Positions 1-43,750 of a stretch of DNA of 43,750 bases are shown here, piece after piece (positions within the stretch are counted from its first letter, which is position 1; every line of letters begins with the position of its first letter). The stretch spans positions 1-43,750 of the forward strand of contig JAPOPA010000093.1 in NCBI GenBank assembly GCA_026713145.1, read 5' to 3'. The position numbers were made by a program, and so were the translations under genes. This DNA is from Chloroflexota bacterium. Lineage in GTDB: Bacteria > Chloroflexota > Dehalococcoidia > Lucifugimonadales > VXLM01. The notes beneath the pieces were generated by a model. That model saw only the letters and a program-made list of their open reading frames with translations, ran no database searches and was not told where the DNA came from.

Positions 1-2
1 AG

Positions 3-617
3 GGCCGCCGAGACATCGAGGAATTCATCAACAACCTCCTGTCGAAGGGCGACGGCAGCGTCTTCGAGCATGTGAATTACGGCTTTATGATGACGGGGGT
101 ATCACGGGCGTTCACGCATGAGCTGGTGAGACACCGGGCCGGGTTCGCTTACAGCCAGCGTTCCCAGAGATTCGTCAACGAAAGCGACGCCGATTTCGTC
201 ATCCCCCCCGCTCTGGCCGAGGATAGGCCCGGCACCGAAAAGGCGCGAAGTATTTTTGAAAACGCCATAGAAGACGCCCAGGAGAAATACCGGAACCTCG
301 TCTCTGAGCTCTACAAGGCCTTGCCACAGGACGAATTCGAGGTCCAGACCGACCGTCGCAAAGCCGTCCGTCAGGCGGCGCGCGCGGTACTGCCCAACGC
401 CACCGAGACGAAGATCTTCGTCACGGCCAACGTGCGCGCATGGCGTCATTTCATCGAGATGCGCGGCGCAGCATTCGCCGACTGGGAGATACGCAAGGTC
501 GCGCTCATGGTCCTAGACATCCTCAAGGACGAGGCCCCACTGCTGTTTGCCGATTTCACGACCGAAAACCTGCCGGACGGTACGCGAGTAGCGAAGGCAA
601 AGTACTCGAAGGTGTGA
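3..617 (+). CDS. thyX: FAD-dependent thymidylate synthase ThyX, 5'-truncated by window edge
   Basis: Frame is open to the window start (...VFEHVNYGFMMTGVSRAFTHELVRHRAGFAYSQRSQRF); contains the ThyX signature RHRxxxxxxxSxR. Confidence 0.93.
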   Translation, partial: GRRDIEEFINNLLSKGDGSVFEHVNYGFMMTGVSRAFTHELVRHRAGFAYSQRSQRFVNESDADFVIPPALAEDRPGTEKARSIFENAIEDAQEKYRNLVSELYKALPQDEFEVQTDRRKAVRQAARAVLPNATETKIFVTANVRAWRHFIEMRGAAFADWEIRKVALMVLDILKDEAPLLFADFTTENLPDGTRVAKAKYSKV

Positions 618-657
618 GGTCGTCCGGGATTCGCTCGTGTAATGCGACCCGAATCGC

Positions 658-1221
658 CTACTTGGTGGAAGAGGGGGGCTTCTCTTCCCGTCCAAGATCG
701 TCGAGATTCAGGGTCTCGATGAAGTCGGTGAATGCCGAGAGGCTTCGCAGCTCCTCTTCCCGCAAGGGCCGTGGCTCATCCGCCTTCGGCCCCGTGGGGA
801 TGATGGCTTTGCCCGTCTCTTCATCCATCTCGACGCCCGCCTTGTTGACGACGTCGTCGACGGCATAGATGGGGGCCTCGGCGCGGACGGCGAGGGCGAT
901 CGCGTCGCTGGGGCGCGAGTCGATTTCCATCGTACCCCCGTTCACCTGCAAAATGATCTTGGCGTAGAACGTATCGTTCGCAAGTTCGGACACGATTATG
1001 TGGTCGACGGTCGCCCCAAGAGTAGCGATGACGGAAGTCAGGAGGTCGTGAGTCATCGGGCGGGCCGAACTGTACTCCTGTAGCTTCATGGCTATTGCAT
1101 CCGCCTCGGACGGACCTATCCAGATCGGCAGATAGCGATTGGACTCCTTGACGCGCAGAATCACAACGCGCTGGTAGTTGAGCAGACTAACCCGAATGCT
1201 CTCTATATTCATTTCCAGCAT
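658..1221 (-). CDS. Bifunctional nuclease family protein (DUF151)
   Basis: MNIESIRVSLLNYQRVVILRVKESNRYLPIWIGPSEADAIAMKLQ... SRPSDAIALAVRAEAPIYA is typical of the BFN/DUF151 family. Start may be 1221 or 1212. Confidence 0.88.
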   Translation of the reverse strand: MLEMNIESIRVSLLNYQRVVILRVKESNRYLPIWIGPSEADAIAMKLQEYSSARPMTHDLLTSVIATLGATVDHIIVSELANDTFYAKIILQVNGGTMEIDSRPSDAIALAVRAEAPIYAVDDVVNKAGVEMDEETGKAIIPTGPKADEPRPLREEELRSLSAFTDFIETLNLDDLGREEKPPSSTK

Positions 1222-1522
1222 TTCGCGCCTCCCCACCCTACTTGGCATCATTGTAAAACCCCGTTCTTTCGAGTGTCAACGAAGGGTTGATTCGGTTTTG
1301 GCTTGCATTTGGTGTATTCGGATACGGCATGCGGAGTCTCGGGTTTCCATCCTACTTGGCCGGTCACAGTCTCGAAGCAACGGAACCCACAAGTTCGTTT
1401 GCGGGGCTATTGGCCACTTGGTAAGATGAGGAGAGACGCAACCGTGAGCCGCGTCTGGACGTTGTACCGAGCGACCCTACCCCTGGGCGAGCCGTGACCG
1501 CCCCTGTGGGGGAAAGGCCCAT

Positions 1523-2203
1523 ATGGCTTCGGAAGAACGAAATCCACCTAGCGCCCCACCTTCGTATAGCACTATGAGGGGGAACGCAAAAGACTCGTCA
1601 GTCTCGTCTTCGGAAACCGAGGCCCGGATCACATTGGAAGACGTAGAACTGCTCCGCCTCATTGCTAACGGAGACCGTAGTGCGCTGGAGGTGCTGTACG
1701 ACCGATACGCCGGCGGAATCTATTCGCTCGCGCATCACATGCTGCAGGAACAAGGCGCTGCCGAAGAAGTGACACAGGACACGTTCTTCAAAGTTTGGCG
1801 CAGGGCGTCGACGTATAACGTGAAGCGCGGCAAGGTGTCCGGGTGGCTTTTCTCAATTGGACATCACCGGATAATCGACGAGTTGCGGAAGCGCAGACGG
1901 CAGAAGTCGATGATCTACGTGCCCGACGTTGAGGCCGTGCATCGCCAGGAGGACGAATCGGCCGACCCGAACGAATTCGCCGAGAAGCGGATGCAAGGAA
2001 GCCGACTCCGCAAGGCGTTGGAATCCCTGAATCCGGAATTGAAATCGGTGGTCGTGCTTGCATACTACGGCGGACTGACCCAGTCGGAGATTGCGAAAAA
2101 ACTCAACCAGCCCTTGGGAACAGTAAAGACCAGGACGAGATTGGCGCTCAAAGCCCTGCGGGAAAACTTGGGACCACAGGCCCGTAAGTGGTTGGATGGC
2201 TGA
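1523..2203 (+). CDS. ECF-type RNA polymerase sigma factor (sigma-70 family)
   Basis: Sigma region 2 (DRYAGGIYSLAHHMLQEQGAAEEVTQDTFFKVWRRAS) and region 4 (LTQSEIAKKLNQPLGTVKTRTRLALKALRE). Confidence 0.92.
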   Translation: MASEERNPPSAPPSYSTMRGNAKDSSVSSSETEARITLEDVELLRLIANGDRSALEVLYDRYAGGIYSLAHHMLQEQGAAEEVTQDTFFKVWRRASTYNVKRGKVSGWLFSIGHHRIIDELRKRRRQKSMIYVPDVEAVHRQEDESADPNEFAEKRMQGSRLRKALESLNPELKSVVVLAYYGGLTQSEIAKKLNQPLGTVKTRTRLALKALRENLGPQARKWLDG

Positions 2204-2205
2204 TG

Positions 2206-3048
2206 ATGGACTGCAGCAAAATACATGAGTTGCTCCCGGCCTATACACTTGGCTCCCTGACTACGTCGGAAACTGCCGACTTTAACACCCATGTCGAGGT
2301 CTGCTCGCCCTGTGCGGTGAAGGTTCGCGACGCGGGGGACACGCTAGTCGATTTGGCCCGGATGGTGCCTCAGAAGCGTCCTTCCGAGCGCGTCAAAGAT
2401 CGGCTCCTTGCGCGGATCGATAAAGTAGACCAACTGGTAACGCGACCCTCGCGGCCCGTGATGGACTTTGTGGGGTCACTGGGACGGCAGTTGACATTCT
2501 CTACCGGCACATCGCTTGCGGTGGCTTTCTTGATTGTCGCAGTGGTTATAGGCTATTGGTCAAGTCGAAGCCTGCAGGACCTCCAGGATCTCAGGGGCGA
2601 CATCGAGCAACGAATGGAGAGCGTGGCCCAGCAGGAGGAAGATGTACGGGAGGGCCTTGAACAGCAGCACAAGCTGTTCGAAACGATTGCCGCCGACCCA
2701 GACGTGACGGTGAAGCGACTCTCCGCGAATATCCCGACCGTACCGCTACCGGGGCACGAGTCGCCGAGTGGCGTGATCGTCATTTCAGCAAGGGATAGCA
2801 CGGTCACGATCGCCGCCATGCACCTGCCACAACTACCGCAGAATTGGGCCTATCACGTCTGGCTCATCAAGCACGGCGGGCAGGAGATCAGAACCGCAAC
2901 ACTGACCGTCGATTCGACTGGCGCAGGCCATGCCGAAGTCACCATCGACGCGCCGCTGGAAGAGTTTCGCGCCATTTTCGTTACAATCGATCCTGCGAAT
3001 GCGGGCCCTGGCAGCGTCGGCAACAGCGCCTTGCGCGGAGATTTGTAG
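2206..3048 (+). CDS. Anti-sigma factor with N-terminal zinc finger, one TM helix and RskA-like C-terminal domain
   Basis: HELLPAYTLGSLTTSETADFNTHVEVCSPC zinc-finger-like N-terminus, TM segment, C-terminal WAYHVWLIKHGGQE...; start overlaps/abuts the sigma stop (TGATGATG). Confidence 0.85.
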   Translation: MDCSKIHELLPAYTLGSLTTSETADFNTHVEVCSPCAVKVRDAGDTLVDLARMVPQKRPSERVKDRLLARIDKVDQLVTRPSRPVMDFVGSLGRQLTFSTGTSLAVAFLIVAVVIGYWSSRSLQDLQDLRGDIEQRMESVAQQEEDVREGLEQQHKLFETIAADPDVTVKRLSANIPTVPLPGHESPSGVIVISARDSTVTIAAMHLPQLPQNWAYHVWLIKHGGQEIRTATLTVDSTGAGHAEVTIDAPLEEFRAIFVTIDPANAGPGSVGNSALRGDL

Positions 3049-3178
3049 TACTCTCAAACCTGTCGTAGAATACGCCGATAGAGTCTACCCTTACGCCTTC
3101 GCTTGTGGTAGGCTATTCGCCGTGGGAGCAAATGCTTCCTCTGAACGACTCTGTTCATCACAGGAGGAATAGACAATT

Positions 3179-4372
3179 ATGAAGTCTAGGATAATCGCTT
3201 TACTTGCCCTGCTTTCACTCCTTCTGGCGCTTCCGGTTGGCACGGGGCTGGCCCAGAGCGAATTCGAAGCGACTGCGGTGATCTACGACGACGCAGCTTC
3301 GAGCGACGCGATCGCCATTGAGATGAAGAATGTTCCCGCACCTTCCAACGGGACCGTACTCGTTGGTTGGCTCATCGACGACTCTGGGAATATCAAGCAC
3401 AGCACAGGGCCGATGGAATGGGCCGGCGGTACAGTTTCCCATACCTTCGACAGCAGTTCACCGCGATACACGGGTGCGAACCTAATTCGCGATTATAGCC
3501 TCTTTGTCATTACGGAAGAGACCGCCGGAACAGACCCCGATGATCCCGCCGGTCCTCCGGTATACCACTACGAGCAACCCGCCGCCGCACTGGCGCAAAT
3601 CAGGAACCTTCTCGCAGACTGGCCGGCGGAAAGCGGTTCTGGAATCCTGGCCAACACAATGGGACAGTTGGAGATCGCCCGCAACGAGGCGCTTCTCGGA
3701 AAACTTGAGGGCACTGCAGATGGCGCCAAGGCACGTGCGCAGCGTGTACTGAACGTAATTGAGGGAGCGCAGGGTGCGAACTTCGAGGCAAGTGCCGGGA
3801 ACCCCGGGGACGGGGTCGGCGTAATAGCTCACCTCGCGGACACCCAACAGATTGGGTTTGCCAGGGAAGCCGCGCCGGGCGTGGAGACCATTGCCGAACA
3901 CGGTGCACTGGCGGAAATCACCGCTTCCAACACCGTGAGCTTCGTAAACCTCGCTGTTGAACGAATTCTGTCGCTCGTCCTGCCTGCTGCCAACCAAGGC
4001 GATGCCAGCAGGCATATGGCAAACGTCGAAGGCCTGATAAGCAATGCCCTGACCGGCCTCGACGCCAACGGAGACGGAACGAAGGGAGCCGTCGCCGGCG
4101 AAGCAGGGTTGGATGAGACGTATCGGCAGGTCCAGCTGATGGCCACCTACTCGATCTTGGTGGGTGGACCTCCGACGCCGACTCCCACTCCAACGCCGAC
4201 TCCTACGCCTACGCCAATACCTCCTACCCCGACGCCGACTCCTGAGCCACCGGCCACTGGCGACATGAGCGTACCCGCGCTGACGCAGTTGGCCCTGCTG
4301 CTCGGAGGCATCCTGCTAATCGGTGGAGCCTTCGTCTTCGTTGCGACGCGCAAGGAAGAGGGTCAGGCTTAG
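3179..4372 (+). CDS. Secreted surface protein with PTPTP stalk and C-terminal membrane anchor
   Basis: N-terminal signal peptide (MKSRIIALLALLSLLLALPVGTGLAQ), (TP)n linker, then PPATGD + hydrophobic helix + RKEEGQA tail; GGAGG-like RBS upstream. Confidence 0.8.
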   Translation: MKSRIIALLALLSLLLALPVGTGLAQSEFEATAVIYDDAASSDAIAIEMKNVPAPSNGTVLVGWLIDDSGNIKHSTGPMEWAGGTVSHTFDSSSPRYTGANLIRDYSLFVITEETAGTDPDDPAGPPVYHYEQPAAALAQIRNLLADWPAESGSGILANTMGQLEIARNEALLGKLEGTADGAKARAQRVLNVIEGAQGANFEASAGNPGDGVGVIAHLADTQQIGFAREAAPGVETIAEHGALAEITASNTVSFVNLAVERILSLVLPAANQGDASRHMANVEGLISNALTGLDANGDGTKGAVAGEAGLDETYRQVQLMATYSILVGGPPTPTPTPTPTPTPTPIPPTPTPTPEPPATGDMSVPALTQLALLLGGILLIGGAFVFVATRKEEGQA

Positions 4373-4406
4373 CGACTAGCATTCCGTAAGACTCGCTAGC
4401 TAACCA

Positions 4407-4439
4407 AAGGCCCCGTCGCTCACGCAGTGACGGGGCCTT
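4407..4439 (+). terminator. Hairpin terminator downstream of the PTPTP surface protein
   Basis: Perfect 11-bp stem AAGGCCCCGTC / GACGGGGCCTT with 11-nt loop; weak following T-tract. Confidence 0.65.
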
Positions 4440-4483
4440 GATGTATAACTTGAAGCGGGAGATTTCGTCGACGCGATACACTC

Positions 4484-4639
4484 ATGAAAAACGGGACGAT
4501 CAAAGACCCATATATTAGCGCCGATGTGGATCCCAAGAGGAAGATCCCGTGCGACATCTGCGGAGCAAGTATGATTGGCGTTCACTGCAAGCTGCGCTGT
4601 CCATCGTGCGGATTCACAAGAGACTGTTCCGATCCTTAG
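4484..4639 (+). CDS. Small (51 aa) Cys-rich zinc-ribbon-like protein
   Basis: Not in the supplied ORF track (below length cutoff). ATG 4484 to TAG 4637: MKNGTIKDPYISADVDPKRKIPCDICGASMIGVHCKLRCPSCGFTRDCSDP, with CDIC and CPSC pairs; ends 4 nt before the next start. Confidence 0.6.
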   Translation: MKNGTIKDPYISADVDPKRKIPCDICGASMIGVHCKLRCPSCGFTRDCSDP

Positions 4640-4643
4640 GACC

Positions 4644-5372
4644 ATGTCCATCGACCGATTCTATTTCGCATTGCTGATAGCGGTAGCAGCGATCATCGTA
4701 GCGTGCGGGCAAAACAGCACCGAACCTACTCCCGCCCCCACCGCGACGCCCCTCCCACCCGACCCCAAGGAGATACTCGAACGCTCGGGGCAGGTGATGG
4801 CTTCCCTGAAGACGTTTAACTTCCGCATGTACCACGACGTCGGGAGCCTCGAAATCCTCGAAGGATTGCTCATCGAGAAGGTGAGCGGCAAGATCGTGAA
4901 CCCGGATAAACTCTCGATGGAGTTCTCCGGCAGCTTCGGCGGAGGGTTTGCGATTAAATCCGAGGTCATCACCGTAGGCGACCAGTCCTACATGACGAAC
5001 CCCCTCACCGGCAACTGGGAGGCCTCCGACGCGAGCATCAGCCCGGTCGGGTTCTTCAGTCCCACCCGCGGCATCGCGGAAATGATGGGCCAGACGCAGA
5101 ACGCCACCTTGCTTGACGACGGTTCATCGGAAGGGGTGTACCGCATAAGTGGGGCTCTACCAACCACCGCACTCTCGTCGCTGGTCGGTCCGACCCTGAC
5201 CGACCGCACCGTAGACCTTGAACTCAAGATTGACTCGATCACCGACTACCTGCTCGAGGTGCGTTTTACCGGCGCCGTCACGCCATCCGATGTGGAGGAC
5301 GCCGAACGGGTAATCGTGCTGTCATTCTTCAACGAGGACGTTGTCATCGACCCCCCTGAAGACGCCTCGTGA
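4644..5372 (+). CDS. LppX/LprAFG-type lipoprotein (LprG-like)
   Basis: Lipobox (AIIVACGQ), then PPDPKEILERSGQVMASLKTFNFRMYHD... LSMEFSGSFGGGFAIKSEVITVGDQSYMTNPLTGNWE, typical of LppX_LprAFG. Confidence 0.82.
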   Translation: MSIDRFYFALLIAVAAIIVACGQNSTEPTPAPTATPLPPDPKEILERSGQVMASLKTFNFRMYHDVGSLEILEGLLIEKVSGKIVNPDKLSMEFSGSFGGGFAIKSEVITVGDQSYMTNPLTGNWEASDASISPVGFFSPTRGIAEMMGQTQNATLLDDGSSEGVYRISGALPTTALSSLVGPTLTDRTVDLELKIDSITDYLLEVRFTGAVTPSDVEDAERVIVLSFFNEDVVIDPPEDAS

Positions 5373-5425
5373 CCGGTGGACGTTCCTAGTCAACTAACCT
5401 GCGTTCTGGAACGGGGACGGCTCGC

Positions 5426-6958
5426 GTGAACCTCCTGGACCGCATAAGTAACCGTGTGCCGCCGTACGTTGCACTCATACCCGTGTGCGTCGGCGTATTC
5501 GTCGCGGCGGACGACCAGACGGTCATCGTGACCGTCCTACCTCAGATCATGCTGGACATGGAGGTGCCCGTCACCGAGCTCGACCACGCATCGTGGGCAA
5601 TTACGGGCTACCTGCTCGGCTATCTGGTCGGGATGCCACTCATCGGGCGAATATCCGACGTGGTAGGCCACCGCCGTCTTTACATTCTGTCCGTCGTGGC
5701 ATTCATGATCGGATCGGTCGCGGTCGCCCTCACGCAGAGCCTCAACTGGATGATTGCGGCCCGGGTGTTCCAGGCTATCGGCGCTGGTGCGCTGGTGCCC
5801 ATATCCATCGCAATCGTCGGCGATCTCTTCCCTCGGGGAAAACGAGCGCTCCCCCTGGGCATAGTCGGGGCGGCGGCCGAGGCGGGCGGCGTAATCGGTC
5901 CGCTGTGGGGAGGCGTGATAATTCGATACCTTGATTGGCGCTGGGTCTTCTGGATAAATATACCGCTCGCCATTGTGACGATAGCGCTCATCATTTTCAT
6001 GGTGCGGCCCAGCCCGCGATACCCCGCTACCGTCGATGTGGTCGGAGGAGCGCTGGTAGCGGCGGCCCTGACGTTTACGACACTCGCCCTCTCGCGCATC
6101 GGTTCCTTCGATTGGCTTGGAGGCGCATTTGTCGCGGGCGGCATTCTCTCCCTCATCCTCTTCGTTCTGCGGCAACGAAGCGCGACCGACCCACTCCTGC
6201 CACCGGCGATGTTTCGAGTGCTGGCCTTCGTGTCGGCCAATATCACTCACCTGCTCGTCGGCGCGGCGCTCATCATCGGTATGGTCACCGTTCCGCTAAT
6301 GGCCAATACCGTAATGGGCAGGACTCCCCTGGAGGGCGGGCTGTGGCTGATGCGCATGACAGCCGGCATACCCTTCGGTGCAATGTTGGGCGGAGTCTTG
6401 GCCCAGCGATTGGATTTACGCTTCCCGGCCGCCTCCGGTCTCGTAATTGCGGCTATCGGGTACTGGCTGATAAGCGGGTGGAGCTTCGACATCGGCGAGC
6501 CGGAGCTAACCCTCCATCTCTTGGTTGTGGGGTTCGGCTTCGGCCTCTTGATCGTACCTATCGCCCTCGCGGGCACCGAGACGGTGGGCCAGGACATCCG
6601 GGCGACTGCCGCTTCGATGGTCACGGCCATGCGCATTGTAGGAATGACTTTTGGAGTCGCGGCCCTGACGGCGTGGGGTGTCGCCCGATTCGACGTCCTT
6701 GCCGCCGACATCCGACTCCCGCTCGCAGAGGCCACACAGACCAGAGCGGAAGCCCAGGCCCAGCTAGACCAATTCACCGATCGGATCAACGATGCCGGCA
6801 TAACTCTTTTCCAGGAGTTCTTCTTCATTGCCGCTGCCGTATGCCTTCTGGCAGTAGTAGCCGCCGTGTTTATGATCGTGAACAAGACCGCCGGACGGCG
6901 CTCATCCATTCCGACAGGAGAAGAGGATGTTTTACGAGATCGGCAAGGGACCCTCTGA
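5426..6958 (+). CDS. MFS transporter, DHA2/EmrB-QacA type (14 TM)
   Basis: DDQTVIVTVLPQIMLDMEVPVTELDHASWAITGYLLGYLVGMPLIGRISDVVGHRRLYI; long hydrophobic protein; GTG start. Confidence 0.9.
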   Translation: MNLLDRISNRVPPYVALIPVCVGVFVAADDQTVIVTVLPQIMLDMEVPVTELDHASWAITGYLLGYLVGMPLIGRISDVVGHRRLYILSVVAFMIGSVAVALTQSLNWMIAARVFQAIGAGALVPISIAIVGDLFPRGKRALPLGIVGAAAEAGGVIGPLWGGVIIRYLDWRWVFWINIPLAIVTIALIIFMVRPSPRYPATVDVVGGALVAAALTFTTLALSRIGSFDWLGGAFVAGGILSLILFVLRQRSATDPLLPPAMFRVLAFVSANITHLLVGAALIIGMVTVPLMANTVMGRTPLEGGLWLMRMTAGIPFGAMLGGVLAQRLDLRFPAASGLVIAAIGYWLISGWSFDIGEPELTLHLLVVGFGFGLLIVPIALAGTETVGQDIRATAASMVTAMRIVGMTFGVAALTAWGVARFDVLAADIRLPLAEATQTRAEAQAQLDQFTDRINDAGITLFQEFFFIAAAVCLLAVVAAVFMIVNKTAGRRSSIPTGEEDVLRDRQGTL

Positions 6959-7544
6959 ATCCTTCAGTACGCTGAATGCCATCGTGGTACCCAGACCCAT
7001 TGGTTGGATATCCACGCTCAGTGAGGACGGTGTTCCAAACCTCGCGCCCTACTCGTTCTTCAACGCGGTCGCCTATAGCCCGCCCCAGGTGATGTTTGCG
7101 GCCACGAGCAATCATCGGTCCGGCGGACTTAAGGACGCCGTGCTCGACGCGCAAACTACTGGCGAGTTCGTGGTCAACGTTGCCACCTGGGAGTTAAGGA
7201 AGCATATGAACGCCTCCGCCGTCCCGGCTCCCAGAGAGGTTGATGAGTTCGAGTACGTAGGGCTGACCAAGGCCCACAGCAGGATGGTGAACTGTCCCCG
7301 CGTTGCCGAAAGTCCCATGCACCTCGAATGTCGTTACACACGCTCGGTCGAGATGCTGACCAACGACGTCGATGATCCGAACACGGTCGTCTTCGGGGAG
7401 GTCGTAGGCGTCCATGTCGACGAACGGCTGCTTGTGGACGGTCGTATAGACTTCCTCAAGCTTCGACCCGTCGGCAGGCTCGGCTACCTGGACTTCGTCG
7501 AGGTCGACAGCGTGTTCAGTATGGAACGACCTGCTTGGCCCTAA
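6927..7544 (+). CDS. Flavin reductase family protein (FMN-binding split barrel)
   Basis: MFYEIGKGPSESFSTLNAIVVPRPIGWISTLSEDGVPNLAPYSFFNAVAYSPPQVMFAA; overlaps the end of the MFS gene. Confidence 0.87.
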   Translation: MFYEIGKGPSESFSTLNAIVVPRPIGWISTLSEDGVPNLAPYSFFNAVAYSPPQVMFAATSNHRSGGLKDAVLDAQTTGEFVVNVATWELRKHMNASAVPAPREVDEFEYVGLTKAHSRMVNCPRVAESPMHLECRYTRSVEMLTNDVDDPNTVVFGEVVGVHVDERLLVDGRIDFLKLRPVGRLGYLDFVEVDSVFSMERPAWP

Positions 7545-8067
7545 TGTCCGGTGGAACGGCAGATCTGTGACCTGATCGCCCACGGCACCCTCGTTCGGAA
7601 GTCAATATCGCGCGGCCAAGCCTGCGAAAGTCATTGCCTTTTTCCGAAAATCGTTTAGCATAAGTCCTATGTATGTAGTCAAGAAATCGTACCTACGATC
7701 AAAACGGTCCCGGACATCGGACATCAACGCGCCGTTTCGAACATTCCTGACGAATCGCCTTCCCCCGTCTCAAAGCAGCGTAAAGCTCGTACACCGTGAG
7801 ACCACGACTTGTTACTCGTACATGTGCCAATACGCCTACGCGTGTACCGAAAAGGCGGCGCGTCCGGTTAAGGTGCTCGAACGAAGGTGCATGAGGTATC
7901 AGCCAGAGGCTATGCGAGTAGAGCCTCGAATGTCCGACTATGCGTTGGATTTGTTGGCCCGGCGGCGGGCGGCGGGCGAGAACCTGGAGTCAGGCACCGT
8001 CGCCATCTTGAACAGGCTCAGGCCGAGTGGGCCGATACGCAAGTCCCCATAGGTGCGAGAGACGGAA

Positions 8068-9072
8068 TCACCAGGAAGGTTCGGTGTCCTGGAACTGATT
8101 GTTCGTCAGCCGCTGCTGGTTCTGCCCGTCGGACTCCATAACGAATATCTCGGCGTCGCCGTCGAGATTGGACACGAAGGCGATCCTTCTTCCGTTCGGC
8201 GACCAGGTCGGCTGTTCGTCCCGCACTTCGTTATGGGTAAGGCGGGTGAGGTTGTCGGACATTCCCCCGTCTTCGATCTCAACGGAGTATATCTCGGCAT
8301 TGCCGTCCCGCTCGGTGACGAAGAGCAGCCTCTTGCCGTTCGGCGACCACGACAGATCGTATTCCGGCGCTTCGGAATCGGTGACGCGGATCTCTTCGCC
8401 CCCTTCCGGGTCTATGACGTAGATTTCGGGATTCCCGTCACGCGTCGATAGAAACGCAATAAATCGCGAGTCAGGAGACCAAGTGGCGCCGTAGTCCGTC
8501 GACTGCGTACGCCTGAACTCATTGACACCGTCCGGGTTGCGGATATAGATGCCCTGTTCCCCGCCTTCTCGGACGGAGAAGACGACAAAGTCCCCCTCCG
8601 GCGACCATCCTCCGACCTCGTCCGCGGACACCTTGCTGAGCAACACCGACTCTTCCCCCTCGGAGTCGCTAACGTAGACCGCCTTGCCGGAATCTTGCTT
8701 CACCGCATAGGCCAGGCGGTCGCTGTCCGGGTCCCACTTCGGCTGTGTGATCTCGCCGCCGCCGGAAAAGACTGCGGTTCGCTCTTCGCCGGATATCCGC
8801 AGCACTTCGATACTCATGTCACTACCCTCGCCCGAGAGAAAAGCGATGTGACGTCCATTCGGAGAAAGCGCCGGGGAGAATTCGTTACGCGGGCTCTTCG
8901 TCAGGTTTTCTTCCGTACCCCGTCCGTCGGCGCGAACGGAGTATACCTCCAGGTTGCCATCCCTGTCGGAGGTGAATACGATTGGAGGAGTACCCGACCG
9001 ACAGGCTAGGGCGAGTGCGAGAAAGGGCAGAAGTGCAACGATGCCGATGGCACGTTGGAGGGGCCGTTTCAT
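8068..9072 (-). CDS. Lipoprotein with TolB-like/PD40 beta-propeller repeats
   Basis: Signal/lipobox MKRPLQRAIGIVALLPFLALALACRSG; repeated IxFxSDRDGNxEIYxxxxDG...SPNGxxIAF blades. The longer ORF in the track overlaps the divergent pilin gene. Confidence 0.85.
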   Translation of the reverse strand: MKRPLQRAIGIVALLPFLALALACRSGTPPIVFTSDRDGNLEVYSVRADGRGTEENLTKSPRNEFSPALSPNGRHIAFLSGEGSDMSIEVLRISGEERTAVFSGGGEITQPKWDPDSDRLAYAVKQDSGKAVYVSDSEGEESVLLSKVSADEVGGWSPEGDFVVFSVREGGEQGIYIRNPDGVNEFRRTQSTDYGATWSPDSRFIAFLSTRDGNPEIYVIDPEGGEEIRVTDSEAPEYDLSWSPNGKRLLFVTERDGNAEIYSVEIEDGGMSDNLTRLTHNEVRDEQPTWSPNGRRIAFVSNLDGDAEIFVMESDGQNQQRLTNNQFQDTEPSW

Positions 9073-9142
9073 GTGCGTATGAACCTGAATCATTCTTGGA
9101 GAAGTATCGAACAGAGTGTTGGATCTGCAACGAGTATTTGAC

Positions 9143-9574
9143 ATGAGAAGCCGCGCGCGTTCAAGGTGTCGAAGGGTCAGTTTCCTTAGAACCGGCTTCA
9201 CGGACGGGGCGACGGCTTCTCTCCGTAGCGGGGCTCGTGGTGAGTCCGGCTTTACCTTGCTGGAGGTGGTCATTGCTATGGCCATCCTCAGCGTAGCTGT
9301 GGTCGGCCTTGTGGGCGGTCTTTCCTTCGTGATCAGCGTCTCGGACACGCTGGAGGAACAAGCATTGATAGAAACCCTGGCCACCCGTAACGTAGAAGAG
9401 TATCTGAATGAAGACTGTCTTCCGAAGGACTCCTTTGTGCGTGGCTATCGGATCGAAGGTCACGCTGTCGAGGCAGTGTACGTTGTGAGGGTGGTCTCCA
9501 ACGACGAGGAGTTGTATACGCTCAGTTCTCTGGCAGGGGAGGTGACTGCTTGCCCGGAGAGCGAGGACGAATGA
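9143..9574 (+). CDS. Type IV pilin/pseudopilin-like protein
   Basis: Prepilin motif G-ESGFTLLEVVIAMAILSVAVVGLVGG. Confidence 0.8.
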   Translation: MRSRARSRCRRVSFLRTGFTDGATASLRSGARGESGFTLLEVVIAMAILSVAVVGLVGGLSFVISVSDTLEEQALIETLATRNVEEYLNEDCLPKDSFVRGYRIEGHAVEAVYVVRVVSNDEELYTLSSLAGEVTACPESEDE

Positions 9575-10122
9575 AAGCCCCTGTGCGCGAACTGCTGAGG
9601 TCATGGCGAGGTCTGACGCTGCTGGAGACGGCGGCTGTAATGCTCATCGTGGCGATCATCACCGTGCCCCTGGTTGCCGTGGCCAGAGGGCTCATCGTTC
9701 TGCCCGTGCAGTGGCAGGACAACCTCGGAACCGTGCGGGACGCACGCGAAGCCCTGCACTTGGTCGCGTCCGACGCCCGACAGGCGGCCTGTTACACGGA
9801 AGGAACCTCCGCCGGCGATTACGGCACATTCACATGGACGGACTATACGGAGACACCAGCCATAGTGTTCAACGTCCGCTACTATTCTGATACGGCGCAC
9901 CCGGATGGGTCGCGCAACATGTTGCGGGAAGAGACCATCGACGCCTCGCCCCCGCGGACGTCATCCATAGGCGACGTTGAAGAATTCAGTATCAGGCAGG
10001 AGGGCCGGATGATCCGCGCGTGGGTGAAAGTACCGTCCCAGCCGGATGAAGACTCCGACCGGTACCTACTGCAGATCGCAGCGCAGATGCGACCCACCGG
10101 CCCGGCCATCGCCGACTGTTAG
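9571..10122 (+). CDS. Prepilin-type N-terminal domain protein (minor pseudopilin-like)
   Basis: SWRGLTLLETAAVMLIVAIITVPLVAVARG; ATGA overlap with preceding gene. Confidence 0.72.
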   Translation: MKAPVRELLRSWRGLTLLETAAVMLIVAIITVPLVAVARGLIVLPVQWQDNLGTVRDAREALHLVASDARQAACYTEGTSAGDYGTFTWTDYTETPAIVFNVRYYSDTAHPDGSRNMLREETIDASPPRTSSIGDVEEFSIRQEGRMIRAWVKVPSQPDEDSDRYLLQIAAQMRPTGPAIADC

Positions 10123-10955
10123 AAGTCTTCGCTTGAAGAGTTGATGATGCGGTGAATGGAAGGCGTGAAGGCCTCGTCGTCGCCCGGCTCGGTGTCGTCA
10201 TCCGACCAGTCCTTGGCGGCGTTGATGCGCTTGGCTTCCACAGCGCTTACGTCCTCTGTGGAATCGTTTGCCAGAGAGCTACTTACGCTATATGCCCCGG
10301 TTGAGGCCTTAGACGGAAACGAGACGATCCGCGCTTGCGAGGGGTGCTTATACACCTCGCGAATGATGATCGTGACCTCCCGATCCTCGACGCTCTTGAC
10401 CGTCGCTGCGTACCGGTTTCCTCCACTCATCAACCGTTTGAGCCGTGAGGCTGTCTTCGGTTCGACTTGACCAAGCTCCTCGCCCTTTGCCTCTTCCCTC
10501 ACATTCAATCTCCGTCCAGCCAGCTCCAAGTTCACGTCGTCTCCAGGTGTGAGTCTCGCGAGGGTCTTGGGTGGGGCGATGTTCACTAGCGAGGTGACGA
10601 GCGTCTTGCCGGACTCGCCGATAAAGGCTTGCGTCGCCCGTCGATTCGTTGGCTGGTGACGCGGCAAGTTGTCGCCAAGCTGGTCGAGCCTGTCAAAATT
10701 CTTTCTCGCGATCGTGTTGTGAGGGGAGACTTCCAGCACTCGCCGGAATGTCTCTCTGGCCTCGTCGATGCGGCCGACCTCCGTGAGGGCCCTACCCATG
10801 CGGTTGTAGGACTCAAGGTCGCCGGGAAAGTCCTCGATCAGAGAACGGTTCACAGTAACGGCTTCGGGCCAACGGCCTTGCATAGCAAGTGCTATCGCGA
10901 CCTTCGTCCGCTCCTGCTTCGTCTTCACTTTGTCTTTGGTCTGCTGGTATGCCAT
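10119..10955 (-). CDS. TPR-repeat protein
   Basis: AMQGRWPEAVTVNRSLIEDFPGDLESYNRMGRALTEVGRIDEARETFRRVLEVSPHN TPR units; MAYQQTK start. Confidence 0.75.
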   Translation of the reverse strand: MAYQQTKDKVKTKQERTKVAIALAMQGRWPEAVTVNRSLIEDFPGDLESYNRMGRALTEVGRIDEARETFRRVLEVSPHNTIARKNFDRLDQLGDNLPRHQPTNRRATQAFIGESGKTLVTSLVNIAPPKTLARLTPGDDVNLELAGRRLNVREEAKGEELGQVEPKTASRLKRLMSGGNRYAATVKSVEDREVTIIIREVYKHPSQARIVSFPSKASTGAYSVSSSLANDSTEDVSAVEAKRINAAKDWSDDDTEPGDDEAFTPSIHRIINSSSEDF

Positions 10956-11064
10956 GTATCTAAACTCCGCATGCGCACAACATTGAAAATGCGTCGTTGA
11001 ACTAATACAAGATTCGTCCCAGCGCCGCAAGCATATTTTCCCCCACTTGCCGGGCGATTCTTGC

Positions 11065-11796
11065 TTAGGGGGCGGGCTTCCAACGAAGTGGGAGGAGCTT
11101 CCACATTGCCTCGACCATAATCCCTAGTGACATCTTGGACTTCCCCATTGTACGGTCTATGAAGATTATCGGGTGCTCGATGACCACGAAACCCATCCGC
11201 TCGCATGCGTGATTGATCTCCGCCTGAAATCCGAACCCGGCGCAGCGAATTTGCGAGAAATCTATCGACCTCAACACGCTCTGCCGAAAGGCCTTGAAGC
11301 CTCCTGTAGCGTCCTTGATCTTCACGCCGGTCACGGCACGTATCCCCCAGTTGCCACCCGAGCTGATTAGTCTCCTCATGACTCCCCAATGCTCGTCAAC
11401 GCCTCCGCCACTCACATAGCGGGATCCGACAACCACGTCGGCCTCTTCAAGCGCGTCGACGAACTTTGGAATGTATTCCGGCTGATGGGACAGGTCGGCG
11501 TCCATCTGCACGATATAGTCGGCCCCGGCATCGAGCGCGTGGGAAAACCCGGCGATGTACGCGGGGCCGAGGCCCTCTTTTCGATGTCGCTGCACCAGCT
11601 CGACCCGGCCGTCGTACTTCGCAGCAAGCTGCAGGGCGACTTCGCCGGTGCCGTCAGGGGACCCGTCGTCCACAACGATGAGTGTCAACGCCGAGATATC
11701 AAGACTGAACAGCCTTTCAGTCAACAACGGCAGATTCTCGGCCTCGTTGTAGGTCGGAACCACGACAGCTACCTTAGGGTTGCGCACTTCGGTCAC
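11065..11796 (-). CDS. Family 2 glycosyltransferase, polyprenol-monophosphomannose synthase-like
   Basis: VAVVVPTYNEAENLPLLTERL... VDDGSPDGTGEVA...DYIVQMDADLSHQPEYIP (DPM1-like). Confidence 0.87.
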   Translation of the reverse strand: MTEVRNPKVAVVVPTYNEAENLPLLTERLFSLDISALTLIVVDDGSPDGTGEVALQLAAKYDGRVELVQRHRKEGLGPAYIAGFSHALDAGADYIVQMDADLSHQPEYIPKFVDALEEADVVVGSRYVSGGGVDEHWGVMRRLISSGGNWGIRAVTGVKIKDATGGFKAFRQSVLRSIDFSQIRCAGFGFQAEINHACERMGFVVIEHPIIFIDRTMGKSKMSLGIMVEAMWKLLPLRWKPAP

Positions 11797-11815
11797 TCCC
11801 GCACCTCTTGTCGAT

Positions 11816-12541
11816 TCACTTACGGTATGCTCCGATAAGGCCGCGCCACCGCGTCAGGACGGCATCCATGACCATTCGCACCGAATCAACGACGGGACTG
11901 ATCTTACTGGAGGGCTCGTGATGCCAGTCTATCGGCATTTCAAGTATCGAGGCACCTCGACGCTTGGCGATGAATAGCACCTCGACGTCGAACCCGAACC
12001 CGGTCGCGCGCTGCAGCGGGAATATCTCGTCGGCAAGGTCCCCTCGAAACATCTTGAAGCCGCATTGGGTGTCTTGGAAACCCCCGACCGCCACCAGACG
12101 GACCACCCAGTTGAAGACTCTGCCCATCAGGTGTCGAATAAGGGGCTCGCCGAACCTGCGCGCCCCCTCCGTCTGGCGTGAGCCGATTACGATGTCGTAG
12201 CCCTCGCCCATACGGTCCAGGAAGTCGTCGAGGTGCTCCACCGGCATGGACATGTCGGCATCACACATGAACCGGTATTCGCCGTCTGTGTTGAGCATCC
12301 CGTGACGAACAGCGAGGCCCTTCCCCGCGGTCGGCAGCGTCTCCACACGCACCTGCGGGACCTCGGATGCCACAGTCTCCACGACAGTCACGGTCCCGTC
12401 GTCGCTTCCGTTGTCCACGACGAGCACCTCCCATTGAAACGTGCGTGATGTGAGGTGCCCTACCAGCTTCTCCAACGTTGGCCCGATACGCCGTTCTTCG
12501 TTGTACGCCGGAACGATAACCGATAGAAACGGCTTCGCCAA
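11816..12541 (-). CDS. Family 2 glycosyltransferase, dolichyl-phosphate beta-glucosyltransferase-like (ALG5-like)
   Basis: LSVIVPAYNEERRIGPTLEKL...VVDNGSDDGT...KGLAVRHGMLNTDGEYRFMCDADMSMPVEHL. Confidence 0.85.
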   Translation of the reverse strand: MAKPFLSVIVPAYNEERRIGPTLEKLVGHLTSRTFQWEVLVVDNGSDDGTVTVVETVASEVPQVRVETLPTAGKGLAVRHGMLNTDGEYRFMCDADMSMPVEHLDDFLDRMGEGYDIVIGSRQTEGARRFGEPLIRHLMGRVFNWVVRLVAVGGFQDTQCGFKMFRGDLADEIFPLQRATGFGFDVEVLFIAKRRGASILEMPIDWHHEPSSKISPVVDSVRMVMDAVLTRWRGLIGAYRK

Positions 12542-12690
12542 CCTTTGCTCCTCCTGTCGTGTCGTGAACCTTTAGCACGTTTGGCGCGAGAAATGCAACG
12601 TCACGTGTCACTGGGGCCCGAATCAAGGACATACCCCGCAGAGAACGCGACGAGCGTTGAGATTCGAAATTATCTGTCGCTTCGGGGTAC

Positions 12691-13521
12691 CTACCGACCC
12701 AGAAAACGTGGGGGACGGCGTTCAAGGAAGGCGCGGCGTCCCTCGATGAAGTCCTCACTGTCGAAGTTCGCGAACGGGATTTCTTCCTGCTCAGGCGTCA
12801 GGTCACCTAGGTCCGGCTTCTCCAGGGCAATCTGCATGATCTCCTTGTGGCGGCGCTGCGACAGCGGGGCGAGAGGCACCATCTCCTGAGCAAGTCCGTA
12901 AACGTAATCTGCAATCTCATCATCAGGGACGACCCGGTCGACGAGGCCGATGCGCACCGCCTCCTCGGCGTCGACCTGCCTGCCGGACATGAGAATATAG
13001 CTAGCGTGACCCGGCCCGACTAGCCTGACGAGCCGTCGCATCTCCTTGTAGCCAATGAGGATATTCAGCTTCGCGACTGGTATGGCGAAGCGACTGCCGG
13101 ATGCGGCGATTCGTATGTCGGTAGCCATGCTCAACTCGCATCCCCCGCCGATGCAGTATCCCCGAATGAGGGAGATCGTCGGCTTCGGGATGCTCTCGAC
13201 CGTGTCCAACGCACCGTCGAAGGCGGATGCGTACCCTTTGGCGCTCTCCGCGTCGTACCGGTACCGGTCGAAGTCGGAGATATCGGCCCCGGCGGAAAAC
13301 GCCAGCTCCCCTGAACCGGTGAAGACGACCACCCGAACATCGTCGTCAGCGGCGACCTCCTCCGCGAAGCGGCTGAGCAACTGCCAGCCGTCGTAGGTAA
13401 TCGCGTTACGCCGCTCGGGCCGGTTGAACGTGACGGTCGCAACACCGTCACGCCGTTCAAATAGGATGTCGGATGTCACGTCTTTCCTGCTAAGTGTGGA
13501 TGGTCTGTGGACGCGCCTCAT
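12691..13521 (-). CDS. Enoyl-CoA hydratase/isomerase family protein
   Basis: ILFERRDGVATVTFNRPERRNAITYDGW...FSAGADISDFDRY...KPTISLIRGYCIGGGCELSMATDIRIA (crotonase fold signature). Confidence 0.92.
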   Translation of the reverse strand: MRRVHRPSTLSRKDVTSDILFERRDGVATVTFNRPERRNAITYDGWQLLSRFAEEVAADDDVRVVVFTGSGELAFSAGADISDFDRYRYDAESAKGYASAFDGALDTVESIPKPTISLIRGYCIGGGCELSMATDIRIAASGSRFAIPVAKLNILIGYKEMRRLVRLVGPGHASYILMSGRQVDAEEAVRIGLVDRVVPDDEIADYVYGLAQEMVPLAPLSQRRHKEIMQIALEKPDLGDLTPEQEEIPFANFDSEDFIEGRRAFLERRPPRFLGR

Positions 13522-13561
13522 GGTAGCACGATGAGGGTGACGAAGTTGGCAAGTAGGAACG

Positions 13562-13990
13562 TTAGGGTAGTATGACGGGCGTGAGTCCGCCCTTTTGTGA
13601 GACCCGGTATATGAACGGTTTGGGTGTCCTGACCGCCGCATCTAGGATCTTTTCATAGGCCCGCAGGAAGCAGAGCATCTTTTCCCATCGCATGGCCTCA
13701 GCTCCCCACAAGTAGAAGCACCCCATTTCGTATTGCTTGATTGCAGAAAGCTCAGCGTCTTCCAAGTGGTGACGGCTGTCGTGCCCTATCAGGGTCCAAC
13801 CGTGGTCTCCGACAACAGGCATCCACGAGTCGTCTCTTGAATCAATCGGGAAGTGCTCTTGGTGATGCTCAAATTGGGTAGGCAACTTTAGGATATCGAG
13901 TGCCCTTGGCAGGGCTGTACCAACATCTCTATCGAAAAAGAAAACCGTTGGGACACTTGGCGCCCGTCCGTGCCCAAAGTCGTCGTTCAT
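13562..13990 (-). CDS. PIN-like toxin (VapC45/DUF5615-like)
   Basis: VFFFDRDVGTALPRALDILKLPTQFEHHQEHFP... GDHGWTLIGHDSRHH; immediately downstream of a DUF433 protein. Confidence 0.68.
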   Translation of the reverse strand: MNDDFGHGRAPSVPTVFFFDRDVGTALPRALDILKLPTQFEHHQEHFPIDSRDDSWMPVVGDHGWTLIGHDSRHHLEDAELSAIKQYEMGCFYLWGAEAMRWEKMLCFLRAYEKILDAAVRTPKPFIYRVSQKGGLTPVILP

Positions 13991-14725
13991 CTAAGCGGCC
14001 AGCCGAATGCCTTCGAAATCGAGTCCGTGGCTGATTTCTTCTTCCGAAAGCCCGAGGTCGTCTTGTATGTCAGGAATGCTCTCGCCGGCACGCCAGCGTC
14101 CTCCCAATACCCACGTTGGAATGCCGCCTACCGTAGGCGCGCCAAAAGATATCCTCGGATCTATCCTTACCGGATTGTTTCTCCCACGAACATGCCACAA
14201 CAACGCAAGGTCTTGTTCATAGTCGAACTGAGCGAAGCGCTCGCCAACGATCTCTTCCCAGGTGATCTGTCCGCCGGCGTCCCCGACTACAAGGCTGTCA
14301 ATCGTGGCATCGTCTTCCAGTTCACGTAAATCAAGCATCGCGTGATGGCCTTCGGTAAACCATTTGTACTCGGCAAACGGATACTCGGAATTTAGCACTT
14401 GTGCGGCATAGGCCCTCGCCTTGCGAATTCGCTGCAAAGGGACTCCCAGTCCACGAAAGGTGGCCACGAACGCTACCTCTATCAAATCGAGGTATGAGAG
14501 GGGCTGTCGTTTCACACGTCCAGGCAGCGCGGGGCCCAAATCCCCGCCCCTGTAACGCCAATAGCTTACGGTCTGTGGAGCAGTACCTGAGTATCTTGCT
14601 GCGTCGCGAACCTGATATGCGGGGAGGTACAGTCGCCGACGCCAGGGTTCTACATTTCTCTCAGCGATCAAAGACGTCACCGAGGCCTCCTCCGTCCCAA
14701 CGGGAACTCTTGAATCGTAAATCAA
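13991..14725 (-). CDS. DUF433 antitoxin-like protein with MerR-like N-terminal HTH (VapB45-like)
   Basis: AYQVRDAARYSGTAPQTVSYWRYRGG (HTH); IDPRISFGAPTVGGIPTWVLGGRWRAGESIPDIQDDLGLSEEEISHGLDFE (DUF433). Confidence 0.75.
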   Translation of the reverse strand: MIYDSRVPVGTEEASVTSLIAERNVEPWRRRLYLPAYQVRDAARYSGTAPQTVSYWRYRGGDLGPALPGRVKRQPLSYLDLIEVAFVATFRGLGVPLQRIRKARAYAAQVLNSEYPFAEYKWFTEGHHAMLDLRELEDDATIDSLVVGDAGGQITWEEIVGERFAQFDYEQDLALLWHVRGRNNPVRIDPRISFGAPTVGGIPTWVLGGRWRAGESIPDIQDDLGLSEEEISHGLDFEGIRLAA

Positions 14726-14825
14726 TTGTAACCGGCAGCCCAGTCGCGTTCAACGCATTGTGTATCGAAGAGAACAGGACTAGAGGCGCCAGTATTGCAT
14801 CTTCAGATCCGGTAGGAGCAACTTC

Positions 14826-15452
14826 CTACTTCTTCAGCGAATCGAGGAAGATGAGATCTCGTGCGTCGACTTGGGGGCGGACGGCTTCCAGGAACGGTTC
14901 GAGTATGCCCTCCGGCGTCAGGTGGGTGGTGTCGAACTCGACCTTCTGCCGGAAGTAGGAGTTGTTGTACTCGTACAGGAACTCCTCCATGATCTCCTCG
15001 ATCTCGTGAGACTTGACCAACTCGTAGGGGTGAGGGTCGTCGACCATGCGCTGCCGGATGACGTCGGGATCGCAGGTCATGTGGACGAGGATGCTGTTGT
15101 CGGGCATCTTGTGTTCGAGCCACCGATGATAGGACACCTCGCTGCCGGGGTGATAATAGCGCGGCCCGAAGATTTTCTCCTCGATGTGGAAACCGCCAAA
15201 GATGCAGTCGTTATACCGCTCCAGAATCTCCAGGTGATAGTAGATCACCATCCGCTGGAAGCGTTCTTTGAGCACCGGCGACATGTTCCACATGGTCTGC
15301 TGGTCCTCCTCATTGAGGTGGTGATAGTCAGGAATCGTGAAGTCGCCGTCGTCCATGTGAAACTTCTTGCCGACATTCAAGCCCCACGCCTGTAGCGCGT
15401 TGGCGAGGGTGGTCTTGCCCACATATTCGGTCCCTATCAGGATTAGTCTCAC
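14826..15452 (-). CDS. P-loop nucleotide kinase/AAA-type NTPase
   Basis: MRLILIGTEYVGKTTLANALQ (Walker A). Confidence 0.68.
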   Translation of the reverse strand: MRLILIGTEYVGKTTLANALQAWGLNVGKKFHMDDGDFTIPDYHHLNEEDQQTMWNMSPVLKERFQRMVIYYHLEILERYNDCIFGGFHIEEKIFGPRYYHPGSEVSYHRWLEHKMPDNSILVHMTCDPDVIRQRMVDDPHPYELVKSHEIEEIMEEFLYEYNNSYFRQKVEFDTTHLTPEGILEPFLEAVRPQVDARDLIFLDSLKK

Positions 15453-15524
15453 GGATCGCCTCCCTGGAATTGGTCAATGTCAGGTCGCTAGAGATTCTAA
15501 CACCGTTCGACGGAAAACACGTGA

Positions 15525-15542
15525 GGCCGCCTTTCGGCGGCC
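15525..15542 (-). terminator. GC hairpin, possible terminator/attenuator upstream of the kinase gene
   Basis: GGCCGCC-TTTC-GGCGGCC perfect 7-bp stem; minus-strand readout then has a short TTTT. Orientation uncertain. Confidence 0.35.
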
Positions 15543-15682
15543 CCACGCTGGAGGGGAGAGGAGGAGGTATTACAAACGTAATTGTGTAATCGGAATCATA
15601 GTCGATACTCGTACAAAGCGTCAAGGTTGAGCGTAGTCCTAGCCTCAATCGACATCACTCTTCTATTGAATGTGATCGACCC

Positions 15683-15815
15683 TTCGACTGGCTCAGAGCC
15701 CGCCCCGTGCCAAATACGGGGGTTGAACAACGTTGCTTTATCGCGTCCAATGGGGTCAACCCGAACCCCGTTGGTGGCTAGCTTGCCAACTTACGCCCGT
15801 GGTGAGCCTGTCGAA
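15683..15815. repeat. Imperfect inverted repeat pair flanking ~107 bp (MITE/REP-like)
   Basis: TTCGACTGGCTCA (15683-15695) versus TGAGCCTGTCGAA (15803-15815), 12/13 complementary, in intergenic DNA. Confidence 0.5.
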
Positions 15816-15874
15816 CCATAGAGGGAGTCTCCTCTCTTCGGCAGGAGCTTGCTTAACTGGGTAGCCGGACGCCC

Positions 15875-16666
15875 TTACGCTAACGCCCTCAGGCTGTCGT
15901 CGTCAATCGGCTGGAGCGGGGTGAAGTCGCGGTTGTTCTGGTACCAGGGGCGCTCCGTGCCGGTACAGGCATTTCCAACGGCGTTGTAGTTCAGGTACAT
16001 GATGGCGCGACGCCATGGCGAGACGTTGTTCGACGAACCGTGTACGACGTTGCAGTGTACGAATGCTACCGAACCGGCGTTTCCTATCAGCGGTTCGATC
16101 CCGCCTTCGCCTGCCAGGCGTTCGAGGACTTCGCTGTCGATATGGTGGAGTGCATAGCCCCTGCCCTTGGCGTCCTCGTGGAGCTTGGAGTCAAGCAGAC
16201 CGTGTCGCTGCGAGCCGGGCACCACCAGGAGCGGGGAGGTCACGGCCGTGCAGTCGTCGACGTAGACGGAGGCCATGATGCAATTCGCCTCCGGCATCCC
16301 GTCGATGAGGTGCCAGGGCGGGTAGTCCTGGTGCCAGTCCCAACCGCCACCCTTCCCGAAGCCGGGCTTGGGATTGAGCCTGCTCTGATGCAAATAGGCA
16401 TCATCGCCCAAGAGCTGTTTGACGGGCTCGAGCATTCGTGGCAGGGTGAGTAGACGTTTGAACGGCTCGGAGTAGACGTGCGCCCCAAAGGCGAGACGCG
16501 CCGTCGTCGGGTCGTCTAGCTCACGGACGACCTCGGGACCCTCGCGGCTGAGAATTTCCGGCACCGCCCGTTGAAGCACGGCGACCTCATCAGCATCGAG
16601 AAGGTCGGGGAAGAACAGGTACCCTCGGCTTTCGAACTCCTCAATCTGCGATTCGTCGAGCTTCAT
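15875..16666 (-). CDS. Phytanoyl-CoA dioxygenase family protein
   Basis: YLFFPDLLDADEVAVLQRAVPEIL...WDWHQDYPPWHLIDGMPEANCIMASVYVDDCT...VHCNVVHGSSNNVSPWRR (Fe(II)/2OG HxD...H layout). Confidence 0.88.
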   Translation of the reverse strand: MKLDESQIEEFESRGYLFFPDLLDADEVAVLQRAVPEILSREGPEVVRELDDPTTARLAFGAHVYSEPFKRLLTLPRMLEPVKQLLGDDAYLHQSRLNPKPGFGKGGGWDWHQDYPPWHLIDGMPEANCIMASVYVDDCTAVTSPLLVVPGSQRHGLLDSKLHEDAKGRGYALHHIDSEVLERLAGEGGIEPLIGNAGSVAFVHCNVVHGSSNNVSPWRRAIMYLNYNAVGNACTGTERPWYQNNRDFTPLQPIDDDSLRALA

Positions 16667-16823
16667 GGCGTGCCCTTTCGGGGTAGGGTCGTTGGTGCGC
16701 TATTGTAGAGTGTTCCGTAAATGGGTGGCAAACAGCTGCTGGGAGGGATGCTCTTAGCTGCAAAAGAATGGCACGTGGCCAGGTTGTGCAAGGACAGTGC
16801 CGGTTGGTAGAATCGAAACGAGG

Positions 16824-16898
16824 GCGGGCGTAACTCAGTGGCAGAGTGTCTGCTTCCCAAGCAGAAAGTCGGGGGTTCGAATCCCCTCGCCCGCTCCA
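16824..16898 (+). tRNA. tRNA-Gly (anticodon CCC), CCA encoded
   Basis: Cloverleaf: GCGGGCG acceptor, TCTGC-TTCCCAA-GCAGA anticodon arm, GGGGG-TTCGAAT-CCCCT T-arm, CGCCCGC-T-CCA. Confidence 0.95.
16878..16898 (+). repeat. Direct repeat copy 1 (putative att site) at the tRNA-Gly 3' end
   Basis: CGAATCCCCTCGCCCGCTCCA, identical to 17734-17754. Confidence 0.85.
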
Positions 16899-17084
16899 AG
16901 TGAGCAGTTCAGAGAATGACTGCGCGAAGACGCGCGATCTGAGCGCTCAGCTCAGGAGAGGGAACAGTGGGAGGCATGGGACCGTCGGTGCTTGGAATCA
17001 GAGTGTCGAGCGTTTGACGAGTCGCCGCACGGCGCCGATTCGCAAGATTGATGAGGAGTCACCTGAGCAAGCGCGGAGGACGAT

Positions 17085-17333
17085 ATGACGACCAAAGACA
17101 GTCTCAAAGACTTGATCGATCAACTCCCCGATGAAGAACTACACACGGCCAAGCGCTTCATTGAGTACCTACGAGACGCAGGCTCTCCCTTGCTGGATGT
17201 CCTGCTTGAAGCGCCGGAAGAAACTGATGAGTTGAACGAAGAGGCCGACGCCGCACTGCGAGAAGCGGAGTTGGAAGTCAAGGCAGGAGATGTTGTGACT
17301 CACGCGGAGTTGAAGCGTGAGTTGAGCCTGTGA
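17085..17333 (+). CDS. Antitoxin-like small protein (RelB-type partner)
   Basis: MTTKDSLKDLIDQLPDEELHTAKRFIEYLRDAGSP...; acidic, overlaps (GTGA) a downstream RelE/ParE-like gene. Confidence 0.7.
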   Translation: MTTKDSLKDLIDQLPDEELHTAKRFIEYLRDAGSPLLDVLLEAPEETDELNEEADAALREAELEVKAGDVVTHAELKRELSL

Positions 17334-17587
17334 CTTGGAAGCTCGTCTATTCGAAGCGGGCTCGAAGGAGTATTCGTCGATTCGACTCGGCGACATCCAG
17401 ACGCATCGTTACCGGGTTGGAACGCCTGACAGCTACCGGACATGGAGATGTAGCTCGGGTTCGGGGTGACTCCACAAGGTGGAGGCTGCGAATTGGAAGT
17501 TGGCGAGTGTTCTTTACTTACGAGGCTAAGGAGCGCACTATATTTGTGCTTGACGTTCAACATCGTCGAGAGGCGTATAGAAGATAG
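17330..17587 (+). CDS. RelE/ParE family toxin
   Basis: WKLVYSKRARRSIRRFDSATSRRIVTGLERL...RVRGDSTRWRLRIGSWRVFFTYEAKERTIFVLDVQHRREAYR. Confidence 0.87.
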   Translation: MTWKLVYSKRARRSIRRFDSATSRRIVTGLERLTATGHGDVARVRGDSTRWRLRIGSWRVFFTYEAKERTIFVLDVQHRREAYRR

Positions 17588-17733
17588 AATGACCTTGGGG
17601 TGACGCAGGACGAGGGGCTTGCATACTGCTCATGAACCCCATATTCGTGTCGATTGGGAAATCATCCCGTGGCAACAAACGTGGTATTCCGAGGATTGAA
17701 CAAGAGACTGTAACTACGGTATTGGCATAAATC

Positions 17734-17754
17734 CGAATCCCCTCGCCCGCTCCA
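17734..17754 (+). repeat. Direct repeat copy 2 (tRNA-Gly 3' end remnant, putative att site)
   Basis: CGAATCCCCTCGCCCGCTCCA, perfect 21-bp duplicate of 16878-16898 without the rest of a tRNA. Confidence 0.85.
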
Positions 17755-17790
17755 GAGACCTCCTCCAAGTCCGCGTACTCGCTCGCGAGC

Positions 17791-19098
17791 CTACAGACCG
17801 TTTTCCGGCGGCATCTGACGAATGGCGGCGAGGGACTCGTCCGAACCGCGTTCCACTCGTTCCCCTGCCAGGAAGACATCCTCCACATTCCAGAGGTTGC
17901 GTATGTCTGCCGTTGGGTCGCCATCGAGAATAAGAAGGTCGGCCTCCTTGCCGGGTTCGAGGGTTCCAACCTTGTCGTCCATGTCGAGGGAGCGGGCGGC
18001 ATCGCCGGTCACCGAGTAGACACCCTGCTCATTGGAGTAGCCGGACATGACCAGGCACTCGGTCTCATAGGCCGTATTGCCGAGCATGTAGTTGCCCCAT
18101 GAAGAGTCGGAGCCGGTAATGACCTTCGCGCCCATCTCGATGAGCCGCCGACTGTGGTCGATGCGCACGTCGAACTCCCGAAGCTCATCGTCGAGCTCGG
18201 CCTGCTGCTGAGCGGTAAATCCTTCCTTCTCCTTGCGGTGCTGGAGGGTCCAAATGCGTGCGCGGAACACGTGGAGGGTGGGATTAACGTAGGCTCCCTG
18301 GCGAACGATGCGTTCTGCCACCGCTTCGTCGAAGTAGTTCGTGCCGTCCGCGCGTTTGAAGACGCAGTGGATGATCATATCCACCTCTGCTTCGAGGGAG
18401 TTGGCGATGCCCTGCGTCGAAAGGCAGTGCGCAGCTGTGGGCTTGCCGAACTTGTGAGCCTCGTCGGTGATGGCGAGAAGCTCGTCGACGTTGAAGGACG
18501 GTCGCATCGTGAACGATGTCCCGGTGCTGCCGCCGGTCGCCGTGATCTTGATGTAGTCCGCGCCCTCCTTGATGAGTTGCCGCGTCATGGCGCGGGCCTC
18601 ATTCGGACCGGTCACCTCGGAGCCGAAGTAGCCCATGTGGCCGCCTATTATGGATACGGGCCGCCCGCACAGGTGCATTCGAGGACCGACAGTCAATCCG
18701 TCGTTTACGGCGTCGCGGAGGCGGAACATCGTCATATTCTTCGGGCCGTTCTCACGGATGGTGGTGACGCCGGAGAACAGTGCCTTGCGAGCGTTCCTAG
18801 CGGCCTGGACGGTCAGGACTTCGTCGGGGTAGGTGGCGACTTCGTCGCCGACGCGCCCGTCGCCGAAGCCCACGTGGTGGGTATGAGCATCCACCATGCC
18901 GGGCATCAGGGTCTTGTCGGGGTAGTCGAAAGTCTCTACCGGAGCGCCCTCCGGTGCTCTCACCTCGCCCTGCCTGCCGACGGCGACGATCTTGGAGCCC
19001 TGCACGAGGACCGCGCCGGAGGGTTCGGAGGGACCGCCACGTCCGTCGACAAGCTTACCTGCGTGTATGAGCTTGAAATTGGCGACGTGATGCTGCAT
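17791..19098 (-). CDS. Amidohydrolase family protein (imidazolonepropionase/prolidase-like)
   Basis: NFKLIHAGKLVDGRGGPSEPSGAVLVQGSKIVAVG...TLMPGMVDAHTHHVGFG...HCLSTQGIANSLEAEVDMIIH...ITGSDSSWG; C-term VGTLEPGKEADLLILDGDP. Confidence 0.9.
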   Translation of the reverse strand: MQHHVANFKLIHAGKLVDGRGGPSEPSGAVLVQGSKIVAVGRQGEVRAPEGAPVETFDYPDKTLMPGMVDAHTHHVGFGDGRVGDEVATYPDEVLTVQAARNARKALFSGVTTIRENGPKNMTMFRLRDAVNDGLTVGPRMHLCGRPVSIIGGHMGYFGSEVTGPNEARAMTRQLIKEGADYIKITATGGSTGTSFTMRPSFNVDELLAITDEAHKFGKPTAAHCLSTQGIANSLEAEVDMIIHCVFKRADGTNYFDEAVAERIVRQGAYVNPTLHVFRARIWTLQHRKEKEGFTAQQQAELDDELREFDVRIDHSRRLIEMGAKVITGSDSSWGNYMLGNTAYETECLVMSGYSNEQGVYSVTGDAARSLDMDDKVGTLEPGKEADLLILDGDPTADIRNLWNVEDVFLAGERVERGSDESLAAIRQMPPENGL

Positions 19099-19126
19099 TA
19101 CGACGAGAGCCTCGCCATTTTGGGAA

Positions 19127-19669
19127 TTAGCTCTTTTCTTCGTCCCCCGCAGGCTCGTCACCGGCGCCCTCTTCGGGCATGTCCTCTGATGCACTGCCGC
19201 CCATGTGCTTCTGGAAGTAACCGGCAATGTCCATCTGGGCGGGAACGTAGACGAGGGTGGCAATTGCCCCGTTTTCGAGCATGATGTCGACGTGCTGGAA
19301 TCCCAGCGCCCTGCCAAACATGCCGAACCGGGTCCGAGTTTCTTTGAGTCGACTGAAGGGGATCAGGTACCGGCGTGTCTGCATGATTCCGCCGCGCTGG
19401 TAGATCAGCGCGTCTTCCGTGAGGTAGTACCTCGTACGCCGCCAGTGCCAGTACTTCGGTATGAGGATAACGACCGCGAGAACTGCAGGTGTGAAGGGAT
19501 CGGGGAAGATGCCAAACACGAAGATGATCAGGACGATGGCGAGCAGCCACCACGACGACCAGAGCCAAGCGTACTGGACTTGAGCGACTTCGATGGCGTC
19601 GTCGGGGACTTCCGGTTCTTGGGGCCGCTGGGGCTGCTGTGGTTGCTGCGGCTGTTCTTCGGTGTTCAT
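19127..19669 (-). CDS. Membrane protein with bacterial PH-like domain (DUF304-like)
   Basis: Two TM segments then YWHWRRTRYYLTEDALIYQRGGIMQTRRYLIPFSRLKETRTRFGMFGRALGFQHVDIML. Confidence 0.75.
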   Translation of the reverse strand: MNTEEQPQQPQQPQRPQEPEVPDDAIEVAQVQYAWLWSSWWLLAIVLIIFVFGIFPDPFTPAVLAVVILIPKYWHWRRTRYYLTEDALIYQRGGIMQTRRYLIPFSRLKETRTRFGMFGRALGFQHVDIMLENGAIATLVYVPAQMDIAGYFQKHMGGSASEDMPEEGAGDEPAGDEEKS

Positions 19670-19817
19670 CCAAACCTCCGTTGCCGACAAAGGGTATCTT
19701 GTTTAGCGGGGATAGGTAAAGTGTGTCCAGGAAGGTGGAGTAAGAGGCCGACCCTTCAAATGCCGTACGGATTGTTCTATAATGTCGGTCAGAACACACA
19801 GGGAGCTAAGTACGAAC

Positions 19818-20018
19818 ATGGCCAACCGGGACGAAGGCGACGGCGGAGTTTCCAGAAGAGGGTTCCTGAAGGGCGCCTTAATCGGCTTGGGAAGCGGGGC
19901 CGCTATGTTGACCATCATGGCTGGGCGCGGGCTGCTCGCCCGAAGACGCAAAGTAGTCGCGGAGTTCCCGGACGATTCCATCTACGCTCCCGCCAAGAAC
20001 CGGCACGACCGCGCTTAA
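19818..20018 (+). CDS. Short Tat-signal protein (66 aa)
   Basis: MANRDEGDGGVSRRGFLKGALIGLGSGAAMLTIMAGRGLLARRRK; twin-arginine motif SRRGFLKG. Confidence 0.62.
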   Translation: MANRDEGDGGVSRRGFLKGALIGLGSGAAMLTIMAGRGLLARRRKVVAEFPDDSIYAPAKNRHDRA

Positions 20019-20340
20019 GTTCTCTGGCCACGCCCCCTCTTAATTCCTCTTCCATCTCGTCGCGGAATTCCCGCTCTTGTGCGTCACTTGCCGAGTCTCC
20101 GTAACGCTGTCACATACGAATTCCGACTCTTGGAATCCTGCCTCAACGGACTTTCGTATAACCTATCGTGCGGGACAACGTTAGGTGAATAGGCAAAGGC
20201 GCTCCGAAACCAAATGTAGTTGCCATGATATGTGTGCCGTTGATATATGATAGCTTGGCTGAGGTAGCCCCAAACGGCTCAGGTGTGCCGACACGGCAAG
20301 CGACGGCCGGTTGGCGAGGACCGCGGAGACAGGGTTCTCG

Positions 20341-22128
20341 ATGATGGAACTGGGAAGGATCGGGCGACAAGTCCGCACAATGCTCATCGGCTCCGCGCCG
20401 AACGACGAGCGGAAGAGCGGCCTCTGGAACTATAGAGTCCGGGCCGCTTCCCAGCTTGCGCTTCGCAATTCGACCGGAAACGGGAAGAGAGCCGGTCAAG
20501 TGGCCCGCGAAGCCGTCCGCGGCGCGATAGGGGCATTCACGGAGATCGGCGTCGAGGCGGGCGGCATCGCGAGGGACGCAGTAATTGGCGTGGTGCAGGG
20601 CGCCTCCGGGTCCTCTAAGCCCGTGACACCGCTAATCAGTGAAGCCGTGGAGGGGGCGATCCGCGGCTCCCTCGAAATGGGTGTAGACATCCAGACTGCG
20701 GGGACGGACGCGGTCGAGGGTGCCATCGAGGGCGCGGTCTTCGTCGGAGTGGAGACGAACAAGGCGGTTTCCGAAGCGTCATACAGCGCCTTTGAAGCGA
20801 TCACTCAGATCGGCGTAGACGTGGGAAGCGCGGCGAAGGCGGCCATCGTTGGGGTCATTACCGGCGTGTCGGCAACGGGAGGGAATGTACCCCAGGCAGC
20901 GCGTGACACGGCCAAGCTTCTTATGGACAACGTGTCGGGAGACGCATCACAACTGGCGTATGTGGCCCAGAGCTTGGTGGAGGGCGCGCTGGAAGTGCAG
21001 AACGTCGATCACCTCCTTACGGTCAGGTATGTTGGGAAGACAGCCGAAGGGGCTATTGACGGCGCGTACGATGTAAGCGAGGAAGTGGGAGAAGAGGTAC
21101 GACTCGCGATTGCCGCCATGCTGGAAGATCCGCGGGTGCACGTGGGTCCGGCTACAGGTCCACTACTGCAAGACCTCGCCGAGCGCGTTGCCGTTTATCA
21201 CCCCCAGGGGCCGTTGGCGTGGAGAATCAAGGCGCTCTGGTATGCCGGATGGTCACTTGTGAGAACCGGGGGCATCGACCTGGCTGCGTCATTGGGTTTC
21301 TTCACCTTGCTTTCATTCTTCCCGCTGGTAGCGATTATCATCCTGATCTTCTCAACTTATGCCGATCCCGCGACAATCAAGGACGAACTCTCCCACGTAT
21401 TTCTCTTCTTCTTCCCCGCGTCGGGAGATTTCTTTAACAATTCCGTCGGCTACTTGTTCAGCTCTCGCGCCGCGGCCAGTATCGTGGCTATCGTCGGCAT
21501 TTTGATCGGGGCGAACGGGCTCTTCATGGCGGCCAACCGGTCCGTCAACCGTATATTCGGGGCGGAACCACGCAGGCTCGTCAGCACAACGGTACTGCAG
21601 GTCGCGTTGACCATCGGCATCATGTTGCTCTTTCTGACCTCGATAGGGCTGACGGTCGTGTTTCAAATCGCCTTGAGCGTTAGCTCCACACTCCCGTTCG
21701 TCAGCTGGCCGGTTAACCGCGCTGTCCTCATCGTGACCGAATTGACCTCGGGTGTCTTGCCCATATTCATGACGATGTTGGCGTTCGGAATCGTCTACCG
21801 GGCGTTGCCGAACACGCACGTGCCCTGGCGAGACGCCACCTTTGGCGCCATCATTGCGGTCGTGCTGTTCGAGATTGGCAAGCACCTCTTCTTCTGGTTC
21901 GGCAACATTACAGGCCAGCAGAACCTCATCTACCTGCCGTTTTCCTCCGTCGTCCTGCTGCTGATATGGGCGTTCATCGGGGGAATCATCTTTCTGTTCG
22001 GGGCCAGCATCACCAACGAAGCATCAAACAACAGGCCGAAGGGAATCGGCGAAATTCGGTCGGCATCCAAGTCCGATCGAGAGGCCGACAGCCATTCCGC
22101 GTCGTTCCGTTCGGCCAGTTTCCGTTGA
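20341..22128 (+). CDS. YihY/BrkB family membrane protein with long N-terminal 22-residue repeat domain
   Basis: C-terminal half GGIDLAASLGFFTLLSFFPLVAIIILIFS...NRSVNRIFGAE...LPNTHVPWRDATFGAIIAVVLFEIGKHLFFWF...YGPFSS-like YLPFSSVVLLLIWAFIGGIIFLFGA. Confidence 0.87.
   Translation: MMELGRIGRQVRTMLIGSAPNDERKSGLWNYRVRAASQLALRNSTGNGKRAGQVAREAVRGAIGAFTEIGVEAGGIARDAVIGVVQGASGSSKPVTPLISEAVEGAIRGSLEMGVDIQTAGTDAVEGAIEGAVFVGVETNKAVSEASYSAFEAITQIGVDVGSAAKAAIVGVITGVSATGGNVPQAARDTAKLLMDNVSGDASQLAYVAQSLVEGALEVQNVDHLLTVRYVGKTAEGAIDGAYDVSEEVGEEVRLAIAAMLEDPRVHVGPATGPLLQDLAERVAVYHPQGPLAWRIKALWYAGWSLVRTGGIDLAASLGFFTLLSFFPLVAIIILIFSTYADPATIKDELSHVFLFFFPASGDFFNNSVGYLFSSRAAASIVAIVGILIGANGLFMAANRSVNRIFGAEPRRLVSTTVLQVALTIGIMLLFLTSIGLTVVFQIALSVSSTLPFVSWPVNRAVLIVTELTSGVLPIFMTMLAFGIVYRALPNTHVPWRDATFGAIIAVVLFEIGKHLFFWFGNITGQQNLIYLPFSSVVLLLIWAFIGGIIFLFGASITNEASNNRPKGIGEIRSASKSDREADSHSASFRSASFR
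20512..21105 (+). repeat. Nine tandem 66-bp (22-aa) coding repeats
   Basis: In-register units AVRGAIGAFTEIGVEAGGIARD / AVIGVVQGASGSSKPVTPLISE / AVEGAIRGSLEMGVDIQTAGTD / AVEGAIEGAVFVGVETNKAVSE / ASYSAFEAITQIGVDVGSAAKA / AIVGVITGVSATGGNVPQAARD / ... / TAEGAIDGAYDVSEEVGEEVRL. Confidence 0.8.
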
Positions 22129-22154
22129 CAGTGGCCGAACCATTCATGTAGAAT
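22125..22154 (+). promoter_or_regulatory. Candidate sigma-A promoter
   Basis: TTGACA (22125-22130), 18-bp spacer, TAGAAT (22149-22154), overlapping the BrkB stop. Confidence 0.5.
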
Positions 22155-22205
22155 TCCGTTGAAATCGGTATGAGTTTTTGGACTCCATCCTGTACGTAAT
22201 TGACG

Positions 22206-22240
22206 CCCCGCGGCAGAGACCGATGCGCGGGGTTTTTTTT
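22206..22240 (+). terminator. Rho-independent terminator
   Basis: CCCCGCG / CGCGGGG stem followed by eight T. Confidence 0.88.
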
Positions 22241-22301
22241 CGGTTTCGCTTCACTTGCGAACACCTTGGTGCGGGAGAGCGCCGTCTGAAAGGGGCACGA
22301 G

Positions 22302-24032
22302 TTGCAGACGACAGACTTTAGGATACGAATCGCTGGCGAGGGTGGACAGGGACTCCTGTCGGTCGCCGAGGGCTTCGCCTCCGCAAACGTGCAGGCCGGA
22401 TACCACGCGCAGACATTCGCGACGTTCCCTTCCCAGATCACGGGCGGCCCGACGTGGTTCCAAGTTCGTATATCCACCGAGCCGATTCTCAGTCGCGGTG
22501 ACCAGCTCGACGTACTCGTCGCCTTCAACGAGCACGCCTACGAAGCTCACAAAGACGAGGTCCGCGAGGGCGGCGTCGTGGTCTACGATTCGAAGGCGTT
22601 CCAGATGGAAGACAACGGGTCGAGCCTCGGCGTTCCCTTCGATCAGCTGGGTAGGTCGACGGGCAACCCAAGGGCGGCGAACATGGTCGTTATGGGGATG
22701 CTCGCTGGCCTCATGAACATGCCTCAGTCGATTCTCGAAGAGTTCGTCAAGCAGCGCTGGGGTAACGTCGAGCGCTACGGCGAAAAGACGGTGCCGCAGA
22801 ACATCCACGGCCTCACCCTCGGCCGCGAAGAGGCTATCAAGAGCGGCTACAACCTGGGGGAGCTTGCTCCGCCCGAAAAGCCGGACTACGACCAGATTTT
22901 CCTGAACGGCAACGAGGCCGTCTGCCTGGGGGCCGTACATGCGGGACTCAACTTCTACGTTGGCTACCCGATCTCGCCCGCTACGACGATTCTCGTCTGG
23001 ATGGAGCAGTGGCTGGCCGGCGAGGAGAAGACCGCCTACCAGGTGTCCTCGGAGATCGAGGCCATCAACGCGATAGTCGGAGGGGGATACGCCGGCAAGA
23101 AGGCGATGACCGCCACCGCCGGTCCGGGCTTCTCGCTGATGAGCGAGGGGCTGGGGTTCGCGTGGATGGCGGAGATCCCGCTCGTCGTCTGCGACGTGCA
23201 GCGCGGGGGCCCGGCCACTGGCCTGCCGACGAAGACGGAGCAGTCGGACTTCTTTGCGGCGATGCATCCGGCGCACGGCGATGTGAGCCTCCCCATAATC
23301 GCCCCGGGATCGGTCGAGGAGTGCTTCTATGCCGCCGTAGAGGCCTTCAACTGGGCCGAGAGGTACCAGGGGCCTGTTATCATTTTGAGCGAGCATTCTC
23401 TGTCGGAACGCAAGCAGAACGTTCGCAAGCCGGACCTGGATGCCGTGCCCATCGAGAACCGCACGGTGTACCACGGCGCAAATGGGACGAACGGTTACCA
23501 TCGCTACGAGCCGCGAGAGCTCTCCCCGATGCCTCTCCCAGGCGGCCCCGGAAGCTATGTCGCCAACGCGAGCGAGCATGACGGCATGGGCGACACCACC
23601 CACCTCCCGGAACGACACATTCAGATGACGGAGCGCCGCTTCGGCAAGCTGAAGCTGCTGGAGACCGGCACTTACGAGTCCGACAACACGGCCGCCTCAG
23701 TAGCCGTGATGCCATGGGGTGGATCGAAGGGACCCACCCGCGAGGTGTGGCAGCGAATGACCGAAACTGGAACGGCGGACAATCTGGCCTGGTACTACAC
23801 CATGTACCTGAACCCGCTGCCGCCCGCCCTGCTGGACGAACTCAGGGAGAAGGAATTGGTCATCGTGCCTGAGCTCAACTACCAGGGCCAGTTCTCATCG
23901 CATCTTCGGTCTCTGGGCGTCAGGGCTGAGTCGATTACGCAGTACACTGGCCTGCCGTTTGCGATTGGAGACTTGACTGAAAGAATCGAAGAGCGGATCG
24001 GCGTTGGCCGGAAGGAGGGGGTCGCGGTATGA
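22302..24032 (+). CDS. korA: 2-oxoacid:acceptor (ferredoxin) oxidoreductase, fused gamma/alpha subunit
   Basis: IRIAGEGGQGLLSVAEGFASANVQAGYHAQTFATFPSQITGGPTWFQVRIS (gamma) and GLNFYVGYPISPATTILVWMEQWL...AINAIVGGGYAGKKAMTATAGPGFSLMSEGLGFAWMAEIPLVVCDVQRGGPATGLPTKTEQSD (alpha). Confidence 0.93.
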   Translation: MQTTDFRIRIAGEGGQGLLSVAEGFASANVQAGYHAQTFATFPSQITGGPTWFQVRISTEPILSRGDQLDVLVAFNEHAYEAHKDEVREGGVVVYDSKAFQMEDNGSSLGVPFDQLGRSTGNPRAANMVVMGMLAGLMNMPQSILEEFVKQRWGNVERYGEKTVPQNIHGLTLGREEAIKSGYNLGELAPPEKPDYDQIFLNGNEAVCLGAVHAGLNFYVGYPISPATTILVWMEQWLAGEEKTAYQVSSEIEAINAIVGGGYAGKKAMTATAGPGFSLMSEGLGFAWMAEIPLVVCDVQRGGPATGLPTKTEQSDFFAAMHPAHGDVSLPIIAPGSVEECFYAAVEAFNWAERYQGPVIILSEHSLSERKQNVRKPDLDAVPIENRTVYHGANGTNGYHRYEPRELSPMPLPGGPGSYVANASEHDGMGDTTHLPERHIQMTERRFGKLKLLETGTYESDNTAASVAVMPWGGSKGPTREVWQRMTETGTADNLAWYYTMYLNPLPPALLDELREKELVIVPELNYQGQFSSHLRSLGVRAESITQYTGLPFAIGDLTERIEERIGVGRKEGVAV

Positions 24033-24895
24033 GTGAAAAGAATCCCGAATATGATTTCAAGTGGTGCCCCGGGTGCGGAGACTTCGGTGTTCGCCGGGCA
24101 TTGGAGCAGGCGGTAGCGCGACGGCTGATCGAAGCGGAAGAGCCGATTGAGCAGACCGTCGTTGTAGCCGGCATCGGATGTTCCGGCAACCTCGTCCACT
24201 TACTAGAGGGCGACCAGCCCTTCGGCATACACGGCCTGCACGGTCGTACGCTGCCGGTCGCATTCGGCGTCAAGACGGGCCAACCCGACTTGAACGTCAT
24301 CGTTGTCGCGGGCGACGGCGACTTCCTCAGCATTGGCATGGAGCACATCGCGCCCCAGGCCCAACGCAACCTCAACGTCTGCGCCGTCGTCATGGACAAC
24401 GGAGTTTACGGCCTGACGAAGGGCCAGAGCTCGCCCACAAGCGAGATTGGAATGATCACGAGCTCGACGCCGTTTGGCAAGGCGGAAGAGGGACTCAACC
24501 CTCTCAGGCTGTACCTGACGATCGGCGTGTCCCACATAGCTTCTGCCCTGTCGAGCAAGATCAAGGACATGGCGAACATGATCTACGACGCCATGGAGTA
24601 CCCGGGTTTCTCGGTGGTTCACGTCCAGTCGCCCTGCACCGAGTACAACGACACGTACAAGATCCTCAAGGGAGATCCGCGCAAGGGAATACCCGGCAGG
24701 GCGTGGGACATCGCGGACGACCACGACCCGTCCAGCATCGACGCGGCCGCGAGCCTCCTCGAGCGAGATGGCATACCCCTGGGTCTTCTCTATCAGGCGG
24801 AACCAAATCCGACCATGGACCAGCGGCTGGACGACCTCAAGACAAAGGCGAGGGTCCTAACCACCGAGCAGATGGTAGCCTCCTACGGCGTGTAG
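24029..24895 (+). CDS. korB: 2-oxoacid:ferredoxin oxidoreductase, beta subunit (TPP-binding)
   Basis: FKWCPGCGDFGVRRALEQAV...GIGCSGNL...HGRTLPVAFGVKTGQPDLNVIVVAGDGDFLSIGMEH; ATGA overlap with alpha subunit. Confidence 0.93.
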   Translation: MSEKNPEYDFKWCPGCGDFGVRRALEQAVARRLIEAEEPIEQTVVVAGIGCSGNLVHLLEGDQPFGIHGLHGRTLPVAFGVKTGQPDLNVIVVAGDGDFLSIGMEHIAPQAQRNLNVCAVVMDNGVYGLTKGQSSPTSEIGMITSSTPFGKAEEGLNPLRLYLTIGVSHIASALSSKIKDMANMIYDAMEYPGFSVVHVQSPCTEYNDTYKILKGDPRKGIPGRAWDIADDHDPSSIDAAASLLERDGIPLGLLYQAEPNPTMDQRLDDLKTKARVLTTEQMVASYGV

Positions 24896-24920
24896 GGCGA
24901 TCCTGGCGGAGCATGCAACG

Positions 24921-24954
24921 ATGCCCCGGTCGGGACAGCCCACCGGGGCATTTT
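24921..24954 (+). terminator. Rho-independent terminator after korAB
   Basis: ATGCCCCGGT / ACCGGGGCAT perfect stem with T-tract. Confidence 0.88.
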
Positions 24955-25044
24955 CGTTCCCGGCGGATCCACGGACGGCCTCGAACTAGCCCATTCCGCC
25001 TGCCGGTGGTATATTTTGTGACTACGATCCGCTAGGTACCGGAG

Positions 25045-26121
25045 ATGCAGATGGACATCGCGATCACGAAATCCCCAACAGCGGGAACACGCTCGAAGCC
25101 GGCCGACGCCGATCTCGGCTTCGGCCAGATCCTCACTGACCACATGTTCCTCATGGACTACTCGACTGAACAGGGCTGGCACAGCCCGCGGATCGAGCCC
25201 TACCACGACCTCAGCCTCGATCCGGTGGCAATTGTCCTGCACTACAACCAGCAGGTCTTCGAGGGCCTGAAGGCGTACCACCTTCCGGACGGAGGGATTG
25301 GCCTGTTTCGACCGGACAAGAATGTCGAGCGGATGAACGCGTCGACCGAGCGGATGGTGATGCCACAGTTCGACGCTGAGGTGTTCCTCGCTGCGGTCAA
25401 GGAGCTTGTGCTGCTGGATCGCTACTGGCTGCCGACATCGGAGGGCACGGCCATCTACATCAGGCCCACGATGATCGCCACCGAGGCGGCGCTTGGAGTC
25501 CAGCCGTCGGCGACCTACCTCTTCTTCATCGTTCTCAGCCCCGTAGGGCCCTACTACAAAGAAGGGTTCAACCCGACACGGATCTTCGTCTCCGACGAGT
25601 ACATCCGCGCCGCGCGAGGCGGAGTCGGCAACGCGAAGACCTCGGGCAACTACGGTCCTACCCTGTACGTGTCCGAGGAGGCCAAGGAGAGGGGCTATAC
25701 GCAGGTCCTGTGGCTCGACGCAGTCGAGCGAAAGTACGTCGAGGAGGTCGGCACGAGCAACATCTTCTTCGTGATCGATGACGAGCTGGTGACTCCAAGC
25801 CTCTCCGGCTCGATCCTCTCCGGCGTGACGAGAGACTCGGTGATGCAGGTCGCCCGCAGCTGGGACATCGAGGTCACCGAACGGCGCGTCTCAATGGAGG
25901 AGGTCGCTGAGGGCTGCCGGAGCGGCAAGATCAGTGAGGCATTCGCGACGGGCACCGCCGCGGTGGTGTCGCCCATCGGTGAGATCGGCTACATGGGCGA
26001 TGACATCCCCGTCGGCGAGGGAGAGACCGGCCCGCTGGCGAGGCGTCTGTACGACGAGATCGTCGGCATCCAATACGGCTACAAGGACGACCCCTTCGGG
26101 TGGCGGGTACGGATAGCGTAG
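25045..26121 (+). CDS. ilvE: Branched-chain amino acid aminotransferase
   Basis: FEGLKAYHLPDGGIGLFRPDKNVERMNASTERM...YIRPTMIATEAALGVQPS...KTSGNYGPTLYVSEEAKERGYTQVLWLDAVERKYVEEVGTSNIFF. Confidence 0.93.
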   Translation: MQMDIAITKSPTAGTRSKPADADLGFGQILTDHMFLMDYSTEQGWHSPRIEPYHDLSLDPVAIVLHYNQQVFEGLKAYHLPDGGIGLFRPDKNVERMNASTERMVMPQFDAEVFLAAVKELVLLDRYWLPTSEGTAIYIRPTMIATEAALGVQPSATYLFFIVLSPVGPYYKEGFNPTRIFVSDEYIRAARGGVGNAKTSGNYGPTLYVSEEAKERGYTQVLWLDAVERKYVEEVGTSNIFFVIDDELVTPSLSGSILSGVTRDSVMQVARSWDIEVTERRVSMEEVAEGCRSGKISEAFATGTAAVVSPIGEIGYMGDDIPVGEGETGPLARRLYDEIVGIQYGYKDDPFGWRVRIA

Positions 26122-26145
26122 CCGGGAGCCGGAGGAGTCCGCCGC

Positions 26146-26781
26146 CTACCCCCTAGGCGTCTTGACGTACTCTTCAAGGTAACTCCGCACGATCATGCGC
26201 GCACGGTGGAGGCGTGACTTGAGAGCCGACACCGTTATGTCTAGTGCCTCTGCCGCCTCCGCGTTGGTCAGTCCCTGAACATCACGCAGGACGAGAGCCG
26301 CCCGCAGGTCGGGTTCCAAGAGGCTAATACCCTCGCGGAGCTTGTCGCCCAACTCGGAGTCGAGCGCGTCCTTGTGCGGGTTCTTGGTCCAGTCTACGAC
26401 CTCGACCTCGTCGACGCCGGTATGGGTGAGGGTGCGGTCCTTCTTGGTCTTCCGCAGACGCATGAGTGCGGCGTTCATCGTTATCCGGTAGAGCCAGGTG
26501 GTCACGTGGGACTGACCACGAAAACGGTCGTAGGCGCGGTATGCCGACAGGAAGGCGTCCTGCGCCACGTCCTCGGCCTCCTGGGGACTGCCCATGACGC
26601 GATACGCCACGTTGTAGACGAAGTCCGAGTGCTGCTCGACGATGGCGTCGAAGTCTTCCGAGTCTGCTGCGGACGTACTCTTTTCTTGGGCGGGAGGAGT
26701 CAATGCGAACTCTCGAGTGCCGGAAGGCCGGGCGAGGCGTCCCGCAACTTTCGGAACCGAAAAAGGGTCCCTTGCATCCAA
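26146..26781 (-). CDS. ECF-type sigma factor
   Basis: DAIVEQHSDFVYNVAYRVMGSPQEAEDVAQDAFLSAYRAYDRFRGQSHVTTWLYRITMNAALMRLRK and LTNAEAAEALDITVSALKSRLHRARMIVRSYL. Exact start uncertain. Confidence 0.92.
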   Translation of the reverse strand: MDARDPFSVPKVAGRLARPSGTREFALTPPAQEKSTSAADSEDFDAIVEQHSDFVYNVAYRVMGSPQEAEDVAQDAFLSAYRAYDRFRGQSHVTTWLYRITMNAALMRLRKTKKDRTLTHTGVDEVEVVDWTKNPHKDALDSELGDKLREGISLLEPDLRAALVLRDVQGLTNAEAAEALDITVSALKSRLHRARMIVRSYLEEYVKTPRG

Positions 26782-26859
26782 TTGTATGGGAACGGGACTG
26801 CAAAGCGAAAGCAGACCCCTTCTCCTGCCGAGAGTACCCGAAGGGCATATACGGCGATT

Positions 26860-27144
26860 ATGGGGCTATTAGGACGGCTTACGGCGCTTCTCAGGCGGGA
26901 ACCCGAGTGCCGGGACATCCGCATGGCGGCGTCGGACTACATCGACGGTGATCTGGCCGAGACGCAGGTCGAGCGGGTGCGCACTCACCTAGGCGGGTGC
27001 AAGGCCTGTCAGGCCTTCGTCGACACGCTCATCGAAACGGTACGGCTTCTGGGGAAAATGAAGCGCGAGGAACCCGCTCCGGCACAGCTCAAAGACTACA
27101 TTCGCGCCAGGATCGCGGAAGAGGGCCGTCTACACGCCCGATAG
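26860..27144 (+). CDS. Anti-sigma factor, zinc-finger type, divergent from the ECF sigma gene
   Basis: ECRDIRMAASDYIDGDLAETQVERVRTHLGGCKACQAFVDTLIETVRLL (H-x3-C-x2-C). Confidence 0.82.
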   Translation: MGLLGRLTALLRREPECRDIRMAASDYIDGDLAETQVERVRTHLGGCKACQAFVDTLIETVRLLGKMKREEPAPAQLKDYIRARIAEEGRLHAR

Positions 27145-27150
27145 GAACCG

Positions 27151-27594
27151 CTAGCTGGCGGCCACGTACTTCGACGGGCACTTTACGAGGATGCTTTCGC
27201 TGTAGAACACGCCGTCGTCCCCGTACGACCCTTCGAGGATAATCTCGGAGTGCTCGTTGAAGAAGAGATCGGTGGGAATGACGCCGTCATGCACCGCCGA
27301 CAGGGTGTCCGGTCTCTCGGTGTCCACGAGCGTAAACCGCGCGATCGTGGACGCATCCTCGCGAACGAAGGAGCCCTGCACGAGCTTTCCGTTGACCTTC
27401 ACGAGCCGACCCTCATCGGTCGGGCCGATCTCCTTGATCTCGCTGACGGTGTAGAAGTACACGCTCGCGCTCTGGAACGCGGTGTAGACGAGGAAGCCGA
27501 GAGCGCCAATAACGACCGCAAGGCCGACGAACACCTTGATCCGGTGCGCCATGCGGCTCGGCTCAGGAATGTCATCCGTTTCATTTATGGACAT
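27151..27594 (-). CDS. ccmE: Cytochrome c maturation protein CcmE (CXXXY variant)
   Basis: IKVFVGLAVVIGALGFLVYTAFQSASVYFYTVSEI...GRLVKVNGKLVQGSFVRE...ILEGSYGDDGVFYSESILVKCPSKYVAAS. Confidence 0.88.
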   Translation of the reverse strand: MSINETDDIPEPSRMAHRIKVFVGLAVVIGALGFLVYTAFQSASVYFYTVSEIKEIGPTDEGRLVKVNGKLVQGSFVREDASTIARFTLVDTERPDTLSAVHDGVIPTDLFFNEHSEIILEGSYGDDGVFYSESILVKCPSKYVAAS

Positions 27595-27597
27595 GCT

Positions 27598-27957
27598 CTA
27601 TCGACTCTCTTCGTGTGAACTCGCGTTGTCCTGTTCCTTGCGGCCTTGTAGCACCTGCTTTAGTGCGTCGATTTCGCGCCGCATGTCGCGCTGGCGCCGT
27701 GACATATAGAAAGCATACCCGAAGAACCCTGCCCATGTCAGGATGTAAACGGCAAAGAGGAATGGAAGATTCGCCTCCGGGTTTGAATCGGACGCTTGGG
27801 CGAAGGTTGAGGCGGAGGCAGCCTGATCAACAATGCCACTCGCCGCGTATACGGGGGCCGCAAGAAGCGCCGCCATGATGAGTCCAAGCAGGACGACGGG
27901 GGCGGACTTTGCAATTGGCAGCGCCTTACGCAGCATACTGGAATATCTCGTCGACAT
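27598..27957 (-). CDS. CcmD-like small membrane protein
   Basis: Signal-like N-terminus then NLPFLFAVYILTWAGFFGYAFYMSRRQRDMRREIDALKQ; located between ccmC and ccmE. Start may be 27936. Confidence 0.65.
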   Translation of the reverse strand: MSTRYSSMLRKALPIAKSAPVVLLGLIMAALLAAPVYAASGIVDQAASASTFAQASDSNPEANLPFLFAVYILTWAGFFGYAFYMSRRQRDMRREIDALKQVLQGRKEQDNASSHEESR

Positions 27958-28657
27958 CGGTCTCCGCTTTCTTCAGATTGTATCGCTCGATAATGAGGAA
28001 GACGAAGAGGACGGCAAATGCGATCAGCGAAACTAGTACGGCCACCAGCATCTTCGGGTCGAGAGCGTCCCCCGGCGCAGCAGGCCCGATGATGAGGTTT
28101 GGATGGGTCGAGCGCCACAGCTCCGCGGCGTAGTAGATGATGGGAGCGTCGATGGCCCCGATCAGGGCGAGGACGGCCCCGTAGCGCGCGCCTTGCGAGC
28201 CTTTCGGCCCGAACGCGCGGAGCATCAGATAGCTCGCATAGATGAACCAGAGCACGAGCGTGAGGGTCAGCTTCGGGTCCCACGTCCACCATACGCCCCA
28301 TACCGGCTTGGCCCAGATCGCCCCGGTGACGATGGCTATGGTGCAGAAGACGAACCCCACCTCCGCGGATGCGTAGGCGACGGCGTCGGATCTCTCACCC
28401 TTCCGGAAGAGATGCAACGCGCTGGCAACGGCGACTACGACCACCGATAAGAGGGACAGGATGGCAACCGGAACGTGGAAGTAGAAGATTCGCTGGGACA
28501 CGCCGAGGTTGGCGTCGGTCGGCGCGTAGAGGAAGGTGAGGTATAGTGTGGCCGCCATGAGTATGGCGCCGGCGACGATCAACACGTCGCGAAAATGGTC
28601 TCCCCCGCGACTCGCTCTCACAGGGCGCCCGACCAAAGTATCCGTCTCCTGAGGCAT
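27926..28657 (-). CDS. ccmC: Cytochrome c biogenesis heme exporter CcmC/CcsA family
   Basis: SQRIFYFHVPVAILSLLSVVVVAVASALHL...GAIWAKPVWGVWWTWDPKLTLTLVLWFIYASYLMLR (tryptophan-rich WWTWD motif). Confidence 0.91.
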   Translation of the reverse strand: MPQETDTLVGRPVRASRGGDHFRDVLIVAGAILMAATLYLTFLYAPTDANLGVSQRIFYFHVPVAILSLLSVVVVAVASALHLFRKGERSDAVAYASAEVGFVFCTIAIVTGAIWAKPVWGVWWTWDPKLTLTLVLWFIYASYLMLRAFGPKGSQGARYGAVLALIGAIDAPIIYYAAELWRSTHPNLIIGPAAPGDALDPKMLVAVLVSLIAFAVLFVFLIIERYNLKKAETDVDEIFQYAA

Positions 28658-28889
28658 GGTTGAAATATATCACAGCGGCAAAGGCGCAGAAAGTATTGCG
28701 CAAGGCGGCGAAGGGGGTGTTGATACCTCCATCATTCCCGAGAAGTCGAGAATCCGGAGAGGCAGGTTGAGTGACGTTCCCAAGGCTAGGCTCTGAGTGC
28801 AATGCAATTGCCCCATGCGAGTGCCACGGCGAACCTACGTTTCACAATTGGAAGAGGGACACGCACGGCAAGTCTGATAGAATTGCCGC

Positions 28890-29252
28890 ATGGAGCGGCA
28901 GACATTCGAGCGGCTGGTGTGGAGAGCCTTGGGTACGATACCGGAGGACTTCCGGCAACGCCTTGAGAATGTCGACATCATCGTCGAGGACTGGCCTTCA
29001 CAAGACCAGCTTGCCGGACACCTCGTGGACGACTCTCAGCTCCTACTCGGCCTCTATGAGGGAGTGCCCCTCACCGAGCGGGCCGACTACCTAGCGATCC
29101 TTCCCGACAGGATCACGATTTTCCAGGGGTCGATCGAGGAGATCTGCGAGTCGAACGATGAGATCGTCGAGGAGATACGAACGACGATCATCCATGAGGT
29201 CGCACACCACTTCGGGATCGACGACGCACGGCTGGAGGAGTTGGGGGTCTAG
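28890..29252 (+). CDS. Metallopeptidase family protein (zincin-like)
   Basis: TIIHEVAHHFGIDDARLEELGV contains HExxHxxG-like HEVAHHFG. Confidence 0.87.
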   Translation: MERQTFERLVWRALGTIPEDFRQRLENVDIIVEDWPSQDQLAGHLVDDSQLLLGLYEGVPLTERADYLAILPDRITIFQGSIEEICESNDEIVEEIRTTIIHEVAHHFGIDDARLEELGV

Positions 29253-29262
29253 GAGCCGGGCG

Positions 29263-30477
29263 CTAGGTGCTGGGTGACGGGGACTTGGCTACGGTGTATC
29301 TCATCGCCGCAACCAGGGGGACCGCTGCAAGGACAACGGCTGCAGCGACAAGGAACGGGAGACCGACGAGACTGTCACTGAGGGTGGCGAGTCCTCCGCT
29401 GCCGGACGCCCCGACGACCACTCCGAACGAGTAGACGGCATAGAAGACCCCAAATCCCACTCCCCGCCTGCCGGCAGCCGTGGCACTCGCCACGAGGGCC
29501 GTGGCCGCGGGGAAGACGAGCCCATACCCCAATCCGAAGACGGCCATGCCTGCTACCACTCCTCCGTATCCGTCCAGGACGCCAAGAAGGGCAAGTCCCG
29601 CGGCGATAACTGTCAGGCCGAGCATAAGGGGCGCGAATCGCCCGTACCGGTCGCTCACTCGGCTGATCGGGCTAGCCATCACGAGCATCGCAACGAGCGC
29701 GTAGATACCGAAACTGTAGCCCGAACGGGCTGCCGTCTCCCCCTGCTCCTCCAGCATCAGGGGCAAGTGCGTGACCAGCGCTCCGATGCCGACCGTGATG
29801 GCGAATGCCGCGGCGTAGGCCGACCAGAGAGTGGGATTTCGCCTCGTATCATCCGGTGGGGCGTCGTGAGGGCCGGACTCCCCCTCACTGACCGAGGGAG
29901 AGCCGTCGCGCGCGATAATCAGAAACGCCACCAGCGTGATGAGGATGAACGCGGAATCGACATAGAAGACAACGTTAGCGCCCCAGACATCGCGGAGAAT
30001 GCCGGCGGCGGGAGGGCCTATCAGGGCTGCGACTGCTATCAGCGCCCCGGTGATGCCCATCGCACGGCCCCACCTATCGGAGGCCGTCCTATCGCCGATG
30101 ATGGAAAACGCCCCCGGCGCGAGCACCGCCGCCCCGATGCCGTGCACGGCTCGCGCCGCCATCATCTGCTCCGGCGTCTGTACGAGCGAGTAGCTGAACA
30201 CGGCGATGACGGTGATCGCCATACCGAGTAGCATGGGGGTGCGGCGTCCCCACCTATCAAGTATGTACCCTGCTCCCAGGTTACCGAACAGGTTGGTGAA
30301 AGAGTACGCCGCGACGATGACGCCCACGAATGCCGCCGACGCTCCAAGGCTCTCAGCATAGGGCGCGATTGTGGGGAACTGGACAAAGAGGTCGAAGAAT
30401 GCCGCGAACACCACGAGCCGAGCTGCCCAGACGGTGTAACGCGAAATGCCTGCCGATTGAAGTGTGCTTGATGCCAT
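29263..30477 (-). CDS. MFS transporter (12 TM)
   Basis: FDLFVQFPTIAPYAESLGASAAFVGVIVAAYSFTNLFGNLGAGYILDRWGRRTPMLLG. Confidence 0.88.
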   Translation of the reverse strand: MASSTLQSAGISRYTVWAARLVVFAAFFDLFVQFPTIAPYAESLGASAAFVGVIVAAYSFTNLFGNLGAGYILDRWGRRTPMLLGMAITVIAVFSYSLVQTPEQMMAARAVHGIGAAVLAPGAFSIIGDRTASDRWGRAMGITGALIAVAALIGPPAAGILRDVWGANVVFYVDSAFILITLVAFLIIARDGSPSVSEGESGPHDAPPDDTRRNPTLWSAYAAAFAITVGIGALVTHLPLMLEEQGETAARSGYSFGIYALVAMLVMASPISRVSDRYGRFAPLMLGLTVIAAGLALLGVLDGYGGVVAGMAVFGLGYGLVFPAATALVASATAAGRRGVGFGVFYAVYSFGVVVGASGSGGLATLSDSLVGLPFLVAAAVVLAAVPLVAAMRYTVAKSPSPST

Positions 30478-30575
30478 GCGTGCCCGATGCGCCTACCAAT
30501 TCCAAGTGTATAGGAAGCGGTCGCCTTGGGCTAGAAATAGGGAGCGTGGTAAGTAGTGACTGGCGTTGGCTCGCT

Positions 30576-32456
30576 CTACCTAAGCACCCGAGTATCGCCT
30601 TCCCGCCTCGTGACTCGTTCGCTGTCGAGCTGTTCGAGGAGGGCGAGGGCGTACTTGCGGCTGGTGCCAAACTTGTCACGGACATCGCCAACGGCGATGG
30701 GGCCGCTGGTGTTGATGTGCTCGACGACCGCGTCCGCCATCTTACGGTAGGCCGACGCCGCGAACACGACCGTATCTCCCGCCCGCACAACGCGCCCCTC
30801 ATCGACCAGCAGAGCGAGTATCTCCGCGTCCGGCACCGGCTCAGTGGGTGGCGAGAAGGGCTGGGACTCAAGCACGCGGATGTAGTCCCGTACCGCCTCT
30901 TCCTGGCTCGCCGTCATCTTCCGTGAGTGTCCTGACAGGTACACCACAGGGCCATCCTCGACCACCGCTCCGTCATCCTGCAACACCCGCAGCACCTCCG
31001 GAAAGACCGCTGACGCCGACCCTATGCGGCTCCGCAGTTCCTCCTTTGGAGCGCCCTTCCTGAGCGGATAGGACTCGTGGTAATCGGCGAGAAACTCGCT
31101 CGCCTTCCGTTCCAACGCGTTCCATCCGTCCTTGGTGAAGACGGACTTCCCCGAACGGAGCAGGACGACATCAGCGTTCCTGGCCATCTCCTCGAGCTCC
31201 AAACGCACTACAGCGGCCTCCAAGTTGGCACGGCTGGGTAGTTCGTCCACATCTGCCGGTTCTGAGCGCTCGATGGTATTGAGCAGAATGTCTTGCGCCG
31301 TGCCCTGCTCCATCATGGCAAGCCTCTCGAGCGTCGGCTGGTGGTTGCGCCGATGCCGTATTGCGTGCGTGTCGACGACGCTGCCCCCCCCGAGGGTAGT
31401 CTGATTGGAGCGCACCACGAAAAAATCGTCTTTGACCACAGCGACCGGCGTCTCGAACTTTAGCTGCGCCCACACCGACTCTCCCGGCTCCGCCCTTTGA
31501 CGTTCCAGCAGTCGCAGGCGGGCGACCGCCTCACTGCTGCCCGTGTGAACGGTCAGGAGCATATTGTGGCGGAGCGGTCTAGCAACGTCCTCGATGACTC
31601 GCAGGTGGACGTCCACAGCATCCGTAGGAGTCAGCCAACCGGGGACGGTCAGCACGTCGCCGCGCTGTAGGTCATCTTGCGACAGGCCAACGAGGTTTGC
31701 GGCCACCCGAGTTCCGGGCGGGACGGTGTCCAGCTTCTTCTTGTGGCTCTGGAGGCCGCGAATCCGCGACGAGAGACGCTTCGGTAGCACCTCCACCTCC
31801 TGACCGACGCTAAGAGTCCCGTCGACCAGCGTGCCGGTTACAACGGTGCCGAAGCCGGACATCGTGAACGCGCGGTCAAGCGCCAGACGTGGCCGTCCGA
31901 GGTCCTTGCGCGAGCCAGAGTCCTGCAGAAGGGCCTCGACTGTCGATGTAAGCTCCGGAAGGCCGTCGCCCGTAGTCGCCGAGACCGGAACGACCTGAAC
32001 GCCCTCAAGCGTCGTGCCTTCGAGAACGTCCTGGACTTCCGCTGTCACGAGCTCGAGCCACTCATCGTCCACAAGGTCGCGCTTGGTGACGGCCACGAGG
32101 CCGCGGCTGACGTTCAGCAGATCGAGGATGGCGAGGTGCTCTCGTGTCTGGGGCATCACCGACTCGTCGGCGGCGACCACGAGCAGGGCCAGGTCGATAC
32201 CGCCCACTCCGGCGAGCATGTTGTTGACGAACCGCTCGTGACCGGGCACGTCGACGATGCTGACCTCGCTGCCGTCCGAGAGGGGCATCCAGGCGAACCC
32301 CAGGTCGATGGTCAGGCCTCGGTCCTTCTCCTCTTGGAGACGGTCGGGGTCAATGCCCGTGAGCGCTTGAACGAGGGTCGACTTACCGTGGTCAACGTGT
32401 CCGGCCGTGCCGATTACATGCAACGTTTCCGCTCCCGCCTGGGTTGCGTCCAGCAT
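30576..32456 (-). CDS. selB: Selenocysteine-specific translation elongation factor SelB
   Basis: [45 protein letters not shown]...[47 protein letters not shown]-terminal winged-helix [34 protein letters not shown]. Confidence 0.95.
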
Positions 32457-32489
32457 AGCAAACCCGGATGCGGGACGGTACGCGGCATG

Positions 32490-33686
32490 TCAGTCAAAGA
32501 AGCGCACGAACACCTCGTTGCTGAGGAACCTGCCCTTATCGGTCAGACGAATGCTCCCGTCGACCGTTTCGACGAGTCCAGTCGGTTGAAGCTCGTCAAG
32601 TTCCTCTCTGTATGCCTCGATGGGGGTCACTCCGAATCGGGCTTCGAACTCAGTAATGGAGACCCCGCTGTCGAGCCGGAGCCCGAGCATCATCGTCTCG
32701 GCCATCTCAAGCGGGCGGTCGATGAACTCGATGGTGTCTACCACGGGCATAGAGCAGATAGTGGCATAGGTGGCTAATGCGTCGTCGCTAAGGGCTATAG
32801 ACGTGGGAAATTGGTCTCGGATCCTACGAATGTACTCACGTGGAGGTTTGAGATTGGAAAAACGGTGTTTGGCGAGGGAGGAATGCGCGCCGGGGCCGAC
32901 ACCCAAATACGGCTCATTCCGCCAGTAGACGATATTGTGGAGGCCCAGTTTGCCATCGACGGCCCAGTTGGATATCTCGTAGTGTCGGTAACCAAGGGCG
33001 CCGAGATCCTGTTCGGCCATTGCATACATGTCGGCGGCGAGGTCGGCGTCGGGCGGGGGTAGAGTCCCTTGAGTCACGGAGTGCTCCATCGGCGTGCCCC
33101 CTTCAAGCGTCAGGGCGTAGAGCGAGACGTGTGGCGGATGGAGATCCGCAGTCCGCGCTAGGGTCTCCCGCCAGAGGTCGATGGTCTGGTGAGGCAAGCC
33201 GTACATGAGGTCGATGCTGACATTGTCGATCCCGGCGTCATTGGACATTCGGTAGGCCTCGACGGCGTCCGCCGCAGAGTGACGGCGTCCGAGGAGGCGG
33301 AGCAGGTCGTCATCGAAGCTCTGGACTCCGATGCTAAGCCGGTTTATGCCGGCATTGAGGAAATGGCTCAACTTGTCAGGAGTGAAGTCTCCTGGGTTGG
33401 CCTCGAGCGTGACTTCCGCGTCGTCCTCAAGGGGAAAGGACTCGGAAATGGTCGTCATCAGAGCGGAGATGTCGCCGAAGGGCAGGTAGGATGGCGTGCC
33501 GCCGCCGAAGAACACGGTGCGGACGGGAGGACCGCCAAGCAGACCGGCCCACAGCTCGATCTCCGTCCTCAGAGCAGCCACATAGTCGGGTATGAGCGAC
33601 TCGATCTTGGCGTACGTGTTGAAGTCGCAGTAGGGGCACTTCGTCTCACAGAAAGGGATGTGGACGTAGAGGGCGATGGGAGGCAT
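32490..33686 (-). CDS. hemW: Radical SAM heme chaperone/coproporphyrinogen III oxidase-like HemW
   Basis: ALYVHIPFCETKCPYCDFNTYAK (CxxxCxxC), RTVFFGGGTPSYLPFGDI, NRLSIGVQSFDDDLLRLLGRRHSAADA. Confidence 0.93.
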   Translation of the reverse strand: MPPIALYVHIPFCETKCPYCDFNTYAKIESLIPDYVAALRTEIELWAGLLGGPPVRTVFFGGGTPSYLPFGDISALMTTISESFPLEDDAEVTLEANPGDFTPDKLSHFLNAGINRLSIGVQSFDDDLLRLLGRRHSAADAVEAYRMSNDAGIDNVSIDLMYGLPHQTIDLWRETLARTADLHPPHVSLYALTLEGGTPMEHSVTQGTLPPPDADLAADMYAMAEQDLGALGYRHYEISNWAVDGKLGLHNIVYWRNEPYLGVGPGAHSSLAKHRFSNLKPPREYIRRIRDQFPTSIALSDDALATYATICSMPVVDTIEFIDRPLEMAETMMLGLRLDSGVSITEFEARFGVTPIEAYREELDELQPTGLVETVDGSIRLTDKGRFLSNEVFVRFFD

Positions 33687-33714
33687 GCGGTCTCAGGTAG
33701 TTGGTGATTCCAGC

Positions 33715-34113
33715 CTAGAATAGTCTGGGCTGGTGGAACCTTCCGTCGTTAGTCGAGTTGTGTTTCGGATTCCTTCCATGACGGCGGCGATGGGAACTCA
33801 GTTTTGCACCCTCGACGCGTTCAGCGGACTTCCGGGATATAGCTCTAGTTTGAACTACAAACTTATCCCCGCGACCGAGCTTTCCCGTCTTCCTGTGCTC
33901 AGTAGCGCGCCGTGAAGGATTGTTCGTGGTGCCAATGTACTTCGTGCTGCCCCTCCGGTTCTTGATCGCATACTGGACCGTCTTCCCCGACTTTATCTGC
34001 CCTTTGGGCCGAGCACCGCTGCGACTGCTTGAACTTCGCCGTGTGCTGCTCCTGCCGCCGGAGCTCCGTCGAGATCCGCCTCTGTAGCCTCCTCTACTAT
34101 ACCCCCACGCCAT
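33715..34113 (-). CDS. Small basic protein: Arg/Ser/Gly-rich N-terminus plus GIY-YIG-like domain
   Basis: SRGGYRGGSRRSSGGRSSTRRSSSSRSG...TVQYAIKNRRGSTKYIGTTNNPSRRATEHRKTGKLG...SAERVEGAKLSSHRRRHGRNPKHN. Confidence 0.62.
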   Translation of the reverse strand: MAWGYSRGGYRGGSRRSSGGRSSTRRSSSSRSGARPKGQIKSGKTVQYAIKNRRGSTKYIGTTNNPSRRATEHRKTGKLGRGDKFVVQTRAISRKSAERVEGAKLSSHRRRHGRNPKHNSTNDGRFHQPRLF

Positions 34114-34231
34114 CTTTGAACTCCTTTCGGTGATTGCTCACCCGCACTCCGCATATCAGGTGCAGGCAATTATAGAGTCATCAACACCCTAACAAAACCC
34201 GACGCTAAGGAGGGCCTTTTCCATTCGTCAT

Positions 34232-35323
34232 TCAAAGATTGAACAGAACGTGCATGACGTCGCCGTCCTGCACGACGTATTCCTTCCCCTCCTGCCGGAG
34301 CTCGCCGCGCTTGCGGGCCTCGGCAAAGCCGCCGCAGGCGACGAGTTCACCGAACGGCACGACTTCGGCGCGGATGAAGCCCTGCTCGAAGTCGGTGTGT
34401 ATTTTGCCGGCCGCCCTCGATGCCGTGGTGCCCTTCTGAAGCTCCCACGCGCGCACTTCATCGTCTCCAATGGTCAGGAAGGTGATCAGACCGATGACAT
34501 CGTACGACAGCCGGATGATCCGGTTCATCCCCGACTCTCCCGCGCCGACGGCCTCACGGAACTCGGCTTCCTCCTCCGCGTCCATCTGCGCGAGGTCCAT
34601 TTCCAGCTTGCCGCATAGGGAAGCCGCTCGTACCGACGGCCCCTGTACCGCATCTGTCAGCCGCTCTTCAAGGCTTGAGGCCTCGTCAATATCGTCCTCG
34701 TCTATGTTTAGCAGGACGATGAGGGGTTTCGCCGTCAGGAACTGGAACCCGCGAATGCGTTGGACCTGATCGGGCGTGAACTGCTGGTCGCGAATGGGCG
34801 TCTCGCCTTCAAGGTGCTCTTTGATCCGTCCGAGAAGGTCGCGTTCCCTTTCGATGGCGTCCCGCTCTGCCGCCTTCGCGCCCTTAGAATTCTCGTCGAG
34901 TCTCTGAAGCCGACGCTCCAGCAGTTCGAGATCGGAGAAGAGGATTTCCAGCATCATGTTCTCAACATCGCGGAAAGGGTCTACCGAGCCGTCGACATGC
35001 AGAACGGCATCGTCCTTGAACGCCCGCACCACGATGAGCAGGGCGTCGACGCGCTGGAGGTCGTTCAGGTACTGGCCGGATATCCCGCGCGTCCTGCCGG
35101 AAGGTGTCGCGGGCGGCGGGATGTCGACGTAGCTCACCGTCGCCGGCACGCGCTTGCGAGGTGCATAGAGCTCGGCCAGCCGGTCGAGACGGGCATCCGG
35201 CACCAATGCCACCCCGACGTTCGGTTTCCCGCCGTACGAGGCAACGTCGGCCCGCCCCCGCGTCAGCGCGTTGAACACGGTGGTCTTACCACTGCCAGGA
35301 AGACCTATGATGCCGATTTCCAT
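34232..35323 (-). CDS. ychF: Redox-regulated ATPase YchF (Obg-related GTPase family)
   Basis: MEIGIIGLPGSGKTTVFNALTRGRADVASYGGKPNVGVALVPDARLDRLAELYAPRKRVPATVSYVDIPP; C-terminal TGS-like HTDFEQGFIRAEVVPF. Confidence 0.94.
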   Translation of the reverse strand: MEIGIIGLPGSGKTTVFNALTRGRADVASYGGKPNVGVALVPDARLDRLAELYAPRKRVPATVSYVDIPPPATPSGRTRGISGQYLNDLQRVDALLIVVRAFKDDAVLHVDGSVDPFRDVENMMLEILFSDLELLERRLQRLDENSKGAKAAERDAIERERDLLGRIKEHLEGETPIRDQQFTPDQVQRIRGFQFLTAKPLIVLLNIDEDDIDEASSLEERLTDAVQGPSVRAASLCGKLEMDLAQMDAEEEAEFREAVGAGESGMNRIIRLSYDVIGLITFLTIGDDEVRAWELQKGTTASRAAGKIHTDFEQGFIRAEVVPFGELVACGGFAEARKRGELRQEGKEYVVQDGDVMHVLFNL

Positions 35324-35381
35324 TGAAGGGTTCGCGAGGGGAGAAGGGGCTAACTATGCCTATGAGGAGGAGGGACGGTCT

Positions 35382-35753
35382 CTAAGACTTCCCCTTGTCT
35401 TTGTCCTCGTCCTCGACGTGGCGGTATTCGCCTTCGATTACGTTGCCCCGGGAGTCGCGTGAGCCTGCGTCTGCCGAGAGGTCGGCGGGGCGTCCCGTAA
35501 GGTATTCCACCACCACATTGCGGGGTGTCATGAGCAGAAAGGACGCCAGCGCAAGGACAATGACGATGAGGTCGTCCGTGTGCCCCAGTATCGGGAACAG
35601 GTCGGGAAGAAGGTCGATGGGTGAGACGAGGTAGAGGACGGCGGCGGGAATGATGAGCTTCAGACGCATGGGGACTCGCCGGTCGAGCATCAGCCTGAAC
35701 ACCAGACTGGGTATCCTCGTGAGCATCAGCAGGCGTAAGATCGGTGCTGCCAT
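35382..35753 (-). CDS. YkvA/DUF1232 membrane protein
   Basis: VPMRLKLIIPAAVLYLVSPIDLLPDLFPILGHTDDLIVIVLAL. Confidence 0.85.
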   Translation of the reverse strand: MAAPILRLLMLTRIPSLVFRLMLDRRVPMRLKLIIPAAVLYLVSPIDLLPDLFPILGHTDDLIVIVLALASFLLMTPRNVVVEYLTGRPADLSADAGSRDSRGNVIEGEYRHVEDEDKDKGKS

Positions 35754-35880
35754 CGGTCCGCGCTCCTTACAGTTACGATACCATAACGTCACCGCGATTG
35801 TGCCTCATGCGGCGTCTCTATGTAGGTGTGGCTGACTCTCAGTCCCCATTATGAGTTGACGCTTGCCTACCAACAGCACC

Positions 35881-35922
35881 TGTCATTCCGAACGCAGTGA
35901 AGCGAAGTGAGGAATCTAGAGT
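35881..35922. repeat. Dispersed intergenic repeat-like sequence
   Basis: GTCATTCCGAACGCAGTGAAGCGAAGTGAGGAATCTAGAG, with ATTCC...GGAAT inverted ends; partial relative at 42746-42762 (GAACGGAGTGAGGAATG). Confidence 0.4.
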
Positions 35923-36419
35923 CCTTGCCCTCCACACAGTGCACTCTGGCAAGTAACGACCTCATGACGACGAATCACCCTGGACTCCTCTCGGCGCCCA
36001 CAGCACCCTCTGCGGTGAATCCCTACGCCCGCCCTCTTCGAGTCGACTCGCCCAATTTGACCGGCAAGAACGCGTGGCCTACGATGAACGTGTCGCTGGA
36101 AAGATCTCTGACAGACGCGCCCGGACCCACAAAACAGTGCGAGACGAATTGAGAAAACCGCCGAGGAAACTCTGATCGTGGGAAATCATTTTCAATCTGT
36201 CTCACCACCCGTCACTTGGTGGATGGGCACGTACGATACAGCTTCAAAACTCCCCGCGGGATGGGCCAAAATGAGCGAGACAAAGTGAGAAGAGAAAAAA
36301 AGAGAGGGCACGACCGATTCTCCAATCGTCTCATCCTGGACACAGGGAAAGACTCCACGCGCTCGGGCCGACGTGAGAATCGCGGTACCACAACTGCTCT
36401 GGCATTGGACGAGGCTTAA

Positions 36420-37442
36420 ATGATCTATTCGCTGTCAGGGGACGACGATTTCACGATCCGCGAGACGCTTGCACGTATGAAAGAGAGCGTCGGGACTCCG
36501 GAACTGCGCGACGTCAATATCCTAACGCTCGACTCGAACGTATCGCTGGACGAGTTCATGGCCAACGCCTCCACGGTGCCGTTCCTGGCCGACAAGCGTC
36601 TGGTACTGGTGGAGGGCCTTTTAAGCAAGTTTGAGCGAAGGAGCGGCGCCCGTTCCGGCTCCGGTGCCAACGGAGGGAAGGAACTCTCGGAGTGGGAGCG
36701 ATTGCCGATGGTGCTCGCGGACGTGCCCGAAACGACGGACGTGGTCTTCGTCGACGGGCGACTGAGTGCCTCGAACCCGTTGCTGAAGCTGATACAGGAG
36801 CGGGTCACGGCCAACACGTACAATCCACCCGGCCCTCGCGAGCTTAGGATGTGGATCGCCGACCGCGCGCGCAGCGAGGGAGCCGAAATCGACGGTCAGG
36901 CCGTACAGGTGCTTGCCGAGACCATCGGGAGCGACCTGCCGGTGATGGCCTCGGAATTGCGGAAATTGGCCCTTGTCGCCGCGGGAAGGGCGATTAGCGC
37001 CGAGGATGTTGACAGGATGGTCTCATACTCCCAGGAGTCGAGTATCTTCGCCTCTGTGGACTCCATAGTGGAGGGTAGGGTCTCAGAAGCGCTCGGACTC
37101 GTTCACAGGCTGCTGGAAGCTGGAAGCCCGACGGGTTACATCCTCACTATGGTCGCGCGTCAGGTGCGGCTGTTGATTCTGGCCAAGGAAATCGGCGCGC
37201 GCAGGCTCTCGACGGGCGAGGCGTCCCAGAGGCTCAGGCTCTCCGGCTACCCTCTACGGAAGACTCTCTTCCAAGCCGACCGGTTCAGCATGGAGCGGCT
37301 CGTCGAGATCCACAGCATGCTCCTGGAGGCTGATTTGGCGATGAAGTCCACTGGCGCGGACGACGAACTGATCCTCGACACGCTGATCGCGGACATCGCC
37401 TCACAGCCGAGTGGAGGCCGTCCGGTCGACACGAGGGCGTAA
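36420..37442 (+). CDS. holA: DNA polymerase III subunit delta
   Basis: MIYSLSGDDDFTIRETLARMKES...LVLVEGLLSKFERR...AVQVLAETIGSDLPVMASELRKLAL...MMVARQVRLL-like TMVARQVRLLILAKEI. Confidence 0.87.
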   Translation: MIYSLSGDDDFTIRETLARMKESVGTPELRDVNILTLDSNVSLDEFMANASTVPFLADKRLVLVEGLLSKFERRSGARSGSGANGGKELSEWERLPMVLADVPETTDVVFVDGRLSASNPLLKLIQERVTANTYNPPGPRELRMWIADRARSEGAEIDGQAVQVLAETIGSDLPVMASELRKLALVAAGRAISAEDVDRMVSYSQESSIFASVDSIVEGRVSEALGLVHRLLEAGSPTGYILTMVARQVRLLILAKEIGARRLSTGEASQRLRLSGYPLRKTLFQADRFSMERLVEIHSMLLEADLAMKSTGADDELILDTLIADIASQPSGGRPVDTRA

Positions 37443-37475
37443 GAGCAGGGAGTCCAATGCTGCAGTAATGTACTC

Positions 37476-38621
37476 TTGAAGGCAGATCACGGGAGCACCA
37501 TCAAGTTGAACGGGCAAAAATACCGGTTGGGAATCATAGGGCTGGGGCCGGTCGCTATTCGCAAGCTTCCGTCCGAAGACCTGCCCACCGTCATCCAAGC
37601 GGCGATGAAGGCGGCCGAGAAGCCGGCATTCGTTCCCTTCGGTGACCGCGTGATGGTATCCCACGTTTGGTCCATCGGCCACGTGCCGGAAATCGAGATC
37701 GCCGCTGGCTGTGACTTGGATCCCGCTCGGCGCGAACGCTTCCGCGACAACTGGAACGAGAGATGGTCCAACGCGCGAATGTACAGCGATTACCACGAGA
37801 TGCTGGCTAAGGAGGATCTTGACATCGTCACGGTGGCTACGCCGGAACACCTCCACGCCGAACCCACGGTGGCGGCGGCGCAATCCGGCGTCCGGGCCAT
37901 TTTCTGCGAGAAGCCCATTGCCACGAACGTGGAGGACGCCGATCGCATGATCGCGGCCTGCGAGGCGAACGGGGTGGTCCTCTCGGTCGACTACACCCGG
38001 CGGTGGAGTCCGGCGTTCCATATGGTCCGCGACGCCATCAGATCGGGTGCTATCGGCGAGTTGAGCACGATGTCCGCTTCTTTCGGCGGTATGCAGGCAT
38101 GGATGTTCAGGAGCGGATCGCACCTCCTTGATGCGATGGTATTTTTCACGGAGGCGAACCCCGTGAAGGTTTCGGCCCACCTCGAAGACGGCTACGACGA
38201 CTGGGACGTGTACAGGGGAACGGGTGGAGGCAACGCCACGGAGCGCGATCCGGGCGCCACGGGGTACGTCGTATTCGACAACGGCGTCCGGGCCTTCTAT
38301 TCGTGCCTTAAGAACACCCCGGACTCAACGCGAGACGTGATTATCACCGGCACGAAAGGTACGATCAAGTTCAAGTTCGATGGCGAGTCGGCGGAACTCC
38401 AGTTAACCGATCCTGACTACGCCTACAACACGATCCATACGACGCTGACGCCCGACATACACCGGTCACGGGGAATCGAGGCGTCCTACCGGGAGATCGT
38501 AGACAACCTCGCCAACGGCACGGAGAGCACCTCCCCGGCGCGAGACGCCAGGAAGTCCGTGCAAATCATGGCGGGCTTCCTACGGTCGCATCAAGAGGGC
38601 GGTAGGCTGGTGAACGTTTAG
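37476..38621 (+). CDS. Gfo/Idh/MocA family oxidoreductase
   Basis: YRLGIIGLGPVAIRKL...LAKEDLDIVTVATPEHLHAEPTVAAAQSGVRAIFCEKPIATNVEDADRMIAACEANGVVLSVDYTRRWSP. Confidence 0.9.
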   Translation: MKADHGSTIKLNGQKYRLGIIGLGPVAIRKLPSEDLPTVIQAAMKAAEKPAFVPFGDRVMVSHVWSIGHVPEIEIAAGCDLDPARRERFRDNWNERWSNARMYSDYHEMLAKEDLDIVTVATPEHLHAEPTVAAAQSGVRAIFCEKPIATNVEDADRMIAACEANGVVLSVDYTRRWSPAFHMVRDAIRSGAIGELSTMSASFGGMQAWMFRSGSHLLDAMVFFTEANPVKVSAHLEDGYDDWDVYRGTGGGNATERDPGATGYVVFDNGVRAFYSCLKNTPDSTRDVIITGTKGTIKFKFDGESAELQLTDPDYAYNTIHTTLTPDIHRSRGIEASYREIVDNLANGTESTSPARDARKSVQIMAGFLRSHQEGGRLVNV

Positions 38622-38640
38622 GCAACCACCTAAGAATCTT

Positions 38641-39801
38641 CTAGGGTGAATTAGACGGGCGATAGACCGTTGTGTTGGAATAAAAGTCGGACCAGGCGAA
38701 CCAGAAGAGCTGGAAGCTTGGCAGCATCGTCAGGCGCTCGCCTTTGAGCGGGCCGGATGTAGCCCTGCCGTCCAGCTTGTTCCAAACGGAGTTCGTCTGC
38801 TCGTCGACCATTTGCAGGGGCTCGTCGCCCTGTCTAAAGGCGAGTGTCCTGCCTGCAACGGTGCGGTCGAATACGGTCGACAGGTAGCTGTACTCGTCGA
38901 ATACTGCGACGATACTCGTCTCGCCGAGGGTGTCGTTGATGACCTTGTTGCGAAAGAGGTCGCCCAGGGAGTAGGCCCGCGCGTTTTCCCCAAGAGCCAC
39001 TCCCAGGACAATATCCTTTCTGTCGAAGCGGCGGTCGCGATTGACCTCGCCGAACGCTCCGATTGCGTCGGGATCGAGGTAGTAGTCCTCGTAACTGTCG
39101 TAAATTGGCCGTGAGCTGCCGGTGTCCAAGAACAGAGTGTCGGGGTGTTCCGTCTTCCAAGCACCCCATGAGACCATCACGGATGGGACGAAAGTCAGTT
39201 CCGTATCACGTTTGGGGCCGTCGACGGCGCGACCGAGGAACTGGCTCCACCGCGACTCGGTCTCGCGGTCGTACATTACGAGGGAATTGAGGATCAGGGT
39301 GCCGTCAACCCCGAAAGTGAGCGTCTCGCCGTCCACCGTTCGGGCATAAACTATGCCCGTCTTGCAAAGCGGTCACCACGTGACGGCGATGGGTGTACCT
39401 CCAACGGTGTCGTTCACGATCTCCCGGCTGCTCAAATACGAGACTGAGTACGCCACGCTCTCGTCTCCGATGGCCACGCCAATCACGGAGGAGGTATCGA
39501 GGACTTGCTCACCTACATCGCCAGCAGGAAGATGGATGGGGTTGAATACGGCAGGAATGAGATCGCGGGGTACGGTGCGAACGACAGGAGCAGTACGACC
39601 ATCGACGAGTCGGACGTTCCCTCTGCGAGGAGGAGCGTCGAGTGTTGTTGTCGGCGTGGTGGTCGAAAACGGTGTTTCTACTGGAGCAACGATTGTTGTC
39701 TTGTCGGGTTCGACAAGGCCGTCAGCCGACTGTTCGGGTGCCCCGCAAGAAAGTGTGAGGGCGAAGAGCAGCAATACCGGAATAGTCAGGCAACGGTTCA
39801 T
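38641..39801 (-). CDS. DUF3179-family lipoprotein, candidate selenoprotein with in-frame UGA (Sec143) at 39375..39373
   Basis: Track ORFs 39373..39840 and 38641..39336 are in the same frame, separated only by TGA. Readthrough gives ...IVNDTVGGTPIAVTW-U-PLCKTGIVYARTVDGETLTFGVDGTLILNSLVMYDRETESRW..., a continuous DUF3179 domain. Lipobox LTLSCGAP at N-terminus. Confidence 0.85.
39341..39375 (-). promoter_or_regulatory. Putative bacterial SECIS element downstream of in-frame UGA
   Basis: Minus strand: TGA-CCGCTTTGCAAGA-CGGGCATA-GTT-TATGCCCG; perfect 8-bp stem, G first in the apical loop, loop begins 21 nt after UGA. Confidence 0.78.
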
Positions 39802-39924
39802 ATCAGGCTGGCGACATCGGAAGCGGAGCGTTCCCGTCATGCCCAGCCTACTCCATACGTACCTTGCGTGGCTAGACGTTACGAGAACACTCTCGATATC
39901 TCGATACGGCCATACAAAGAAACA

Positions 39925-39952
39925 AGCCCCGTGGGTATAAACCCACGGGGCT
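39925..39952 (-). terminator. Rho-independent terminator of the collagen-like lipoprotein gene
   Basis: Perfect 12-bp stem AGCCCCGTGGGT / ACCCACGGGGCT with 4-nt loop; minus-strand downstream TTGTTTCTTTG. Confidence 0.85.
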
Positions 39953-39975
39953 CATCGGTTGCTGACTAAGTCAGA

Positions 39976-40929
39976 CTACTTACAGACGTCCGAACCTGAA
40001 CCGGACACGACCAGCAATGGGGCCGTTGCCTCAGTGCCTCGAATGCCTGCTACCTTGATCCCGTAAAGGCCAGGCTCTGTGTCTGCTTCTATTCCGATGT
40101 CGGCCATTAGGGCGCCTCGATCGTTGGCGACTGCGCTGCCAATTGAGGCCTGGACGGGCGCACCATCAGCCTGAGAACCGGTCACGAGGAAGAAGTTGCT
40201 AGACTCGCCAGCCTTGAAGCCGGAACCCAAGATGCTGACTTCCGATCCAGCCATGACACACCCCGCAGTGAGGCTCGCATCAACCGTAACCGGCGGAGCG
40301 GGCGGGCGGATGACAACAGGAGGCGTCGAAGCCACGACCGAAGCCGGGGCGCTTGCGAAGCTCCTGTCGGCTCCTTGAACCATAACCGTCACGGCATCAA
40401 GGGCCAGCAACTGATCCATTGTTCGCGCAACGCCGGCGACAGCGCTCAGCGGGCCAGCCACGACCACCTCGAACGCGCCGCCACCGTTGGCGGTTGCGAA
40501 GCCGAGGTTCGGGTCACGTCCACCCTGCAGGTCGAAGTACACCTGAACAGGCTCGAACGGCTGGAAGCCGGAGCCCCAGATTGTCAGACCCTGATCAAGG
40601 TAGATGGGGTTGCTGCTAATTGCCACACCAGCGCCGGGCGAAACACCCGGAGGTCCCTGAGGACCTGTAGGCCCAGCGAGTCCAGGCTCGCCGGGGAGTC
40701 CAGGCTCACCGGGGTTACCGGGGTTACCGGGGAGGCCGGGGACACCCGGAGGGCCCGGAGGGCCCGCAGGGCCCTGTGGCCCAGGATTACCGGGATTGCC
40801 AGGCTCACCGGGATTGCCAGGAAGACCTGACTTACCCGCAGGCCCTTGACAGGCCGCCAAGAACAGCAACGCGAATACCGAAGCAAGCACCATTACCATG
40901 ATGCTCCGTGGAGCTTTTTCCATTTTCAT
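39976..40929 (-). CDS. Collagen-like (Gly-X-Y) lipoprotein with C-terminal IPT/Ig-like domains
   Basis: Lipobox FALLFLAAC followed at once by 23 uninterrupted Gly-X-Y triplets; then [34 protein letters not shown] and [20 protein letters not shown]. Confidence 0.9.
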
Positions 40930-41164
40930 TTCGCCCCCTAACTACAGGATTTCTGAGTCTCTGGACTCTTTACCGGTCAAGCACCCTACCCCGCCGCTTT
41001 TTAGGAAGATATAACGCGCCAAGACGGTGCTCTAACGGCGGCCTTATCATATTGAGGTCATATGGTGTTGTCAACCCCTTGCCGCACAAATACGGCCTAG
41101 TTTCAGTTGGCTGGGCCCGTATTCGCTGCATAGGGGTCATGCAAGGCGCAAATGGGGGCGCGGC

Positions 41165-41193
41165 TTGTTCCGTCGGCGGGACGATGCTATAGT
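41165..41193 (+). promoter_or_regulatory. Candidate promoter for the tRNA-Arg pair
   Basis: TTGTTC - 17 bp - TATAGT just upstream of tRNA-Arg(CCG). Confidence 0.5.
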
Positions 41194-41206
41194 TTTTCGT
41201 GTGCCC

Positions 41207-41281
41207 GCCCCCGTAGCTCAGTGGATAGAGCACCGGCCTCCGGAGCCGGGTGCGTGGGTTCGAGTCCCGCCGGGGGTACCA
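41207..41281 (+). tRNA. tRNA-Arg (anticodon CCG), CCA encoded
   Basis: Cloverleaf with CCGGC-CTCCGGA-GCCGG anticodon arm and GTGGG-TTCGAGT-CCCGC T-arm. Confidence 0.94.
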
Positions 41282-41321
41282 CCCTGATTCCATCTACTAA
41301 CCCAGACTCATTAGCTGACAT

Positions 41322-41398
41322 GCCCCTGTAGCTCAGGCGGATAGAGCAACGGTTTCCTAAACCGTGTGTCGCCGGTTCGAGTCCGGCCAGGGGTACCA
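41322..41398 (+). tRNA. tRNA-Arg (anticodon CCT), CCA encoded
   Basis: Cloverleaf with ACGGT-TTCCTAA-ACCGT anticodon arm and GCCGG-TTCGAGT-CCGGC T-arm. Confidence 0.94.
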
Positions 41399-41443
41399 CC
41401 TCTTTTGGCTTCGCCGAGTATCCAGCGGTCTGCCCACCCGCCA

Positions 41444-42538
41444 CTAGGCGTGGACGGTCTCGACCAGGTCGGTCATCAGGGCGCTCATAAATTCAACACC
41501 TGCGATGGTACGACCGTACTCCATGCGAACGGGCCCGATTGCGCCGATTACGCCGTTCATATCCCCGGGGATGCCGTAGCGTCTCAACACTACACTTAGT
41601 GGCCTGAGCATGTCACCGGCGTTTTCCCTTCCAATTACGACGCGGATCACCGATCCCTCGGGCGCCTGCGCCAATACGGAGCGGCCCAGTGAGCCGTCTT
41701 CCACGCTTCGAATTACGATTTCGAGAGTGTCCTTGTCTTCGAATTCGGGTTGGGAGAGAAGATTCCTCATACCGGCAAGAAAGTGATCATTGTAGCGAGA
41801 GGCCTCTTCCTCGCGCAGGATGTCTACGGTGGTATCGACGACGTCCTCCTCAGCCGCCGAGAGTTCGAGGGGATTCGATTCGATCTCGCGCGAAGACTTG
41901 CCCCTTAGGAGGGTGTTTAGCTTGTTGGAGATCGTCTGCATCTCGACGGGCGGGACAGGGGTCTCAAAGCGAACGAACTGCTGCCTCACCTTCGCTTGTT
42001 CGAGGACAATGATCAGGAGGCCGAGAACGTCCTTGAGCGACACCAGCTCGATATGTCGAATCCTTGTCTCATCCGACGATGGGAAGGTGGCAATTGCCAT
42101 GTTCCCGACGAGGCCGGCCAGAACGGCGGCGGCCTCATTCCGCCACTCATCGATATCCCGCTCAGCCTCGCTCAACCGTTGCTTGGCGGCGGACTGCACT
42201 TTCGACGGCAGATGAGAATGTCCGTCGCCTGAGATCGTCTCTACGTGGAGGCGATAGGCCTTGTCGAGTGGAACGGCGCCCGCAGAAGGGTGAGGTCGAG
42301 TGAGGAACCCGTTCTGTTCGAGATCCATGACGTCGTTGCGGATGGTCGCCGAGCTGACGCCGAGACCGTGCCGTCGCGCTAGGGCTTCGGACGCGACGGG
42401 CGTTGCCTCGCGAATGTAGTCACTGACGATGAGGTTGAGGATGGTACGTTCTCGGAATGACAGGAACACGTCGTCGGATGTCCTCGCGAGAGTCTTGGTT
42501 GTATGTCGAATGTAGCACCGGGATTTGGGCGGTGTCAA
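41444..42538 (-). CDS. hrcA: Heat-inducible transcription repressor HrcA
   Basis: LSFRERTILNLIVSDYIREATPVASEALARRHGLGVSSATIRNDVMDLEQNGFLTRPHPSAGAVPLDKAYRLHVE; C-terminal GAIGPVRMEYGRTIAGVEFMSALM. True start probably downstream of 42538. Confidence 0.93.
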   Translation of the reverse strand: MTPPKSRCYIRHTTKTLARTSDDVFLSFRERTILNLIVSDYIREATPVASEALARRHGLGVSSATIRNDVMDLEQNGFLTRPHPSAGAVPLDKAYRLHVETISGDGHSHLPSKVQSAAKQRLSEAERDIDEWRNEAAAVLAGLVGNMAIATFPSSDETRIRHIELVSLKDVLGLLIIVLEQAKVRQQFVRFETPVPPVEMQTISNKLNTLLRGKSSREIESNPLELSAAEEDVVDTTVDILREEEASRYNDHFLAGMRNLLSQPEFEDKDTLEIVIRSVEDGSLGRSVLAQAPEGSVIRVVIGRENAGDMLRPLSVVLRRYGIPGDMNGVIGAIGPVRMEYGRTIAGVEFMSALMTDLVETVHA

Positions 42539-42842
42539 GGAAGGGTGCCGGGGACCGGGTGGCGGTCATCGTTGGTCGGGACGGAAGGAGGCCCATAACG
42601 CCCTTAGACAGGCATCTAAGTACCTCTGGGGAAACTTCCTCCCTGTATCGCACCCCCCGGGCTGGGGAGAGACTGTGGGTGATTCTTCGGCAGTTACTGA
42701 CTCCCATGCACGGCCCCTCGCGCGGGGCATAGCCCTGCCCACGGCGAACGGAGTGAGGAATGAAACAAGCCGATTACGCGTCCGTTTTAGCGCCTAGGCT
42801 CAGAATGGGCCACTAGGAAACGTCCCGCTGACCTTGCCGGGG

Positions 42843-43750
42843 CTAAAGACGGCGGCGTCTTCGGACCTGGCGGGCTCCGTAGAGAAGACCCACGGGAGCA
42901 ATGAGCATGAGCAAGGATCCGACTCCGGAGGACAGCGGCGCTGAACCGGTGCAGGAGCAGGTACCACCTGCCGGTTCCGGCATCGGGACTTCCGTCGGTG
43001 CTGGCGTGGCGGTCACGACAATAACCTCAGGGCTCGGAGGCGCAGCGGACGCTTCAGGCGTGTTCGTTGGAGCGAGCGTCGGTATCGGCGTCCGGGTGGG
43101 ACGCAGGGTGGCCGTCGGCGTCGGTGTCGGCGGAGGAGTCGCACTGGCAGTTGGAGTGGGCGGCCCGGGCGTATCCGCCGGCTGAGGGCTAGGCGTAGGC
43201 GTGGGCGTATTCGTCGCCGGCGCGACCGTCGGTTCCGGGTCAGCTTCGGGTGTGGATGTCGGCTCCACCGTGGGAGTAGGATACCCGATGAATATGATCT
43301 CGAAGCTGGTCTTCCGAGCGCCGCTCTCGAAAGTATCGAGAGAGACCGACTTGAAGCCGTTCATAAAGAACTCGATCGGTTGACCGATGAAACTCGAACT
43401 CCCCGGAGCAATAACGAGGTTCTGATAGCCCTGGCCAACAATGGCGGCAGGCAGGGACTCGTAGGAGGTGCCGATGCGTGCCGTCAGCACCGAACCGGGA
43501 GGGATGGTCGCCAGGCCGGCAATTGTCAAGGCACCCGAGTATATCGCCGGTTGCGCGGTCAGCGGCGTGGGCGTGAAGGTGGGCTCCACGACGACCGGAG
43601 GCATGGTCGCAACTACCACGGGCGTGGCGCTCGCTACCATGGGCACGGCGGGGGGCGAAGAGTCCTCCCGGACCGGGGGTGGGGGCGGGGTGGCCAGATG
43701 CGGGGAGGGGAGCACGGTCCCCCACTTTGATGCGTTGCCGCGGGGGGGGG
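42843..43750 (-). CDS. Pro/Thr-rich surface protein with C-terminal TM anchor, N-terminus truncated by window edge
   Basis: Frame stays open to the window end. GALTIAGLATIPPGSVLTARIGTSYESLPAAIV...YPTPTVEPTSTPEADPEPTV...PTPTPTATLRPTRTPIPT; C-term GGTCSCTGSAPLSSGVGSLLMLIAPVGLLYGARQVRRRRRL. Confidence 0.72.
   Translation of the reverse strand, partial: PPRGNASKWGTVLPSPHLATPPPPPVREDSSPPAVPMVASATPVVVATMPPVVVEPTFTPTPLTAQPAIYSGALTIAGLATIPPGSVLTARIGTSYESLPAAIVGQGYQNLVIAPGSSSFIGQPIEFFMNGFKSVSLDTFESGARKTSFEIIFIGYPTPTVEPTSTPEADPEPTVAPATNTPTPTPSPQPADTPGPPTPTASATPPPTPTPTATLRPTRTPIPTLAPTNTPEASAAPPSPEVIVVTATPAPTEVPMPEPAGGTCSCTGSAPLSSGVGSLLMLIAPVGLLYGARQVRRRRRL

Follow-up and report, generated by a model that had tools for sequence, protein, structure and literature searches.

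A toxin-antitoxin unit bounded by copies of a tRNA-Gly 3' end in a Chloroflexota genome, and similar units at other tRNA genes

The locus

The window, which is the whole stretch of 43,750 nucleotides that was analysed, carries an intact tRNA-Gly(CCC) gene that is followed by a toxin-antitoxin (TA) pair. The genome it comes from (G000) measures 3.46 Mb and is a fragmented assembly of 398 contigs. The features at the locus are as follows.

15875 to 16666, minus strand: left native flank gene, phytanoyl-CoA dioxygenase family (PF05721); flank homologous in G003 and, on a separate contig, in G002
16824 to 16898, plus strand: target tRNA-Gly(CCC), intact (ARAGORN; Rfam tRNA, 70.5 bits)
16878 to 16898, plus strand: attL, the 21-bp repeat, from T-loop to CCA end; exact match; the empty sites of G002 and G003 each have it once
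16899 to 17084, plus strand: left end of the insert, 186 bp, non-coding; missing from the empty sites, and no above-chance homologue among 60 relatives
17085 to 17333, plus strand: antitoxin-like ORF, 82 aa, upstream of the toxin ORF with a 4-bp overlap
17330 to 17587, plus strand: ParE/RelE-family toxin ORF, 85 aa (PF05016)
17588 to 17733, plus strand: right end of the insert, 146 bp, non-coding; missing from the empty sites
17734 to 17754, plus strand: attR, the second 21-bp copy, exact match, with the native flank after it; from 17755 on, this flank has homologous sequence in the empty sites
17791 to 19317, minus strand: right native flank gene, amidohydrolase family (PF01979); flank 85% identical in G002 and G003

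The sequence CGAATCCCCTCGCCCGCTCCA forms the last 21 nt of the tRNA gene (16878-16898). It returns without a single mismatch at 17734-17754, 856 bp further on from start to start, where ARAGORN calls no tRNA. A first-pass annotation of this DNA had pointed out this perfect repeat, and it is indeed exact. By chance, 0.01 matches to the 21-mer are expected in the window, even with 3 mismatches allowed. Within the whole genome these two copies are the only ones at up to 2 mismatches, and tRNA-Gly(CCC) is the only tRNA there with a copy of its own 3' end nearby.

Between the repeats lie only the antitoxin-like ORF and the toxin ORF, as the annotation had also stated. The toxin ORF matches Pfam ParE_toxin (E 3.3e-8, 34.4 bits, with a cut-off of 23) and PDB 2khe (E 2.4e-6). 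By its profile match, the predicted toxin belongs to the ParE/RelE family of type II TA. Of 250 genomes from the order, 28 have homologues at E<=1e-8; single-sequence searches with the toxin in genome contigs and viral contigs found nothing. The antitoxin-like ORF has a DUF2281 match below threshold only and no NCBIfam match, and is 39% identical to an ORF in G023 that occupies the same position beside RelE.

Inspection of ORFs and profiles in 16899-17754 gave no recombinase ORF, in agreement with the annotation, and no integrase remnant was seen in the 856 bp. Arm-type repeats within the unit are limited to weak, chance-like ones.

Empty sites in two relatives

The segment 15875-19317 was searched for in 40 relatives, and two genomes of the same genus, G002 and G003, have an empty site. 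Both match the query up to its position 1024 and resume at 1860, and the two matches overlap by exactly 21 bp. In the alignment, each has one intact tRNA-Gly and exactly one 21-bp copy, with the native right flank directly after it.

The annotation had read the repeats as the signature of tRNA-targeted integration, and these one-copy sites bear that out. It had also named two findings that would speak against this: relatives that are all filled, which is not so given G002 and G003, and a local duplication of the tRNA gene. Because the empty site is present in two congeners and both flanks are homologous, the insertion is real, and duplication of the tRNA gene is not the source of the repeat. 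The alignment places the insert precisely at 16899-17754, 856 bp, with the tRNA preserved. This slightly corrects the span of 16824-17754 that had first been drawn. In short, the DNA entered tRNA-Gly at its T-loop-to-CCA end; the tRNA stayed intact and one repeat of 21 bp was left.

Among 20 relatives, no att copies were found at tRNA-Gly(CCC), save for one whole-tRNA duplication (G027). No larger relative of the window unit was found at this tRNA in the same 20 genomes.

Similar units at other tRNA genes

The architecture of the TA unit is seen again elsewhere in the order, at several tRNAs and with several TA families. The data on this come from a tRNA scan of four genomes, and from searches for RelE and HicA across the order. 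Units of ~0.5-1.1 kb that are bounded by tRNA 3' ends lie at Glu(TTC), Gln(TTG), Lys(TTT) and Asn(GTT), with less tidy arrays at tRNA-Met and tRNA-Ala. They carry RelBE, HicBA, PIN/UPF0175-like or HigBA modules, some are arranged in tandem, and an integrase lies inside none of them. The annotation had proposed looking for the same TA cassette beside other tRNA genes. What is found there is similar compact units with other TA families; the interior DNA of the window's insert has no second copy in 60 relatives.

Toxin relatives in the order were also collected and then screened for tRNA repeats, which gave four further loci of this kind. At tRNA-Glu, G023 has two units in tandem, one with HicBA (587 bp) and one with antitoxin and RelE (590 bp), followed by a truncated third unit; 40- and 54-bp tRNA copies separate them, and the HicA is apparently frameshifted. 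G027 has a single antitoxin-RelE unit of 593 bp at its tRNA-Glu, and G082 a unit of 567 bp whose toxin has an internal stop. Some members of the units, like for example this toxin, look broken. The tRNA-Met of G023 is followed by a composite array, in which the antitoxin that is 39% identical to the window's lies with its RelE between tRNA copies.

HicBA units are found at tRNA-Lys of G023 (534 bp, with an 18-bp repeat that starts at the same T-loop CGAAT as the window's) and at tRNA-Gln of G027. In G182, which has the order's best HicA match, HicAB lies between tRNA-Gln(TTG) and a near-copy of 62 nt found 472 bp on; beyond this comes a second small unit that ends in a 14-bp copy. In G182 the HicB stop codon lies within the tRNA-like repeat. 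Both tRNA-Gln units, that of G182 and that of G027, have the operon's final stop codon placed in this way, a cassette-like compactness. In several independent units the operon ends a few to ~25 bp from the distal repeat, or has its stop codon inside it.

At tRNA-Asn, G082 has a PIN-like toxin and a UPF0175-like antitoxin in 1039 bp with a 15-bp repeat, where both profile matches are below the cut-off. The tRNA-Asn of G027 (L408 687-2900, G027:C15) has a 14-bp copy of its 3' end 2.2 kb on, with a long non-TA ORF between.

Related HicAB genes also lie behind the orthologous tRNA-Gln of G223, G227 and G231, which belong to another genus. Their inserts differ, and no clear repeat of their own tRNA-Gln was found. 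The remnant repeat in G231 (L463) fits the tRNA-Gln of other lineages better than its own, as expected if a cassette brought its donor's tRNA end.

There are also some observations that stand on their own. A HicB-like ORF (L109, G000:C192) and a HicA-like ORF (L413, G027:C44) each lie directly behind a tRNA-Pro with no detectable repeat; both are possibly old cassettes. A unit at tRNA-Ala(GGC) of G082 (L215 4548-5016, G082:C86) holds one aspartyl-protease-like gene (PF13975), and its boundary is an imperfect 32-nt tRNA copy that is followed by a Phd-like/RelE pair. Three IMG/VR contigs (L475-L477) carry the exact tRNA-Lys 3' end that is used by the G023 HicBA unit, and IMG/VR scans for the tRNA-Glu and tRNA-Gln ends gave no match.

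Tandem RelE arrays in G084 and G085 were considered as tRNA cassettes and rejected. They have no tRNA repeats, and what repeats in them is the homologous TA genes: two to four RelE TA pairs at ~560-600-bp spacing (L212, G084:C131, 8184-10400; L213, G085:C280, 3650-4680). Among 80 named RelE loci the architecture was found in only one, a record matching G082.

Controls

The tRNA scan covered tRNAs and up to 15 kb downstream of them in G000, G023, G027 and G082, and its loci were not picked by TA content. The latter three genomes were chosen for having a TA cassette, so that only their other tRNAs are unselected.

A copy of the tRNA's own 3'-end 15-mer lies downstream of 7 of the 144 tRNAs. There are 0 upstream, where there was less sequence than downstream (0.47 vs 1.27 Mb), and 0 on the opposite strand; a control with the end of another tRNA gives 0.27 on average. 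For 18-mers the numbers are 4 downstream versus 0. Local alignment puts 10 of 170 tRNAs above the best reversed-tRNA control, and in all 10 the copied segment extends to the last few bases of the 3' end. Every copy contains the 3' end, and none has the 5' end. Taken singly, repeats of 14-15 bp are near chance.

TA enrichment was tested using profiles of RelE and HicA that had been made from other loci. Behind all tRNAs, 12 TA genes are found in the first 1.5 kb, where 0.9 are expected. With the loci that had been fetched by their TA genes removed, this becomes 5 versus 0.46 expected (P ~1e-4).

Where an integrase could come from

The window's genome has ten tyrosine-recombinase matches, and P4-type integrases adjoin its Gln(TTG), Glu(TTC), Ala(GGC) and Ser tRNAs. 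Those at Glu and Gln lie on C364 and C101. The first three of these four isoacceptors are cassette sites in relatives, and count among the 7 isoacceptors used by cassettes. An overlap of at least three would arise by chance with a probability of ~0.01 (hypergeometric, 7 cassette isoacceptors of ~42), a figure that was computed after seeing the data. No integrase for Gly(CCC) was found in this genome, which has the 21-mer only twice, or in the 20 relatives, which have no att copies.

A viral contig from IMG/VR (L121 1-1774, IMGVR_UViG_3300047160_027607) carries ~31 bp of the tRNA-Gly(CCC) 3' end, which includes the exact 21 bp of the window. The gene of a P4-type integrase is ~200 bp away, and the contig has no tRNA. 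P4-type integrases therefore use this tRNA-Gly end, though in another host.

Interpretation

The window unit is probably a minimal non-autonomous integrative cassette, with a predicted TA operon and one putative attachment site that equals the tRNA-Gly 3' end. The annotation had left two options, a decayed island or a non-autonomous TA unit. The second fits better, since compact units of the same build are found at other tRNAs too, with different TA families, and no integrase remnant is seen.

Such a cassette might work as follows. A P4-type tyrosine integrase, provided in trans by an island or phage, would join a small circular cassette to the 3' end of the tRNA. Newcomers would enter at the intact tRNA, and older cassettes would be displaced outwards. 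A TA pair would be the usual cargo, and excision and deletion would be counter-selected, because loss of the cassette would free the toxin. The TA activity of the cassettes, like their insertion and excision by an integrase, is predicted from sequence.

Some data count against the cassette reading. The window unit includes 186 and 146 bp of non-coding DNA, possible remnants of a larger island. Elsewhere, one tRNA-Asn unit has non-TA cargo, and one tRNA-Ala unit an aspartyl-protease gene.

A wider reading can be put forward only tentatively: an integron-like system without integrons, in which free sub-kilobase TA-operon cassettes would be captured serially at tRNAs by P4-type integrases acting in trans, and be kept by addiction. 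If so, tRNA genes would be general capture platforms.

The strongest rival, rather unlikely, is that a full-size island with its own integrase was reduced by deletion until only the att copies and a deletion-resisting TA pair were left, a CIME late in its decay. CIMEs and their tandem accretion are documented (PMC5704250), Dehalococcoides ssrA islands without integration modules are known (PMC3146451), and integrase-bearing elements sit at other tRNAs of this very genome. Together the non-coding parts of the window unit amount to 332 bp. Against this, the 856 bp hold no recombinase remnant, several independent units elsewhere are compact, and random deletion would be less expected to arrive time after time, at different tRNAs, at a bare TA operon. 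A decayed-island origin is possible for the window unit itself, given the non-coding DNA on both sides of its TA pair, and is less likely at Glu, Gln and Lys, where the units are compact.

It is improbable that the units arose by homologous recombination, with RecA acting on DNA that carries a tRNA 3' fragment, or from a duplicated tRNA that decayed around a TA gene. The Glu and Gln repeats are long enough to suggest it (40-62 nt) and a whole tRNA-Gly is duplicated in G027, but the Gly, Lys and Asn repeats of 15-21 bp are short for RecA, the copies have the 3' end and never the 5' end, and the empty site looks like a clean one-step insertion.

An assembly artefact, where a foreign fragment was joined via the shared 21-mer, is very improbable: the assembly is fragmented and 21 bp is a common minimum k-mer length, but both flanks of the insert are syntenic with a single G003 contig, other assemblies contain such units too, with repeats of 14-62 bp, and the foreign piece would need the 21-mer at both ends, which would still make it a tRNA-bounded unit.

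Should the preferred reading, a non-autonomous TA cassette, be confirmed, it would offer a clean test of whether chromosomal TA pairs persist by addicting the cell to the DNA that carries them. It would also suggest that, in a largely uncultured phylum, tRNA genes can serve as capture sites in the manner of integrons, with integrases coming from other elements.

Comparison with known systems

Cassettes at tRNAs are not new, and neither are cis-mobilizable elements or integron TA cassettes. As for what marks a tRNA-targeted element, the locus has a repeat at its far boundary and an empty site in relatives, and lacks an integrase of its own beside the tRNA. No description of recurrent, integrase-free, sub-kilobase tRNA cassettes with only TA cargo was found in the open-licence literature, which is weak evidence as only open-licence papers were covered.

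CIMEs are att-bounded integrated DNA without genes for integration or transfer, which can stack in tandem and are defined as decayed ICEs or IMEs (PMC5704250). The window unit similarly keeps att sites and lacks these genes. The cassettes here differ in being single TA operons of ~0.5-1.1 kb, which recur with different TA families.

The Dehalococcoides ssrA islands, from a related phylum, are tandem, have 20-bp repeats of the 3' end of an RNA gene, insert in the T-loop region, and in some cases lack an integration module (PMC3146451). In these respects they are alike. They target tmRNA where the window's target is tRNA-Gly(CCC), and they are large, with serine recombinase modules and reductive dehalogenase genes.

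Additive flexible islands of Actinomarinales and Methylopumilus hold small tRNA cassettes, sometimes stacked, with a partial tRNA direct repeat (PMC7771536, PMC10872708). These are alike in being small, in location, in the partial tRNA repeat left behind and in stacking, but their cargo is envelope, transport or metabolic genes. The Actinomarinales are reported to be without TA systems (PMC7771536, PMC10872708). Tycheposons also place cargo at tRNA genes, in association with a tyrosine recombinase (PMC10872708). They differ in their size of 4-200 kb, in having their own recombinase and in their mostly metabolic cargo.

Sedentary chromosomal integrons have one TA operon per recombination site in their arrays, and these are thought to be stabilised by post-segregational killing (PMC11551772). 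The likeness is functional only: one TA operon per recombination site, and stacking. Integrons use attC and IntI, whereas here the sites are tRNA 3' ends, with no local integrase at the window locus. If confirmed, a unit of one operon and one attachment site would be among the smallest tRNA-integrating units in the literature compared.
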